A stretch of 64,000 bases of DNA from Vulcaniibacterium thermophilum (GTDB taxonomy: Bacteria > Pseudomonadota > Gammaproteobacteria > Xanthomonadales > Xanthomonadaceae): the NCBI RefSeq assembly GCF_007923255.1, contig NZ_VOHJ01000006.1, positions 1 through 64,000 on the forward strand. Reading direction: 5' to 3'. Made by a program: the position numbers and the translations under genes. Of the stretch, positions 1 through 64,000 are shown piece after piece (positions within the stretch are counted from its first letter, which is position 1; the number at the start of each line of letters is the position of its first letter). The notes beneath the pieces are model-generated. The model searched no databases, was not told where the DNA came from, and saw nothing but the letters and a program-made list of their open reading frames with translations.

Positions 1-333
1 GCCACGCCCGCCGCCGCACCGACCGCGCCGCAGCCGTCGGCGACGCCCGCGCCCGGCGCCGATGCCGCGCGGGCGCCGACGCCCGGGGTTTCGCTGATCG
101 GCGAGTTCGCCGGCGGCGGCGTGCGCCTGTCGGTGCGCAGCGATGGCGCGTTCGAACTCGCCCAGGGCGCGGAACGCGTGGAGGGCACCTGGGCGGTGGA
201 GGACGACGGCCGCGTGCTGCGCCTGGATCCGAACAGCAAGGCGCAGGCCGACCGCGTGTTCGACGTGGTCTCCGCCGACACGCTGCGCGCGCGCGGCGAA
301 GCCGGCGTGCTGACGCGCCAGCCGGCGGAGTGA
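1..333 (+). CDS. C-terminal part of an NlpE-like envelope protein (5' end outside window)
   Basis: The frame is open from the first base to a TGA at 331-333, so the gene starts upstream of the window. The visible 110 residues are an Ala/Pro/Thr-rich linker (about residues 1-30) followed by a compact beta-rich domain. Its pattern (a GEF strand, a DGAFEL hairpin, [15 protein letters not shown] and a final SADTLR strand) recalls the NlpE/copper-homeostasis lipoprotein fold, in which such a domain displays a small-molecule-binding beta barrel in the envelope. The family assignment is by pattern only; the signal peptide and any CxxC motif are not visible. It ends 4 bases before greB. Confidence 0.45.
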
Positions 334-337
334 GGCG

Positions 338-847
338 ATGGGCCGCTGGCGACCGCCGCCGGAATCCAGCACCGCGCTGATCACCCGCGAAGGCCATGCG
401 CGGCTGAAGGCCGAGCTGGACGAGCTGTGGCGCGTGCGGCGGCCGGATGTCGTCCGGGCGCTCGCCGCCGCCGCGGCCGAAGGCGACCGCTCGGAGAACG
501 CCGAGTACACGTATCGCAAGAAGCAGCTCGGCGAGATCGACCGCCGCGTGCGCTACCTCAGCAAGCGGCTGGAAGCGCTGAAGGTGGTCGATGCCGCGCC
601 CGCCGACCGCGAGGCGGTGTTCTTCGGCGCGTGGGTGGAGATCGAGCGCGTCAGCGACGGCGAAGTGCAGCGCTACCGCATCGTCGGCCCGGACGAGACC
701 GACCCGAAGCTCGGCTACATCAGCATCGATTCGCCGCTCGCGCGTTCGATGCTGAAGAAGCGCATCGACGACGAGTTCGACGCGCAGTTGCCGGGCGGGC
801 CCGAACGGTTCGTGATCGTCGACGTGCGCTACGGCGCGGGGGACTGA
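338..847 (+). CDS. greB: Transcription elongation factor GreB
   Basis: Cytoplasmic factor that enters the RNA polymerase secondary channel and stimulates cleavage of backtracked transcripts. At 169 residues it is the usual GreB length plus a short N-terminal extension. The N-terminal coiled coil begins near [11 protein letters not shown], and its tip carries the acidic GDRSENAEY loop (around residues 49-57) whose Asp and Glu position the catalytic magnesium. The basic EIDRRVRYL segment and the C-terminal FKBP-like domain ([24 protein letters not shown]) follow the E. coli GreB pattern closely rather than GreA. It lies 4 bases after the NlpE-like gene, so the two may be cotranscribed. Confidence 0.95.
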
Positions 848-897
848 GCGCGCTCGCGCGCGCCCAGGCGGTTGATCCAGGTATTCGAAGGCAGCGG

Positions 898-1167
898 ATG
901 ACGAGCGAACGCCGACAGCTGGACGCCATCGCCGACGCCCTGCTCGCACCCGGCCGGCAGGCGCAGCGCGAACGTGCCGCGCGCCTGCGCCTGCGGCGGA
1001 AACGGCAGCGCAAGCTGTCCGGCGCCGGCGCGATCCTGGGCGTGTCGGTCGGCGGCGTGACCGGCCATGCCGTGAGCGGGCATCTGTTCCCGGGCAACGT
1101 CATCGGCGTGTTCGTCGGTGGACTGGCCGGCCATCTGCTTGCCGCCATCCGCCCGGCCGGCGAGTAG
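898..1167 (+). CDS. Small glycine-zipper membrane protein, function unknown
   Basis: An 89-residue protein starting at ATG 898. The first half is highly charged (a helix with Arg/Lys-rich RLRLRRKRQRK), and the second half is a glycine-spaced hydrophobic segment (GAGAILGVSVGGVTGHAVSG, then GVFVGGLAGHLL) typical of glycine-zipper membrane proteins. The arrangement suggests a cytoplasmic positive patch followed by one hairpin or two short membrane passes. It follows greB by 50 bases and ends 7 bases before the convergent PfpI gene. No family is recognised beyond the glycine zipper; the frame and composition look genuinely coding. Confidence 0.6.
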   Translation: MTSERRQLDAIADALLAPGRQAQRERAARLRLRRKRQRKLSGAGAILGVSVGGVTGHAVSGHLFPGNVIGVFVGGLAGHLLAAIRPAGE

Positions 1168-1174
1168 GCGCGCT

Positions 1175-1768
1175 TCACTGCAGCGTGATCGGTGCGGCGA
1201 TCGCCGCGGCTTCGCTGCCGGGTTGCGGGCGTTGCTGCAGGGCGTCGATCAGCGTCTGCGTGAACACCTCGACGTCGTCCGGCTTGCGGCTGGTGATCAG
1301 GATGCCGTCGCGCACGACCGGACTGTCCTCCCAGTGCGCGCCGGCGTTCTCGAGATCGCGCCGCAGCGAGGGCCATGAGGTGACGCGCCGGCCTTCGACC
1401 AGACCGGCGTCGATCAGCGTCCACGGGCCGTGGCAGATCGCCGCCACCGGCTTGCCCTGGGCCGCCATGCGGCGGACGAACTCGATCGCCTCCGGGTGCT
1501 GGCGCAGCGTATCGGGGTTGATGACGCCGCCCGGCAGCACCAGCGCGTCGTAGTCCTTCGGTTCCACCTCGGCGAGCGCGGCCTCGGCGTCGACGGTCTG
1601 GTGCCACTCGCCGTGCTGCCAGCCCCGGATCGGCCGCTTTTCCAGCGAGACCACGTCCACCCGCGCGCCCGCTTCTTCCAGCAGGCGGCGTGGGCCGGTG
1701 AGCTCGGAATACTCGAATCCGTCGGTGGCGAGGATCGCCACCGTGCGTCCATCCAACTGCATCGTCAT
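1175..1768 (-). CDS. DJ-1/PfpI family glyoxalase/deglycase-like protein
   Basis: Class I glutamine-amidotransferase-like protein of the PfpI/YhbO group, cytoplasmic, linked in the family to protection from reactive carbonyls. The nucleophile elbow is AICHGPW with Cys112 followed by His113, and the acidic partner is Glu19 in GFEYSEL. The LVLPGG segment (residues 76-81) forms the oxyanion side of the pocket. I start it at the ATG giving MTMQLDGRTVAIL (197 residues); the frame is open 14 codons further upstream, but that extension is Arg-rich and unlike the family. Whether the enzyme is a deglycase, glyoxalase or peptidase cannot be decided from sequence. Confidence 0.88.
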   Translation of the reverse strand: MTMQLDGRTVAILATDGFEYSELTGPRRLLEEAGARVDVVSLEKRPIRGWQHGEWHQTVDAEAALAEVEPKDYDALVLPGGVINPDTLRQHPEAIEFVRRMAAQGKPVAAICHGPWTLIDAGLVEGRRVTSWPSLRRDLENAGAHWEDSPVVRDGILITSRKPDDVEVFTQTLIDALQQRPQPGSEAAAIAAPITLQ

Positions 1769-1844
1769 CGCCGGCACCTGCGCTTGCGGGCGCTGCGCCC
1801 GCCGGCGCATCGCAGCATGCGCGGCGAAAAGGAGCCGTGAACCG

Positions 1845-2492
1845 TCAGTCGCGATCCCCGCCGGTGCGCGCGCTGCGCGCGGCGAGTTCGGCCTCGACGA
1901 GCGTGGCGGCGTCGGGCGTGTCGCCGAGCAGCACCGGCCCGCTGCGGCGGACGCCGCGTTCTTCGGGCCGATCGACGTAGGCGCCGCCCTCGTCGAGCGC
2001 GCGACGCCGGGCGATCAGCGCACCGGTGAGCAGGTTCCAGCTCAGCTCGAACGCGTCGTGCGCGTTGGTCCGCGAGTAGAAGGTGGCGTCCAGACCGATC
2101 AGCCGCAGCGCGCCGCGCGCCGGATCCCAGCGGTAGCGGTAGGTGCCCTGCGTCGCGGTGGTGCCGCCGACCAGCTCCTCCAGGATCAGCACGCCTTTCC
2201 GCGTCGCCCGCAGTGCGGGCGGGCCGAGGCCGCCCATCTCGAACGTCTCGCGACCGACCACGCCGCGCGACCCGTCGGCACGGGTGGCGAGCACGACCAG
2301 CTCGTAGGCGCTGCCGGTGTCGCCGACGAACGCGGTATCGGCCCGGCCGTCGGCGGTGAGGTCGGCATCGACGCGGGCCTCGATCCGGCTGCCGGGCGGC
2401 AGGTGCGCGAGCAGGTCGCCGTCTTCGGCCACGGCCGGCGCCGCAAGCGCGCCGCCGGTCAGCAACGACGCGAACATCGCGATGGTGCGCAT
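1845..2492 (-). CDS. Secreted protein with calcium-loop-like motif, function unknown
   Basis: 215 residues. The start at 2492 is fixed by a GGGAGAG ribosome-binding site and a clear signal peptide (MRTIAMFASLLTGG then AAPAVA/ED cleavage near residue 22). The mature protein has DADLTADGRADTAFV (residues 42-56), an Asp-rich DxxxTxDGxxD loop like those in FG-GAP/VCBS beta-propeller blades, followed by alternating strands. Expected in the periplasm or outside. It sits 13 bases after rimO on the same strand but shares no pathway with it. X-T4SS immunity proteins of the XAC2610 type also adopt a propeller-like calcium-binding fold, but I see no sequence identity that would justify that name. Confidence 0.65.
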   Translation of the reverse strand: MRTIAMFASLLTGGALAAPAVAEDGDLLAHLPPGSRIEARVDADLTADGRADTAFVGDTGSAYELVVLATRADGSRGVVGRETFEMGGLGPPALRATRKGVLILEELVGGTTATQGTYRYRWDPARGALRLIGLDATFYSRTNAHDAFELSWNLLTGALIARRRALDEGGAYVDRPEERGVRRSGPVLLGDTPDAATLVEAELAARSARTGGDRD

Positions 2493-2505
2493 GGGCCTCT
2501 CCCTG

Positions 2506-3837
2506 TCAGGCGAGGCCGGGCACCTCGCCGTACAGATCATGCTCGTCGCTGCCGAGAATTTCGACATCGACGAACTGGCCGGGCCGCAGCCCCGCCGCCG
2601 CGCCGTTCTGGATCTGCACCAGGCCGTCGATCTCGGGCGCATCGGCCTTCGAGCGCGCGATCGCGAGCTCGCCGTCGATGGCATCGACCAGGCAGCGCTG
2701 CACGGTGCCGACCTTCGCTTCCAGCCGCGCGGCGGAGATCTCCGCCTGCCGCTCCATGAAGCGCGCCAGGCGTTCCTCCTTGACCTCGTCCGGCACCGGA
2801 TCGGGCAGCGCGTTCGCGGCCGCGCCCTCGACCGGCGAGTAGGCGAACGCGCCGACGCGGTCGAGCTGCGCTTCGTCGAGGAAGTCGAGCAGCGCCTCGA
2901 ACTCCTGCTCGGTCTCGCCGGGGAAACCGACGATGAAGGTGCTGCGGATCGTCAGCTCCGGGCAGGTCGCGCGCCAGCGCTGGATGCGCTCGAGCGTTTT
3001 CTCCACCGCGCCCGGCCGCTTCATCAGCTTGAGGATGCGCGGGCTGGCGTGCTGGAACGGGATGTCGAGGTACGGCAGCACCCTGCCCTCGGCCATCAGC
3101 GGGATGACCTCGTCGACGTGCGGGTACGGGTAGACGTAATGCAGGCGGGTCCACACGCCGAGTTCGGCAAGACCCTCGCACAGCGCGGTCATGCGCGTGG
3201 CGTACGACCGGCCGCGCCACTCGCGTTCGGCGTAGCGCAGGTCCACGCCGTAGGCGCTGGTGTCCTGCGAGATGACCAGCAGCTCCTTCACCCCGCCCAT
3301 CGCCAGCTTCTCGGCCTCGCGCAGCACCTCGTCGACCGGGCGCGAGACCAGGTCGCCGCGCATCGACGGGATGATGCAGAAGCTGCAGCGGTGATTGCAG
3401 CCCTCGGAAATCTTCAGGTAGGCGTAGTGCTTCGGCGTCAGCTTGATGCCGGCGGCCGGCACCAGGTCGAGGAACGGATCGTGCTTCGGCGGCAGCGCGG
3501 CGTGCACCGCATTCATCACGCTGGCGTAGTCCTGCGGGCCGCTGATCGCCAGCACGTCCGGATGCGTCTCGCGGATCAGCTCCGCGCGCTTGCCGAGGCA
3601 GCCGGTGACGATGACCTTGCCGTTCTCGGCGAGCGCCTCGCCGATCGCGTCGAGCGATTCCTCCACCGCGGCGTCGATGAAGCCGCAGGTGTTGACCACG
3701 ACGACGTCGGCGTCGTCGTAGCTCTGCACGATGTCGTAGCCCTCGACCTTGAGCTGGGTGAGGATGCGCTCGGAATCGACCAGCGCCTTCGGACAGCCGA
3801 GGCTGACGAAACCGACTTTCGGGTTCTGTACGGACAT
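2506..3837 (-). CDS. rimO: Ribosomal protein S12 methylthiotransferase RimO
   Basis: Radical-SAM enzyme that installs the beta-methylthio group on an Asp of ribosomal protein S12. It has 443 residues, the normal length. The N-terminal UPF0004 domain binds the auxiliary 4Fe-4S cluster through Cys15 (SLGCPKA), Cys51 (NTCGF) and Cys80 (TGCLGKR). The radical-SAM cluster motif CNHRCSFC is at residues 147-154, and a C-terminal TRAM domain covers about residues 375-440. [19 protein letters not shown] and the TRAM ending are typical of RimO rather than MiaB. It is followed closely by the secreted-protein gene. Upstream bases 3838-4064 contain no gene and should hold divergent promoters for rimO and the dienelactone hydrolase. 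Confidence 0.96.
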
Positions 3838-4064
3838 GGAGGCGACCGCGGGTGGGGCTCGGGGCGGTCGGACGACGGCCCGGTGCGGGCTGCGGCGGGC
3901 GCAGCGGGGTGCGGATTATAGCCGCGGCGGCAGCGCCGGACCGACGGCCGCGCCCGCGCCATGAACGTGGCGCCCGTCCGGCGCGCGACGGCGGGTGGCC
4001 ACGATGCCGCGCCCGCCACGCCCGCGCTCACTACACTGGCCCACTCCAGCGAGGACACCTGCCC

Positions 4065-4727
4065 ATGGGTCAATGGACCGAACTCGACACCCCGCATGGC
4101 CGCATCGGCGCCTGGCGCGCGGATGCGGCGTCGCCGACCGGACGCGCGGTGGTGGTGATCCAGGAGATCTTCGGCGTCAACGCGCACATCCGCGATGTCG
4201 CCGACCGCTTCGCCGCCGCCGGTCTCACCGCACTGGCGCCGTGCGCGCTCGACCCGGTGGAACCCGGCGTCGAGCTGGACTACGACGAGGCGGGCATCGC
4301 GCGCGGCCGCGCGCTGGTGGCCGAGCTCGGTTTCGAGCGCGCGGTGGACGCGGTGGGCGCGGCGGCGGAGACATTGCGCCGCGAGGGCCTGGCGGTCGGC
4401 GCGGTCGGCTTCTGCTGGGGCGGCACGGTGGCGTTCCTGGCGAACACGCGGCTCGGGCTGCCGGCGGTGAGCTACTACGGCGGCCGCAGCGTGCCGTTCC
4501 TCGACGAGCCCGCACGCGCGCCGCTGCTGTTCCACTTCGGCGAACGCGACCCGATCATCCCGCCCGAGCACCGCGAACTGCACCGACAGAAGCAGCCGCA
4601 GGCCGAGTTCCACGTCTATCCCGCCGGCCACGGCTTCAACTGCGACCGCCGCGGCGACTTCGACCCCGAAAGCGCCGCGCTGGCGTGGACGCGCACGCTC
4701 GAGTTCTTCGCGAGGCATCTGCGGTGA
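4065..4727 (+). CDS. Dienelactone hydrolase family protein
   Basis: 220-residue alpha/beta hydrolase of the dienelactone hydrolase family, cytoplasmic. The triad is visible as Cys117 in the nucleophile elbow GFCWGG, Asp162 in GERDPIIP and His189 in PAGHGF, the Cys-type triad of carboxymethylenebutenolidase. EIFGVNAHIRDV near residues 34-46 is the family's substrate-pocket motif. Start ATG 4065 has GAGGA about 10 bases upstream. The stop overlaps the start of the HIT gene (GTGA), so it is the first gene of the pyroglutamate operon, although no link between a dienelactone hydrolase and 5-oxoproline is known to me. The true substrate is unknown. Confidence 0.88.
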   Translation: MGQWTELDTPHGRIGAWRADAASPTGRAVVVIQEIFGVNAHIRDVADRFAAAGLTALAPCALDPVEPGVELDYDEAGIARGRALVAELGFERAVDAVGAAAETLRREGLAVGAVGFCWGGTVAFLANTRLGLPAVSYYGGRSVPFLDEPARAPLLFHFGERDPIIPPEHRELHRQKQPQAEFHVYPAGHGFNCDRRGDFDPESAALAWTRTLEFFARHLR

Positions 4728-5137
4728 GCGGCTGGACGCTGCACCCGCAACTGGCGGCCGACACCCACGCGGTGGCGTCGTGGCCGCTGTGCGAGCTTCT
4801 GCTGATGGACGATGCGCAGTATCCGTGGCTGATCCTGGTGCCGCGCGTGGACGGCGCGCGCGAGCTGATCGACCTGGCGCCCTCCGACCGGCACCGGCTG
4901 CTGGACGAGATCGCCCGCGCCAGCCGCCTGCTGCAGACCCTGTTCGCGCCCGACAAGCTCAACGTCGCCGCGCTCGGCAACGTGGTGCCGCAGTTGCACG
5001 TGCACGTGATCGCGCGCTTCCGCGACGACCCCGCCTGGCCGCGACCGGTGTGGGGCGTGCATCCGCCGCGGCGCCATGCGGCCGAGGCGCTGGAGACGAT
5101 GCTGCGGCGCCTGCGCGCGGCGGCGGATGCGCCGTGA
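4724..5137 (+). CDS. HIT-domain protein
   Basis: 137-residue histidine-triad superfamily protein, likely a nucleotide hydrolase or transferase in the cytoplasm. The signature is PQLHVHVIARF (residues 89-99). The position of the first triad histidine is Gln90, followed by His92 and His94, so the catalytic motif is QxHxH. This variant is common in a proteobacterial HIT subgroup. NVAALGNVVPQ and the WP/VWG ending match that subgroup. GTG start 4724 overlaps the previous stop, and its own stop overlaps the GTG of pxpBC. Substrate unknown. Confidence 0.87.
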   Translation: MSGWTLHPQLAADTHAVASWPLCELLLMDDAQYPWLILVPRVDGARELIDLAPSDRHRLLDEIARASRLLQTLFAPDKLNVAALGNVVPQLHVHVIARFRDDPAWPRPVWGVHPPRRHAAEALETMLRRLRAAADAP

Positions 5138-6819
5138 ACGCGGCACGGATCGAACCGCTCGGCGACCACGGCTGGTGCGCGGTGCTGGGCGAACGCATCG
5201 ACGCGGCGCTGAACGCCCGCGTGCACGCGCTCGCCGCGCGGCTGCGCGAACGCGCGCCGGCCGGGGTCGAGGACATCGTGCCGGCGTACGCGTCGCTGGC
5301 GGTATGTTTCGACCCCGAGCGCGCCGACGCCGACGCCGTGCGCGCGGCGATCGCCGACGCGCTTGCGGCGACCGCCGGCGGCGGAACGCCCGCATCGCCT
5401 GCGGCCGATGCGCGCGAGATCGAGATCCCGGTCGTCTACGGCGGCGAAGCGGGCCCGGATCTCGCCGACGCGGCGGCCGCGCTCGGGCTGACGCCCGAAA
5501 CGCTCGCCGCGCGGCATGCCGCCGGCACGTACACGGTGGCGATGCTCGGCTTCGCGCCGGGCTTTCCCTACCTCATCGGCCTCGACCCCGCGCTCGCCCT
5601 GCCCCGCCTGCCCACGCCGCGCACGCGCGTGCCGGCCGGCAGCGTGGCGATCGGCGGCGCGCAGACCGGGCTGTATCCGCGCGAAAGCCCGGGCGGCTGG
5701 CGGCTGATCGGACGCACGCCGCTGCGGGTGTTCGACCCCGCACGCGCGCCGCCGGCGCTGCTCGCGCCGGGCGATCGCGTGCGCTTCCGTGCGGTGGCGC
5801 CGGACGCGGTCGCCCGGGACGACGGCGTGCCCGCGCCCGCCGTGCCCGCGACGGCGCGCGCGATGCGGGTGCTGCGGCCGGGTCCGCTCACCACCGTGCA
5901 GGATGCCGGTCGCATCGGATGGCGCCACCTCGGCGTGGGCCGGGCGGGCGCGCTCGATCCGGACGCGGCCGCGCTCGCCAACGCGCTGGTGGGCAATCCG
6001 CCGGACGCCGCCGTGCTCGAGCTGACGCTGCAGGGCCCCACGCTCGCGCTCGACGTTCCGGTGCGCGTCGCGCTGTGCGGCGCCGCGGTGGAGGCGCGCT
6101 TCGAGGACGCCCACGGCAGGACCGCGCACGTGCCCGGCGGACGGCCGGTCGCGCTGCCGGCGGGAATCCTGCGCCTCGGCGCCCTGCGCGGCGGCGCGCG
6201 CGCCTGGATGGCGATCGCGGGCGGAATCGACGTGCCGCCCGTGCTGGGCAGCCGCAGCACCGACCTGCGCGGCGGATTCGGCGGTGTGGCCGGACGCGCG
6301 CTGCGCAGCGGCGACGTCCTGCCGCTCGGCGAGTCGCGGGCGCCCGCCGCGGATGCGCCGCACGCACCGGCCTGGTGGATCGACCCCTGCGACGACGAGG
6401 ACGCGCCCGTGCGCTTCGTGTCCGCACGGACCGGGGACGCCGCGGCGCTCGCGGCCCGCGCGTGGCGCGTGGATCCGCGCAGCGACCGTCAGGGCGTGCG
6501 GCTGGCGGGCGAGGCGCTGCCCGCGGCCGCGCACGACGGCGTGTCCGCGCCGGTGGTGCCCGGCACGATCCAGCTTCCCCCCGACGGCCGCCCGATCCTG
6601 CTGCTCGCCGATGCGCAGACCACCGGCGGTTATCCGGTGCTGGGGCACGTGATCGCCGCCGACCTGCCGCGGCTTGCGCAGTTGCGCCCGGGCGACGCGC
6701 TCGCGCTGCTGCCGGTCGATGCCGGCACCGCGGCGGCGGCGTGGCGCGAGCGCCGCGCGCGTCGGGCGCGGCTGGCGGTCGCCATCGCCATGCGCCTCGA
6801 GCGCGACGCGCATCCGTGA
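5134..6819 (+). CDS. pxpB-pxpC: Fused 5-oxoprolinase subunits PxpB-PxpC
   Basis: 561-residue fusion of the two small subunits of the ATP-dependent 5-oxoprolinase PxpABC (formerly KipI/KipA, allophanate-hydrolase-like), which hydrolyses 5-oxoproline to glutamate. The PxpB part (about 1-225) carries GTYTVAMLGFAPGFPYL (131-147) and PAGSVAIGGAQTGLYP (167-182). A short Pro/Ala linker leads to the PxpC part (about 242-561) with LTTVQDAGRIGW, DPDAAALANALVGN, the internal GGIDVPPVLGSRSTD and the late QTTGGYPVLG motif. In E. coli these are separate genes. GTG start 5134 overlaps the HIT stop. pxpA follows after 48 bases, supplying the third subunit. Confidence 0.94.
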   Translation: MNAARIEPLGDHGWCAVLGERIDAALNARVHALAARLRERAPAGVEDIVPAYASLAVCFDPERADADAVRAAIADALAATAGGGTPASPAADAREIEIPVVYGGEAGPDLADAAAALGLTPETLAARHAAGTYTVAMLGFAPGFPYLIGLDPALALPRLPTPRTRVPAGSVAIGGAQTGLYPRESPGGWRLIGRTPLRVFDPARAPPALLAPGDRVRFRAVAPDAVARDDGVPAPAVPATARAMRVLRPGPLTTVQDAGRIGWRHLGVGRAGALDPDAAALANALVGNPPDAAVLELTLQGPTLALDVPVRVALCGAAVEARFEDAHGRTAHVPGGRPVALPAGILRLGALRGGARAWMAIAGGIDVPPVLGSRSTDLRGGFGGVAGRALRSGDVLPLGESRAPAADAPHAPAWWIDPCDDEDAPVRFVSARTGDAAALAARAWRVDPRSDRQGVRLAGEALPAAAHDGVSAPVVPGTIQLPPDGRPILLLADAQTTGGYPVLGHVIAADLPRLAQLRPGDALALLPVDAGTAAAAWRERRARRARLAVAIAMRLERDAHP

Positions 6820-6867
6820 CCTCCGGCGATTGCCGCGCGGGGGCCGATTCCCTAGGCTCGGCGCGGC

Positions 6868-7614
6868 ATGCGCATCGACCTCAACTGCGACCTCGGCGAA
6901 GGCTGCGGCGACGACGCCGCGATCGTGCCGTGGATCAGCTCCGCCAGCATCGCCTGCGGCGGTCATGCCGGCGACGAGGCGACGATGCGGGCGACGCTCG
7001 CGCTGTGCCGGACGCACGGGGTCGCGGCCGGTGCGCATCCCGGCTATCCCGACCGCGAGCACTTCGGCCGCCGCGAGCTCGACCTGTCGCCCGGGGCGCT
7101 GCGCGAGACGCTGCTGGCGCAGATGGCGCGGCTGCGCGCGGTCGCCGGCGCCGAGGGCGTGCGGCTCGCGCACGTGAAGCCGCACGGCGCGCTGTACAAC
7201 CGCGCCGCGCGCGATGCCGGGGTGGCCGCCGTGGTGGTCGAAGCCGTGCGCGCGTTCGATCCGGCGCTGACCCTCTACGCGCTGTCCGGCTCCCTGCTGG
7301 CCGAGACCGCGGCGCACGCGGGCTTGCGGGTGGCGCACGAAGCCTTCGTCGAGCGCGGCTACGGCGCCGATGGCCACCTGCTGCCGCGCGGCACGCCGGG
7401 CGCGGTGCTGGACACGGTCGACGCGGCGGTGGCGCAGGCGCGGGCGCTGCTGCGCGGCGCCCTGCGCGCCCGCGACGGCACGAAGCTTGCGATCCGCGCC
7501 GACACCCTCTGCCTGCACGGCGACCGCCCCGACGCTGCGGCGTTCGCCCGCGCGCTGCGCGAAGCGCTCGGGAACGACGGCGTCGCGGTCCTGCCTTTCG
7601 GAGCATCCGCATGA
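6868..7614 (+). CDS. pxpA: 5-oxoprolinase subunit PxpA (LamB/YcsF family)
   Basis: 248 residues, standard length for the LamB/YcsF family. The N-terminus MRIDLNCDLGEG, the SIACGGHAGD motif (residues 27-36), AGAHPGYPDREHFGRR (54-69) and VKPHGALYN (108-116) are family hallmarks that line the active-site pocket. PxpA works with PxpB and PxpC to hydrolyse 5-oxoproline to glutamate at the cost of ATP, removing a metabolite that forms spontaneously from glutamine and glutamate. The stop overlaps the start of the DUF969 gene (ATGA), so coupling to the downstream membrane pair is likely. Confidence 0.96.
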   Translation: MRIDLNCDLGEGCGDDAAIVPWISSASIACGGHAGDEATMRATLALCRTHGVAAGAHPGYPDREHFGRRELDLSPGALRETLLAQMARLRAVAGAEGVRLAHVKPHGALYNRAARDAGVAAVVVEAVRAFDPALTLYALSGSLLAETAAHAGLRVAHEAFVERGYGADGHLLPRGTPGAVLDTVDAAVAQARALLRGALRARDGTKLAIRADTLCLHGDRPDAAAFARALREALGNDGVAVLPFGASA

Positions 7615-8291
7615 ACTACTGGCCCCTGCTCGGCGTCGCCGCGGTGGTGCTCGGCTTCGCGCTGCGCCTGAACCCGGCGCTGGTGGTGGTCGCCGCCGGT
7701 TTCGTCACCGGGCTTGCCGCGAAGCTCTCGCCGCTGGAGGTGCTCGACATCCTCGGCCGCGCCTTCACCGAGAAGCGCTACCTGCTGCTGCTCCTGCTGA
7801 CGCTGCCGGTGGTCGGCCTGCTGGAGCGCCACGGATTGAAGGAACACGCGCAGGCGTGGATCGCGAAGCTGCGTGGCGCGACGTTCGGGCGGCTGCTGAT
7901 CGTCTACCTGTTCCTGCGCCAGCTCAGCGCCGCGCTCGGCCTGACCAGCCTCGGCGGCCATCCGCAGACGGTGCGGCCGCTGCTGGCGCCGATGGCCGAA
8001 GGCGCGGTCGAAGCGCGCCACGGCCCGCTGCCGGAAGCCGAGCGCGAGCGCGTGCGGGCGATGTCGGCGGCCACCGACAACGTCGGCCTGTTCTTCGGCG
8101 AGGACATCTTCATCGCGTTCGGCGCGGTGCTGCTGATGCAGGGCTTCTTCGCCGACCACGGCATCCGCCTGGAGCCCCTGCAGATCGCGCTGTGGGGCAT
8201 TCCGACCGCGATCTGCGCGTTCCTCATCCACGCCTTCCGCGTGCGGCGCTTCGAGCGGCGTCTGGCGGCGCGACTGGCGGACCGCGCGTGA
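7611..8291 (+). CDS. DUF969 membrane protein, probable transporter half
   Basis: 226-residue inner-membrane protein with about five to six hydrophobic segments; [21 protein letters not shown] and the [21 protein letters not shown] loop are the conserved DUF969 signature. DUF969 and DUF979 are always neighbours and are thought to form a two-part transporter. Their place between pxpA and pcp makes pyroglutamate or pyroglutamyl peptides the likely substrate, by context only. The ATG at 7611 overlaps pxpA's stop; the end overlaps the GTG of DUF979. Confidence 0.85.
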
Positions 8292-9241
8292 TCGCCCTCA
8301 CCCACGCCTACTGGCTGCTGGGCGGCTACGTCGCCGCGCTCGCCTGGCGCGGCTGGCGCGACCGCGGCAACCCGCGCCGCCACACCACCGCGCTGTTCTG
8401 GGCGCTGCTGGCGCTGGTGCTGCTGGCCGGCGAGGGGCTGCCGCCGCGGCTGGCCGGGCTGATCGTGGTGACGCTGGCGCTGCTTGCCGGCCTCGGCGGC
8501 CTGCGCATGGGCCGCTATGCCGAAGCGAGTGCGGAGGCGAAACGCGCCGAAGCCGCGCGGCTCGGCAACCGGCTGTTCTGGCCGGCGCTGCTGATCCCGC
8601 TGCTGACGCTGGCCGGCGCGCTGGGCCTGAAGCACGTGCGCCTGGGCGATGCGCCGCTGCTGGAAACCGCGAACGTCACCCTGATCGCGCTGGCGATCGC
8701 CTGCGTGATCGCGCTGGCGGCCGCGTGCCGGCTCACCCGGCAGTCGCCGTGGAGCGCGGTCGAGCAGTCGCGCCGGCTGGTGGACGCGATCGGCTGGGCC
8801 GCGCTGCTGCCGCTGCTGCTGGCCACGCTCGGCAGCGTGTTCGAGGCCGCGGGCGTGGGCCAGGCGGTGGCGGGCTTGGTGCGCGCGGTGATCCCGGTCG
8901 ACAACCCGTTCGTGGTGGTGCTCGCCTATGCGCTCGGCATGGCGCTGTTCACCCTCATCATGGGCAACGCGTTCGCGGCGTTCCCGGTGATGACCGCCGG
9001 CATCGCGCTGCCGCTGCTGGTGCAGCAGCACGGCGCCGAACCGGCCTCGCTGGCCGCGATCGGCATGCTCTCCGGCTACTGCGGCACGCTGATGACGCCG
9101 ATGGCCGCCAACTTCAACATCGTGCCGGCGGCGCTGCTGGAGCTGAAGGATCCGTATGCGGTGATCCGCGCGCAGTGGGCCACCGGCGCGCTGCTGCTCG
9201 CCTGCAACGTGGTGCTGATGTACGTGGTCGTGTTCCGATGA
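8288..9241 (+). CDS. DUF979 membrane protein, probable transporter half
   Basis: 317-residue inner-membrane protein with around eight to nine hydrophobic stretches. The late segment [21 protein letters not shown] followed by [24 protein letters not shown] is the conserved DUF979 core and resembles the hairpin regions of ion-coupled transporters. It begins on a GTG that overlaps the end of DUF969 and ends on a TGA overlapping the ATG of pcp, so translation is coupled through the whole set. With DUF969 it is predicted to import 5-oxoproline or its peptides; this is inference from linkage. Confidence 0.85.
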
Positions 9242-9891
9242 ACGAGCCGCTTCCCACCGTGCTGCTGACCGGCTTCGAGCCGTTCGGCCGCGATGCCCTC
9301 AACCCGAGCTGGGACGCGGTGCGCCGCCTCGAAGACGAAGTGATCGCCGGGCACCGGATCGTTGCCACCTGCCTGCCGGTGGAATTCGGACGCTCGCTCG
9401 CCGTGCTGCGCACGCACGTCGAGCGCCTGCGCCCGGCGCTGGTGCTCGCGGTCGGCCTGGCCGGCGGGCGCGCGGCGATCTCGCTCGAGCGCGTGGCGAT
9501 CAACGTCGACGACGCGCGCATCCCCGACAACGCCGGCCGCCAGCCGGTCGATGAACCGGTCGATCCGGCCGGGCCGGCCGCCTGCTTCGCGCGCCTGCCG
9601 CTGAAGGCGATGCTCGCCGCGCTGCGCGAAGCCGGCATTCCGGCCGAGGTCTCGCAGACCGCGGGCACGTTCGTCTGCAACCACGTCTTCTACGGGCTGA
9701 TGCGCCTGCTCGAAGGCAGCGGCGCGCGCGGCGGTTTCATCCACGTTCCGTATTGCCCTTCGCAGGCGGCGTACCATCCGGGCGCGCCGAGCATGGCGCC
9801 GGAGACGGTCATGGAGGCCTTGCGCATCGCGGTGCGCGTGGCGCTCACGGTCGAACACGATCTGCGCCTGACCGCCGGCGCCGAACACTGA
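9238..9891 (+). CDS. pcp: Pyrrolidone-carboxylate peptidase (pyroglutamyl peptidase I)
   Basis: 217-residue cytosolic cysteine peptidase that removes N-terminal pyroglutamate from peptides. The catalytic triad is visible: Glu84 in SLERVAIN, Cys147 in [10 protein letters not shown] and His169 in GGFIHVPY. The N-terminus [10 protein letters not shown] is the substrate-pocket loop of the family. It overlaps the DUF979 stop by ATGA. The released pyroglutamate is the substrate of the PxpABC enzyme encoded upstream, so peptide trimming and ring opening are in one operon. Confidence 0.95.
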
Positions 9892-9906
9892 AACAGGAGT
9901 ACGCCC

Positions 9907-10200
9907 ATGCGCCGCATCCTTGCCGCCCTCGCGCTCGCGCTCGCCTTCGCCGTGCCCGCCCAGGCCGGCCTGTTCGAGAAGAAGCCCGAGACCGTCGCCG
10001 AAGAGGCCGCGCAGGCCGGCCTGCCGGCGGTGACGGTCTGGGTCGAGACCTCGTGGGGCTTCCGCACCCAGGGCGCCGCCAATGCGCTCAACCGCGCGCA
10101 CCAGGCCTTCGCCCGCCACGGCTACAAGGTCGTGAGCGTGGAGCCCTACATCGAGAACGGCGATCTGCAGGGCTTCTTCGTCACCTACCAGAAGCCCTGA
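9907..10200 (+). CDS. Small secreted protein, function unknown
   Basis: 97 residues with an AGGAG ribosome-binding site 9 bases before the ATG and a textbook signal peptide (MRRILAALALALAFAVPAQA/G). The mature domain contains VTVWVETSWGFRTQGAANALNRAH and YKVVSVEPYIENGDLQGFFVTYQ, suggesting a small alpha/beta fold in the periplasm. It lies 15 bases after pcp and is probably the last gene of the pyroglutamate operon. I do not recognise the family. Confidence 0.75.
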   Translation: MRRILAALALALAFAVPAQAGLFEKKPETVAEEAAQAGLPAVTVWVETSWGFRTQGAANALNRAHQAFARHGYKVVSVEPYIENGDLQGFFVTYQKP

Positions 10201-10204
10201 GCGC

Positions 10205-10774
10205 TCACGTCTTCGGCAGCGTGACGCCGCGCTGGCCCTGGTACTTGCCGCCGCGGTCCTTGTACGAGGTCTCGCACACCTCGTCCGACTGGTAGAACAG
10301 CATCTGCGCGACGCCCTCGCCCGCGTAGATCTTCGCCGGCAGCGGCGTGGTGTTGCTGAACTCCAGCGTCACGTGGCCTTCCCACTCGGGCTCCAGCGGC
10401 GTGACGTTGACGATGATCCCGCATCGCGCGTACGTGCTCTTGCCCAGGCACACCACCAGGACGTCGCGCGGAATGCGGAAGTACTCGACCGTGCGCGCCA
10501 GCGCGAACGAGTTCGGCGGGATGATGCAGACGTCCGACTCGACGTCGACGAAGCTCTTCGGATCGAAGTTCTTCGGATCGACGATGGTCGAATTGATGTT
10601 GGTGAAGACCTTGAACTCGCGCGAGCAGCGCACGTCGTAGCCGTAGCTCGACGTGCCGTAGCTGACGATCGGGTGGCCGTCGGCGGCGCGTTTCACCTGG
10701 CCGGGCTCGTACGGCTCGATCATCCCGTGCTGCTCGGCCATCCGCCGGATCCAGCGGTCGCTCTTGATGCTCAT
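10205..10774 (-). CDS. dcd: dCTP deaminase
   Basis: 189-residue trimeric enzyme that deaminates dCTP to dUTP for thymidylate synthesis. Conserved family blocks are visible: [16 protein letters not shown], the nucleotide-binding [24 protein letters not shown] region (about residues 108-131), and the C-terminal [14 protein letters not shown] arm that closes over the active site. The length is close to the E. coli enzyme (193). Start 10774 is preceded by a GGGGACGGG stretch. It converges with the small secreted protein gene, leaving a 4-base gap, so no separate terminator fits between them. Confidence 0.96.
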
Positions 10775-10844
10775 ACCCGTCCCCACGGCCCCGGCGGGCC
10801 GGAAAAGGGCGGATTGTACGGTAGCGCCGCGGCCGCGGCGGGGC

Positions 10845-11684
10845 TCAGAGCAGGCTGGTGGGAATCGGCCGCCCGGCGCGCGGCCGCGCCTGCAGCGCCT
10901 CCACCAGCCGGCGCGCGGCGCCGCGGTATGCCTGCGCGGCCGCCGATGCCGGCTGCGCGGCCACGATCGGCACGCCCGCGTCGGACTGCTCGCGGATGGC
11001 CACGTCCAGCGGCAGGCTCGCCAGCAGCGGCACACCGTACTGCGCCGCCATCCGCTCGCCGCCGCCGGTGCCGAACACGTGCTCGGCATGGCCGCAGTTC
11101 GAACACACGTGCACGGCCATGTTCTCGATCAGGCCAAGCACGGGCACGTTGACCTTCTCGAACATGCGCAGCGCCTTGCGCGCATCCAGCGTGGCGATCT
11201 CCTGCGGCGTGGTCACGATCACCGCGCCGGCGACCGGGATCTTCTGCGCCAGCGTCAGCTGGATGTCGCCGGTGCCCGGCGGCAGATCGACCACCAGCAC
11301 GTCCAGATCGTCCCAGCGGCTGTCGAGCAGTTGCGTCAGCGCCGAGGTCGCCATCGGCCCGCGCCAGATCATCGGCGTATCGGCGTCCACCAGCAGGCCG
11401 ATCGACATCGCCTGCAGGCCGTGCGCGCGCATCGGCTCGATCGTCTTGCCGTCGGGACTGTCGGGACGGCCGCTCAGGCCGAGCATGGTCGGAATGCTGG
11501 GGCCGTAGATGTCGGCGTCGAGCACGCCCGCGCGCCACCCGTCCTGCGCCAGCGCGAGCGCGAGGTTGACCGCGGTGGTGGACTTGCCGACACCGCCCTT
11601 GCCCGAGGCGACCGCCACCAGATTGCGCACGTTGGCGAGCGGCGACAGACCGGGCTGGACGGCGTGGGCGGGCAGACGAGGCAT
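10845..11684 (-). CDS. apbC: Iron-sulfur cluster carrier protein Mrp/ApbC
   Basis: 279-residue P-loop ATPase that binds and transfers 4Fe-4S clusters. The deviant Walker [11 protein letters not shown] is at residues 28-36, [11 protein letters not shown] (switch I) follows, [10 protein letters not shown] is the Walker B region, and the cluster-binding CSNC is near residue 196 in [21 protein letters not shown]. The N-terminal DUF59 domain of longer Mrp proteins is missing. The frame stays open far upstream, but that part is low-complexity Arg/Pro sequence, so I start at [10 protein letters not shown]. It is followed by dcd on the same strand after 70 bases. Confidence 0.93.
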
Positions 11685-12055
11685 TCTCGTTCGGCGTGTC
11701 CGGAGGGGACGGCAGCATACCGCGCGGCGCACCCGCGCTCGCGGTCGCGGCACATCCCGCAAAACGTCCGTCGCAGCCGGAGGGTGCCGGTCCTGCTGCG
11801 GCCGCGGCCACAGACCGGCGCTCGCGGCGGGCCCGGATCGGCACCCACGCGCGCCCGCCAGGCTGCGACCGCCAGCGGCTGGGCCTGAGGAGCCCATACG
11901 GCGGGATCGGATGCCTTCGCAGCCCGCCGGCGCGCCGTTCGGACACCGCCTCGCGGCCGCTGCAGGATTCCCGGAGCGCCGCGTGGCGTCTTGCACCCTC
12001 GAATCCGCGCCGTGCCGCCCCCACCTCGGCTGCTCAGCCCTGGGATCCGCCGCCC
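11685..12055. other. Intergenic stretch with no gene
   Basis: 371 bases between the divergent apbC and ABC exporter genes. Frames on both strands stay open because of the high GC content, but their translations are Arg/Ala/Pro-rich and match nothing. No tRNA, repeat or hairpin terminator stands out. It must contain both promoters, but I cannot place a convincing -35/-10 pair. Confidence 0.5.
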
Positions 12056-13813
12056 ATGTCCAAAGCCCCGATCGGCTCGCTGCGCGCGCTGTTGCCCTTC
12101 GTGAAGCCGCACCGCGGCCTGCTGGCCGCCTGGCTGCTGGCGCTGGCCGCGTCCAGCACCGCCACGCTCAGCCTGCCGGTGGCGTTCCGGCAGATGATCG
12201 ACCACGGTTTCGCCGGCGGCGGCGCGGCGATCGACCGCGTGTTCCTGCTGCTGTTCGGCGTGGCGGTGGCGCTCGCGCTGGCGACCGCGGCGCGCTTCTA
12301 CTTCGTCTCGCTGCTGGGCGAGCGCGTGGTCGCCGACCTGCGCCGCAAGCTCTACGCGCACCTGCTCGAACTCGACGCCGGCTTCTACGACCGCACCCGC
12401 AGCGGCGAGCTGGTGTCGCGCCTGACCGCCGACGCCGAGCTGCTGCGCAGCGTGGTCGGCTCGAGCATGTCGGTGGCGCTGCGCAGCACGGTGACGGTGG
12501 TCGGCAGCCTGGTGATGCTGTTCGTCACCAGCCCGCGGCTGGCGAGCTACGCGCTGATCGGCATTCCGCTGGCGGTGCTGCCGATCGTGGCCGGCGGGCG
12601 CCGGCTGTCGAAGATCTCGCGCGCCAGCCAGGACCGCATCGCCGACGCCAACGCGATCGCCAGCGAGACGCTCGGCGCGGTGCGCACCGTGCAGGCGCAC
12701 GCGCGCGAGCCCTACGAGCGCGGCCGGTTCGAGAGCGCGATCCGGGTCGCGATCGCCACCGCGCGCAAGCGCATCACCGTGCAGGCGCTGGTCACCGCGG
12801 TGGCGATCGTGCTGATCTTCGGCGCGATCACGCTGGTGCTGTGGTCGGGCGCGCACGACGTCGTCGCCGGTCGCATGAGCGGCGGCACGCTGGCGCAGTT
12901 CGTGCTGTACGCGCTGATCGGCGGCGGCTCGGTGGGCGCGCTCGCCGAGGTGTGGAACGAGCTGCAGCGCGCCGCCGGCGGCATGAGCCGGATCGGCGAG
13001 CTGTTGGCCGAGACGCCGCAGGTGCGCGCGCCGGCGCAGCCGCAGCGGCTGCCGAAGCCGCTGCGCGGCGGCATCGCGTTCGAACGCGTCACCTTCCACT
13101 ACCCGCAGCGGCCCGATCTGCCGGCGCTGGAGGACTTCAGCCTGCGCGTGCGGCCGGGCGAGACGGTCGCGCTGGTCGGCCCGTCCGGCGCCGGCAAGAG
13201 CACGGTGTTCTCGCTGCTGCTGCGCTTCCACGATCCGCAGGCCGGCAGCATCGCCATCGACGGCCACGACCTGCGCACGCTCGATCTGACAGCGTTGCGC
13301 GAGGCGATCGCGCTGGTGCCGCAGCAGCCGACCATCTTCGCCGCCAGCGCGCGCGAGAACATCCGCTACGGTCGCCTCGACGCCGACGAGGCCGCGATCC
13401 ACCACGCGGTGCGCGCCGCGCACGCGGCCGACTTCATCGACGCCCTGCCGCAGGGCCTGGACACCGAGCTCGGCGAGCGCGGCGCGCGCCTGTCAGGCGG
13501 CCAGCAGCAGCGCATCGCGATCGCCCGCGCGCTGCTGAAGGATGCGCCGATCCTGTTGCTCGACGAGGCCACCAGCGCGCTCGACGCGCACAGCGAGCGC
13601 GCGGTGCAGCAGGCGCTGGAGACGCTGATGGAAGGCCGCACCACGCTGGTGATCGCGCACCGTCTGGCGACGGTGCTGAAGGCCGACCGCATCGTGGTGA
13701 TGGACCGCGGCCGCATCGTGGCCGAGGGCACGCACGAGGCGCTGATGGCGCAGGGCGGCCTGTATGCCGAGCTGGCGCGGCTGCAGTTCCTCGACGCCGC
13801 CGCGCCCGCCTGA
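12056..13813 (+). CDS. ABC exporter, fused membrane and ATPase domains (MsbA-related)
   Basis: 585-residue half-transporter of the lipid/multidrug exporter type, working as a homodimer in the inner membrane. The six-helix ABC_membrane domain covers about residues 15-300, ending in the ELQRAAGGMSRIGELL coupling helix. The ATPase domain has Walker A GPSGAGKST near 375, the Q-loop in LVPQQPTIF, the signature LSGGQQQRIAIARALL at about 480 and Walker B ILLLDEATSALD. It resembles the MsbA-related subgroup (TIGR02204 type) more than the essential lipid A flippase, so lipid A transport is not assured. Start ATG gives MSKAPIGSLRALLPF; the longer open frame upstream is low complexity. Confidence 0.9.
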   Translation: MSKAPIGSLRALLPFVKPHRGLLAAWLLALAASSTATLSLPVAFRQMIDHGFAGGGAAIDRVFLLLFGVAVALALATAARFYFVSLLGERVVADLRRKLYAHLLELDAGFYDRTRSGELVSRLTADAELLRSVVGSSMSVALRSTVTVVGSLVMLFVTSPRLASYALIGIPLAVLPIVAGGRRLSKISRASQDRIADANAIASETLGAVRTVQAHAREPYERGRFESAIRVAIATARKRITVQALVTAVAIVLIFGAITLVLWSGAHDVVAGRMSGGTLAQFVLYALIGGGSVGALAEVWNELQRAAGGMSRIGELLAETPQVRAPAQPQRLPKPLRGGIAFERVTFHYPQRPDLPALEDFSLRVRPGETVALVGPSGAGKSTVFSLLLRFHDPQAGSIAIDGHDLRTLDLTALREAIALVPQQPTIFAASARENIRYGRLDADEAAIHHAVRAAHAADFIDALPQGLDTELGERGARLSGGQQQRIAIARALLKDAPILLLDEATSALDAHSERAVQQALETLMEGRTTLVIAHRLATVLKADRIVVMDRGRIVAEGTHEALMAQGGLYAELARLQFLDAAAPA

Positions 13814-13833
13814 GGCCGGGCCGCGGCGGACGG

Positions 13834-13962
13834 TCAGCGCTGCCGCGCCACGACGGCCTGCGCGCCGCCTGCGGCCTTGGCGGTGTCGGCCTCGACGTGG
13901 CTGCAACGCTTCTGACAGGCACCGGCAAGCAACAGGAGGAGCACGTAGATCCCTGCTTTCAT
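13834..13962 (-). CDS. 42-residue lipoprotein, function unknown
   Basis: A very small gene. ATG at 13962 is preceded by AGGAAA at a good distance. The peptide begins MKAGIYVLLLLLAGACQKRC, a complete lipoprotein signal with lipobox LAGAC (Cys16), followed by a short polar tail ending in VVARQR. It resembles entericidin-sized lipoproteins in layout, though no sequence match is claimed. It lies between the ABC exporter and selO, convergent with the former. Confidence 0.6.
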   Translation of the reverse strand: MKAGIYVLLLLLAGACQKRCSHVEADTAKAAGGAQAVVARQR

Positions 13963-14088
13963 GGTGGGGTTTCCTGGACAGGCACGGAGGGGAGGCTGTG
14001 CGCTCGCCACGCAGGCAAGCGCCTGCCTGGCGCTGAACAGTGCGCGAACGCCTGTCCATGCCGCGTGACGCCCGTCACCACAAGACCG

Positions 14089-15657
14089 CTACGAACTGCA
14101 AGAAAGCATCGAACACCCCGGCCGGTCGCGCGCCCAGTCGGGCCGCCGCTGGGCGAACGCCTCGCGGCCCGGTTGATCGTCGTAAGGCCGGCGCATCACG
14201 TCGAGGAGTTCGTCGATGCCGCCCGGATCGCCCTGCTCCGCGCGGTCGATCGCCTGCTGCGCCAGATAGTTGCGCAGCACGAAGCGCGGATTCGCGCGCC
14301 GCATGCGCTCGTGGCGCGCCTCCGGCGGCAGCGGGTCCTCGCGCAGACGCGCGGCGTAGCCGTGCAGCCAGTCGAGCAGCGCCGGCGCGTGCGCCTCGCG
14401 CCGGGCGGCGTCGTAGAAGGCCTCTTCGAAAGGTGCGAGCGACGGCGCCTGCGGATCGAACCGCAGCAGCGCGCGGAACCACAGCGTCATGTCCACTTCG
14501 GCCAGCGCCAGCAGTCGTTCGAGCGCGCGTTTGCGCTCGACGTCCTCGTCGTTCGCCTCGGAAAGGCCGAGCTTGCGCGCGACGTTGTCGCGGTCGGCGG
14601 CGACGTAGGCGTCCACATAGCGCTGCATGCCCGCATGCAACGGCTCGAGCGATGCGAACAGCGGCGCGATGGCATTCGCCAGTTGCCCCAGGTTCCAGTA
14701 CGCCACCGCCGGCTGCTGGCCGAAGCGGTAGCGGCGGGTATGGCGGTCGGTGGTGTTGGGCGTCCAGTCCGGGTCGTAATCGTCGATCCAGCCGTACGGG
14801 CCGTAGTCGATGGTCAGACCGAGGATCGACATGTTGTCGGTGTTCATCACTCCATGCACGAAGCCGACCCGCATCCATTCGGCCATCAGCCGCGCGGTGC
14901 GCTCGCAGACCTCGCCGAACCAGTCGCCGAGTACGGTTTCGGTGATGTCGGCCCCTTCCGGCGCCAGGTGCGGGAAGTCGCGGCGGATGCAGAAGCGCGT
15001 AAGCGCCCGCAGCAACGCGATCTCGCCGCGCGCGGCAGGCAGTTCGAAGTGGCCGAAGCGGATGAACGAGGGCGCGACGCGGCACACCACCGCGCCCGGC
15101 TCCTCGCGCGGATGGCCGTCGTAGAAGATGTCGCGCACCACGCCCTCGCCGGTGGCCACCAGGCACAGCGCGCGCGTGGTCGGCACGCCGAGGTGGTGCA
15201 TCGCCTCGCTGCACAGGAATTCGCGGATCGACGAACGCAACACGGCGCGACCGTCGGCGAAGCGCGAGTACGGCGTCGGCCCGGCGCCCTTGAGCTGCAG
15301 TTCCCAGCGCTCGCCCGCCGCGGTGACGGCCTCGCCGAGCGTGATCGCGCGCCCGTCGCCGAGCTGCCCGGCCCAGGCGCCGAACTGGTGGCCACCGTAG
15401 TTGGTGGCATACGGCTGCATGCCGGGCAGCAGTTCGTTGCCGGCGAACACGCGCGCGAAGCGCTCGCCGGTCACGTCCGCCTCGCCGAGCCCCAGCGCCG
15501 CCGCCATCTCGCGCGACCACGCCAGCAGCTTCGGCGCACGCACCGGCGTCGGCCTCACGCGCGAGAACAGCGCGCCGCGCACCTCGCGCACGCCCGGCCG
15601 CTCCTCGTGCTCGCCGGGCAGCTCACGCACGAATGCATTGTCGAAGTGGAACTCCAT
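14089..15657 (-). CDS. selO: Protein adenylyltransferase SelO (YdiU)
   Basis: 522-residue pseudokinase-fold enzyme that transfers AMP from ATP to Ser/Thr/Tyr of target proteins, linked to redox homeostasis. Family blocks are clear: NYGGHQFGAWAGQLGDGRA (the glycine-rich nucleotide loop), ELQLKGAGPTPYSR, VLRSSIREFLCSEAMHHLG, and VMNTDNMSILGLTIDYGP (the metal-binding Asn/Asp motif). The C-terminus is CSMLSCSS; the last four residues SCSS correspond to the position of selenocysteine in animal SelO, here Cys as in E. coli. Start MEFHFDNAF (15657) is the first in-frame ATG giving family sequence. Confidence 0.95.
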   Translation of the reverse strand: MEFHFDNAFVRELPGEHEERPGVREVRGALFSRVRPTPVRAPKLLAWSREMAAALGLGEADVTGERFARVFAGNELLPGMQPYATNYGGHQFGAWAGQLGDGRAITLGEAVTAAGERWELQLKGAGPTPYSRFADGRAVLRSSIREFLCSEAMHHLGVPTTRALCLVATGEGVVRDIFYDGHPREEPGAVVCRVAPSFIRFGHFELPAARGEIALLRALTRFCIRRDFPHLAPEGADITETVLGDWFGEVCERTARLMAEWMRVGFVHGVMNTDNMSILGLTIDYGPYGWIDDYDPDWTPNTTDRHTRRYRFGQQPAVAYWNLGQLANAIAPLFASLEPLHAGMQRYVDAYVAADRDNVARKLGLSEANDEDVERKRALERLLALAEVDMTLWFRALLRFDPQAPSLAPFEEAFYDAARREAHAPALLDWLHGYAARLREDPLPPEARHERMRRANPRFVLRNYLAQQAIDRAEQGDPGGIDELLDVMRRPYDDQPGREAFAQRRPDWARDRPGCSMLSCSS

Positions 15658-15795
15658 CGCGGCAGCTTGCCAGAGGGGCATGGGAGCGCGATGTCTTTTG
15701 GCCGCGGATTCGCACGGATGGACACGGCTCGGCCACGGCCGTCTCTCGTTCGCCCGCTCTCCACGCGTTTGGGGCCGAGTCGCACATGCGTCTCC

Positions 15796-15881
15796 GCACA
15801 GGCGGCAGGACAAGTCCCGCCCTACCTGCCCTGGCGCGCATGCTGCGCACAGGCGGCGGGACAAGTCCCGCCCTACCTGCC
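15796..15881. repeat. Two copies of a GGCGGGAC-N2-GTCCCGCC palindromic repeat
   Basis: Two near-identical 35-base units at 15796-15830 and 15847-15881, each reading gcacaggcggc(g/a)ggacaag then tcccgccctacctgcc. The core is a perfect or near-perfect inverted repeat that would form a hairpin. They sit in the 306-base gap between selO and deaD (15658-15963), which otherwise holds no gene. Further copies occur at 18526-18692 and 55848-55876. Confidence 0.8.
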
Positions 15882-15963
15882 GGCTGATCCCGCACCGCAG
15901 CCGAAACCCCGTCTCCATCCCCCACCCGGTAGACTCGGCGCCCCAACCCCCGACGAGCCCCGC

Positions 15964-17748
15964 ATGAGCAACGACGCCACCCCGCTCCGTTTCGCCGACC
16001 TGGGCCTGCCGGAGCCGGTGCTGCGCGCGCTTGTCGAAGTCGGCTACGAGACGCCCTCGCCGATCCAGGCCGCCGCGCTGCCGCCGCTGCTGGAAGGCCG
16101 CGACGTGCTCGGCCAGGCGCAGACCGGCACCGGCAAGACCGCGGCGTTCGCGCTGCCGATCCTCGCCCGCCTCGATCCCGCCCAGCGCGAACCGCAGGCG
16201 CTGGTGCTGGCGCCCACCCGCGAGCTGGCGCTGCAGGTGGCCGAGGCGTTCCAGCGTTACGCCCACCACCTGCCCGATTTCCACGTCCTGCCGATCTACG
16301 GCGGCCAGGGCTATCGCCCGCAGTTGCTCGCGCTCAAGCGCGGCGTGCAGGTCGTGGTCGGCACGCCTGGACGGGTGATCGATCACCTCGAGCGCGGCTC
16401 GCTCGATCTTTCGCGGCTGCGCACGCTGGTGCTGGACGAGGCCGACGAGATGCTGCGCATGGGCTTCATCGACGACGTCGAGGCGGTGCTCAAGCGCACG
16501 CCCGAGACGCGCCAGGTCGCGCTGTTCTCGGCCACCATGCCGCCGCCGATCCGCCGCATCGCGCAGACCTACCTGCGCGAGCCGGTCGAGATCGCGATCA
16601 AGGCGAAGACCACCACCGCCGCCAACATCCGCCAGCGCTACTGGCCGGTCAGCGGCGTGCACAAGCTCGACGCGCTCACCCGCATCATCGAAGCCGAACC
16701 GTTCGACGCGATGATCGTGTTCGTGCGCACCAAGATCGCGACCGAGGAACTGGCCGAGAAGCTGGCGGCGCGCGGCATCGCGGCGGCGGCGCTCAACGGC
16801 GACGTGCCGCAGGCGCAGCGCGAGAAGACGGTCGGCCAGTTGCGCGAAGGCAGGATCGACGTGCTGGTCGCCACCGACGTCGCCGCGCGCGGGCTCGATG
16901 TCGAGCGCATCACCCATGTCGTGAACTACGACATCCCCTACGACACCGAGAGCTACGTCCACCGCATCGGTCGCACCGGCCGCGCCGGGCGCGCGGGCGA
17001 GGCAATCCTGTTCGTCTCCCCGCGCGAACGCGGCATGCTGCGCGCGATCGAGCGCGCCACGCGGCAGCCGATCGAGCCGATGACGCTGCCGAGCGTCGAG
17101 ACCGTCAACGACCAGCGCATCGCCCGCTTCCTCGACCGCATCACCGGCGCGCTGCAGGCGGACGATCTGGACCTGTTCCGCGGCCTGGTCGAACGCTACG
17201 AGCGCGAGCGCAACGTGCCGATGGCCGAGATCGCGGCGGCGCTGGCGAAGCTGGTGCAGGGCGACATGCCGCTGCTGCTGGACGCCACCGCCGAGGAGTT
17301 GCGTCCGCATCGCGAAGGCCGGCCCGAGCGCAGCCGCGAGCGTCCGGCGCGCGAGGACGATCAGCGCCGCGCGCCGCGCGTCCGCAACGCGGGCGAGGCG
17401 GCGTTCGAGGACGACCGCCCGCGCCGCCGCGACGGCGGCGAACCGCGCGCGCCCGAGGCCGGCATGGAGACGTTCCGTATCGAGGTCGGCCATGTCCACG
17501 GCGTGAAGCCGGCGAACATCGTCGGCGCGATCGCCAACGAGGCCGAGCTGGAAAGCCGCTACATCGGCCGCATCGACATCCGCCAGGACCACAGCCTGGT
17601 CGATCTGCCGGAAGGCATGCCGCGCGAGGTGATGGAGCATCTCAAGCGCGTGCGCGTGGCCGGCCAGCCGCTGCGCATCCGCCGCCTCGACGCCGACCGC
17701 CCCGCCCCGCGCAAGCCCTACAAGCCCCGCGGCACGCAGCGCGGCTGA
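15964..17748 (+). CDS. deaD: DEAD-box ATP-dependent RNA helicase DeaD/CsdA
   Basis: 594-residue RNA helicase acting in ribosome assembly and mRNA turnover. Core motifs in order: Q-motif ahead of SPIQAAALPPLL, Walker A AQTGTGKT (about 51-58), PTRELALQ, DEADEML (158-164), SAT, then in the second RecA domain VATDVAARGLD and HRIGRTGRAGR (about 333-343). A charged Arg/Glu-rich linker (about 440-495) leads to a C-terminal DbpA-type RNA-binding domain (from METFRIEVGHVHGVKPANIVGAIANE) and a basic tail, the DeaD architecture. Upstream are two palindromic repeats; the gene runs alone, convergent with the HD hydrolase. Confidence 0.95.
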   Translation: MSNDATPLRFADLGLPEPVLRALVEVGYETPSPIQAAALPPLLEGRDVLGQAQTGTGKTAAFALPILARLDPAQREPQALVLAPTRELALQVAEAFQRYAHHLPDFHVLPIYGGQGYRPQLLALKRGVQVVVGTPGRVIDHLERGSLDLSRLRTLVLDEADEMLRMGFIDDVEAVLKRTPETRQVALFSATMPPPIRRIAQTYLREPVEIAIKAKTTTAANIRQRYWPVSGVHKLDALTRIIEAEPFDAMIVFVRTKIATEELAEKLAARGIAAAALNGDVPQAQREKTVGQLREGRIDVLVATDVAARGLDVERITHVVNYDIPYDTESYVHRIGRTGRAGRAGEAILFVSPRERGMLRAIERATRQPIEPMTLPSVETVNDQRIARFLDRITGALQADDLDLFRGLVERYERERNVPMAEIAAALAKLVQGDMPLLLDATAEELRPHREGRPERSRERPAREDDQRRAPRVRNAGEAAFEDDRPRRRDGGEPRAPEAGMETFRIEVGHVHGVKPANIVGAIANEAELESRYIGRIDIRQDHSLVDLPEGMPREVMEHLKRVRVAGQPLRIRRLDADRPAPRKPYKPRGTQRG

Positions 17749-17775
17749 TACGCCCCTTCGCCACGCCGCCGTGTC

Positions 17776-18399
17776 TTACCGTTTCGCGCTCAGCGCCCGC
17801 CGCAGATTGGCCCGCGCCTGCGCGTCCAGCCGGGCGTGGAAGAAGTCGCTGAGGAAGATCCGCTCGCGCGCCAGCAGGCCCTTGAGGAACGCGCGCCGGC
17901 GCACGCGGTACAGCACTGCCGGCACGTGGCCGCGGTATTCGCGCGCGATGGCGGCGTCGTAGGCGTCGAAGCGCTCCGCCGGCGCGCCGAGGATCGCCAT
18001 GTCGCAGTCGAGGAACAGCGCCGCTTCGTGGTCCACCTCGCCCGGCGCGAGCGCGCCGTGGCGCGCGGTGAGCAGGATCAGCTTCTCGATGCGGGCGACG
18101 TCGAGCCCCGCCTCGGGCAGCCAGCGCCCGACCGCCTCGCGCGCGAGTTCCGCAGAGCGCGCCTCGTTGTCGCCGCGCCCCGGCACGTACACGGCGTCGT
18201 GGTACAGCACCGCCAGCCACACCTCACGCCGCTGCCGCCAGCCCGGCCCGCGCGCGACCTCGTCGTAATGCGCCAGCACCTCGCGCACGTGGCCGAAGTG
18301 GTGGTAGGCACGCGCCGGCATGCGGTAGGCCGCTTCCAGCTCGGCCCATTGCGCTTCGGGCAGAGCGAGCGGTCCGTCGACCATCACCCCCGCGTTCAC
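17776..18399 (-). CDS. Predicted metal-dependent HD-superfamily phosphohydrolase
   Basis: 207-residue protein of the COG4339 type. Metal ligands can be seen as YHHFGHV (His early), LYHDAVYVPGRGDNE (the HD dyad near residue 68, with Asp further on) and the central TARHGALAPGEVDHEAALFLDCDM. I chose the GTG start at 18397-18399 because an ideal AGGAGGG ribosome-binding site (18405-18411) ends 5 bases before it; starting at the GTG further upstream would put that site inside the gene. The substrate of this family is not established. Convergent with deaD. Confidence 0.85.
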   Translation of the reverse strand: MNAGVMVDGPLALPEAQWAELEAAYRMPARAYHHFGHVREVLAHYDEVARGPGWRQRREVWLAVLYHDAVYVPGRGDNEARSAELAREAVGRWLPEAGLDVARIEKLILLTARHGALAPGEVDHEAALFLDCDMAILGAPAERFDAYDAAIAREYRGHVPAVLYRVRRRAFLKGLLARERIFLSDFFHARLDAQARANLRRALSAKR

Positions 18400-18404
18400 G
18401 CCGT

Positions 18405-18411
18405 CCCTCCT
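18405..18411 (-). promoter_or_regulatory. Ribosome-binding site deciding the HD hydrolase start
   Basis: AGGAGGG on the minus strand, 5 bases before the GTG at 18399. It matches the 16S rRNA 3' end over its whole length and settles the choice among four possible starts (GTG 18414, GTG 18399, GTG 18387, ATG 18384). Confidence 0.7.
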
Positions 18412-18486
18412 CACGGGCCGTTGTCGCCTCGCGCCAGAGTAACCGCACGACGCCGAACGCCGCGCCTGCGGCCCTCACCCTGCCCG

Positions 18487-18695
18487 CTCCCGCAAGCGGG
18501 AGAGGGGCTGAAGCCGTGGACCCGAAGCACCGGCGGCGGGACCAGTCCCGCCCTACCCAACCCACTGGTGGTGCCGCAGGCGCGCATCGCGTCCTCGCAC
18601 AGGCGGCGGGACAAGTCCCGCCCTACCTGCTGGTGGTGCCGCAGGCGCGCATCGCGTCCTCGCACAGGCGGCGGGATGAGTCCCGCCCTACCTGC
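18487..18695. repeat. Palindrome plus two 65-base tandem units carrying the GTCCCGCC repeat
   Basis: The gap between the HD hydrolase and the DUF885 gene (18400-18720) has no gene. It holds a perfect CTCCCGC-aa-GCGGGAG palindrome (18487-18502), a single repeat copy (18526-18558), then two direct repeats of 65 bases (18566-18630 and 18631-18695) that each begin tggtggtgccgcaggcgcgc and end in the same GGCGGGAC..GTCCCGCC palindrome found at 15796-15881. The last copy differs by two central bases (gatgag for gacaag). Confidence 0.85.
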
Positions 18696-18720
18696 GAGCC
18701 CATACAGCCGCACCGGCCCC

Positions 18721-20511
18721 TCACGACCCCCGCTTGCGCGCGATCCAGGCGTCGATGCGCTTCTCCAGCGCCTCCAGCGGCACCGAGCCGGTGGCCAGCA
18801 CCTCGTCGTTGAACTCGCGCAGGTCGAACTTCGCGCCCAGTTCGCGGCTGGCGCGCTCGCGCAGCTCGGAGATCTTCAACTGGCCGATCTTGTACGCCAG
18901 CGCCTGGCCGGGCCAACCGATGTAGCGGTCGATCTCGTTGACGATGTCCTGCTCGGTCTTGGGCGCGTTGTCCATGAAGAACCGGATCGCCTGCTCGCGG
19001 CTCCAGCCCTTGCTGTGCATGCCGGTGTCCACCACCAGTCGCACTGCGCGCCACATGTCGTAGGCGAGCTGGCCCATGCGGTCGTAGGGATCGTCGTACA
19101 GGCCCATGTCGTAGCCCAGCCGCTCGGCATACAACGCCCAGCCCTCGCCATACGCGGTGAAGTAGCCGATGCGGCGGAACATCGGCACGTCCGGCAACTC
19201 CATGCCGCGCGCGAACTGGAAGTGGTGGCCCGGCACCGCCTCGTGCAGCGACAGCGCCATCATCTCCCACTTCGGCCGCACCTCCGGCTTGTAGAGGTTG
19301 ACGTAGTAGAAGCCCGCGCGGGTGCCGTCCACCGCGCCCGGCTGGTAGTACGCCGTCGTGGTGTCGGGCGCGATGTTGTCGGGAATCGGGCGCACGCCGT
19401 ACGGCAGACGCGGGATGGTCTTGAAGACCTTCACCAGCTCGGGGTCGATCCGCTTGCTGATCGCCTGGTAGGCGACGAACAGCTCTTCGGGGGTCTTGTA
19501 GAAGAACCGCGGGTCGGTGCGCAGGTGCTCGAAGAATTGCGCGAGCGAACCCTGGAAGCCGACCTCGGCCTTCACCTTCTCCATCTCGGCGCGGATGCGC
19601 GCGACTTCCTTCAACCCGATCTCGTGGATGCGGTCGGCGCCGAGGTCGGTGGTGGTGAAGCTGCGCGCGAGGAAGTCGTAATACGCCTTGCCGTCGGGCA
19701 GGTCGGCGGCGGCGATCGTGGTGCGCGTGTTCGGCAGGTACTCCTGCTCGAAGAAGCGCAGGAAGTCGCGGTACGCAGGCATGATGCGCTCGGCGATGAC
19801 CGTCTTCGCTTCGGCGGCCAGACGCTCGCGCTCGGCCTGCGGGATGGCGTCCGGGAAGCGCGAGAACGGCTTGAAGAACGGGCTCCTGGCCGGATCGTCG
19901 ACCAACTGCGCCTTGATCTGCGCCGGTACGCGCTGCATCAGCACGCGCGGCGGCGTGTTGCGCGCCTTGACGCCTTCCCGCATCAGCACCGTGGTCTGCT
20001 CGACCAGCGTCGGCAGCGCGCGCATGCGCGAGAGCCAGTCCTCGTAGTCCTTCACCGTGGCGAACGGCAGCACCTCCGCCATCTCCTCCGCGTTCTGCAC
20101 GCCGCCGCGCTGACTGACCGGGCGCAGATACTCGCGGTACTTCTGTCGTTCCACCGCGTTGCGCAGATCCCACAGCATGACGTCGTAATGCAGCTTGTCG
20201 GCCTCCGACAGCGCCTCGCGGTCGAACGCCTGCAGGCGCTCCAGCGCCTTGCGGTCGGCCGCCTCGCGCTGCGCGATCGCCGCCAGACTCATGTCGCTCC
20301 AGCGGTCGTTGTAGCGCCTGTCGCCGACGTAGGACGCCTGTTCGGGGCTTTGCCGCAGGCTGCGTTGCCATTCCTCCTCGAAGAAGCGGTACAGCGCCTG
20401 CGTGGTCGCATCGCGGGTCTGCGCCTGCGGCGCCGGCGCGGACTGCGCGAACGCGGGGCTGGCCGCGCATGCGGCCATCAGGGCAAGGGCGAGCAGGGTC
20501 GGTCGGATCAT
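18721..20511 (-). CDS. DUF885 family secreted zinc peptidase-like protein
   Basis: 596 residues with a signal peptide (MIRPTLLALALMAACAASPAFA, cleavage near residue 22), so periplasmic. The HEAVPGHH motif near residue 420 is the HExxxGHH zinc-binding signature of the DUF885 family, with a likely third ligand in the GEGWALYAERLG segment that follows. The protein is largely helical and of usual family length. DUF885 proteins are predicted metallocarboxypeptidase-like enzymes, and many are paralogous in this lineage; the substrate is unknown. The gene stands alone, preceded by 134 bases shared with the divergent OBAP lipoprotein. Confidence 0.9.
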   Translation of the reverse strand: MIRPTLLALALMAACAASPAFAQSAPAPQAQTRDATTQALYRFFEEEWQRSLRQSPEQASYVGDRRYNDRWSDMSLAAIAQREAADRKALERLQAFDREALSEADKLHYDVMLWDLRNAVERQKYREYLRPVSQRGGVQNAEEMAEVLPFATVKDYEDWLSRMRALPTLVEQTTVLMREGVKARNTPPRVLMQRVPAQIKAQLVDDPARSPFFKPFSRFPDAIPQAERERLAAEAKTVIAERIMPAYRDFLRFFEQEYLPNTRTTIAAADLPDGKAYYDFLARSFTTTDLGADRIHEIGLKEVARIRAEMEKVKAEVGFQGSLAQFFEHLRTDPRFFYKTPEELFVAYQAISKRIDPELVKVFKTIPRLPYGVRPIPDNIAPDTTTAYYQPGAVDGTRAGFYYVNLYKPEVRPKWEMMALSLHEAVPGHHFQFARGMELPDVPMFRRIGYFTAYGEGWALYAERLGYDMGLYDDPYDRMGQLAYDMWRAVRLVVDTGMHSKGWSREQAIRFFMDNAPKTEQDIVNEIDRYIGWPGQALAYKIGQLKISELRERASRELGAKFDLREFNDEVLATGSVPLEALEKRIDAWIARKRGS

Positions 20512-20645
20512 GCGGCAACTCCCGGACAGGGGAGCCCGAGTCTAGCGGCGGCGCGCCGCATCGCGCGCGTGCCGGCAGCCCGCGCACGGGGCCGCCACGG
20601 CGGCGCCGGTAGCGTGAAGCGCGTCGCACCGTGAGGGACACCGTC

Positions 20646-21449
20646 ATGGCCGCACGCGTCCGTTCGCCGTTCGCTGCCGTCCTGTGCGCGGCGCTCGCCG
20701 CCTGCTCCGGCAGCGGCACGTCCGGTACCGCCACCCGGCCCGCCGGCACTGCCGAGACGCCTCGCACCAACGCGTTGGAGGCCGGCGCCGCGGCTCTGCA
20801 GAACGATGGTCCGCTCGCCAAGCTCGACATCGTCCTGGTCGGCTTCCACCCGCTCAAACACGAGCCGCTGCACGCGATGGAAGCGCACCACTACTGCCGC
20901 CAGGTCAACCAGGACTTCGCGCAATGCGTGCTGTTCGACGGCAACACGGTCGATGCCAATCTCAACGGCATCGAGTACATCATCTCCGAGCGGCTGTTCG
21001 CCGAGCTGCCCGCCGGCGAACGCCCGTACTGGCACCCGCACAACGGCGAGATCCTGTCGGGCCAGCTGATCGCCCCGAACCTGCCGCGTGCCGCCGAGCA
21101 CGCGCTGATGCGCGACAAGATCAACAGCTACGGCAAGACCTGGCACACCTGGATGACCGGCAACGCCCGCCAGCAAGGCATGGCGCTGCCGCTCGGCCCC
21201 GCGCATCTGGCGTGGTCGTTCAATCGCGAAGGCGAGCTCGACCCCGCGCTGCTGGCCGCGCGCGACCGCCGCTTCGGGATCGACAGCCGCGAGATCGCCC
21301 GCTCGCGCCAGGACCTCGTCCCGCTGGCGCGGCCCCAGTCCGGCGTGGACGCCCTGCACGGCCGCTTCCCGTCGCCGACCGCACCGATCCGCGGCGTCGT
21401 CGAGGCGGCAGCCGCGGGCCACGACGGCGCTGGCGCACCGTCGCCGTAA
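20646..21449 (+). CDS. OBAP (DUF1264) family lipoprotein
   Basis: 267 residues. Start ATG 20646 has AGGG about 10 bases upstream; a GTG five codons earlier is possible. The signal ends in a lipobox LAAC (Cys20), then an Ala/Gly/Thr-rich linker. From residue 50 the protein matches the oil-body-associated protein family: GFHPLKHEPLHAMEAHHYCRQ (67-86), NGIEYIISERLFAELP, a WHPHNGEILSGQLIAP block and YGKTWHTWMT followed by LPLGPAHLAWSF. The family is named from plants and is widespread in fungi and bacteria without a known reaction. Here it is exported and anchored to a membrane. Confidence 0.82.
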   Translation: MAARVRSPFAAVLCAALAACSGSGTSGTATRPAGTAETPRTNALEAGAAALQNDGPLAKLDIVLVGFHPLKHEPLHAMEAHHYCRQVNQDFAQCVLFDGNTVDANLNGIEYIISERLFAELPAGERPYWHPHNGEILSGQLIAPNLPRAAEHALMRDKINSYGKTWHTWMTGNARQQGMALPLGPAHLAWSFNREGELDPALLAARDRRFGIDSREIARSRQDLVPLARPQSGVDALHGRFPSPTAPIRGVVEAAAAGHDGAGAPSP

Positions 21450-21465
21450 CGGCCGGGGCGGCGCG

Positions 21466-21723
21466 TCAGTCGGACTGCATCGGGCCGCGCGGCTCGCGCT
21501 CGCCCGAACCGGCGTCGATCGCGTCGTCGTAGCCGCCGGCCACGCCCTTGCTGTGCCGGTCGCGCCGCGCGTCCTCGACGAACTCGCCCGCGGCATCGTG
21601 GTTATCGCCCTGCAAGCGGCGGTCCAGGCCGTCCGCGCCCGTGGGATGCCGCAACGGTTCGCGGCGGCCGCCGCTCTCGCCGCCGCGGTCTGCATCGCCG
21701 GAAGAGCCTTCGCGTGCGTTCAT
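21466..21723 (-). CDS. Small hydrophilic, probably disordered protein
   Basis: 85 residues from ATG 21723 to TGA 21466. It is rich in Gly, Asp, Glu, Arg and Ser (SSGDADRGGESGGRRE, then DNHDAAGEFVEDARRDRHS) with almost no hydrophobic core, like small stress-associated disordered proteins. A weak GGAG lies about 10 bases before the start. It could be spurious, but its acidic, Asp/Glu-balanced composition differs from the Arg/Ala/Pro shadows seen elsewhere. Family not recognised. Confidence 0.45.
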   Translation of the reverse strand: MNAREGSSGDADRGGESGGRREPLRHPTGADGLDRRLQGDNHDAAGEFVEDARRDRHSKGVAGGYDDAIDAGSGEREPRGPMQSD

Positions 21724-21845
21724 GGCCAATGCTCCGGATGGGTCGCGTCCACCCTGCCATGCCCGCCGTCGGCACCGCGCCAACGCCGCGGTGACGGCGC
21801 GCAACGCGACGCAAGGCAAGCGATGCGGCACCGAACACCGCGCAA

Positions 21846-21876
21846 GAAAAAAGCGGGCCGAAGCCCGCTTCTTTCG
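21846..21876 (-). terminator. Rho-independent terminator after pnp
   Basis: On the minus strand the sequence reads AAGCGGGC-TTCG-GCCCGCTT followed by six or more T residues. The stem is perfect with a UUCG tetraloop, 20 bases after the pnp stop. The opposite strand also has a short T run, so it may act in both directions. Confidence 0.9.
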
Positions 21877-21895
21877 TCGCCAAGAACCCCGCGGC

Positions 21896-24004
21896 TCACG
21901 CCGACGGCAGGCCCTCGCCTTCCTCGACCGCCTTCATCGACAGGCGGATGCGGCCCTGCTTGTCGACTTCCAGCACCTTCACCTTGACCACGTCGCCTTC
22001 CTTGAGCTTGTCGGACACCTTCTCGACGCGCTCGTTGGAGATCTGCGAAACGTGCACCAGACCGTCCTTGCCCGGCAGGATGGTGACGAACGCACCGAAG
22101 TCCATGATCTTGACGACCTTGCCCTCGTAGATGCGGCCGGGCTCGACGTCGGAGACGATCTGCTCGATGCGCGCCTTCGCGGCCTGCGCGGCGGCGGCGT
22201 TGACCGAGGCGATGACGATGGTGCCGTCGTCCTGGATGTCGATCTGGGTGCCGGTGTCCTTGGTGATCGCCTGGATCGTGGCGCCGCCCTTGCCGATCAC
22301 CTCGCGGATCTTGTCCGGGTGGATCTTCATGGTCAGCAGGCGCGGGGCGTACTCGGACAGCTCCGGACGCGGCGCGCTGATCGCCTTGGCCATCTCGCCG
22401 AGGATGTGCAGGCGGCCCTGCTTCGCCTGCGCGAGCGCGATCCGCATGATCTCCTCGGTGATGCCCTGGATCTTGATGTCCATCTGCAGGGCGGTCACGC
22501 CCTCGGTGGTGCCGGCCACCTTGAAGTCCATGTCGCCGAGGTGGTCCTCGTCGCCGAGGATGTCCGACAGCACCACGAACTGGTCGCCTTCCTTCACCAG
22601 GCCCATCGCGATGCCGGCGACCGGCGCCTTGATCGGCACGCCGGCGTCCATCAGCGCGAGCGACGAGCCGCACACCGACGCCATCGACGAGGAGCCGTTC
22701 GACTCGGTGATCTCCGACACCACGCGCACGGTGTAGGGGAACTCCTCGATCGTCGGCATCACCGCCAGCACGCCGCGCTTGGCGAGACGGCCGTGGCCGA
22801 TCTCACGACGCTTCGGCGCCAGCATGCGGCCGACCTCGCCCACCGAGTACGGCGGGAAGTTGTAGTGGAACAGGAAGTGTTCCTTGTACTCGCCGGCGAC
22901 CGCGTCGATGATCTGCGCGTCGCGCGCGGTGCCGAGCGTGGCGACCACGATCGCCTGCGTCTCGCCGCGGGTGAACATCGCCGAACCGTGGGTGCGCGGC
23001 AGCACGCCGACCTTGCAGGCGATCGGACGCACGGTGTCGAGCGCGCGACCGTCGATGCGGGTCTTCGTCTGCAGCACCGACTGCCGCATGGTCTGGTACT
23101 CGAGCTCGCCGAACTCCTTGGTCAGCTCGGCCGGGTTCCAGCCATTGGCCTCGCACTGCGGCAGCAGCGACTCGACCACCTGCTTGCGCAGGTCGCCGAT
23201 CGCCTGGCGACGCTCCTGCTTGTTGCGGATCTGGAAGGCCTCGGCCAGGCGGTTGCCGATCGCGCCCTTGAGCGCGTCGATCAGCGCCTGGTTCTTGGCC
23301 GGCGGCTGCCAGTCCCACGGCTGCACGCCGGCTTCGGCGACGAGCTCGTTGATGGCCTGGATCGCCACCTGCATCTCGCGGTGGCCGAACATCACCGCGC
23401 CCAGCATCGCCTCTTCGGACAGCATCTTCGCTTCCGACTCGACCATCAGCACCGCGTCCTTGGTGCCGGCGACCACGAGCTCGAGATCGGAGCTCTGCAG
23501 CTCGGTGGTGGTCGGGTTGAGGATGTACTGGCCGTTCTTGTAACCGACCTTCGCCGCGCCGATCGGCCCTTGGAACGGGCAGCCGGTGAGCGCGAGCGCG
23601 GCCGAGGCGCCGATCAGCGCCGGGATGTCGCCGTCGATTTCCGGATTGAGCGACATCAGCGTCGCGATGATCTGGACTTCGTTCTTGAAGTCCTCCGGGA
23701 ACAGCGGGCGGATCGGGCGGTCGATCAGGCGCGAGATCAGCGTTTCCTTCTCCGTCGCGCGGCCCTCGCGCTTGAAGAAGCCGCCGGGGATGCGGCCGCC
23801 GGCGTAGAACTTCTCCTGGTAATCCACCGTGAGCGGGAAGAAGTCCTGGCCTTCGCGCGCGGTTTTCGCCGCCACGGCGGTGACCAGCAGCACGGTGCCG
23901 TCGACGCTGATCATGACCGCGCCGCCCGCCTGACGGGCGACTTCGCCGGTCTCCAGCGTTACCTGATGCCTGCCGTACTGAAAGGTCTTGGTGATTTTTG
24001 CCAC
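21896..24004 (-). CDS. pnp: Polyribonucleotide nucleotidyltransferase (PNPase)
   Basis: 702-residue trimeric 3'-to-5' phosphorolytic exoribonuclease of mRNA decay. Two RNase PH domains (about 1-210 and 305-540) surround a helical domain; [22 protein letters not shown] and the second-domain [21 protein letters not shown] are signatures. A KH domain ([16 protein letters not shown], near 560) and an S1 domain ([23 protein letters not shown], near 620) end the protein. I use the GTG start giving [11 protein letters not shown], preceded by AAGGAAAAA, rather than the ATG 20 codons upstream. It follows rpsO after a strong hairpin, the arrangement known in E. coli. Confidence 0.97.
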
Positions 24005-24076
24005 GTGTCTTTTTCCTTCGGTTGAATCCGCACCGGACCCCTGCCCGCCGCGGTCGGCCATCACGATGAGGGCCTC

Positions 24077-24110
24077 AAAAACGAACCGCGGCGCATCGCT
24101 GCGCCGCGGT
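24077..24110 (-). terminator. Hairpin with T-run between rpsO and pnp
   Basis: On the minus strand ACCGCGGCGCA-GCGA-TGCGCCGCGGT is a perfect 11-base-pair stem followed by TTCGTTTTT. It looks like a leaky rpsO terminator and would also be an RNase III or RNase E processing site ahead of pnp, as described for E. coli. Confidence 0.8.
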
Positions 24111-24122
24111 GTGGATCGTGGA

Positions 24123-24383
24123 TCAACGGCGCAGGCCGAGCTTCTCGATCAGGGCCTTGTAGCGCTCGTTGTCCTTGCGCTTGAGGTAGTCGAGCAGGCT
24201 GCGACGGCGGTTGACCATCTGCAGCAGGCCACGACGGCTGTGGTGGTCCTGCTTGTGGGTCTTGAAGTGCTCGGTGAGCTGCTCGATGCGCGCGGTGAGC
24301 AGGGCGACCTGCACTTCGGGGGAGCCGGTGTCGTTCGGCGCGCGCTTGTGTTCTTCGATGATCTTGGCGGTATCGATGGCCAT
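24123..24383 (-). CDS. rpsO: 30S ribosomal protein S15
   Basis: 86 residues, one short of the common length, with the S15 sequence throughout: [40 protein letters not shown] then [17 protein letters not shown] and the end IEKLGLRR. It binds the 16S rRNA three-way junction in the central domain. The start MAIDTAK at 24383 is the family start; the frame is open 15 codons further. Upstream 24384-24660 holds only a palindromic repeat. Confidence 0.98.
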
Positions 24384-24581
24384 GGAAACGGTCTCGTAGA
24401 CGCGGAACCCGCAGAAGCGAATCGCCACGGCCGGGCCGTGGGCGACGCACCGCCTGGTTCGCCGCTGTTGCTAAGGGAAGATGCGTGAAGTGCTTGAAAA
24501 AGCGGCGGAAGTGTACCAGACCGGGCCGCCCCGTGGCGACCTCGGCCGGCGCGTCCGCCGGGCAGCCGCCTCGCATCCCCT

Positions 24582-24652
24582 TGCAGGAGCAGCTTCAGCC
24601 GCGAAAGAAACGCCTGCCGTGCTTCGGGTCGCGGCCGAAGCCGCTCCCGCAG
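24582..24652. repeat. Inverted pair of a 23-base repeat
   Basis: Left arm 24582-24604 (tgcaggagcagcttcagcc then gcga) and right arm 24630-24652, whose reverse complement differs at 3 of 23 positions. The arms are separated by 25 bases, so transcripts could form a long stem. A third copy lies at 31519-31541. It occupies the truB-rpsO gap. Confidence 0.75.
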
Positions 24653-24660
24653 GGCCGCTG

Positions 24661-25569
24661 TCAGCCCGCCGCCCAGCGGAACAGCCGCTGCGGCGCCAGC
24701 CGGCCCGCGGCAATCTCCACCAGCCCGAGGCAGCGCCCGTCCGGGCCGTAGGCAGCCGCCATCCCCTCGGTGGTTCCGGCCGGCGCGCGCAGCCGCTGGC
24801 CCTGCCCCAGCCGGCGCGCGCCCTCGGCGTCGAGGCGGACCTGCGGGAAGCCGGCCAGCCCGTCCTCCAGCGGCAGCAGGCAGGCGTCCAGCGCGGCTTC
24901 GCCCTGCGCCGCGCACGCCGCCAGTTCCTCGAGCGTGTACATCCGCGGCGCACGGAACGGCTCCACCCACAGCCGCCGCAGCATCGCCACGTGCGCGCCG
25001 CAACCCAGCGCTTCGCCGAGGTCGCGCACCAGGCTGCGTACGTAGGTGCCTGAACCGCACTCGACGTGCAGCCGCACAGCCTCGGCGGTGCGTTCGAGCA
25101 CCTCCAGCCGGAACACCTCGACCTTGCGCACCGGCGCCTCCACCGCCTCGCCGCGGCGCGCCCGCGCATACAGCGCCTCGCCGCCCTGCTTCAGCGCGGA
25201 ATAGATCGGCGCGCGCTGGGCGATGCGCCCGCGCAGCGGCGCGAGCGCGGCTTCGAACGTCGCCTCGTCCAGCGTCGGCACCGGCCGCTCGCGCAGCGGC
25301 TGGCCGTCGGCATCGTCGGTATCGGTGGTCACGCCCAGCCGTGCGATGGTCTCGTACGCCTTGCGCGAACCCAGCAGCAGGCCGGCGATCTTGGTCGCCT
25401 CGCCGAAGCAGACCGGCAGCAGCCCGGTGGCGAGCGGGTCGAGGCTGCCGGTGTGGCCGGCCTTCTCGGCGCGGAACAGCCGGCGGACCTGCTGCAGGGC
25501 CTGGTTGGAACTCAGCCCCTGCGGCTTGTCAAGCAGCAGCAGGCCGTCGAGCGGGCGGTAGCGCGACAT
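24661..25569 (-). CDS. truB: tRNA pseudouridine-55 synthase TruB
   Basis: 302-residue enzyme that converts U55 of the T-loop of tRNAs to pseudouridine. The catalytic Asp is in [14 protein letters not shown] (near residue 43), preceded by [12 protein letters not shown], and [15 protein letters not shown] carries the second conserved block. The C-terminal part (about 250-302) is the PUA-like domain ending in a short basic tail. It lies 61 bases after rbfA, in the order expected for the nusA operon. Confidence 0.97.
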
Positions 25570-25630
25570 CGGCGGGTAAGGACGGATGAAGGGACGCCGG
25601 CGCGGAACCGGCGTGCGCGAGCGGCGCGCG

Positions 25631-25990
25631 TCAGTCTTCGGCAGGCGGCGGCAAGTCGCGCAGCAGCGCGTCGATCCGCTCGCCGCGGTCGACCGAATCG
25701 TCGTAATGGAAATGCAGCTCCGGCACCTGCCGGATCTTGAGCATGCGGCCGAGCTCGCGCCGGAACTCGCGCGCCATCGCCTGCAGCGCCTTCACCGCCT
25801 CGGTCGCGCGCTCCGGCTGCAGCGCGGTGACGTAGACCTTGGCGTGCGCCAGGTCGCGCGTCACCTCGACGTCGGAGACGCTGACCATCGGCAGCCCCTC
25901 CTCGCGCACGGCGGCATGCACCAGCGCGCCCAGCTCCTTGCGGAACTGGGCGGCGAGGCGGTCGGTGCGGTTGAACGACTTGGCAGGCAT
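25631..25990 (-). CDS. rbfA: 30S ribosome-binding factor A
   Basis: 119-residue KH-type factor for 16S rRNA 5'-end maturation and cold adaptation. Visible blocks are [38 protein letters not shown] and the C-terminal [27 protein letters not shown], all diagnostic. Length is typical. 113 bases separate it from infB upstream. Confidence 0.96.
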
Positions 25991-26103
25991 GGGCTGGCGG
26001 GATTGGGTTGGCAGATCCGGGATCCGTTCGTCGCTTCGAAGCTAGCAGAGGCGGCGGAATCGCACGGTCACGGATCCCGCACGCCGGATCCAGGACCTCG
26101 GCC

Positions 26104-28698
26104 TCACAGCGTCCGCGCGACTTCGATGCGCTCGTAGCACTCGATCTTGTCGCCGACCTTGACGTCGTTGTACGCCTTGACGCCGATACCGCATTCGGTG
26201 CCTTGGCGCACTTCGTCCACGTTCTCCTTGAAGCGGCGCAGCGATTCCAGCTCGCCCTCGAAGATGACCGTGTTGTCGCGCAGTACGCGGATCGGCTTGC
26301 CGCGGCGGATGACGCCTTCCACCACCATGCTGCCGGCGATCGCGCCGAACTTCGAGCTGCGGAACACGTCGCGCACCTCGGCGGTGCCGATGATCTCCTC
26401 GCGGATCTCGGTGCCGAGCACGCCGGAGGCGATCTGCTTCACCTGGTCGATCACGTCGTAAATGATCGAGAAGTAGCGCAGGTCGACGCCGTGGTTCTCG
26501 ATCACCTTGCGCGCCGAGGCGTCGGCACGGACGTTGAAGCCGATGATGGTCGCCTTCGAGGTGGCCGCCAGCATGGCGTCGGACTCGGTGATGCCGCCGA
26601 CGCCGGAACCGATCACGTTGATGCGGATCTGCTCGTTCGACAGGCCGGTCAGCGCCTCGCGCAGGGCCTGCATCGAGCCGTGCACGTCGGCCTTGACCAC
26701 CAGGTTGAGCGTCTGCTGGCCCTCGCCCTGGCCCATCTGCGCCAGCACGTCCTCCATGCGGTTGCCGGCCTGGGCGACCAGGCGCGATTCGCGGCGCTTG
26801 GCGTCGCGCTGCTGCGCGACGTCCTTGGCCAGACGCTCGTCCTCGACCACCACGAAATCGTCGCCCGCCTCCGGCACGCCGGACAGACCCAGCACCTGCA
26901 CCGGGATCGACGGGCCGGCCTCCTGGACCTGCTGGCCGCTCTCGTTGAACAGCGCGCGCACGCGGCCGTACTGCACGCCGCAGACCATGTAATCGCCGCG
27001 GCGCAGCACGCCCTGCTGGACCAGCACGGTGGCGACCGGGCCGCGGCCCTTGTCGAGCGCGGACTCGAGCACGGTGCCGGTGGCGCGGCCGTCGGCGACC
27101 GCGCGCAGGTCCAGCACCTCGGCCTGCAGCAGGATCTTGTCGAGCAGATCGTCGATACCCTGGCCGGTCTTGGCCGACACCTCGGCGACCTGCACGTCGC
27201 CGCCGAACTCCTCGGCGACCACGTCGTAGGTCAGCAGTTCGTTCTTCACCCGCAGCGGGTCGGCGTCGGACTTGTCGACCTTGTTGACCGCGACCACGAT
27301 CGGCACGCCGGCCGCCTTCGCGTGCTGGATCGCCTCGGCCGTCTGCGGCTTGACGCCGTCGTCGGCAGCGACCACCAGCACCACGATGTCGGTGACCTTG
27401 GCACCGCGCGCGCGCATCGCCGAGAACGCGGCGTGGCCCGGAGTGTCGAGGAAGCTGATCACCCCCTTCGGCGTGGTCACATGGTACGCGCCGATGTGCT
27501 GGGTGATGCCGCCCGCCTCGCCCGCGGCGACGCGGGTGCGGCGGATGTGGTCGAGCAGCGAGGTCTTGCCGTGGTCGACGTGGCCCATGATGGTGACCAC
27601 CGGCGGACGCGGCTTCTTCTCGCCCTGCACTTCCTCCACATGGGCGAGCAGCGCGGTCTCGGCGTCGGCGTCGCTCGCGCGCACCGCCTTGTGGCCGAGC
27701 TCTTCGGTGACCAGCACCGCGGTGTCGTGGTCGATCACCTGGTTGATGGTCGCCATCACGCCCATCTTGAACAGCGCCTTCACCACGTCGCCGCCCTTCA
27801 TGGCGAGCTTCTGCGCCAGATCGGCCACGGTGATGGTGTCGCCGATCGCGACCTCGCGCACCACCGGCGCGGTCGGCCGCGAGAAGCCGTGCTGGCCGGC
27901 GCCCGCGCGCGCGGGCTCCGGACGCTTGTTCTTCGGCTTGCCGCGCATGCTGCTGCTGCGGCGTGCGCGCTCGGAGGCACTCAGGTGGAGCTGGCCGGCG
28001 AACCGGCTGACGGTCTCGTCGTCCTCCACCTCGGTCACCATCACGTGCGAGCCGCGGTGCTTGTGGGCCGGCGCGCGACGCTCCTCGGCGGCCTTCGGCG
28101 GCGGCGCCTTGTGCACGGTCTTGCGCGCGACTGCGGGCTTGGCGCCCTCCTCGCCGTCCTCGTCGCGCGCGACCGCGGCGGCGCGCGCGGCGGCCTCCGC
28201 CTCCTCGGCAGCGCGGCGCGCGGCTTCCTCCGCCTCGCGGCGGGCGCGCTCGGCCTCCTCGGCGCGGCGACGGTCCTCTTCGGCCAGGCGCTGCTGTTCG
28301 GCCAGGTTGCGCTGCTTGGATTCCTCCAGCTTGCGGAGGATCTCCGCGCGCTCCTCGTCCACCAGATCGGCGGTCGGCACCTCGGCGGGCTTCACCAGGG
28401 TGACCTTCTTGCGCACCACCACGTCGACCGTCTGCCGGCTCTTGCCGCCGCCGACGGTGATTTCCTGCTTGCGGCTGCGGTTGAGCGTGATCTTGCGCGG
28501 CGCGGCCTCTTCGGCGGGCCGCTCGGCCTTGCCGTGGGTGCGCCGCAAAAAGCCCAGCAGCTTGACCTTCTCGGTGCTGGTGACGACCTGGTCGGGGCCG
28601 CTGAACTTCATGCCGGCCTCGGCCAGCTGTTCGAGCAGCTTCTCGACCGGCGTGTTCACCAGTTCGGCCAGCTTGCGGATGGTGGTTTGCTGCGACAT
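26104..28698 (-). CDS. infB: Translation initiation factor IF-2
   Basis: 864-residue GTPase that brings fMet-tRNA to the 30S subunit. The N-terminal IF2_N domain ([19 protein letters not shown]) is followed by a long charged Ala/Glu/Arg-rich segment (about 110-270) with coiled-coil character, then a second IF2_N-like module. The G domain starts near 365 with G1 [16 protein letters not shown]3 DTPGHAAF and G4 NKVDK. The remaining domains bind fMet-tRNA. The tRNA-fMet gene heads this same operon. Confidence 0.98.
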
Positions 28699-28804
28699 TC
28701 GGATTCCATTTCAGCGGGCCGCCGCCGGGGCGGCCGGGAAGAGGAGGATTCTAGCCTGCGGGCCGGAAACGGGACGCGGATCGCCCGCCCACGCGCCTGC
28801 ACGT

Positions 28805-30292
28805 TCATTCGAACCAGTGCCGGCGGGCCTCCATGATCAGGGCGGCGGCGTTCTCCTCGTCGAGCCCCTCGATGTCGGCGATCTCGTCGGTCGCCATCTC
28901 GGCCAGCTCGTCGCGGGTGCGGATGCCGCGCTCGGCGAGCGCGTAGGCCACCGCCTCGGTCATGCCCGGCAGTTCCAGCAGATCCTCGGCCGGCTGGTTC
29001 TCCTCGAGCTTCTCCTCGGCCGCGAGCGCCTCGTTCAGCAGCGCGTCGCGGGCTCGGGCGCGCAGTTCCTCGACGATGTCCTCGTCGAAGCCCTCCACCG
29101 CCAGCAGCTCGCCGACCGGCACGTAGGCGATCTCCTCGACGGTCGAGAACCCTTCCGACACCAGGATGCCGGCGATCTCCTCGTCGACCTCCAGCTTGTC
29201 CATGAAGAGCTGGCGCGCGGCCGCCTGCTCGGCCTCGCTCTTGGCCTGCACCTGGTCGGCGGTCATCACGTTGAGCTGCCAGCCGGTCAGGCGGCTGGCC
29301 AGACGCACGTTCTGGCCGCCCTTGCCGATCGCCTGCGCGAGGCGGTCCTCGGCCACGGCCAGGTCCATCGAGTGCTTCTCCTCGTCGACGATGATCGACT
29401 GCACCTCGGCCGGCGCCATCGCGTTGATCACGAACTGCGCCGGGTTGTCCGACCACAGCACGATGTCCACGCGCTCGCCGTTGAGCTCGTTGCTCACCGC
29501 CTGCACGCGCGAGCCGCGCATGCCGATGCAGGCGCCGATCGGATCGGTGCGGTTGTCGTGCGCGATCACCGCGATCTTGGCGCGGTCGCCCGGATCTCGC
29601 GCGCAGGCTTTGATCGACACCAGGCCCTGGCCGACTTCCGGCACCTCGAGCTTGAACAGCTCCATCATGAACTCGGGCGCGGCGCGGCTGATGAACAGCT
29701 GCGGGCCGCGCGGTTCGCTGCGCACGTCGTACAGATAGCCGCGCACGCGGTCGCCGGTGCGCAGGATGTCGCGCGGAATGCCCTTGTCCTTCGGGATGAT
29801 CGCCTCGGCATTGCCGCCGAGGTCGACGTAGACGTTGCCGCGCTCCACGCGCTTGACCACGCCGGTCACCAGTTCGCCGACGCGATCCTTCCACGCGTCG
29901 ACCACCTGCTGGCGCTCGGCCTCGCGCACGCGCTGCACGATCACCTGCTTGGCGGCCTGCGCGGCGATGCGGCCGAACTCGGGGTTCTCGATCTGCTCCT
30001 CGATGAAGTCGCCGACCTCGACGCCGTCGGCCTCGTCGAGCGCATCCATCAGCCGGATCTGGCGGTCCGGCGACTCCATCACCGCATCGTCGGGCACCAC
30101 CTCCCAGCGGCGGAAGGTCTGGTAGCTGCCGTCCTTGCGATCGATCTGCACGCGCACGGCGACGTCCTGATCCGGATAGCGCTTCTTCGCGGCGGACGCG
30201 AGCGCGGCCTCGATCGCCTCGAAGATCACCTCGCGCGGCACGCCCTTCTCGTTGGCGACGGCGTCGACGACCAGCAACAGTTCCTTGCTCAT
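28805..30292 (-). CDS. nusA: Transcription termination/antitermination factor NusA
   Basis: 495 residues. The N-terminal RNA-polymerase-binding domain ([21 protein letters not shown]) is followed by an S1 domain ([22 protein letters not shown], about 135-200), two KH domains ([39 protein letters not shown]) and two acidic C-terminal helix-hairpin repeats ([33 protein letters not shown]), the proteobacterial form with regulatory C-terminal repeats. Start MSKELL at 30292 is the family start. The 270 bases between it and rimP contain two palindromic repeat units. Confidence 0.97.
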
Positions 30293-30329
30293 TCTGGATG
30301 CACCTTTGGCAAACCGGAAAACTTCACTT

Positions 30330-30489
30330 CGGATGCGGAAGCGATTGCTCCACATCCCCCGCCGGTCCTTTCGGACCGGCCGCCCCCTTGACTCGAGGCG
30401 GCTGAAAAAACCTCTGCAACTCGGCGGATGCGGAAACTATCCCTCCACATCCCCGCCGGCCCTTCGACCGGCCGCCCCGCGACTCGAGG
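30330..30489. repeat. Two direct repeats with internal palindromes between rimP and nusA
   Basis: Units at 30330-30398 and 30425-30489 share cggatgcggaa, then tccacatccc, a GCCGG-loop-CCGGC palindrome (GCCGGTCC-tttc-GGACCGGC in the first, 30361-30380) and gactcgagg at the end. They lie inside the operon, so both would be transcribed as hairpins in the nusA leader. A remnant of a third unit may follow at about 30531. Confidence 0.75.
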
Positions 30490-30562
30490 AGCCCACAAAC
30501 AGTCGCTTGCGAGCCGCCGTCGTTCCCGCGAATGCGGAGACCCGACATCTTCGGCTGCGACC

Positions 30563-31129
30563 TCAGCGCGCCTGCTCGCCCTCGCCCGTCTGCCGCCGGC
30601 CCGGCTTGCGGCCGCCGGCGTTCTTCGCCTGCCTGCCTGCGCCGTATCCGAGGGCATCCCAGTCCGGCACCAGGCGCGCCTTGTCGATATTGTCCGCGGC
30701 GACCGCGAATTCACGGCCATCCAGTTCGAACACCACTGTCCCGCCTTCCACCCGCAGGATGCGCCCCTGCAGCCGGCGGCGACCCTCCTGCGGCAGCTTG
30801 AGGTTCACCTTCGCCGATTCGCCGACGAAGCGCGCGAAATGCGCGGGCGTGAACAGCGGCCGGTCGATGCCCGGCGAGGACACCTCCAGCGTGTAGTTGC
30901 CGCTGATCGGGTCGGCGACGTCGAGCTGCGCCGACACCTCGCGGCTCACACGCTCGCAGTCGTCGATCGTGACCTGCGCGTCCTCGCCCGCCTCCGCCGG
31001 CACGTCGATGTACAGACGCAGCACGCCGCCGCCGGGGGCGGTCAGGTACTCCACGCCCAGCAGCTCCAGTCCCATCGACGCCACGGTCGGCGCGAGCAGG
31101 TCGGCGATTTCGCTGGCTTTGTCGACCAC
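30563..31129 (-). CDS. rimP: Ribosome maturation factor RimP
   Basis: 188-residue 30S maturation factor. [19 protein letters not shown] and the [23 protein letters not shown] block are diagnostic; the C-terminal SH3-like domain ends in a basic Arg/Lys-rich tail of about 25 residues that is longer than in E. coli. Start is a GTG (31129) after a GGAGAGGCA ribosome-binding stretch; the open frame upstream crosses a terminator and the tRNA-fMet gene and cannot be coding. Confidence 0.93.
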
Positions 31130-31163
31130 TGCCTCTCCACGGATCGAAACGCGGATCCGCACG

Positions 31164-31197
31164 CGAGAAAAGACAAGGGGCCCGGCGGGCCCCTTGT
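31164..31197 (-). terminator. Terminator or processing hairpin after tRNA-fMet
   Basis: On the minus strand ACAAGGGGCCCG-CCGGGCCCCTTGT forms a 12-base-pair stem with CTTTTCTC after it. It separates tRNA-fMet from rimP by a partial terminator, which would let the tRNA be made in excess over the operon mRNA. Confidence 0.75.
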
Positions 31198-31306
31198 CCG
31201 ATACCACTGGATTTCGGTGCGGTGCACGCCGATGGCGTGTCCGCAAAGCCCGAGCCTGGCCGAGAACGGAAAGCCACGGCGACGCCGGAACCTTCCTGAC
31301 CGAAGC

Positions 31307-31383
31307 TGGTAGCGGGGGCAGGATTTGAACCTGCGACCTTCGGGTTATGAGCCCGACGAGCTGCCAGACTGCTCCACCCCGCA
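31307..31383 (-). tRNA. Initiator tRNA-fMet (CAU)
   Basis: 77 bases with encoded CCA. The cloverleaf is complete: anticodon arm CGGGCTCATAACCCG with anticodon CAT, three G-C pairs stacked below the loop, and an unpaired first position of the acceptor stem (U1 opposite U72), both initiator hallmarks. T-loop GGTTCAAATCC. As in E. coli (metY), it is the first gene of the rimP-nusA-infB operon. A good sigma-70 promoter precedes it. Confidence 0.95.
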
Positions 31384-31394
31384 GCAGGAGCGGA

Positions 31395-31423
31395 ATTATG
31401 ACAATGTGCGCGGGGCAATGCAA
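31395..31423 (-). promoter_or_regulatory. Sigma-70 promoter of the tRNA-fMet/rimP-nusA operon
   Basis: On the minus strand TTGCAT (31423-31418) and CATAAT (31400-31395) are separated by exactly 17 bases. The -10 box ends 11 bases before the mature tRNA 5' end, so the leader would be a few bases. It lies in one of the few AT-rich patches of the window. Confidence 0.75.
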
Positions 31424-31463
31424 GCCTGCGATGCGGAAGTCGCGTGCATTCCGCGCTCCGCCT

Positions 31464-31500
31464 TCCGAAAACGGAAAGCCCGGCCGCACGGCCGGGCTTT
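31464..31500 (-). terminator. Rho-independent terminator of the nuo operon
   Basis: On the minus strand AAAGCCCGGCCG-TG-CGGCCGGGCTTT is a long perfect stem followed by CCGTTTTCGG. It lies about 60 bases after the nuoN stop and before the tRNA-fMet promoter, so it insulates the two operons. Confidence 0.85.
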
Positions 31501-31518
31501 CGTCTTGCGACTGGCGAC

Positions 31519-31541
31519 TGCGGGAGCGGCCCCAGCCGCGA
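31519..31541 (+). repeat. Single copy of the 23-base repeat seen near truB
   Basis: tgcgggagcggccccagcc then gcga, differing in a few central bases from the copies at 24582-24652. It lies between the nuoN stop and the operon terminator. Confidence 0.6.
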
Positions 31542-31557
31542 CCCGCGTCCGCGGCGA

Positions 31558-32997
31558 TCAGCCGAACGCGCGCACGCACCAGGCCCAGATCGGGTTCCAC
31601 GCCAGGCCCAGACCCAGCAGCGCCAGCGCGTTGATGCCGAACACCACCCGCAGCGGCCGATGGCTGCTGGCCGGCTGGGCCTGCCCTTCCGGCTCGTCGA
31701 AGTACATCGCCTTGACGATGCGCAGGTAGTAGTACGCGCCCACCACCGCGAACACGACGCCGACCAGCGCCAGCCACAGCATGCCGCCTTCGAGCGCGGC
31801 GCGGATCACCGCCAGCTTGGCCCAGAAGCCGAGGAACGGCGGCAGGCCGGCGAGCGAGGCCATCACGCACAGCACCATCGCCGCCATCCACGGATTGCGC
31901 GCGTTGAGACCCTTGTAGTCGGCGATCTCGTCGGCCTCAAAGCCGCGGTTGGCCAACACCACGATCACGCCGAACGCCGCCACCGACATCAGCGCGTAGC
32001 TCACCGCGTAGAACAGCGCCGCCGCGAAGCCCTGCGCGCCGCCGCCGGCGAAGCCGAGGAACAGGAAGCCGACGTGCGACACCGTCGAGTACGCCAGCAG
32101 GCGCTTGAAGTTGCCCTGCACCAGCGCGCCGAGATTGCCGATCGCCAGCGACGCGACCGCCAGCCACGCCAGCAGCATGCGCCAGTCGTCGTCGAGCGGG
32201 CCCGCCGCCACTTCCAGCACGCGGTACGCCATCGCGAACGTCGCCAGCTTCGGTGCCGAGCCGATGAACAGCGTCACCGGCGTGGGCGCGCCGTGATACA
32301 CGTCCGGCAGCCACATGTGGAACGGCGCGGCGCCGAACTTGAACGCGATGCCGGCCACCGCGAACACCACACCGGTCACCAGCATCGCGCTCGGCTGCGC
32401 GGCTGCGGCGTTGGCGACCGTCGCCAGATCCAGCGAGCCGGTCGCGCCGTAGATCAGCGACAGGCCGTACAGCAGCAGGCCGGATGCCAGCGAGCCGAGC
32501 ACGAAGTACTTGATCGCCGCTTCCGAGGCCAGCGGACTGTCGCGGTCGATCGCCACCAGCGCGTACGAGCACAGCGCCAGCATTTCCAGACCCAGGTACA
32601 CCATCACCAGGCTGTTGGCCGACGCCAGCAGGAACATGCCGGCCACCGCGAACAGCACCAGCACCGCGATCTCGCCCTTGTACAGGCCCCGCTCGCGCAG
32701 GAACGGCCACAGGTAGACCATCGACAGCGCCGCGGTCGCGCCCACCGCGACCTTCACCACGTCGGCCGCGGTATCGCGCACGAACATGCCCGCCAGCACC
32801 ACGCCGTCGCCGCCGACGCCGAACGCCGTCATCAGCGTCGCCGCCACCAGTACGGCGATCGCGAGCACGTGGGTCACCGCACGCTGACGCTCGTTGAGGA
32901 ACAGATCGAGCATCAGCAGCGCGAACGCGCCGCCCACGAGCGTGAGCTCGGGCAGCAACGGCAGCAGCTCGGCGGCGGAGCGGGAGGTCGGGATCAT
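31558..32997 (-). CDS. nuoN: NADH-quinone oxidoreductase subunit N
   Basis: 479-residue antiporter-like membrane subunit of complex I with about 14 transmembrane helices, one of three proton-pumping modules. The Lys/Glu residues of the pump lie in the [23 protein letters not shown] loop and the [16 protein letters not shown] helix. I start it at ATG 32997, which has AAGGGTTG at the right distance; a TTG two codons upstream is possible. It is the last gene of nuoA-N, 25 bases after nuoM, and is followed by a strong terminator. Confidence 0.96.
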
Positions 32998-33022
32998 GGT
33001 CAACCCTTGATTCGGTAGTCGC

Positions 33023-34531
33023 TCAGAGCTTGGAGGCGGCGATCTGCATCGCGAGGTTCGCGATCGACGGCTCCATCAGGTCGGTCAGCGGCTTCGGCCA
33101 CACGCCGAGGATCAGCACGCCGGCGGCGAACGCGGCCAGCACGAACGCCTCGCGCGCATTGACGTCCTGCAACTCGGCCACGTGCGCGTTGCCGACATCG
33201 CCCCAGATCACGCGCCTGACCAGCCACAGCGTGTACGCCGCGCCGACGATCAGCGTGATCGCCGCGGCGACCGCGATCAGCGGGTGATGCTGGAAACTCG
33301 ACAGGATCACCATGAACTCGCCGACGAAGCCGGAGGTGCCGGGCAAGCCGGAGTTCGCCATCGCGAACAGCACCATGAACGCGGCGAACCACGGCATCAC
33401 GTTGGCGACGCCGCCGTAGTCCTTGATCATGCGGCTGTGCATGCGGTCGTAGAGCACGCCGACGCAGGAGAACATCGCGCCCGACACGAAGCCGTGGCTG
33501 ATCATCTGCACCATTGCGCCCTGCAGGCCGAGCCGGGCGGCGTCGGTGTTGCCGTAGTCGCGCACCAGCGCGAAGGCGATGAAGGTGCCGAGCGTGACGA
33601 AGCCCATGTGCGACACCGACGAGTACGCGATGAGCTTCTTCATGTCGTCCTGCACCAGCGCGACCAGGCCGACGTAGACCACCGCGATCAGGCTGAGCGC
33701 GATCACCAGCCACGCCCAGTCGGCGCTGGCGTCGGGCACGATCGGCAGGTTGAAGCGCAGGAAGCCGTAGCCGCCGATCTTCAGCATGATCGCGGCCAGC
33801 ACCACCGAGCCGGCGGTCGGCGCCTCGACGTGCGCGTCCGGCAACCAGGTGTGCACCGGGAACATCGGCACCTTGACCGCGAAGGCGACCAGGAACGCGA
33901 AGAAGATCCACATCTGCTCGGTCGCGTTCAGCGGCAGCGCGTACAGGTCGGCGAGCTGCCAGCTACCCCCCTTCAGGTAGAGGTAGATCAGCGCCACCAG
34001 CATGAACAGCGAGCCGAGGAACGTGTACAGGAAGAACTTCACCGACGCGTACACCCGGCGCGGGCCGCCCCACACGCCGATGATGATGAACATCGGGATC
34101 AGCATGCCCTCGAAGAACACGTAGAACAGCACCGCGTCGAGCGCGGCGAACACGCCGACCATCAGGCCTTCGAGGATCAGGAACGCGGCGTAGTACTGGC
34201 TGACGCGCTTGTCCACCGAGCCCCAGGCGCCGATCAGCACCAGCACCGAGGTGAACGTCGTCAGGCCGATCAGCGCCGCGGCGATGCCGTCGATGCCGAG
34301 GTGGTAGCGGATGTCGTAGGCCGCGATCCACGCGCGGTCCTCGACGAACTGCATGCCGGCATCGGCCAGGTCGAAGCCGGTGAACAGCGGCACGCTCAGC
34401 AGCAGGGTGGCGACCGCCACCAGAGTGGCGAACCAGCGTGCGGCGTTGGCGCGCGCGCCGAACGCGAGGGTGGCGAAACCGCCGAGGATCGGCAGCCAGA
34501 TCAGCAGGCTCAGCAAGGGCCAGGTGGTCAC
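33023..34531 (-). CDS. nuoM: NADH-quinone oxidoreductase subunit M
   Basis: 502-residue antiporter-like proton-pumping subunit of complex I. FPVHTWLPDAHVEAPTAGSVVLA and DDMKKLIAYSSVSHMGFVTLG contain the conserved channel residues; SKFFLYTFLGSLFMLVALIYLY-like segments and 14 helices fit the family. Starts on GTG 34531, 16 bases after the nuoL stop. Length is normal. Confidence 0.97.
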   Translation of the reverse strand: MTTWPLLSLLIWLPILGGFATLAFGARANAARWFATLVAVATLLLSVPLFTGFDLADAGMQFVEDRAWIAAYDIRYHLGIDGIAAALIGLTTFTSVLVLIGAWGSVDKRVSQYYAAFLILEGLMVGVFAALDAVLFYVFFEGMLIPMFIIIGVWGGPRRVYASVKFFLYTFLGSLFMLVALIYLYLKGGSWQLADLYALPLNATEQMWIFFAFLVAFAVKVPMFPVHTWLPDAHVEAPTAGSVVLAAIMLKIGGYGFLRFNLPIVPDASADWAWLVIALSLIAVVYVGLVALVQDDMKKLIAYSSVSHMGFVTLGTFIAFALVRDYGNTDAARLGLQGAMVQMISHGFVSGAMFSCVGVLYDRMHSRMIKDYGGVANVMPWFAAFMVLFAMANSGLPGTSGFVGEFMVILSSFQHHPLIAVAAAITLIVGAAYTLWLVRRVIWGDVGNAHVAELQDVNAREAFVLAAFAAGVLILGVWPKPLTDLMEPSIANLAMQIAASKL

Positions 34532-34547
34532 GTCGCGGTCCTTGTCG

Positions 34548-36680
34548 TCAGGTCAGCGAGCGGATGAGCACGGCCAGCAGCACGATCAGGCCGAGGATCA
34601 TCGCGAACGCGTAGTGGTAGAGGTAGCCGGATTGCACGCGGCGCGCGAGCCGCGCGGTCAGTTCGACCACGCGCGCGCTCCCGTTGACGAACACGCCGTC
34701 GATCACCGCGCTGTCGAACACGCGCGAGAGCTTGCCGAGCACGACGCCACCGCCGGCGAAGCCGTTGATCCACAGGTGGTCGAAGCCGTACTTCGCCTCA
34801 AGGATGCGGATCGGCGTGGCGAACAGGCGGCGCGCCCTGGCCGGCAGCTCGGGCTTCCACAGGTACATCACGGTCGCCAGCAGGAAGCCGCCGAACGCCA
34901 TCGCGAAGGTCGGGGTCACGAAACCGTGCAGCGCGAACGCGAACGGCCCCTTGCCGTTCCAGACCTCGTTCGCGATCGCGACCAGCGGATCGCGCGCGGC
35001 GGCGACGTCGATCGCGCCGAGGAAGAACGGAAGCTGCTGCAACTTGCCGGTCCAGTCGGTGCCGAACAGCATGGGCCCAGCGGTGAACATGCCGACGAAG
35101 ATCGACGGAATCGCCAGCAGGATCAGCGGGATCGTCACCACCTTGGGCGATTCGTGCGGCTCGACCGGGCCGTGGTGACCGTGGTCGTCGTGCGCATGCG
35201 CGCCGTGACCGTGCTCGTCGGCGGCGTGCTGCAGATGCGCGTGCGACTCGTGCGCCTGCGCGCCGTGCGCGTCATGACCGTGCGCGTGCGGCTCGCGGAA
35301 CCGCTCGGGCCCGTGGAAGGTCAGGTACAGCAGGCGGAAGCTGTAGAACGCGGTGACGAACGCGCCCAGCAGCACCGCCCAGTAGGCGTAATCGGCCACC
35401 CAACCGGTGCCGTGCTGCGAGGCGTGATGCGCCGCCTCGATGATCGCGTCCTTCGAATAGAAGCCGGAGAACAGCGGCGTGCCCACCAGCGCCAGCGTGC
35501 CGATCAGACTCGTCCAGTAGGTGACCGGCATGTGCTTGCGCAGGCCGCCCATCTTGCGCATGTCCTGCTCGTGGTGCATGCCGATGATCACGCTGCCGGC
35601 GGCCAGGAACAGCAGCGCCTTGAAGAAGGCATGCGTCATCAGGTGGTACACCGCCGCCGAATACGCGGACACGCCGAGCGCCACCGTCATGTAGCCGAGC
35701 TGCGACAGCGTCGAGTACGCCACCACGCGCTTGATGTCGTTCTGCACGATGCCGATCAGGCCGGTGAAGAACGCGGTGGTGGCGCCGACGAAGAGCACCA
35801 GCTCGAGCGCGGTCGGGCTCTGCTCGAACAGCGGCGACATGCGCGCGACCATGAAGATGCCGGCGGTCACCATCGTCGCCGCGTGGATCAGCGCGGAGAT
35901 CGGCGTCGGGCCTTCCATCGAGTCGGGCAGCCAGACGTGCAGCGGCACCTGCGCCGACTTGCCCATCGCGCCGATGAACAGGCAGATGCAGACGAACGTG
36001 ATCGCGGGCCACTCGACGCCGGTCCACACCGGAAGCGTGCGGCCGGTGATCTCGCCGACGTTGGCGAACACCGTCGCGTAATCGAGCGAGCCGATCGCCC
36101 ACAGGATGCCGGCGATGCCGAGCAGGAAGCCGAAGTCGCCGACGCGGTTGACCAGGAACGCCTTGAGGTTCGCGAACACCGCGGTCGGCCGCTTGAACCA
36201 GAAGCCGATCAGCAGATACGACACCAGGCCGACCGCCTCCCAGCCGAAGAACAACTGCAGGAAGTTGTTGCTCATGACCAGCATGAGCATCGAGAAGGTG
36301 AACAGCGAGATGTAGCTGAAGAAGCGCTGGTAACCGGGGTCGTCGGCCATGTAGCCGATCGTGTAGACGTGCACCAGCAGCGAGACGAAGGTGACGACCA
36401 CCATCATCATCGCCGTCAACCTGTCGACCATGAAGCCGACGTGCGCCTGGAAGCCGCCCACTTCGAACCAGGTGTAGACGTTGGCGTTGAACGGCGCGGC
36501 CCCCTGCGCCACCAGTTGCCAGAGCACGTACATCGACAACGCGCAGCTCACTGCGACGCCGGCGATGGTTACCGTGTGCGCGCCGGCGCGGCCGATCCGG
36601 CGACCGAACAGCCCGGCGACGATCGCGCCGAACAGCGGCGCGAGCACGATCAGCAGCAGGTGGTTTTGGGAGATCGCCAT
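34548..36680 (-). CDS. nuoL: NADH-quinone oxidoreductase subunit L
   Basis: 710-residue proton-pumping subunit at the tip of the membrane arm, with about 16 helices and the long lateral helix at the C-terminus. QVPLHVWLPDSMEGPTPISALIHAATMV and NDIKRVVAYSTLSQLGYM hold the channel residues. Between helices, at about residues 463-511, there is an unusual His-rich insertion with roughly 16 histidines in 50 residues (EPHAHGHDAHGAQ, then HGHGAHAHDDHGHHG). The gene is separated from nuoK upstream by 519 bases of repeat sequence, unlike every other junction in the operon. Confidence 0.97.
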   Translation of the reverse strand: MAISQNHLLLIVLAPLFGAIVAGLFGRRIGRAGAHTVTIAGVAVSCALSMYVLWQLVAQGAAPFNANVYTWFEVGGFQAHVGFMVDRLTAMMMVVVTFVSLLVHVYTIGYMADDPGYQRFFSYISLFTFSMLMLVMSNNFLQLFFGWEAVGLVSYLLIGFWFKRPTAVFANLKAFLVNRVGDFGFLLGIAGILWAIGSLDYATVFANVGEITGRTLPVWTGVEWPAITFVCICLFIGAMGKSAQVPLHVWLPDSMEGPTPISALIHAATMVTAGIFMVARMSPLFEQSPTALELVLFVGATTAFFTGLIGIVQNDIKRVVAYSTLSQLGYMTVALGVSAYSAAVYHLMTHAFFKALLFLAAGSVIIGMHHEQDMRKMGGLRKHMPVTYWTSLIGTLALVGTPLFSGFYSKDAIIEAAHHASQHGTGWVADYAYWAVLLGAFVTAFYSFRLLYLTFHGPERFREPHAHGHDAHGAQAHESHAHLQHAADEHGHGAHAHDDHGHHGPVEPHESPKVVTIPLILLAIPSIFVGMFTAGPMLFGTDWTGKLQQLPFFLGAIDVAAARDPLVAIANEVWNGKGPFAFALHGFVTPTFAMAFGGFLLATVMYLWKPELPARARRLFATPIRILEAKYGFDHLWINGFAGGGVVLGKLSRVFDSAVIDGVFVNGSARVVELTARLARRVQSGYLYHYAFAMILGLIVLLAVLIRSLT

Positions 36681-36785
36681 GATTGCGGTGGTCTTCCTGG
36701 TTGGTGCGGTGCGGTTCGTGGCCGAGCCGCGGCCGGTGTTCTTATCGCCTGCAAGACCGCGCCTTTCAAAGGAGCTGCGGCCTCT

Positions 36786-37199
36786 GCTCCCTCCTCTGCG
36801 GATGCAGGGGAGGGTTGGGGTGGGGTCTCATCGTTCCGTGGCCGGATACCGCTGAACCCCCTCCCGGCCTCCCCTGCGAGCACGGGGAGGAGAAATCTCA
36901 CGAGCGTCCAGCCGCGACCGGGCCCGTTGCTCCCTCCCCTGCGGATGCAGGGGAGGTTTGGGTGGGGTCTCATGGTTCCGACGTGGCCGGATACCCCTGA
37001 TCCCCTCCCGACCTCCCCCTGCGAACAGGGGGAGGAGAAATCTCACGGGCGCCCAGCCGCGACCGGGCCCGTTGCTCCCTCCCCTGCGGATGCAGGGGAG
37101 GGCTGGGGTGGGGTCCTGCGGTTCCGACGTGGCCGGATACCCCTGACCCCCTCCCGACCTCCCCCTGCGAGCAGGGGGAGGAGGAAACCGCGCGGGCGC
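36786..37199. repeat. Three-unit tandem array of palindromic repeats between nuoK and nuoL
   Basis: Units start near 36786, 36929 and 37074 (periods 143 and 145 bases). Each carries two palindromes, CTCCCCTGCGGATGCAGGGGAG and CCTCCCCCTGCGA(A/G)CAGGGGGAGG, joined by ggtctcatggttccgacgtgg and separated from the next by agccgcgaccgggcccgttg. This is a BIME-like layout of paired REP elements. The region 36681-37199 has no gene; frames open through it are translations of the repeats. Confidence 0.9.
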
Positions 37200-37523
37200 T
37201 CACCCCTTCATCGTGTCGATCTCGGTGACGTTGATGGTCCGCCGGTTGCGGAACAGCGTCACCAGGATCGCCAGGCCGATCGCGGCTTCCGCCGCGGCGA
37301 CCGTGAGGATGAAGAACACGAAGATCTGTCCCGCCTCGTCGCCGAAGTGGCGCGAGAAGGCGACGAAGTTGATGTTGACGGCGAGCAGCATCAGCTCGAT
37401 CGCCATCAGCAGCACGATGATGTTCTTCCGGTTGAGGAAGATGCCCGCCACGCTGATGCAGAACAGCGCCGCGCCGAGCGCGAGGTAGTGGCCGAGCGCG
37501 AGTTCGGTTCCGAGCAGACTCAC
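37200..37523 (-). CDS. nuoK: NADH-quinone oxidoreductase subunit K
   Basis: 107-residue membrane subunit of complex I with three transmembrane helices. The membrane glutamates of the proton path lie in [21 protein letters not shown] and the third helix ([17 protein letters not shown]). GTG start 37523 overlaps the nuoJ stop. The repeat array begins right after its stop. Confidence 0.96.
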
Positions 37524-38158
37524 GGCTTGATCTCCGTCTGGCCGGCCTCGATCGGCGCCGTGCGCGGCGTCGGCCTGACCGGGTCCATCTTGATCATGCG
37601 GATGCGATCCTCGGCGCGCACGCGCGCCTGCTCGCCGGGATCCTGGCGCTTGGCGCCCGGCCGGCGACGCAGCGTCAGCATCACCGCCGCGATCACCGCC
37701 ACGGTCAGGATGACCGCGGCCGTCTCGAACGGCAGCAGGAACTCGGTGAACAGCCGGCGCGCGATCCACTGCACGTTACTGCCTTCCGGCTCCGGACCGA
37801 ACGGCAGCGCGACCTGCGCCTTGATCCCGATCAGCGTCAGGATCTCCAGCAGCATCACCACCGCCACCAGCAACCCGAACGGCAGATAGCGCGCGAATCC
37901 GGCGCGGAGCGGCTCGACGTCGATGTCGAGCATCATCACCACGAACAGGAACAGCACCATCACCGCGCCCACGTAGACGAGGATCAGCGCGATGCCGAGG
38001 AACTCGGCACCGGCGATCAGCCAGGTGCACGCCACCGAGAAGAAGGTCAGCACCAGGCTGAGCACGGCATGCACCGGATTGCGCATGCTGATCACCGCGA
38101 TGCCGGAGGCGACGGCGATGGCGGCGAAGGCGTAGAAAGCGATCAGAGCCAGATCCAT
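37520..38158 (-). CDS. nuoJ: NADH-quinone oxidoreductase subunit J
   Basis: 212-residue membrane subunit with five helices; [21 protein letters not shown] and [24 protein letters not shown] (the pi-bulge helix involved in coupling) are diagnostic. The C-terminal 40 residues are a charged cytoplasmic tail. It overlaps nuoK by 4 bases and lies 7 bases after nuoI. Confidence 0.96.
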
Positions 38159-38165
38159 GTCGGCC

Positions 38166-38654
38166 TCAACGGTATGGCGCGTCGGCGGCGCGGCGTGCGG
38201 CGATCTCGGCTTCCAGACGGTCGCCGATCGCCAGCAGTTGCGGCTTCTGCACCAGCGCCTGCTTGCGCAGGTCGAAGTGGTACTCGTGCACGTGCGTCTC
38301 GACGATGGAGTCCACCGGACAGGACTCCTCGCAGAAGCCGCAGAAGATGCACTTGAACAGGTCGATCTCGTACTTGGTCGTGCGGCGCGTACCGTCCTCG
38401 CGTTTCTCCGAGTCGATCGTGATGGCCAGCGCCGGGCACACCGCCTCGCACAGCTTGCAGGCGATGCAGCGCTCCTCCCCGTTCGGGTAGCGGCGCAGCG
38501 CATGCAGGCCGCGGAAGCGCGGCGACTGCGGCGTCTTCTCCATCGGGTACATGAGCGTGTACTTCGGACGGAACAGGTAGCGGAACGTCAGTCCCAGCCC
38601 CTTCATCATCTCGAGCAGCAGCAGGCTCTTGAAATAGGCGACGATGCGATTCAT
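38166..38654 (-). CDS. nuoI: NADH-quinone oxidoreductase subunit I
   Basis: 162-residue ferredoxin-like subunit linking the peripheral arm to the quinone site. Two 4Fe-4S motifs are complete: [12 protein letters not shown] and [12 protein letters not shown], clusters N6a and N6b. An N-terminal amphipathic helix anchors it at the membrane. Four bases separate it from nuoH. Confidence 0.97.
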
Positions 38655-38658
38655 GTCG

Positions 38659-39723
38659 TTACTGCCCCGGCTCGAACACGCCGTAGTACGCCAGCAGGGC
38701 GACCACCACGATCCAGGCGATCGTCAACGGGATGAACACTTTCCAGCCCAGGCGCATGATCTGGTCGTAGCGGTAGCGCGGGAACGAGGCACGGAACCAG
38801 ATGAAGGCGCTGGCGAATACGAACACCTTGGCGAACAGCCACCACCAGCCGCCGGCGGACAGGAACGGGATGCCGAGCCCCTGGAACGGGCTCAGCCAGC
38901 CGCCGAGGAAGAAGATCGAGGTCAGGAAGCTGACCAGGATCATGTTCGCGTACTCGGCGAGGAAGAACAGCGCGAACGCCGAACCCGAGTACTCGACCAT
39001 GTGGCCGGCGACGATCTCCGACTCGCCTTCCACCACGTCGAACGGCGCGCGGTTGGTTTCGGCCACGCCGGAGACGAAATAGACGACGAACAGCGGCAGC
39101 ATCGGCCACAGGAACCACTCGAACAGGCCGGCATCGCCCGCCTGCGCCATCACGATCTCGGACAGGTTGAGGCTGCCGGCACCGACCATCACCGCTACCA
39201 GCGCGAAGCCCATCGCGATCTCGTAGCTGACCACCTGCGCGGCGGCGCGCATCGCGCCGAGGAAGGCGTACTTCGAGTTCGAGGCCCAGCCGGCGAGGAT
39301 GATGCCGTACACACCCAAGGAGGTCATCGCCAGCAGGTACAGCAGGCCGGCGTTGGCGTTGGACAGCACCAACCGGGCATCGAACGGCACCACCGCCCAG
39401 GCGGCGAACGCGGGCGCCAGCGCGATCAGCGGCGCCAGCCAGTACAGCACCGGATGCGCGCGCTGCGGCTGGATGACTTCCTTGAACAGCAGTTTGAAGA
39501 CGTCGGCGAACGCCTGGAGGATGCCCTTGCCGACGTACATCGGCCCGTGGCGCACGTGCATCCAGCCGATCAGCTTGCGCTCCCAGACCACGTAGAACGC
39601 CACCGCGATGATCACCGGCATCGCGATCGTCAGGATCTTCAGCACGATCCAGGCGACCGTGCCGAAATAGCCGAGCGAGAGGAACCACTCGCGGACGGGG
39701 TCGATCATGGCGGACATGCTCAT
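38659..39723 (-). CDS. nuoH: NADH-quinone oxidoreductase subunit H
   Basis: 354-residue membrane subunit forming the quinone chamber, with eight helices. [19 protein letters not shown] and the [26 protein letters not shown] loop (glutamate-rich, at the quinone channel) are diagnostic. The first ATG (39723) overlaps the nuoG stop and has AAGG upstream; internal ATGs at codons 3 and 6 are alternatives. Confidence 0.97.
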
Positions 39724-41947
39724 GCCTTGCTCACCTGCACGCGACCGGCGCCGAGCGGCGTGGTCGCTCCGTGACCGCGCTCGATCCAGACCGCGCCCGG
39801 CGCCACCTTGTCGCTGAGCGCGACCGGAAGCGCCGCGGTGCCGCTGGCGGTACGGAACTTCGCCACTTCGCCGAGCGCGAGGCCGAGCGTCTGCGCATCG
39901 CGCGGATGCAGCACCGCGCGCGGCGGCAGATTGAGCGGATGCGACTGCAACGCGGCGGCGCGGCGCACGACCGCGTCGCTGCGGTAGATCGCCGTGGTCA
40001 CCGCCAGCTCCAGGCCGGTCTCGTCGCGCACGGCGGCGGTGCCGCGCGCCGGGGCGACATCACGACGCTGGAGCTCGCCACGCAGACCGCGCAGGTCCAC
40101 AAAGTCGAAGCCCGGCACTTCCAGCGCGCCGCCGAGCGCGCGCAGCACGCGCCAGCCGGGGCGCGCCTCGCCCGGCGCCGTACCGCCGGCGACCGCAAGC
40201 TGGTCGCGGCCGTCGAGGTTGGTGAGCGTGGCGTCGGTTTCCGGCAGCAGCGCGATCGGCAGGATCACGTCGGCCACCGCGCGGGTCGATTCGCACGCGA
40301 AGTGGCTGAACGCGACGACCTGCGCCTGGTTCAGCGCCTTCATCGCGAGCGCGGTGTCGGCGAAGTCGAGGCCGGGCTCGATGCCGTAGATCACGTAGGC
40401 GCCGCGCGGGTCGGCCAGCATCGCCTGCGCGTCGCGGCTGCGCGGCAGCACGCCGTGCAGGCTCAGACCGAGCGCATTGGCGCCCAGCGGAATGCGGCAC
40501 AGCGCGGCACCGGTGGCCGCCGCCAGCTCGCGCGCCGCGGCGCGGATCTCGGCCGCGTGCGGGCCGGATTCGGCGATCTCGCCGACCACGATCGCCGCGC
40601 GCGTGGCGCCGCGCAGCACCTCGCGCAGCGCTTCACCGCGCAGCGCGGTGGCGATCTGCGACGGCGCGACGATCGCCTTGCTCGCGGTCTCGAAGGTGAA
40701 GTCGAACTCGACCGGATTGACCACGTGCACCTTGGCGCCGCGACGCCAGGCGGTGCGCACGCGGGCGTGCAGCAGCGGCACTTCGTGGCGCAGGTTGCTG
40801 CCGACGATGACGATCGCGTCGGCCTGCGACAGCGCAGCGGCCGGCATGCCGAACGGCTCGGCGATGGCGCCGTCGGACAGGTCGTGCTGGGCGATGCGAT
40901 GGTCGAGGTTGCCAGTGCCGAGCGCGTCGGCCAGCCGCGCCAGCAGCGCGCCCTCCTCGTTCGAGGTCGCCGGGTGCACCAGCATGCCGAGGCGGTCGGC
41001 GCCGTTGTCGCGCAGGATCTGCGCGGCGCGCGCCAACGCTTCCTCCCACGATGTCTCGCGCCATTCGCCAGCGTCCTTCACCATCGGCCGCAGCGCGCGG
41101 TCGGCGGCGGACAGGCCCTGGTGCGAGTAGCGGTCGCGGTCGGACAGCCAGCACTCGTTGACGTCGTCGTTGTCGCGCGGGACGGTGCGCAGCACCTGGC
41201 CGCGGCGCACGTGCAGGAACAGGTTGCTGCCGAGCGCGTCGTGGTAGCCCAGCGACTCGCGCGCGATCAGCTCCCACGGCCGCGCCTTGAACTGGAACAC
41301 CTTGTTGGTGAGCGCGCCGACCGGGCAGACGTCGATCACGTTGCCGGACAGCTCGGTGGTCAGCGGCTTGCCGTCGTAGGTGCCGATCTGCAGGTTCTCG
41401 CCGCGATACATGCCACCGAGCTCGTAGGTGCCGGCGATCTCCGCGGTGAAGCGCACGCAGCGCGTGCACTGGATGCAGCGGGTCATCTCGGTGGCGACCA
41501 GCGGACCGATGTCCTCGTCCGGCACCACGCGCTTGCGCTCGGCGAAGCGGCTGACCGAGCGGCCGTAGCCCATCGACAGATCCTGCAGCTCGCACTCGCC
41601 GCCCTGGTCGCAGATCGGGCAGTCGAGCGGATGGTTGATCAGCAGGAACTCCATCACGTTGCGCTGCGACTTCAGCGCCTTCTCGCTGCGCGTGCGGACC
41701 TTCATGCCGTCCATCACCGGCGTGGCGCAGGCCGGCGCCGGCTTCGGCATCTTCTCCACCTCGACCAGGCACATGCGGCAGTTGGCCGCCACGCTCAGCT
41801 TGTCGTGGTAGCAGAAACGCGGGATCGGAATGCCGGCCTTGTCGGCGGCCTGGATGATCATCGAGCCCTTCGGCGCGAACATCTGCACGCCGTCGATCTC
41901 GATGGTGACGTGATCCGGCGGTGCGGCCGGGTTGCTGGGCTGCGCGC

Positions 41948-41951
<4 letters not shown>
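39720..41951 (-). CDS. nuoG: NADH-quinone oxidoreductase subunit G
   Basis: 743-residue iron-sulfur subunit of the peripheral arm. The N-terminal 2Fe-2S domain has [20 protein letters not shown] with a further Cys; the next segment carries the His/Cys-ligated cluster ([18 protein letters not shown]) and [10 protein letters not shown]. The rest is a molybdopterin-oxidoreductase-like domain without cofactor. GTG start 41951 overlaps the nuoF stop; the frame upstream of it is a shadow of nuoF. Confidence 0.96.
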
Positions 41952-43306
<1,355 letters not shown>

Positions 43307-43318
43307 CGGCGAGCGCCC

Positions 43319-43846
43319 TCAATCCAGGCTGTCGAGGATCTCGTCCACCTTCGCGGTGTCGAGCTTCTCGTGGTAATGGCCGTCGACCACCATCATCGGC
43401 GCGCCGCAGCACGCGGCCAGGCATTCCTCCTCGACCTTGAGGTAGATGCGGCCGTCGGGCGTGCTCTCGCCGTGCTTGATGCCGAGCTTCTTCTCGCAAT
43501 GGCGCACGAGATCCTCGGCGCCGTTGAGCCAGCAACTGATGTTGGTGCAGATGGCGACGTTGTGGCGGCCGACCGGCTTCAGCTCGAACATCGAGTAGAA
43601 GCTCGCGACCTCGTAGGCCCACACCGGCGGCAGGCCGAGATACTTGGCGACCGCGGCGATCAGCTCGTCGGTGAGCCAGCCGCCGTTTTGCTCCTGCGCC
43701 GCGTGCAGGCCCTGCAGCACGGCCGAGCGCTTGCGGTCCGGCGGGAACTTCGCCACCCAGTGGTCGATGTGCGCGCGCGTCTTGTCGCTCAGCACGACCA
43801 TCGGATCGACGTGCTGGCAGCGTTCGAAATTGCCGGTGGCTTTCAT
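43319..43846 (-). CDS. nuoE: NADH-quinone oxidoreductase subunit E
   Basis: 175-residue thioredoxin-like subunit with the N1a 2Fe-2S cluster. Ligands are in [11 protein letters not shown] and [31 protein letters not shown] and VASFYSMF are family blocks. ATG 43846 overlaps the nuoD stop. Confidence 0.96.
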
Positions 43847-45138
43847 CGGTCGATTTCCCCGAACACGATGTCGTAGGTGCCGATCATCGCGACCACGTCG
43901 GCCAGCATGTGGCCCTTCACGATCTCGTCCATCGACGACAGATGGGCGAAGCCGGGCGCGCGCAGCTTGACGCGGAACGGCTTGTTGGCGCCGTCGGAAA
44001 CCAGGTAGCAGCCGAACTCGCCCTTGGGCGCCTCGACCGCGGCGTAGGTCTCGCCGGCCGGCACGCAGTAGCCCTCGGAGAACAGCTTGAAGTGATGGAT
44101 GAGGGCTTCCATGTCGTCCTTCATCTCCTCGCGGGAGGGAGGCGCGACCTTGAAGTTCTTGACCATCACCGGACCGGGATTGGCCTTCAGCCACTTCACG
44201 CACTGGGCGATGATGCGGTTGGACTCGCGCATCTCGGCGATGCGCACGAGATACCGGTCGTAGCAGTCGCCGTTGACGCCGACCGGGATGTCGAACTCGA
44301 CCCGGTCGTAGCGCGCGTACGGCTGTTTCTTGCGCAGGTCCCAGGCGATGCCGGAACCGCGCAGCATCGGGCCGGTCATGCCCCAGGCGAGCGCCTGCTC
44401 CGGCGTCACCACGCCGACGCCGACGGTGCGCTGCTTCCAGATGCGGTTGTCGGTCAGCAGCGTCTCGTACTCGTCGACGCGCTTGGGGAACTCGCGGGTG
44501 AAGTGTTCGAGGAAGTCGAGCAGCGAGCCCTCGCGCGCTTCGTTGAAGCGCTTGAGGTCCTTGCCCTTGCGCCACGGCGACTCGCGGTACTTCGGCATCA
44601 CGTCCGGCAGGTCGCGATAGACGCCGCCCGGCCGGTAGTACGCCGCGTGCATGCGCGCACCGGAGACCGCCTCGTAGCAGTCCATCAGCTCCTCGCGCTC
44701 GCGGAAGGCGTACAGGAACACCGCCATCGCGCCGAGGTCGAGCGCGTTCGAGCCCACCCACATCAGGTGGTTCAGGATCCGCGTGATCTCGTCGAACATC
44801 GTGCGGATCCACTGCGCGCGCTCGGGCGCCTCGATGCCGAGCAGGGTCTCGATGGCGCGCACGTAAGCGTGCTCGTTGCACATCATCGAGACGTAGTCGA
44901 GCCGGTCCATGTAGCCGATCGACTGGTTGAACGGCTTGCTCTCGGCCAGCTTCTCGGTGCCGCGATGCAGCAGGCCGACGTGCGGGTCGGCGCGCTGCAC
45001 GACCTCGCCGTCCATCTCCAGGATCAGACGCAGCACGCCGTGCGCGGCGGGATGCTGCGGGCCGAAGTTCATCGTGTAGTTGCGGATCTCGGCGCCGTCG
45101 GCGGCCGGCCGCGTCAGATCGGTAGGCGTGGCGCTCAT
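43843..45138 (-). CDS. nuoD: NADH-quinone oxidoreductase subunit D
   Basis: 431-residue 49-kDa-type subunit lining the quinone-binding cavity. [22 protein letters not shown] carries the quinone-head histidine, and [14 protein letters not shown] and the C-terminal [19 protein letters not shown]-like ending fit. It is separate from nuoC, unlike the fused NuoCD of E. coli. Starts at ATG 45138, overlapping the nuoC stop. Confidence 0.97.
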
Positions 45139-45875
45139 GGCTTCACCTCGCGGCCCACTTGCTGCGTGGCGGTGCTCTCGCCCACCGAGGTCTGGTAGCG
45201 GGCATCGTCGCGCACCACGCGCGGCACGCCCACGCGCGGCTCGATCGAGACCGGCTGGTACACCACGCGGCGGCGGTCGGGGTCGTAGATGACTTCGACG
45301 TTGCCGATCAGCGGGAAGTCCTTGCGGAACGGATGGCCGACGAAGCCGTAGTCGGTGAGGATGCGGCGCAGGTCCGGATGGCCGTCGAACACGATGCCGT
45401 ACAGGTCGAACGCCTCGCGTTCGAACCAGTTCACGCCGCGCCAGACCTCGATCAGCGAATCGACCACCGGCAGGTCGTCGTTCGGTGCGAACGTGCGGAT
45501 GCGGAGCCTGCGGTTGTGCTGCAGCGACAGCAGGTGCGCGACCACGGCGAAGCGGCGCTCCGGCGCGACCGCGCCGAGCGTGGGCTGCTGTCCCCAGGCG
45601 AAGCGGCCCGGGCCGCGGCCCTCGACGCCGCGCGAGAAGCCCTCGGAGGACACGTCGGTGTCCCACTCGTCGCTGCCGTAGCCGAGGTAATCGACGCCGC
45701 AGAGGTCGATCAGCTGCTCGAAGCCGAACTCGTCGCGCAACGCGCGCGCGGTGGTCAGCCAGTGCGTGCAAGGCACCTCGAGCGTGACCTCGCCGCGCGG
45801 TTCGGCCACGGTCACCGCGGCTTCCGGGAAGCGCGCGCGCAACTGGTCGGCGAAGGCGATCGCGAGCTCGCTCAT
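45135..45875 (-). CDS. nuoC: NADH-quinone oxidoreductase subunit C
   Basis: 246-residue 30-kDa-type subunit of the peripheral arm. [32 protein letters not shown] followed by [10 protein letters not shown] is the family signature. The C-terminal extension after [12 protein letters not shown] is about 40 residues. It also carries an internal insertion ([23 protein letters not shown]) not present in short NuoC proteins. Overlaps nuoB by 4 bases. Confidence 0.96.
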
Positions 45876-46459
45876 CCGCGCAGCCCCTGACGGTTCGGGC
45901 CGAAGTTTGTGCCGCGACGGATCTTCTTCTGCAACTGCAGGATGCCGTATACCAGCGCCTCGGCGGTGGGCGGACAGCCGGGCACGTAGACGTCGACCGG
46001 CACGATGCGGTCGCAGCCGCGCACCACGGAGTAGGAGTAGTGGTAGTAGCCGCCGCCGTTGGCGCAACTGCCCATCGAGATCACCCACTTGGGGTCCGGC
46101 ATCTGGTCGTAGACCTTGCGCAGCGCCGGGGCCATCTTGTTGACCAGGGTGCCGGCGACGATCATCACGTCGGACTGGCGCGGGCTCGGCCGGAACACGA
46201 CGCCGTAGCGGTCGAGGTCCAGGCGCGCGGCGCCGGCGTGCATCATCTCCACCGCGCAGCACGCCAGGCCGAACGTCATCGGCCACATCGAGCCGGTGCG
46301 CGCCCAGTTCCACAGCGCGTCCATGCTGGTGGTGACGTAGCCCTGCTGCATCACCGGGTTGTCGCCCTCGGGGCGCAGGATGTCGTCCAGCCGCCCTTCC
46401 GGCAGCGGGTTGTTCATCAGGCCGGCCAGCTTGTCGCCGACGGAGTGGATCACTCCCAT
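45872..46459 (-). CDS. nuoB: NADH-quinone oxidoreductase subunit B
   Basis: 195-residue subunit with cluster N2, the electron donor to quinone. [12 protein letters not shown] provides the tandem cysteines, and MGSCANGGG and [11 protein letters not shown] the other two. Length and ends are normal. Overlaps nuoA by 10 bases. Confidence 0.98.
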
Positions 46460-46806
46460 TCGAGCGCCCCCTTCTTCCAGACGTACACGAAGCCGAGCAG
46501 CAGCATGCCGGCGAAGATCGCCATCTCGACCAGACCGAGCGGGCCGAGCTCACGGAACACCGTGGCCCACGGCACGATGAAGATGATCTCGAGGTCGAAG
46601 ATGATGAACTGGATGGCGACGAGGTAATAGCGCACGTCGAACTGCATGCGCGCGTCCTCGAACTCGGTGAAGCCGCACTCGTACGGCGCGAGCTTCTCCG
46701 GCGTCGGGCGTTTGGGGCCCAGCGTGCGGCCCACCGCGATCAGGGCGACGCCGATCGCGCCGGCGACGATCAGGAACAGCAGGGTCGGCAGATATTCGGC
46801 CAGCAC
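46450..46806 (-). CDS. nuoA: NADH-quinone oxidoreductase subunit A
   Basis: 118-residue membrane subunit with three helices. [39 protein letters not shown] contains the conserved Cys loop and the glutamates near the quinone site. Starts on GTG 46806 with a weak GAGAGA upstream. First gene of the operon; the operon promoter should lie in 46807-47045, but I cannot place it with confidence. Confidence 0.96.
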
Positions 46807-47045
46807 TCGCGTTCTCTCGCGGCGCCACCGGGGCGGCGCCTGTTGGCTAAGCCACGTCGCCGTGGCGTTTGGCTTGCGGCCTCACCGGCAGCGGCGAGCC
46901 CGCACCCGGCCGCGGTGGACGTCGTTCCGTCCGCCGCGCCATCGCATCCCGCAGCACGGGACGCGGCGACGGGGTGATCGCCCGCCGGGCGCGCGCCGCA
47001 GCGTCGCCCGACGCAGCCGGGCGCGTCGCTTTTCGCCCGGCGATT

Positions 47046-47068
47046 CGAAAAAACGGCCTGACGGCCGC
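47046..47068 (-). terminator. Terminator after tRNA-Leu
   Basis: On the minus strand CGGCC-GTCA-GGCCG followed by TTTTTTCG, 24 bases after the tRNA 3' end. It would stop secG/tRNA-Leu transcripts before the nuo operon. Confidence 0.8.
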
Positions 47069-47091
47069 TTGTTCGAAACCCCTGTAATCGT

Positions 47092-47176
47092 TGGTGCCCA
47101 AGGGGGGACTCGAACCCCCACGACTTGCGTCGCTACCACCTCAAGGTAGTGCGTCTACCAATTCCGCCACCTGGGC
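47092..47176 (-). tRNA. tRNA-Leu (GAG)
   Basis: 85 bases with encoded CCA and the long variable arm of class II tRNAs. Acceptor stem GCCCAGG pairs with CTTGGGC (one G-T); anticodon stem CTACC/GGTAG holds TTGAGGT, anticodon GAG. T arm GGGGGTTCGAGTCCCCC. A -10-like TACAAT lies about 100 bases upstream (47273-47278) without a convincing -35, so readthrough from secG is equally possible. Confidence 0.96.
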
Positions 47177-47289
47177 AATGTGAGCGTCCTGCGTGCGATC
47201 CGGGCGCTCCGTCTCGCGTCTCGGTCATCGCTGACCGCGCCTGGCCGTCCGGGCCGGGCGTTGCGGCTCGCTATTGTAGCCGCTGAAAC

Positions 47290-47724
47290 TCAGTTGGTGT
47301 TTGCCGGCGCAGGCGTCTGCGGCTGCGCCGGAGCCTGCTGCGGCTGAGCCGGCGCCTGCGGCACCGCCTGCGGCGCAGCGGAAGGCGCCGCGGGAACCGC
47401 GCCGTTCGCGGCCGGAGCCGGCGCCTGCTGCGCGGGCGCCTGGGGCACCTGCGACATCACCCCGAGATCGACCGCAGCGGCGCCCTGGCGCGCCTGCCGG
47501 CTGGCGTGCCACGCCATGCCGAGGCTGATGACGAAGAACAGGATCGCCAGCCACCTGGTCGCCTTGGAGAGGAAGTTCGCCGCGCCGCGCGCGCCGAACA
47601 CCGTCGCCGACGCGCCGGCGCCGAAGCCGGTGCCAGCCTGCGCACCCGCACCGCGCTGCATGAGAATCAGCGCGATCATCGCGATCGCGATGAGCACGTA
47701 CAGCACGTTGAGCAGCGTCATCAT
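47290..47724 (-). CDS. secG: Preprotein translocase subunit SecG
   Basis: 144-residue membrane subunit of the SecYEG channel. Two helices (LLNVLYVLIAIAMIALILM and WLAILFFVISLGMAW) flank the conserved GAGAQAGTGFGAGASATVFGARGAANFL loop. The C-terminal 50 residues are a Pro/Ala/Gln-rich repeat-like tail, longer than in E. coli SecG. It lies 44 bases after tpiA and upstream of tRNA-Leu, the E. coli secG-leuU order. Confidence 0.95.
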   Translation of the reverse strand: MMTLLNVLYVLIAIAMIALILMQRGAGAQAGTGFGAGASATVFGARGAANFLSKATRWLAILFFVISLGMAWHASRQARQGAAAVDLGVMSQVPQAPAQQAPAPAANGAVPAAPSAAPQAVPQAPAQPQQAPAQPQTPAPANTN

Positions 47725-47768
47725 CGGTGGCTTGCCTCGGTTCTGCGTCGCGCGCGTCTGCCTGTCGC

Positions 47769-48518
47769 TCAGCCAGCCGCGCGCACGATGGCGTTGAAAT
47801 CGGCCGCGACCAGCGAGGCGCCGCCGACCAGGCCGCCGTCGACGTCCGGCTGCGCGAACAGCGCGGCGGCGTTGTCGGCCTTCACGCTGCCGCCGTACAG
47901 GATCGGCAGCGAGCTCGCAATTCTAGCATTACGCGCGCCGATTTCGCTACGCAGGAACGCGTGCACCTCCTGCGCCTGCTCCGGGGTGGCGGTACGGCCG
48001 GTGCCGATCGCCCAGACCGGCTCGTAGGCGACGATCGCGCCCTCGAAGGCGTCGTCGCCGGCCAGTTCGAACACGGGCTCGAGCTGCTGCTCCAGGCGCC
48101 ATTCGGTCTGGCCGTCCTCGCGCTCGCTGAGGGTCTCGCCTACGCACAGGATCGGCGTGAGGCCCGCCTTCTTCGCGGCGACGAACTTGCGCGCGACGAT
48201 CTCGCTGCTTTCGCCGTGGTACTGGCGCCGCTCCGAATGGCCGACCAGACCGTAGCGCGCGCCGACGTCGAGCAGCATCGCCGCGGAGACCTCGCCGGTG
48301 AACGCCCCCTTTTCGTTGGCGCTGACGTCCTGCGCGCCGAACTGCAGCCCGCGCGGGCCGTAGCGCTCCACCAGCTCGGCCAGATACGGCAGCGGCGGCA
48401 GGATCAACCGCTCCACGCCCTCCGGCGCGGCCTCGGCGGCGATGGCGTCGAGCAGCTCGAAGGCGAACCGGCGGGTGCCGTGCAGCTTCCAGTTACCGGC
48501 AACGATCTTTCGGCGCAT
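47769..48518 (-). CDS. tpiA: Triosephosphate isomerase
   Basis: 249-residue glycolytic enzyme interconverting dihydroxyacetone phosphate and glyceraldehyde 3-phosphate. The N-terminal GNWKLHG supplies the catalytic Lys, GHSERRQ the His, VAYEPVWAIGTG the Glu and the flexible loop 6 hinge, and YGGSVKADN the phosphate-binding loop. Start ATG 48518 (MRRKIVAGNWK). Probably cotranscribed with secG. Confidence 0.97.
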   Translation of the reverse strand: MRRKIVAGNWKLHGTRRFAFELLDAIAAEAAPEGVERLILPPLPYLAELVERYGPRGLQFGAQDVSANEKGAFTGEVSAAMLLDVGARYGLVGHSERRQYHGESSEIVARKFVAAKKAGLTPILCVGETLSEREDGQTEWRLEQQLEPVFELAGDDAFEGAIVAYEPVWAIGTGRTATPEQAQEVHAFLRSEIGARNARIASSLPILYGGSVKADNAAALFAQPDVDGGLVGGASLVAADFNAIVRAAG

Positions 48519-48902
48519 ATCCGCTCTCGGTCGGAAACAGGCGCGGAAGTGTAGCGGAGCGCGGGGGTCCGGCGGCGCGCGCTGGCCGGCGCGGGCGCGG
48601 CCGCGTCGCGGCGCTCCGGTCGCATCGCCGGCGCGGGAACGTGCGGACCGCTGGCGTGTGCGCTGTCCGGCACTGCCGCGTGGAGCCACCACGTCCTGCC
48701 CGACGGGGCCGCGCCAGCGGCTTCATCGACGTCGTCCACGTCGGGCGACCCGGGCTTTTCCCGCGTGCGCGGCAACGACGAGCCGCGTTTTCCGCGACCT
48801 CACGGCGCTTGACGGGTCGCACCTCGCGGCGGGGCGGTGCGTCACCGGCCGCTCACGGCGGACGGCGGTACAACCCACGGTCCAGCCACCCGCCGTGCAC
48901 CG
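48519..48902. other. Intergenic stretch with no gene
   Basis: 384 bases between the divergent tpiA and GH13 genes. Open frames are Arg/Pro/Ala-rich shadows. No hairpin terminator or RNA gene was seen; both promoters must lie here but none is clear. Confidence 0.5.
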
Positions 48903-50543
48903 ATGAAAGCGCTCTGGCACCGCAACGCCACCGTGTACCAGGTCGATCCGTCGCTGTTCAAGGACGGCAACGGCGACGGATGCGGGGACTTCGTGGGCCT
49001 GCGCTCGCGCCTGGATCACCTGCGCATGCTCGGCGTCGATTGCCTCTGGCTGCTGCCGTTCTACCGCTCGCCGTTCCGCGACGGCGGCTACGACGTGAGC
49101 GACCACATGCGGGTGGATCCGCGCTTCGGCGACGTGAGCGATTTCATCGCCCTGCTGGAACGCGCCGACCAGCTCGGCATCCGCGTCATCGTCGAGCTGG
49201 TCGCGCAGCACACCTCCGACCAGCACCTGTGGTTCCAGGACGCGCGCCACCACCGACGCTCGCGCTATCGCGACTATTACGTGTGGTCCGACGAGCCGGT
49301 CGAGACCGGGTTCAAGCCGGCCTTTCCCGATGTCGAGCCGAGCGTCTGGACCTGGGACGAACAGGCGCAGCAGTTCTACCGGCACGTGTTCTACTCGCAC
49401 GAGCCCGACCTCAACACCGCCAACCCCGCGGTGCGCGAGGAGATCCGCCGCATCCTCGCGTACTGGCTTCGCCTCGGTGTGTCGGGCTTCCGCGTCGACG
49501 CCGCTCCGCACATGGTGCGGCAGGCGCGCCTGGCGAACAGCCACCTGCAGGGGATGTGGTGGCTCAACGAGATCAACGCGTTCGTTTCGCAGCGCAATCC
49601 GCTGGCGATCCTGATGGGCGAGGCGGACGTCGGCGTGCACGAGTACTCCTCGTACTTCGACAAGGGCGAGCGGCTGACGTGGCTGCTCGACTTCTGGCTC
49701 AACAACCATCTGTTCCTGGCGCTGGCGCGCGGCGAGGCCGAACCGCTGATCCAGGCGATCAACGAACGCACGCCGGCGCCGGGCGACTGCAGCCACGCGG
49801 CCTGGCTGCGCAACCACGACCAGCTCGATCTGGACCAGTTGCGACCGCCCGAGCGCGAGGAGGTGCTGGCCGCGTTCGCGCCCGATCCGCGCATGCGCGC
49901 CTACCGCACCGGCATCCGCCGCCGGTTGGCGCCGATGCTCGGCGGCGATGCGAGACGCCTGGCGATGGCGCACGCCCTGCTGTTCGCGCTGCCCGGCGTG
50001 CCGATCCTGCGCTACGGCGAGGAGATCGGCATGGGCGAGGATCTGGCGCTGCCCGAGCGCAACGCGGTGCGCACACCGATGCAGTGGAGCGCGGGCCCGA
50101 ACGGCGGCTTCTCCAGCGCACCGCGCGAGGCGCTGGTCGCTCCGCCGATCGAAGAAGGGCCGTTCGGCTATCCGCGGGTGAACGTGGAAAGCCAGCTCGG
50201 GCGGCACGATTCGCTGCTCGGCGTCACGCAGGCGCTGATCCGCGCGCGGCAGGGCCTGCGGGAAATGCTGGGCATCGCCCGGCTGGCGCGCTTCGAGGCG
50301 CGAACCGTATTCGGGCTGCGCTACGACGATCCGGAGACGGGCTCCAGCGCGTTGTGCTTCGTCAATCTGGGCCGTGAGGCGGTCGAATTCGACCTGCGCG
50401 AGGACGACCTCGACGCGCTGTTCGACGTGGTCGCCGATCGCGCCTACCCGCCACCGTCGGGAATGCCGCTGCGGCTTTTCCTCGACGGCCACGGCTACCG
50501 CTGGCTGCGGTGCCGGGAGCCGACGCGGCCGGCCGCGCCCTGA
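48903..50543 (+). CDS. GH13 alpha-glucosidase/trehalose-synthase-type enzyme
   Basis: 546-residue GH13 enzyme closest in pattern to trehalose synthase (maltose glucosyltransferase, GH13_16). The catalytic residues fall as Asp199 (GFRVDAAPH), Glu240 (ILMGEADVG) and Asp306 (WLRNHDQLDLDQL); LLPFYRSPFRDGGYDVSDHMRVDPRFGD is the subfamily's early loop and DYYVWSD the substrate-pocket loop. The usual C-terminal beta-sandwich is present but short, and no maltokinase domain follows. Cytoplasmic, no signal peptide. The start has no strong ribosome-binding site. It converges on the LLM/ASRT operon with a 9-base gap. Trehalose formation is inferred; hydrolysis of another alpha-glucoside cannot be excluded. 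Confidence 0.82.
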   Translation: MKALWHRNATVYQVDPSLFKDGNGDGCGDFVGLRSRLDHLRMLGVDCLWLLPFYRSPFRDGGYDVSDHMRVDPRFGDVSDFIALLERADQLGIRVIVELVAQHTSDQHLWFQDARHHRRSRYRDYYVWSDEPVETGFKPAFPDVEPSVWTWDEQAQQFYRHVFYSHEPDLNTANPAVREEIRRILAYWLRLGVSGFRVDAAPHMVRQARLANSHLQGMWWLNEINAFVSQRNPLAILMGEADVGVHEYSSYFDKGERLTWLLDFWLNNHLFLALARGEAEPLIQAINERTPAPGDCSHAAWLRNHDQLDLDQLRPPEREEVLAAFAPDPRMRAYRTGIRRRLAPMLGGDARRLAMAHALLFALPGVPILRYGEEIGMGEDLALPERNAVRTPMQWSAGPNGGFSSAPREALVAPPIEEGPFGYPRVNVESQLGRHDSLLGVTQALIRARQGLREMLGIARLARFEARTVFGLRYDDPETGSSALCFVNLGREAVEFDLREDDLDALFDVVADRAYPPPSGMPLRLFLDGHGYRWLRCREPTRPAAP

Positions 50544-50552
50544 GCGGCGCGC

Positions 50553-51515
50553 TCAGCCGGAACGCAACGCCGGCAGCACGCGTTCGCCGAAGGCGTCGAT
50601 GAATGCTTCCTGCGCGGGATGCACGTTGTGCAACAGCAGCTGGTCGAATCCCAGCTCGAGGTCTTCCTGCAGCCACGCCAGATGGCGCTGCACGTCGGCG
50701 GAGACGCGCACGGCCCGGCGCACGTCCTCCGGCCGCACGAAGGCGGCGGCGGCCTCGAAGTCGGCCGGCGTGCGCAGCTCCTCGGACAGCGCGCCTTCGA
50801 ACACGTTCGTGCGCCACTGCCGGTGCGCGCCGGCGAGCGCGTCTTCCTCGCTGGCGGCGTACGCCAGCTTGACCTGCAGGCGCACCGGCTTGTCGCCGGC
50901 GCTTTCGCGGAAGGCGTCGAGCACGGCGCACAGCTTGTCGCGCGGCATCGAGATGGTGATCAGGCCGTCGGCCCAGCCCCCTACCCAGCGCGCGGTCTCC
51001 GGGCTCAGCGCGGCGGCGAAGATCGGCGGCGCCTGCTCCGGGCGCGTGTAGAGGCGCGCTCTCTCGACCGTGATCGAACCGCGATGGGTGACCTCCTCGC
51101 CGCGCCAGAGCGCGCGCATCACCTGCACCGCCTCGAACAGGCGGCGGTTCCGCAGATCCTTGGCCGGCCAGGTCTCGCCGGTGATCGTCTCGTTGAGCGC
51201 CTCGCCGCTGCCGGCCGCGATCCAGAACCGCCCTTCGAACATCTGCGCCAGGGTCGCCGCCGCCTGCGCGATCACCGCCGGGTGGTAGCGGCCCACCGGC
51301 GCGTTGACCACGCCGAACGGCAGCGCCGTGGTCGCCATTGCGGCCCCGAGCCAGGACCAGGCATGGCCGCTCTGGCCCTGCTCGCCGCTCCACGGATGGA
51401 AGTGGTCGGAGCACATCGCGGCGTCGAAGCCCGCCTGCTCGGCGCGGCGCACCCAACGCAGGAGATCGCGCGGGGGGAACTGTTCGTGCGAGGCGTGGTA
51501 ACCGATCGACGGCAT
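50553..51515 (-). CDS. LLM-class flavin oxidoreductase (TIGR03885-like)
   Basis: 320-residue TIM-barrel protein of the luciferase-like monooxygenase superfamily. The start MPSIGYHASHEQFPPRDLL and CSDHFHPWSGEQGQSGHAWSWLGAA follow the TIGR03885 'probable non-F420' group, thought to use FMN. APVGRYHPAVIAQAAATLAQMF and WIAAGSGEALNE line the flavin pocket. It is the last gene of a four-gene minus-strand operon, 10 bases after the first ASRT-like gene. Substrate unknown. Confidence 0.85.
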   Translation of the reverse strand: MPSIGYHASHEQFPPRDLLRWVRRAEQAGFDAAMCSDHFHPWSGEQGQSGHAWSWLGAAMATTALPFGVVNAPVGRYHPAVIAQAAATLAQMFEGRFWIAAGSGEALNETITGETWPAKDLRNRRLFEAVQVMRALWRGEEVTHRGSITVERARLYTRPEQAPPIFAAALSPETARWVGGWADGLITISMPRDKLCAVLDAFRESAGDKPVRLQVKLAYAASEEDALAGAHRQWRTNVFEGALSEELRTPADFEAAAAFVRPEDVRRAVRVSADVQRHLAWLQEDLELGFDQLLLHNVHPAQEAFIDAFGERVLPALRSG

Positions 51516-51525
51516 GCCCGGCTCC

Positions 51526-51897
51526 TCATGCGGGAAAGGCGGTGGTCAGCAGGCCGGCATTGCACCGTGCCCGCGTGTCCTGGCGCGTGAACTGCGCGAC
51601 CACGGGGCGATCGCTTTCGATCAGCAGCCCGTAGGGCACGTCCAGACGCACCGCTTCGGGAAAGATCAGGTCGTTGATGCGCAGCCGCCGCAGCCTTCGC
51701 GCGGCCACGCCGATGCGGAACGGTCCGACCGGCTCGCGGCGGGCGTAGAACACGGTGACGCGCACGTTGGCGAGCGCATCGCCGGCATTCAGCAGGCTCA
51801 GCTCGTCGCGGCTGGTGAACTCGGGCTCCGGCCCCGTCGAGGCCGATGGGATGCATCCGGCCGGGATCGCCCAGCGGCAGCGGCCGATCGCGCTCAT
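51526..51897 (-). CDS. Sensory-rhodopsin-transducer-like protein A (PF07100-like)
   Basis: 123 residues, matching the Anabaena sensory rhodopsin transducer family in layout: an N-terminal RCRWAIPAGCIP, a GPEPEFTSRDELSLLNAGD strand pair, VFYARREPVGPF, VAARRLRRLRINDL and the ending ESDRPVVAQFTRQDTRARCN. It is the divergent member of the two copies here: several positions conserved in copy B (SHE, QHTRLDSRQAENA) are changed. Soluble and cytoplasmic. Its ATG overlaps the flavoprotein's stop, so they are translated together. No rhodopsin gene is in the window, so a light role is not supported. Confidence 0.8.
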   Translation of the reverse strand: MSAIGRCRWAIPAGCIPSASTGPEPEFTSRDELSLLNAGDALANVRVTVFYARREPVGPFRIGVAARRLRRLRINDLIFPEAVRLDVPYGLLIESDRPVVAQFTRQDTRARCNAGLLTTAFPA

Positions 51898-53090
51898 GCC
51901 GCCACCCCCAGTAGGCGCCGCAACTGCGGCGTCAGGAAGGTACCGTCGGGGTCGAACTGCGCGCGCACGTCCTGGAAGTGCATCCAGCGCGGGTACAGCG
52001 CCGCAAGACGCTCACCGCGCAGCGAATGCTTCTTCGCCCAATGCGGCCGCCCGGCGTGATCGCGGAAGATCGGCTCGATGTCGGCGAAGAACGCGCGCCA
52101 CGGCAGCGACGCGTTCTGGTGCAGCGAGACCGTCACCGTGTCGCGGCCGGAGGCGGTGCTGAGGTCGGCGTCGTCGGCCGCCACCGTGCGATAGAGCACG
52201 CGCCAGCCGACCACGCGACGCCAACGCGCCAGGATGCGCTCGCGCACGGCACGGAAGCAGGCGACGCCGGCGTCGGCCGGCATCGCGTACTCGCATTCCT
52301 CGAACAGGTGCGGCAGGCCGCTGTGGGTCGGAATGAGCTGGTGCGCGTAACCGCCGCGGCGTTCCAGCAGGCGCGCGTACGGCAGATCGCGCGTGCCGCC
52401 GCCGACCGGGTTGACCAGCCGCAGCTTGACATCGTCGCGCCGCGGGTACCAGTAGAAGTCGAAGCTGTAGTTGTGCGCGGCGAGTTCGTCCAGATGCGCG
52501 AGCGCGGCGTCGGTGCTGGTCGCGTACTCGCGCCGCTCGACGTCGAACGCCGGGACCAGCGCCAGGCGCAGCTCGGTGAAGATGCCCAAGGCGCCGAGCG
52601 CCACGCGCGCGGCGCGCAGGCGCTCGACGTCGGTGGCATCGATCTCGCGCACCTGCCCGCGCCCGTCCACCAGGCGCGCGCCGATCAGCATCTGCGAGAG
52701 GTTGTGCAGCCGGCGCCCGCTGCCGTGCGTGCCGGTGCCGATCGCGCCGCCGATCGTCTGGGTGGCGACGTCGCCGTAGTTCGGCAGCGCGAGGTCATGC
52801 TCGTAAAGCAGGCGGCCGAGCTCCTCCAACGTCGTCCCGGGAAGCACACGCGCCTCGCAGCGCGTGCGATCCGCCTCGATCACGCCGGACAGGCGCTCGA
52901 GCGTCACCAGCACGTCGGGACCGACCAGGATGCCGTTCGACGAGTGCCCGCTGCCCACCACCCGGACGCTCCGGCCCTGCGCGTTCGCCTCGCGCACCAC
53001 GACCGCGATCTCGTCCTCGCTGTGCGCCCGGACGCGACGCGCCGGAGAGAAGCGAACGCTGCCCGACCAGTTGCGCCACGCCTCGCCCAT
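51894..53090 (-). CDS. FAD-binding lactone-oxidase-type oxidoreductase
   Basis: 398-residue flavoprotein of the vanillyl-alcohol-oxidase fold, aldonolactone oxidase group. The FAD PCMH domain covers about residues 10-180 with VVGSGHSSNG (His49 at the position of covalent flavin attachment in relatives), NYGDVATQTIGGAIGTGTHGSG and a GIFTELRL strand. The C-terminal ALO domain ends with PHWAKKH, in place of the HWGK-type motif that shapes the active site. Likely substrate a sugar lactone or polyol; unproven. It overlaps copy A downstream and lies 3 bases after copy B. Confidence 0.85.
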   Translation of the reverse strand: MGEAWRNWSGSVRFSPARRVRAHSEDEIAVVVREANAQGRSVRVVGSGHSSNGILVGPDVLVTLERLSGVIEADRTRCEARVLPGTTLEELGRLLYEHDLALPNYGDVATQTIGGAIGTGTHGSGRRLHNLSQMLIGARLVDGRGQVREIDATDVERLRAARVALGALGIFTELRLALVPAFDVERREYATSTDAALAHLDELAAHNYSFDFYWYPRRDDVKLRLVNPVGGGTRDLPYARLLERRGGYAHQLIPTHSGLPHLFEECEYAMPADAGVACFRAVRERILARWRRVVGWRVLYRTVAADDADLSTASGRDTVTVSLHQNASLPWRAFFADIEPIFRDHAGRPHWAKKHSLRGERLAALYPRWMHFQDVRAQFDPDGTFLTPQLRRLLGVAA

Positions 53091-53093
53091 CGG

Positions 53094-53471
53094 TCAATCG
53101 CACGGGAACGCGATCGTCGTCATCAGCGCGTTCTCGGCCTGACGCGAATCGAGCCGGGTGTGCTGCACCACGATCGGCACGTCGCTCTCGATCACGCTCG
53201 CGTAGGGCGTATCGCGCGGGATCGGCTCCGGATCCTTCAGTTCGTTGAAGCGCAGATGCCGGGTCCTTCTCGCCTGCACGTTGACGGTGTAGGGGCCGGC
53301 CGGCTCGCGATCCTCGAAATAGACCATCAGGCGCACCAGCGCGTCGCGGTCGCCGGTGTTGAGGATGCAGCAGGTCTCGTGGCTTTCCAGTTCCGGCTTG
53401 GGCCCGGTGCTGCGGCCGGGAATGTACCCCTCGGCGATGGCCCAGCGCCTGCGTCCGAGCGGCTCGGTCAT
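53094..53471 (-). CDS. Sensory-rhodopsin-transducer-like protein B (PF07100-like)
   Basis: 125 residues, exactly the length of the Anabaena sensory rhodopsin transducer, and close to it in sequence: RRWAIAEGYIP, GPKPELESHETCCILNTGD, YFEDREPAGPYTVNVQARR, HLRFNELKDPEPIPRDTPYA and SVIESDVPIVVQHTRLDSRQ then AENALMTTIAFP. The known protein is a small tetrameric beta-sandwich that binds its rhodopsin and possibly DNA or sugars. Here it heads the operon with a lactone oxidase and a flavin oxidoreductase. Canonical copy, more conserved than A. Confidence 0.88.
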   Translation of the reverse strand: MTEPLGRRRWAIAEGYIPGRSTGPKPELESHETCCILNTGDRDALVRLMVYFEDREPAGPYTVNVQARRTRHLRFNELKDPEPIPRDTPYASVIESDVPIVVQHTRLDSRQAENALMTTIAFPCD

Positions 53472-53828
53472 GCGTACCTCCTGCGGCGGTCGTCCGCCTC
53501 GACACTAGGCGCGCGCACGCGAATGCGCCGTGAGCCCGCGCGTGGGTGCGGCGCCGCTGCCGAGCGCACGGTCGTGCCGCGCCGCCGGAATCGCGGCCGG
53601 CGATGTCCGGCCATCCCCCGGCGTGGGGTTCACGTTCGCGCGTTCCGCAGGCGCTGTCGCGAAGCGGCGCGGCGGTCGCTTCGCGCCTGCGGCGTCCGCC
53701 CCTCGCTGCGGACGGGGCGGGCCGCGGGGGATCCCGGCGTCGTCCCGACGAGGCGCGGAAAGGAGCCACGATCCTCACGGCCGGCGCAGCTTCGGCACAA
53801 TGACGCCCTCCCACTGCGACGCCGTCCG
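53472..53828. other. Intergenic stretch with no gene
   Basis: 357 bases between the divergent transducer-like operon and thiD. No open frame with protein-like composition. I looked for a TPP riboswitch ahead of thiD (CTGAGA with its partner motif) and did not find one. Confidence 0.5.
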
Positions 53829-54638
53829 ATGACGCCCTCCGACTTCCCATGCGCGCTCACCATCGCCGGCTCCGACTCCGGCGGCGGCGCGGGCATCCAG
53901 GCCGATCTGAAGACCTTCGCCGCGCACGGCGTCCACGGCCTGAGCGCGATCGCGGCGCTGACCGCCCAGCACACGCGCGCCGTGAACGCGGTGCACGTGC
54001 CCGATGCGCGCTTCCTGCGCGCGCAGATCGACGCGTGTTTCGACGACTTCGCGATCGGCGCGGTGAAGCTGGGCATGCTCGCCACCGCCGGGATCATCCA
54101 CGCGGTCGCCGACGCGCTCGAACATCACCGCCCGCCGGCGCTGGTACTCGATCCCGTGATGGTCGCGACCTCCGGCGCTCGCCTGCTCGAAACCGAGGCG
54201 CTCGAGGCCCTGCGGCACCGGCTGCTGCCGATGGCGACCGTGGTCACGCCGAACCTGCCCGAAGCGTCGCTGCTGCTGGGACGCGAGATCCGCAGCGTGG
54301 CGGCGATGCACGAGGCGGTTTCGGCGCTGCGCGGACTCGGCGCGCACGCGGTGCTGCTGAAGGGCGGCCATCTGGACGAGGGCGAGGAGGTCGTCGATCT
54401 GATCGGCGTCGATGCGACCGTGCGCGAAATCCGGCATCGCCGGCTGGCGGTGCGGGCGCACGGCACCGGCTGCACGCTCGCCTCGGCGGTCGCGGCGCAA
54501 CTGTGCCGGGGCCGCACGCTGATCGAGGCCTGCCGCCTCGCAGGCGACTACGTGCACCGCGGGTTGCTGTCGGGCTATCGACCTGGACGCAGCGACGTGC
54601 TGGTGCTCGACCACTTCGGGGCGGCGCCCGATGCGTGA
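53829..54638 (+). CDS. thiD: Hydroxymethylpyrimidine/phosphomethylpyrimidine kinase
   Basis: 269-residue ribokinase-like enzyme that phosphorylates HMP and HMP-P in thiamine synthesis and salvage. The N-terminal [36 protein letters not shown] and the anion-hole motif [13 protein letters not shown] (near residue 215) are all present. The stop overlaps the start of the hydrolase gene by 8 bases. No other thi gene is nearby. Confidence 0.95.
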
Positions 54639-55515
54639 GCATGCGCCCGCGCCGCTGGAGCTGGAGGCGAACGCAGGCCCGCATCGCTGGCGTCTCATCG
54701 CCCGCGTCCCCGCCTCACCCGCAGGCGCGCTGTTCTGGCTGCCCGCATTGGGCGTCGCCGCCCGCCATTACCTGCCCTTCGCCGATGCCCTCGCCACCCG
54801 CGGCATCGCCGTGTTCGTGCACGAGTGGCGTGGGCTCGGTACCAGCAACCTGCGTGCCGGCCGCCAGTGCGACTGGGGATATCCGGCAGTGCTGCTGGAG
54901 GACATTCCGGCGTCGCTGCAGGCGATCGAGCGTGCCGGCTTCGCACTCTCGCATCTGGGCGGGCACAGTCTCGGTGGGCAACTGGCCTGCTGCACGCTCG
55001 CGCTGTGGCATGCCGGCCGAACGAGCCCACAGGCGCCGCCTCACGGGCTATGGCTGGTCGCGAGCGGCGCGCCCTACTGGCGCGCTTTCCCGCCGCCGCT
55101 GCGTTACGGTCTGCCGCTCGCCTACCGCTTCCTCCCCTGGCTTGCCCAACGCGTCGGCGCGCTGCCCGGCCGCCTGCTGGCCTTCGGCGGCAACGAAGCG
55201 CGGACGCTGATCCGCGACTGGGCACGCACCGGCCTCAGCGGCCGCTACGCCGCCGAAGGCATCCCCGACGATCTCGAGGCCGGCATGGCCCCGCTGTCCC
55301 CGCACGTGGTCGGCATCGTCCTGCGCCGCGACCGGCTGGCACCACGCTCCTCGCTCGACTACCTGCTCGACAAGCTCCCGCGCGCGCGGCGCACGATCGT
55401 CGAGCTGGACGGCGATACGCTCGGCACGCGAGCGGATCACTTCGCGTGGATGAAGCGGCCCGATGCGGTCGTCGACGGTCTGTTGTCGGCGCGCGCGGCG
55501 CCGGCGCTCGCCTGA
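54631..55515 (+). CDS. Alpha/beta hydrolase
   Basis: 294-residue alpha/beta hydrolase fold protein without signal peptide. The nucleophile elbow is GGHSLGGQLA (Ser near 112), an early HEWRGLGTSN loop follows strand 4 as in COG4757-type hydrolases, and His in TRADHFAWMK is the likely triad base. Overlaps thiD by 8 bases, so translationally coupled, though a role in thiamine metabolism is not known. Substrate unknown. Confidence 0.85.
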   Translation: MREHAPAPLELEANAGPHRWRLIARVPASPAGALFWLPALGVAARHYLPFADALATRGIAVFVHEWRGLGTSNLRAGRQCDWGYPAVLLEDIPASLQAIERAGFALSHLGGHSLGGQLACCTLALWHAGRTSPQAPPHGLWLVASGAPYWRAFPPPLRYGLPLAYRFLPWLAQRVGALPGRLLAFGGNEARTLIRDWARTGLSGRYAAEGIPDDLEAGMAPLSPHVVGIVLRRDRLAPRSSLDYLLDKLPRARRTIVELDGDTLGTRADHFAWMKRPDAVVDGLLSARAAPALA

Positions 55516-55974
55516 GCACCGCGACATGCCGCCCGGTTGGCGACGGAAGCGGATACGGCGCTGTTCGCCTGTCCGCCCGAGGCTCCCCATCCGCATGCGG
55601 ATCACCGGAAGGGCGGCTCGCCTCGGATCGGCTTCGCAGTCGCCGGCCGATCCAGCTCATGGCCTGCAACCGCTGCCGCGACAACGGGCAGCAGATGGCA
55701 GTCAGCACGCGCCGTGACGCTCCGCGGCGCGGCCGCCGCTTCCGGACAGGCGCCTGTCGCCCTCGCGCAGCCTCAGATACCTGGGCGCGGGCCGGACGAG
55801 GGGTCGGGGTGAGGGCGTACGCCGCAGGGGCATGGCTTCGTCGCATCGCGGCGGGACCAGTCCCGCCCTACGCCGCTGTAGAGACGCGTGACAGGCAGGC
55901 GCCTCATGACGCTCGCGCCCCCGCCCCGAACCGGTCCGCGTGCCGCACACGGAACGCACGCAGCGCCCAGCCGG
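55516..55974. other. Intergenic stretch holding one repeat, no gene
   Basis: Between the hydrolase stop and the T4SS locus. It contains one palindromic repeat (55848-55876) and otherwise only low-complexity shadow frames. Where Xanthomonas places an X-T4SS immunity/effector pair after virB6, nothing recognisable is found here. Confidence 0.5.
55848..55876 (+). repeat. Single copy of the GGCGGGAC..GTCCCGCC repeat
   Basis: gcggcgggaccagtcccgcc then ctacgccgc, the same core as at 15796-15881 and 18526-18692. It marks the border between the chromosomal backbone and the T4SS block. Confidence 0.75.
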
Positions 55975-56148
55975 TCAGCCATCCGCGTGGTGAAGAGAGC
56001 GCATCGCTCCGCCCTTTTCGACAACAGCCTCGCTAAAGACAGTCTTCACCATCCGCTGCGCTTCGCTTGGCAGGTTCCGAACGAGCGCCGCCCACCCGGT
56101 GGACGTGCCCGCCCCACTGGCGCGTAAATGCGCCTCATCGCTATCCAC
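55975..56148 (-). CDS. Possible 57-residue protein after virB6
   Basis: A short frame from GTG 56148, overlapping the virB6 stop by 8 bases, to TGA 55975. The peptide is protein-like rather than Arg/Pro-rich: VDSDEAHLRASGAGTSTGWA then ALVRNLPSEAQRMVKTVFSE and AVVEKGGAMRSLHHADG. There is only a weak GGGAC upstream. It may be a real small gene, or the 5' remnant of a longer gene lost after virB6. No family recognised. Confidence 0.3.
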   Translation of the reverse strand: MDSDEAHLRASGAGTSTGWAALVRNLPSEAQRMVKTVFSEAVVEKGGAMRSLHHADG

Positions 56149-57280
56149 GCTCGCGTCCCGTAAGGGGGGTGCTTGCCGGCGGCGGCTTTACCGTGTCCTC
56201 AGCACCGGGACGGAGACCCGCGGCCGGCATGAGGATGCGCTCGGAGGGCCTGACCTCTCCGCGATCCACCGCATGGGCTCCAGTCGCGGAATAGCCGCGG
56301 AAGTTCGGCTCGCCAGGCCTTGACCCGACACTGCCATTGGCGGAACCAAACTGAGAATAGGGAGTGAACTGACCGAGCGTGCCCTGGAAAAAGCTGGCGG
56401 CCATCGGCGGGGCGGTAATGATCAGGACGGTCAAGATCAATCCCAGCCCCCCCTGCTGCAGCGCCAGACTGTTGATGCCTTCGGGGTTCGCGCCAAGAAA
56501 CTTACCGGTCCAGAACATGATCGACACAGCCAGCACCGCATCAAGCGCGATCGTCACCATCACACTCAGGACCGCCAACGAAAAGAGCGTCCCTACCGCG
56601 TACCACAACCAGCGATGGAACAGTTGCTTGGTCTGCTCGAACAACAGGCACAAAACGAAGAAGGGGCCAAGCCCGACCACCAGAGCCATGGCGATCTTGT
56701 TCAACAGCAGCAACGCGCCTCCCGTGATGGCTGGCCCCGCGATGCCAATACCGGTGAACCACATATTGCGGTCCTTCTCCTGTTGAACTGCTTCGCTTCC
56801 TCCCGTGTGGAGCGAATCGATGCTGCTGAGTGCCAACTGCATGTACCCAAGGCTTCGATCGATCTTCTTTTCCGTGTCGTCATCATCGCCGCTGACGACT
56901 TCGGCGATCTCCTCCTTCAGTCCCTCGGTGAGATATTCGGAAATGCTGTTTCCCGCGATCGAGAAAGTGGTTGCCGCCGTCACGATGAGCATCGCCCTCA
57001 AGGAATGAGTGACGAACTGCATCATCGAGTCGCGACTTTGCCCGCTGACGATGCGGTAGCCCTGGATCATGATCCACAACGTCATGGCCGACAGCGCAAC
57101 CCCGCCAACCCAGGTCATGGTTCGCGCCAACAGGTTTTCCTGGAACTCCTTCAGCTCATCGCTGATGAACGAGACCAGCTCGTGGAAGAACATGAGTTGG
57201 GATGCGTCGCTCAGCAACCCGGCTTTCGCCGGAAGCATCGACGAAAGGCCACCCAACGACGCAAGCAGATTCTGCTCCAT
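56141..57280 (-). CDS. virB6: Type IV secretion inner-membrane protein VirB6
   Basis: 379-residue polytopic inner-membrane protein of the T4SS, part of the translocation path. Hydrophobic helices at about 57-78, 94-112, 180-213 (two), 229-252 and 277-296; the region WLWYAVGTLFSLAVLSVMVTIALD is typical of VirB6/TrbL. The C-terminal 80 residues are polar and Gly/Pro-rich. I use ATG 57280 because AGGTGA, a full match to the 16S 3' end, lies 7 bases before it; the GTG four codons upstream has no such site. GC is visibly lower than in the chromosome around it. Last full gene of the virB operon. Confidence 0.9.
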   Translation of the reverse strand: MEQNLLASLGGLSSMLPAKAGLLSDASQLMFFHELVSFISDELKEFQENLLARTMTWVGGVALSAMTLWIMIQGYRIVSGQSRDSMMQFVTHSLRAMLIVTAATTFSIAGNSISEYLTEGLKEEIAEVVSGDDDDTEKKIDRSLGYMQLALSSIDSLHTGGSEAVQQEKDRNMWFTGIGIAGPAITGGALLLLNKIAMALVVGLGPFFVLCLLFEQTKQLFHRWLWYAVGTLFSLAVLSVMVTIALDAVLAVSIMFWTGKFLGANPEGINSLALQQGGLGLILTVLIITAPPMAASFFQGTLGQFTPYSQFGSANGSVGSRPGEPNFRGYSATGAHAVDRGEVRPSERILMPAAGLRPGAEDTVKPPPASTPLTGRERG

Positions 57281-57308
57281 AGGAAAGCTCACCTGAGTGA
57301 TGCCCTGA

Positions 57309-58124
57309 TCAACGTTCTCTCCTCCGCGCCTTTTGCAGCGCCATCCTCAGCGTGGCGCCCTGCGCAACCGTACCGAGCACGGCCTTCTTGCCGCGCATGG
57401 CGGCCTGCGCAAGCCGCTGCTGCTCCTGATTCAGCAGGTCCAGGTAGGCGTCGTACGCTGCCATGGATGCCTGCCAGAACTGGAGGTCCTGCTGCAGCCG
57501 GCCGACAAAACGGTTGACGTCGTTGTTGCTGCCCTCGATGTTGCCTTGGGTGTTACTCAACAGCCGCCGGGCCTCGATCAACCTCCACTCGGCCTCCACC
57601 TTCTGAAGGTGTTTCAGGATCTTGATGGTCTCGTTGAACTTCTTGTTCCGGGTGACCACGATCTGCCGACAGACGTTGACCTGCTGCGGACCGATCTCGC
57701 CATCGAGATCCGCCTTGAGCCAGCTCAACGCAATCGATGCGAGCGACCCGCCCTGCGGATCGCAATCCTCGATGCCGTAGGTCTCGTCACGCTCCTCGAG
57801 CAGGACGCCCTTGCCATGCATCTGCCCGACGAAGGCTTGCAGTGCGAACAGCTGCTGCCTCATATGCTGGTACGTCTGCACCCAGCGTCGCGCCTGCTGG
57901 GCATACTCGGCGTAGTCCTGGTATCGCTGCTGGTACGTGTTGAGCTGATTGAGGATGCTTTGAAACAGATTCGGCCCGATCTCGATGACACTCATGGTGT
58001 ACGCCCGCGGCGCGGTGACCCATAGTCCGAGCGCAGTGGCCAGCAGAAGCGCACCCAGCTTCCGTCGCCGAACCGGCACGCCCGCTCGGGCGTGGACTGC
58101 TTCCCTACAGCCAAGGTTTTTCAT
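57309..58124 (-). CDS. virB5: Type IV secretion protein VirB5-like
   Basis: 271-residue periplasmic/pilus-tip protein. A strong AAAGGAGGA site precedes the ATG. The signal peptide has a long basic n-region and a core at LGALLLATALGLWVTAPRAYT (about 23-43). The mature part is helical with heptad-like stretches rich in Gln (NQLNTYQQRYQDYAEYAQQ; EAEWRLIEARRLLSNTQ), as in VirB5/TrbJ proteins. Identification rests on size, helical make-up and its place between virB4 and virB6. Confidence 0.82.
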   Translation of the reverse strand: MKNLGCREAVHARAGVPVRRRKLGALLLATALGLWVTAPRAYTMSVIEIGPNLFQSILNQLNTYQQRYQDYAEYAQQARRWVQTYQHMRQQLFALQAFVGQMHGKGVLLEERDETYGIEDCDPQGGSLASIALSWLKADLDGEIGPQQVNVCRQIVVTRNKKFNETIKILKHLQKVEAEWRLIEARRLLSNTQGNIEGSNNDVNRFVGRLQQDLQFWQASMAAYDAYLDLLNQEQQRLAQAAMRGKKAVLGTVAQGATLRMALQKARRRER

Positions 58125-58136
58125 GATGTCCTCCTT

Positions 58137-60593
58137 TCAGTCGTTCCGGGCCAATGTGGCCGTTGCGGGCTGCAGGCCCTTGCCGGAGCCTTTGCGATTC
58201 CGATAGAACTCGCTGAGCCACTGCTCGGGGCGCAGTTCATCGGACGTGGTGCCCAGTGCGCGCGCTTGCTGTTCCAGAACCCGATGCATGATCTCGATGT
58301 TGTCGGTCGACGCCGAGATGACCGCCAGATAGTCGTCGAGGCCGCGCAGGTTGAGCTGGCAGACCGTGGAGCCGTGGCCCTGTTTGACCAGGAAGCAACG
58401 CGAGCGCTCGTCGAGGTTCTTCACTACCTGGTATTCCGCCTCCGTGAGCTTCAGGCCGTCGACGTAGTCGTCGCGGCTGGCATTCGGGTTCGGAAGCAGG
58501 ATCATCGTGGCCGTCTGTTCGACCAGCGCCGCGGCGATGTCGCTACGCAGCGCATCCTCCGGGCTTTGGGTGGCGAAGATGCCCAGACCGTTCTGCTTGC
58601 GGATGGTCTTCTGCTTGTTCTTGGCGAACTCCTTCAACCCGCCGCCGCCGTCGAGAATCTTCCAGAACTCGTCCATGACGTAGATCAGCGGGCGCCCGTC
58701 GATCAGCTCCTCCAGACGGTGCAGGAGGTAATTGATGACCGGCACTCGGACCTCGGGGTTGTCGATCACATCCGTATAGTCGAAGCCGATGATCGGCGCG
58801 CGTTCGAGATCGATCGTGTCGACCGGGTTGTCGAACACCCAGCCGAGCGAATTGCCCGCCGTCCACTTGCGCAGCCGCGAGAAAAGCCCGTCGTCGCCCA
58901 TGTTGGGCAGGCTTTTCTGGAAGTTGGTCATGCTGCGCAGATGCATCGGCGTGTCGAGAATGCTCTCGACCGCGCGGAAGATGTCCTCCTCCTCCCGCGC
59001 GGTATAGACCGTCTTGCCGGCCAACACCTTGATCAGGTCCGCGAGGAACTGGACGTTCGCCTCGTTACGCTCGCACTGGAACGGGTTGAAGCCGGTCGGT
59101 CTGCCGTTCTCCAGCGCCAGATAGTTGCCGCCGCAGGCGCGGACGAAGATCTCGGCGCCGCGGTCCTTGTCGAAGAAGAAGATCGTGGGCACCGGCGTGA
59201 GCTTCTGCGCCTGACTGAGCAGGAAGTTGATCAGCGCGGTCTTGCCGGTGCCCGACTTGCCGATCACCATCGTGTTGCCGATCGCCTTCTCGCCCAGCGA
59301 GTCCTCGGCCGGATGGGTGGCATGGAAGTTGAAGTAGTACGGCTGACCGTTCGGGGTCTGCAGCGTGGTGATGCACTCGCCCCACGGATTGCGGTCCTTC
59401 TTTCCGGTGGCGAAGTTGTGCAGCGGGCACAGACCGAGGAAGTTGAGCGAACTTACATTCGCCAACCGCGTCCGATAGCGCCAATTGCCCGGCAATTGCG
59501 CGTAGAACGATGAGGCGACGGCGAGATCTTCCTTGGTCGAGACGAACCCGGCGTTCGATAGTTCCGCCCGTGCGGCGGCGACGTGCCGGGCGAGCTTCTC
59601 CTGGGCGTCCGCGTACACCGCGAGGGTGCAGTGGTACTCGCCGAGCACGAAGTTGCCGGAGGCGAGTTGGTCCATCGCGTGATCGAGCTCGGCGATCTGG
59701 CTGACGGCCTTGTCGCCGGACGAGATCATCATGCCTTTGGTGCGATCCAGCACCTTGAGCGCATCCTGGCGACCCATGGGGCTGAACGAGTGCGTGAGGA
59801 CGTACTCGAAATCGAGATACTTCAGGCCGTTGAGGATGCCGGGGTAAGTGCCGTCCGGATACTCCTTGAGGTTGAGCATCGCCCCGAAATGGTTGGTGCC
59901 GTTCGGGGTCCGGATGACGAAGTCGCCGGTCTTGGCGGAGAACAGATGGCGGCTCACCGGCAGATAGCCGTACACCGGCGCATCCAGCACCGGGACCGGC
60001 TCGTCCACGCGATTGATGACATAGCCGAAGAACTCCAGCGTCTCCGAAAAGACGATGCCGTTCTCCGCCTCGTACATGCCGAGCCGGCATGGGGCGTAGT
60101 CGCGAAGCACCGCCTCCACGTTTCCGGCAAGTTCCATCACCTTGGCGATGGCCTCGTCCTGCTGGGTCTTCAGCACGCCGAGATCGGACGAGCGCTCGAC
60201 GAAGCCTTTGCCGGTCACCACCGGACGATAGATCAGCGTCAGATACAGCTCGTTCTGCATCAGCTTCTGTTCCGACAGCGATGCGAAGTAGGCGTCGGAC
60301 AGCGCCTGGTTGAATGGCTGCTCGAAGTGGCTGCGCACCTTCAGCCGCTGGCGGCGCCGCACGTCGTGCACCCAGAAGGCGACGTTGACGAAATCCGGCG
60401 CACGCAGCGTCTGCAGCAGGCGGTTGAACGTCTGGTGGCGATGCTCGATGTCCCATTCCTCGCGGCCCACGAACGGCAGCCCTTCCAACCTCCAGACGAG
60501 CAGGAAGTCCCCACCGCGGGTCTTCACGACCGATGGCGAGACATGGGTGGAAAGCGGGACGAAGTCGCTGATGGGCGTGTCGGGGGTGAACAT
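58137..60593 (-). CDS. virB4: Type IV secretion ATPase VirB4
   Basis: 818-residue ATPase that powers pilus assembly and transport at the inner membrane. The N-terminal CagE/TrbE/VirB4 domain covers about 1-400; the ATPase has Walker A VIGKSGTGKTALINF near 445 and Walker B LIYVMDEFWKILDGGGG near 640, with a late LFATQSPEDAL-type motif (GIFATQSPEDALRS). Start ATG 60593 gives MFTPDTPISDFVPL. Lies 64 bases after virB3 and 12 before virB5. Confidence 0.96.
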   Translation of the reverse strand: MFTPDTPISDFVPLSTHVSPSVVKTRGGDFLLVWRLEGLPFVGREEWDIEHRHQTFNRLLQTLRAPDFVNVAFWVHDVRRRQRLKVRSHFEQPFNQALSDAYFASLSEQKLMQNELYLTLIYRPVVTGKGFVERSSDLGVLKTQQDEAIAKVMELAGNVEAVLRDYAPCRLGMYEAENGIVFSETLEFFGYVINRVDEPVPVLDAPVYGYLPVSRHLFSAKTGDFVIRTPNGTNHFGAMLNLKEYPDGTYPGILNGLKYLDFEYVLTHSFSPMGRQDALKVLDRTKGMMISSGDKAVSQIAELDHAMDQLASGNFVLGEYHCTLAVYADAQEKLARHVAAARAELSNAGFVSTKEDLAVASSFYAQLPGNWRYRTRLANVSSLNFLGLCPLHNFATGKKDRNPWGECITTLQTPNGQPYYFNFHATHPAEDSLGEKAIGNTMVIGKSGTGKTALINFLLSQAQKLTPVPTIFFFDKDRGAEIFVRACGGNYLALENGRPTGFNPFQCERNEANVQFLADLIKVLAGKTVYTAREEEDIFRAVESILDTPMHLRSMTNFQKSLPNMGDDGLFSRLRKWTAGNSLGWVFDNPVDTIDLERAPIIGFDYTDVIDNPEVRVPVINYLLHRLEELIDGRPLIYVMDEFWKILDGGGGLKEFAKNKQKTIRKQNGLGIFATQSPEDALRSDIAAALVEQTATMILLPNPNASRDDYVDGLKLTEAEYQVVKNLDERSRCFLVKQGHGSTVCQLNLRGLDDYLAVISASTDNIEIMHRVLEQQARALGTTSDELRPEQWLSEFYRNRKGSGKGLQPATATLARND

Positions 60594-60657
60594 CGGTGTG
60601 GCCTGGAAAAGTGCGCCGGCCGCGGCGTCCTTGCGTGCGGCCGGCGCGAAACGCGTG

Positions 60658-60966
60658 TCAGTTCCGGCGCGCGGGACGCTGCCGGTACTCGTTCGGCGAG
60701 AACACCCACATGCCTCCATGCAGCCCGAGGTTGCGCACCCGCGCCCGGAACTGCCAGCGCAGGCCGAGCAACCGGAAGATCATCTCGTCGCGCCGTGCCA
60801 TCTGACGCATGACGAAGATCACCACCGGAATCAGGCCGAGGAAGAACAGGTTGATGTAGAAGGCCAGCAGCAGGCAGCCTCCGGCACCGAAGAAGAACGG
60901 CACGTACGGCACGCCGAGGAACATCGCCGGCCGCGTGCAGCCCCGGAACATGACGTCCTTACGCAT
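60658..60966 (-). CDS. virB3: Type IV secretion protein VirB3
   Basis: 102-residue inner-membrane protein with two hydrophobic helices (VPFFFGAGGCLLLAFYINLFF, then LGLIPVVIFVMRQMARRDE). RKDVMFRGCTRPAMFLGVPY is the typical VirB3 start. It overlaps virB2 by 8 bases. Works with VirB4 at the membrane. Confidence 0.94.
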   Translation of the reverse strand: MRKDVMFRGCTRPAMFLGVPYVPFFFGAGGCLLLAFYINLFFLGLIPVVIFVMRQMARRDEMIFRLLGLRWQFRARVRNLGLHGGMWVFSPNEYRQRPARRN

Positions 60967-61324
60967 GCAGCAGCGGCAGAACCGTGGTCAGCATCGCCGT
61001 GCAGTCCTGCGCCTCGTCGCCGATCAGCATCTTCGCGATCTGGCCGGCCGCGCCGATCAGCAGGCCGCCGATCAGGATCGGCGCCACGTCGGCGATGCGC
61101 TTGTGCGCGAACGCGATTTGATAGCCGGCGAAGATGATCGCGATCGTGACGATCGCGATCGACGCCATGTTGAGCAGACTGTTGATGTTGCCGAGGAAGC
61201 CGCAGACCTTCTCGTCGGTTCCGGCCAGCGCCTGCGCGAACGCCGTGACCGACACGAGGGCGGCGGTGAGACCAACGCCCGCCTGGGCGATGCAGCGGGT
61301 GACGATGGAGCGATGGGTCTTCAT
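60959..61324 (-). CDS. virB2: Type IV secretion pilin VirB2
   Basis: 121-residue prepilin. A signal peptide with long n-region ends near residue 34 (VTAFAQALA); the mature pilin has two helices (IAIVTIAIIFAGYQIAFAH; IGGLLIGAAGQIAKMLIG) joined by a short basic loop, the VirB2 layout. Cys41 and Cys108 flank the helices and could form a disulfide. Overlaps virB3. Confidence 0.93.
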   Translation of the reverse strand: MKTHRSIVTRCIAQAGVGLTAALVSVTAFAQALAGTDEKVCGFLGNINSLLNMASIAIVTIAIIFAGYQIAFAHKRIADVAPILIGGLLIGAAGQIAKMLIGDEAQDCTAMLTTVLPLLHA

Positions 61325-61354
61325 GGCTTCTCCTTGCGTTGGGAGTGGTGGGAC

Positions 61355-62128
61355 TCAGAAAACGAAGGCTTCGTCCGTTGCGGCCGCCTCTGACGCGGCG
61401 CGAGGCGTCGACGGAGCGGAAGCCGACGTGGAAACTGCCTGTCCGGCCGCGACCAGTGTGGTGGGCATCGCCACGCCGACCGGCGCGACCGGTGGCGCGC
61501 TTGCCGGAGCAGCGGTCATGTCGCGCCGCGGCGACGTCTGGCCGGCATCCGGCACCGACGGCTCGACGCGGGTCACCGCCTCGAGGCGGCTTGGCGGACG
61601 TGCGAGTGGATAGCGCGAGACGGGGACGACACGACGGTCCACCCGACCGACCACCCGGATCGGCTCGTGCTGCGCGTCCACGGGCAAGCCACTGCGCTCG
61701 CGCATGGACGCATAGATCTTCTGGACGTAGCCGTGGCGGAAACCGGTGACGAAGTTGCCCGAGTAGTAGCAGCTGAAGGCCTTGCCCCAGTCGCCCTTCG
61801 AGCGGCCATAGCACTCTGCGAGGATGCGCGAACCCGCCTGCAGGTTCGGACAGGGTTCGAACGCCCTGGTGTACGAGTCGAGGCCGTACTTGTCGAGGTT
61901 GTAGCGGTTCACCTGCGCCAGGCCGAGGGAGAAGTTGTAGCCCTTCTGTTCCAGCATGCGCACGGTCGCCAGCGCCTCGTTGAGGTTCCGCGGCTGCCGG
62001 ACGAGATGCCCGCCCACCACGCCGATCGCGTAGGGGTTGAAGGAGGACTCGACACGGACCACGTGCTGCATGACCTCGCGCGGAACCGCCAGATCCGGAC
62101 AGGCCATCAGCTCCATTCCAGGCAGCAT
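61355..62128 (-). CDS. virB1: Lytic transglycosylase VirB1
   Basis: 257-residue SLT-type peptidoglycan hydrolase that opens the wall for T4SS assembly. The catalytic Glu27 is in VVRVESSFNPYAIGVV, followed by GYNFSLGLAQVNRYNLDKYGL and a LQAGSRILAECYGRSKGDW then YYSGNF block. The N-terminus MLPGMELMACPDLAVPREV has no signal peptide, as I recall for Xanthomonas VirB1; how it reaches the periplasm is not clear. The C-terminal 90 residues are Pro/Ala/Ser-rich and of low complexity. Lies 11 bases after virB11. Confidence 0.92.
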   Translation of the reverse strand: MLPGMELMACPDLAVPREVMQHVVRVESSFNPYAIGVVGGHLVRQPRNLNEALATVRMLEQKGYNFSLGLAQVNRYNLDKYGLDSYTRAFEPCPNLQAGSRILAECYGRSKGDWGKAFSCYYSGNFVTGFRHGYVQKIYASMRERSGLPVDAQHEPIRVVGRVDRRVVPVSRYPLARPPSRLEAVTRVEPSVPDAGQTSPRRDMTAAPASAPPVAPVGVAMPTTLVAAGQAVSTSASAPSTPRAASEAAATDEAFVF

Positions 62129-62139
62129 GCGCGTGCTCC

Positions 62140-63177
62140 TCAGGCGTCGAGCGTGCGCAGGGGATCGAAATCGATCCCGGTGATGTAGCGACGGCCGGCA
62201 TGGGCCTTGATGTGCACGACGATATCGATCGTCAGCATCAGCAAGCGCTTGATCACCGCGAACTCGAGCCCCGCGCCTTCGTGCGAAGCCTTCACCATCA
62301 GCGCGAGCTGGTCCCAGGTCTGCGCGGTGCTGCCGGCGTGGCAACTGGTGATCGAGCCTGGGTGACCCGACGCGCAATTGCGGATGAAGTAGAAGGACTC
62401 GTCGCCGCGCAGCTCGGCGAGGATGATCCGGTCCGGCTTCATGCGCAGGCAGGCCTCCATGCAGCTCTTCGCGGTGACGTTGCTCGCGCTTTGTCCGCCT
62501 TTCGAGTACAGCAGGTGGACGACGTTGGGCTGCGGGATGAACAGCTCGCGCGCATCCTCGATCGTGATCAGCCGTTCGTCGTGCGGGATGTGGTGCACGA
62601 GCGCCTTCATGAACGTCGTCTTGCCGCTTCCGGTGGCGCCGGAGACCACGATGTTCTTCCGGTACTGCACCGCCTTGCGGAAGAATCCGCCGTAGTCGCG
62701 CGCCTTGCGCAGATCCAGCAGCTCGCGGTCGTGATCGCTCAGCTCCTGCCGCTGTTCGAGGATCTCGTCGAAGAAGCCGTCCTGCTGGTACTGCTCCAGC
62801 GTCCGGGTCTGGCGGGCGGGCAGACGGATGGTGATCGAGACCGATCCGGCCTCGCAGGCGGGCGGGATCACGAACTGCGCGCGCTGGCCGGTGGGAAACG
62901 TCAGCGACACCACCGGATCGACGTCCGTGATCCGCTGCCCGGTGCGGCTCTCGTTGACGACGGCGGTGCAGAACTGGCGCGCGCGCTCGAACGTGAGCGT
63001 CGGCACCTCGATCCGTTGCCAACCCTGGCGCGTCTCGATGTACAGCTCGCCAGGCCGGTTCACGCAGATTTCGGTGACGTCCGGCGACTCCATGAACTGA
63101 CGGATGCCCAGCACCTCGTACTGGTACGCCAGGAAGTCGCCGGAAACGTGCGCGAGCGGTGCGTCGTCGAGCGGCAT
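62140..63177 (-). CDS. virB11: Type IV secretion ATPase VirB11
   Basis: 345-residue hexameric traffic ATPase. Walker A is SGATGSGKTTFMKALVHHIP near residue 180, followed by the Asp box TIEDARELFIP, Walker B RIILAELRGDESFYFIRN and the His box GHPGSITSCHAGS. N-terminal domain residues MESPDVTEICVNRPGELYIE are typical. Starts at ATG 63177, 8 bases after virB10. Confidence 0.97.
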   Translation of the reverse strand: MPLDDAPLAHVSGDFLAYQYEVLGIRQFMESPDVTEICVNRPGELYIETRQGWQRIEVPTLTFERARQFCTAVVNESRTGQRITDVDPVVSLTFPTGQRAQFVIPPACEAGSVSITIRLPARQTRTLEQYQQDGFFDEILEQRQELSDHDRELLDLRKARDYGGFFRKAVQYRKNIVVSGATGSGKTTFMKALVHHIPHDERLITIEDARELFIPQPNVVHLLYSKGGQSASNVTAKSCMEACLRMKPDRIILAELRGDESFYFIRNCASGHPGSITSCHAGSTAQTWDQLALMVKASHEGAGLEFAVIKRLLMLTIDIVVHIKAHAGRRYITGIDFDPLRTLDA

Positions 63178-63185
63178 GGGTCGCC

Positions 63186-64000
63186 TCAGCGGGACAGCAC
63201 GGCGGAGAAGTCCACATCGCGCGCGACGTAGACGTTGACCATCGTGCCGTGGTTGATGGTGACGGTCGCCGGGCGGTTCGCCGCGCGGTTGAGGGCCTGG
63301 TGCGCGAGACGTTCGACCGTGTGCGCGGTGTTGCTTTCGAACGGGCGCGAGACGACGACGCCGCCGCTGGTCACCTCCGTGGTGCTCGGTCCTTCCTCGG
63401 CAGCCGCGTACTTGAACGCGTCGCTGATCAGGCTGATCAGCAGCGCGGCGCTGATGCGGCTTCCCCAGTGCGCGCTGTAATGGCCCGGATGGCCTGCGCC
63501 GCCGAGGTTGTCGATGCCCGGACTGGCCATCGTCACGTCGATGCCGTTCGGGGTGAGCACGCGATCCCACATCACCGCCACGCGCGGGCCGTTCGGCTCG
63601 CCTTCGTAGCGGCCGAGCACCTTCGAGCCTTTCGGCAGCAGCAGCCGGCGGCCGTTGATGGAATACACCGGCTCGGTGACGACGCAGGAGGTGTAGCCGG
63701 GCACGTCGGTGACGATGCGGGTTTCGAGGATGCAGCGGATGTAGGTTCCGCGCGCGAGCAGCGCGTCGGGATTCTGGATCGCCTGCGCGCTGGTCCTCGG
63801 CTCGGCCTGCGGCGCCGGCTGGGGGCTGCCGCCCTGCGCGGCTTGCAGGCTCGCCTGCATCGCCTTGATGTACAGCTCGCTGGTGGGATCCTGCGGCGCG
63901 TCGGCGCCATCGGCCGGGCCCATCGCACCGATCCGGCGTTCGAGCAGCGACGGCGGCATCGGCGCGGGCGAAGGCGGCTCGTCCGCCGGCGCGAACGGAT
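63186..64000 (-). CDS. virB10: Type IV secretion protein VirB10, C-terminal part (5' end outside window)
   Basis: The frame is open from the right edge to the TGA at 63186, 271 codons. The visible part starts in a Pro/Ala-rich linker (PADEPPSPAPMPPSLL) and goes into the TrbI/VirB10 beta-barrel: LLARGTYIRCILETRIVTDVPG, NGRRLLLPKGSKVLGRYEG, and the C-terminal GTMVNVYVARDVDFS. A hydrophobic pair of helices (HWGSRISAALLISLISDAFKY) corresponds to the antenna projection that crosses the outer membrane. The internal ATG at 63959 is not the true start, because the linker and cytoplasmic/TM segment of VirB10 must lie upstream. Confidence 0.95.
   Translation of the reverse strand, partial: PFAPADEPPSPAPMPPSLLERRIGAMGPADGADAPQDPTSELYIKAMQASLQAAQGGSPQPAPQAEPRTSAQAIQNPDALLARGTYIRCILETRIVTDVPGYTSCVVTEPVYSINGRRLLLPKGSKVLGRYEGEPNGPRVAVMWDRVLTPNGIDVTMASPGIDNLGGAGHPGHYSAHWGSRISAALLISLISDAFKYAAAEEGPSTTEVTSGGVVVSRPFESNTAHTVERLAHQALNRAANRPATVTINHGTMVNVYVARDVDFSAVLSR

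Follow-up and report, generated by a model that had tools for sequence, protein, structure and literature searches.

What do proteins of the ASRT family (PF07100) do in a bacterium where their genes are packed beside those of two flavin enzymes rather than beside that of a rhodopsin? The question is raised by a 64,000-nucleotide stretch of Vulcaniibacterium thermophilum DNA (contig NZ_VOHJ01000006.1; hereafter the window), which encodes two such proteins, copies A and B. The family is best known via its cyanobacterial rhodopsin; what it does more widely has been a question since De Souza, Iyer and Aravind (2009; PMC2739507) proposed sugar binding for ASRT proteins in genomes without rhodopsin, listing amylases and a glycolate-oxidase-related FAD oxidoreductase among their neighbours; in PMC3198991, ASRT is also described as not specific to photosensing. 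An earlier note on this DNA suggested an undescribed role, but the 2009 paper had already put forward binding of sugars independently of rhodopsin, so that this part of the suggestion is not new. The present analysis adds a survey of ASRT-LLM linkage, an ALO-linked branch to which copy A belongs, and the residue contrast between A and B. In the open-access literature, no paper was found on TIGR03885, on PF07100, on 'sensory rhodopsin transducer' together with lactone or on LLM enzymes together with trehalose synthase, and no relevant one on 9hav, a solved TIGR03885 relative.

Organization of the locus

On the minus strand the order is copy B, ALO flavoprotein, copy A and LLM oxidoreductase, the features of the region being:

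53472..53828, no strand: region between the B gene and the divergent thiD reading frame, which would carry the promoter of the gene set
53094..53471, minus strand: copy B, canonical ASRT protein, 125 residues (PF07100; signature SHETCCILN with H31 and C35)
51894..53090, minus strand: ALO-domain FAD oxidoreductase, 398 residues (PF04030, PF01565, TIGR01679; motif RPHWAKKH)
51526..51897, minus strand: copy A, of the ALO-linked ASRT branch, 123 residues (PF07100; SRDELSLLN at the signature site)
50553..51515, minus strand: LLM-class flavin oxidoreductase, 320 residues (TIGR03885)
48837..50543, plus strand: TreS-like GH13 enzyme, 568 residues, convergent with the LLM gene (PF00128)

The B and ALO genes are 3 bases apart, the ALO and A genes overlap by 4 bases and a gap of 10 bases precedes the LLM gene, spacings that bear out the tight packing described earlier. 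A scan of positions 50400-53900 for sigma-70-type promoters and terminators returned 0 and 0 sites (0.1 and 0.8 in shuffles).

Absence of a detectable rhodopsin

A profile search of the whole host genome with PF01036 found no rhodopsin. The built-in control was silent in the host run, and the ability of the search to detect rhodopsins is apparent because 9 of 43 other ASRT-bearing genomes matched, 8 of them above the cut-off. A heliorhodopsin search (PF18761), run without a positive control, likewise gave no match in the host genome. Function as a rhodopsin transducer takes a rhodopsin in the same genome, and the PF01036 result thus agrees with the earlier remark that none accompanies these genes.

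The neighbouring enzymes

The ALO protein scores above the cut-offs of PF04030 (127.4 bits) and PF01565 (96.9 bits), and above the curated cut-off of TIGR01679 (304.6 against 292.25 bits), but does not reach that of TIGR01678, sugar 1,4-lactone oxidase (169.6 against 396.8 bits); the label 'lactone oxidase' given to it previously is thus sound at the level of the ALO family and too specific as a name. Its nearest solved structures include xylitol oxidase (2vfr) and galactonolactone dehydrogenases, and it was aligned to 2vfr, 8qnc and 8ot8; at family level it is predicted to be an alditol- or lactone-type oxidase. Among ALO proteins paired with A-type proteins, the motif RPHW[AG]KxH is kept in 19 of 19, and the FAD-linking His and gatekeeper Gly in all 18 that were readable.

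The LLM protein exceeds the TIGR03885 cut-off (492.8 against 398.7 bits), its closest solved chains being 9hav and the F420-dependent 1rhc. The GH13 protein matches PF00128 (256.9 bits) and falls below the cut-off of TIGR02456, trehalose synthase TreS (498.5 against 678.35 bits), so that it is to be named TreS-like only. The GH13 gene adjoins LLM/ASRT genes in other genomes too.

Fold and conserved residues of the two ASRT proteins

Copies A and B, which are 50% identical, are the only two ASRT genes in the whole host genome and both exceed the PF07100 cut-off of 25 bits (136.3 and 193.1 bits, respectively). Copy B matches 2ii7 in sequence (E 4.1e-52), and its AF2 model (pLDDT 85.5) matches 2ii8_D with a structural Z of 16.6; the model of copy A (pLDDT 83.7) matches 2ii8_B (Foldseek E 1.1e-9). 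As modelled, both appear to retain the eight-stranded ASRT beta-sandwich. Beyond ASRT, a structure library searched with the B model gave nothing clear, further matches, which include carbohydrate-binding modules, having Z of at most 6.2.

The marks of the family are an N-terminal Trp, an Asn ending strand 2 and the signature SHEshChhN (PMC2739507). W10 and N38 are present in 86 of 86 B and 19 of 19 A proteins. The signature His and Cys, both present in copy B, are both missing from copy A; among the 19 A proteins H31 is found in 6, C35 in 5 and the two together in 2, so that 'blind' may not be true of every A protein. H31 and C35 belong to the published pocket (PMC2739507) and are the only pocket residues among seven near-constant B residues. 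B proteins keep 5-7 of these seven (all seven in 76 of 86) and A proteins 0-3 (none in 10 of 19). The A proteins have constant residues of their own, common to seven phyla, and on these and the well-supported A branch (see below) the idea that copy A is a duplicate which decayed at this locus is rejected.

The many near-constant polar residues of B, including three His, one Cys and two Glu (at one of the two sites Asp in some proteins), seem more than a plain fold would need, and might mean that B is itself an enzyme that turns over what its neighbours produce, e.g. as a lactonase or mutarotase, with A an inactive relative. However, the structural search with B returned nothing clear outside ASRT, a result that an enzyme could also give, and no enzymatic activity is reported for ASRT in the literature found. 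Such a role is improbable.

The ASRT proteins might alternatively bind DNA and regulate the genes among which they are encoded, a role proposed for Anabaena ASRT: PMC8660804 describes DNA looping by ASRT with contact residues R109, Q110 and N113, and the equivalent B sites (R110, Q111 and N114, matched via a structural-alignment offset and sequence pattern) are kept in 86, 85 and 78 of 86 B proteins. That conservation could, however, arise from another cause; the affinity given in the same source is weak (KD ~10 uM), the A branch keeps the equivalent sites in only 15, 12 and 12 of 19, and the scan of 50400-53900 gave no promoter motif. Regulation of this type is unlikely.

Neighbourhoods of ASRT genes in other genomes

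The genome scan kept the best 80 of 510 relatives, i.e. those nearest to copy A, and, because the sample is therefore biased towards copy A, the proportions given here are not whole-family ones. Stretches L050, L051, L116 and L121 were left out, as they come from the same genomes as L030, L029, L038 and L033, and 96 of 97 stretches were counted, the HMM finding no ASRT in L043 (genome G018; 23.3 bits, below the PF07100 cut-off). Genes were mapped by tblastn and by HMMs (LLM, GH13, ALO and the rest) made from the same loci that they later mapped; several loci are close kin, including four from Nannocystis and about ten from Nitrospirota, whereas the p value that goes with the counts over these stretches assumes independent genomes.

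ASRT and LLM genes are linked in 29 of the 96 stretches, across five phyla, and 24 of the 96 have none of eight mapped neighbours within 5 kb. No fusion of ASRT to LLM, GH13 or ALO enzymes was found in the mapped stretches. Among 149 genomes of the host's taxonomic family, all 11 with TIGR03885 also carry ASRT, the two being adjacent in 10; 5 of the 16 ASRT genomes are without TIGR03885. ASRT is uncommon, since only 5 of 369 genomes of the class matched copy A in a protein search and 5 of 398 genomes of the phylum matched PF07100; in viral contigs, 12 pattern matches to copy A included 0 relatives. Because the same neighbours recur across other genomes, the neighbourhood is more than chance, and the association with flavoenzymes (ASRT-LLM and, as below, ASRT-ALO) extends over multiple phyla, beyond the single genome from which the earlier note put it forward.

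An ASRT branch paired with ALO oxidases

The strongest point of the survey is that copy A is a member of an old ASRT branch tied to ALO. In the 96 sampled stretches every A-type gene (19 of 19, from seven phyla, including one haloarchaeon) lies directly downstream of an ALO gene, and the pairing holds both ways (19 of 19); in this sample the branch is found next to this one flavin oxidase type only. The distance between the two genes, by a rough start rule, is -17 to +28 in 17 of the 19 pairs. The A|B split has support of 100/99 in a tree of all 19 A and 49 of the 86 B sequences, in which the bootstrap is not fully settled and four A sequences are long-branched. Within the host's taxonomic family, ALO occurs in 4 of 149 genomes, the same 4 that have a second ASRT gene, and two genomes of one genus, G147 and G104, are collinear save for about 2.2 kb, which carries ALO-A in G147. 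ALO-A is thus present or absent as one unit.

The ALO and A trees co-vary (r 0.79), for which joint transfer could be the source. Transfer is also suggested because the A proteins of the host's family are sisters of the haloarchaeal A (support 97/92). It could then be argued that horizontal co-transfer alone explains the proximity of these genes, ASRT and the flavoenzymes having no direct functional link, as would fit the patchy occurrence of the ALO-A unit in the family (4 of 149). But LLM, GH13 and ASRT genes remain neighbours in varied orders and orientations, the nearest LLM gene lying on the same strand as ASRT in 19 cases and on the opposite strand in 10, and residues peculiar to the A proteins stay constant over seven phyla, so transfer as the whole explanation is very improbable.

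Another possibility, for which the earlier note had proposed structure prediction, is a hetero-oligomeric sensor built from both copies, in which A would be the non-binding subunit, the complex acting on the flavoenzymes. ASRT is reported to be tetrameric, with a dimer interface that partly walls the cleft (PMC2739507), and the A and B genes are near neighbours in 9 of the 96 stretches, in 6 of which B immediately precedes ALO. However, 8 of 15 further genomes that carry A gave no other ASRT match (four of the eight being MAGs and one a fragmented draft, where the absence of B is less sure) and, counting the family genomes, both are present in 11 of 19. With no B found in 8 of the 19 genomes that have A, a complex that always needs both copies is unlikely and is rejected as a general rule; such assembly could occur in the 11 with both, and as an account of this locus it is only faintly probable.

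Proposed roles of copies A and B

The tentatively preferred reading, which falls a little short of probable, takes the locus to be a gene set for sugar redox chemistry, with small ASRT-family beta-sandwich proteins partnering particular sugar-oxidising enzymes: B would bind a ligand and work with the GH13/LLM enzymes, and A would be devoted to the ALO oxidase. B, which keeps the published pocket residues, would most likely bind a sugar, a sugar acid or a lactone that GH13/LLM handle, in keeping with the prediction of PMC2739507 that ASRT is a sugar-binding protein, and may adjust these enzymes through contact. A, having lost most of the B-constant residues, would most likely support the ALO oxidase structurally or regulate it, the two possibly being made together via coupled translation.

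A bolder and rather doubtful extension is that A is an obligate, non-catalytic ALO subunit that gave up its pocket on becoming a permanent part of the enzyme. ASRT proteins at large would then partner enzymes that oxidise sugars, the rhodopsin pairing in some cyanobacteria being a re-use. If A is an oxidase subunit, the family would belong to sugar redox metabolism rather than to light signalling. The strict ALO-A pair offers a direct test, the 123-residue A having a single obvious partner, an enzyme whose oxidase activity is easily assayed, and B and A afford a comparison, within one family, of a branch with the pocket signature and a branch mostly without it.

Comparison with known systems

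Anabaena ASRT (2ii7, 2ii8, 2ii9, 2iia) has the same fold as B, with ~60% identity in the structural alignment, and its reported DNA-contact residues are kept in B; it is named for its sensory rhodopsin, whereas the host of B has none detected. TM1070 of Thermotoga maritima (1nc7) also has the fold of B (39% identity, Z 14.1), but its neighbours are an isomerase, an aldolase and a kinase (PMC2739507), unlike those at this locus. Closest in setting are the solo ASRAH/ASRT proteins of sugar operons (PMC2739507, PF07100), with which B shares family, fold, signature and a rhodopsin-free, sugar-enzyme neighbourhood; the main text of that paper does not, however, name any ALO oxidase, LLM enzyme or ALO-linked branch, and copy A departs from the signature.

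With regard to the enzymes, the LLM protein matches the F420-dependent glucose-6-phosphate dehydrogenases 5lxe and 3b4y, and 9hav, over its full length, but scores as TIGR03885, which is FMN-dependent by NCBI's naming. The alignment of the ALO protein with AldO (2vfr; alditol/xylitol oxidase) spans most of the chain and that with L-galactono-1,4-lactone dehydrogenase (8qnc) the FAD half, the FAD-linking His and gatekeeper Gly matching in both. The ALO protein of the window is, however, distant from 2vfr and 8qnc, and here an ASRT gene lies directly downstream of the oxidase gene.

Gene organisation

The two proteins of the Anabaena sensory rhodopsin transducer family (ASRT, PF07100), copies B and A, are encoded in a set of four genes, all of whose products score above their curated family cut-offs. 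The overlaps and short gaps described in the earlier note are correct: B is followed after 3 bases by the gene of an ALO-domain FAD oxidoreductase (ALO), which overlaps A by 4 bases, and 10 bases separate A from the gene of an LLM-class flavin oxidoreductase (LLM, TIGR03885).

Features of the window
53471 down to 50553, minus, first of four genes: copy B, ASRT, 125 residues
53471 down to 50553, minus, second: ALO, 398 residues
53471 down to 50553, minus, third: copy A, ASRT, 123 residues
53471 down to 50553, minus, last: LLM, 320 residues
ending at 50543, plus, adjoining the LLM gene end: TreS-like GH13 gene
from 53829, upstream of B and divergent from it: thiD
56141-57292, minus: TrbL/VirB6
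58137-60719, minus: VirB4-type
62140-63570, minus: VirB11-type T2SSE
63186-63959, minus: TrbI/VirB10

The GH13 protein scores 498.5 bits with TIGR02456, below the cut-off of 678.35 bits. The last four genes listed belong to a type IV secretion block (56141-63959, minus), assigned by Pfam. The host genome (3.08 Mb, 80 contigs, 99.99% complete) has two ASRT genes.

Rhodopsins

A PF01036 profile search found no rhodopsin in the host genome, in line with the claim that none accompanies the gene set; the control was silent in that search, but the absence is credible because the PF01036 search does find rhodopsins in other ASRT-bearing genomes, matching 9 of the 43 taken from the scan (8 above cut-off). 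A heliorhodopsin search of the host genome, run without a positive control, likewise gave no match. Four cyanobacterial loci (L089, L102, L114 and L128) have a rhodopsin-cluster gene directly 5' of ASRT, that of L114 being a PF01036 member at 200 bits, so the pair occurs beyond Anabaena PCC 7120, contrary to what PMC3198991 suggested. These four cyanobacteria are filamentous; in others (L084, L101, L104) the rhodopsin arrangement is replaced by ASRT, GH13 and LLM, preceded by the gene of a HAD-type phosphatase.

Gene neighbourhoods of ASRT

The prokaryote scan used 24 ASRT query proteins, copy A first; of the 510 relatives that it found, the 80 closest to copy A were retained. Neighbours within 5 kb of ASRT were then mapped by HMM on 97 stretches, 96 of them with ASRT. 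The association with flavoenzymes extends beyond this genome, LLM being a neighbour in 29 of the 96 stretches and ALO in 19. GH13 was found in 21 (together with LLM in 15), a TPP enzyme in 16, GH15 in 10, an enolase-superfamily gene in 9, a GlcD-type FAD/FeS gene in 8 and rhodopsin in 4; 24 stretches had none of these eight within 5 kb. For the TPP, GH15, FAD/FeS and enolase-like sets, Pfam confirmed the assignment of one member per set. LLM-linked loci occur in Pseudomonadota, Bacteroidota, Cyanobacteriota, Myxococcota and one haloarchaeon, and ALO-linked loci in Pseudomonadota, Myxococcota, Bacteroidota, Chloroflexota, Actinomycetota, Thermodesulfobacteriota and the same haloarchaeon. The ASRT-LLM link outlasts rearrangement, since 19 of the nearest LLM genes share the strand of ASRT and 10 are encoded on the other one.

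Within the host's family (Xanthomonadaceae), ASRT is present in 16 of 149 genomes (15 above cut-off), TIGR03885 in 11, and window-type ALO, at E 1e-30 or better, in four. All 11 TIGR03885-bearing genomes have ASRT (chance about 3e-13 if the genomes were independent, which they are not), and the two genes are adjacent in 10; the eleventh, G082, has LLM next to GH13 at another place in the genome. TIGR03885 is missing from 5 of the 16 ASRT-bearing genomes. The four ALO-bearing genomes are the same four that have a second ASRT gene, and their gene order is B, ALO, A. In three family genomes (L038, L040, L041) the single ASRT gene is followed by an SDR gene, assigned by Pfam in L041, and a small gene that we read as mechanosensitive-channel-like.

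An ALO-linked branch of the ASRT family

When the label A was given by position alone, to ASRT genes on the strand of ALO and no more than 300 bases downstream of it, 105 domains divided into 19 A and 86 B, and sequence parts the same two groups. In window-B numbering, His-31, Glu-32, His-72 and His-104 are each kept in 86/86 B rows, Tyr-16 in 84, Cys-35 in 79 and Glu-14 in 79, the remaining seven having Asp. In the 19 A rows, site 14 is always Gly or Ala and site 32 always Asp; site 31 is Arg (12), His (6) or Phe (1), Cys-35 and His-72 are each kept in five, and none has His at site 104, where 15 have Phe. B rows thus keep five to seven of the seven residues (all in 76/86), and A rows none to three (none in 10/19). 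A has constants of its own: Thr-29 (18/19), Asp-77 (19/19), Ile-79 (18/19) and Leu-86 (19/19). A careful tree built from 19 A rows and 49 B rows supports the A/B split at 100/99, and the split recurs (0.825) when all 105 domains are placed in a quick tree.

Within the sample, every ALO has A directly after it, and no A-type sequence occurs away from ALO. Measured between the ALO stop and the A start, the latter set by a rough rule, the spacing is -17 to +28 bases for 17 of the 19 pairs, and 71 and 157 for the other two. ALO and A are also present or absent as a unit: G147 and G104, two genomes of one genus, are collinear through LLM, B and beyond, except for an interval of about 2.2 kb in G147 that comprises ALO, A and some 600 bases more, against a few bases at that point in G104. 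ALO and A tree distances correlate (r 0.79, 18 pairs, Mantel p about 2e-4), for which joint inheritance alone could suffice.

Both A and B occur in 11 of the 19 A-bearing genomes, four family genomes included. The 15 further A-bearing genomes have two ASRT matches in seven cases and one in eight, the latter comprising four MAGs and the isolates Sphingobacterium chuzhouense, Micromonospora sp. HM5-17, Pontibacter aquaedesilientis and Cellulomonas bogoriensis, the last a fragmented draft; TIGR03885 is above cut-off in 10 of the 15. In the haloarchaeon Natronosalvus, LLM, B, ALO and A are consecutive (L056, 7282-10357), and its A is sister to the A proteins of the host's family (97/92), which suggests transfer between domains. 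A DUF2721 membrane-protein gene, confirmed by Pfam in L066, adjoins ALO-A in three other Bacteroidota and Chloroflexota stretches as well (L057, L075, L093).

Enzymes, structures and proposed roles

The motif RPHW[AG]KxH is kept in 19/19 ALO proteins. In all 18 that cover the N-terminal part, the alignment places a His opposite the one in xylitol oxidase 2vfr, which we take to carry FAD, and a Gly opposite residue 113 of the 8qnc A113G variant, which presumably goes with oxygen reactivity. ALO is likely to be an H2O2-forming oxidase with an alditol or lactone as candidate substrate. The predicted models, with a mean pLDDT of 83.7 for A and 85.5 for B, match Anabaena ASRT and TM1070 well; as modelled, A keeps the ASRT fold although the constant residues are changed. 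Beyond ASRT, no match of the B model exceeds Z 6.2, a value usual among common beta-sandwiches, and several of these matches are carbohydrate-binding modules.

It is possible, though we put it somewhat short of probable, that B is a ligand-binding partner of the LLM/GH13 set and A the partner of the ALO oxidase. GH13 and LLM would handle and oxidise sugar units, and ALO, where present, an alditol or lactone; B would bind a sugar-type ligand and adjust the LLM/GH13 set, and A, made with ALO from overlapping genes, would be the oxidase's own partner. Gene order, pairing, the tree split and the residue changes are observed; contact, ligand, reaction and regulation we infer. Our caution arises because only two of the seven changed residues, His-31 and Cys-35 (both kept in 2/19 A rows), are published pocket residues, the pocket having been placed at the His and Cys of SHEshChhN, with an ethanediol site in TM1070 (PMC2739507). 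A less likely alternative is that ASRT proteins are regulators binding DNA: PMC8660804 reports DNA looping by Anabaena ASRT with contacts at R109, Q110 and N113, and the matching residues are kept in 86, 85 and 78 of 86 B rows, and in 15, 12 and 12 of 19 A rows.

Comparison with known systems

A rhodopsin-independent role, as suggested in the earlier note, is not undescribed: for genomes that lack rhodopsin, De Souza, Iyer and Aravind (2009; PMC2739507) put forward that ASRT homologues act on sugar operons, with sugars or related metabolites as their ligands, and PMC3198991 notes that ASRT is not confined to photosensing. The main text of PMC2739507 names neither an ALO oxidase, an LLM enzyme nor an ALO-linked branch; as far as the open-access literature was searched, two findings are new, namely that A forms a branch bound to ALO and that ASRT is widely linked with TIGR03885 and TreS-like genes. 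The LLM protein aligns along its whole length with F420-dependent glucose-6-phosphate dehydrogenases, but NCBI names TIGR03885 FMN-dependent. The neighbours named in 2009 are isomerase, aldolase and kinase genes, ABC transporters, amylases, pyruvate decarboxylase/oxidase, dehydratase/racemase and an FAD oxidoreductase related to glycolate oxidase (PMC2739507). It is this set that is resembled by a second ASRT neighbourhood, of a TPP enzyme, an enolase-superfamily protein and a large GlcD-type FAD/FeS protein (L046, L047, L064, L070, L112, L126).
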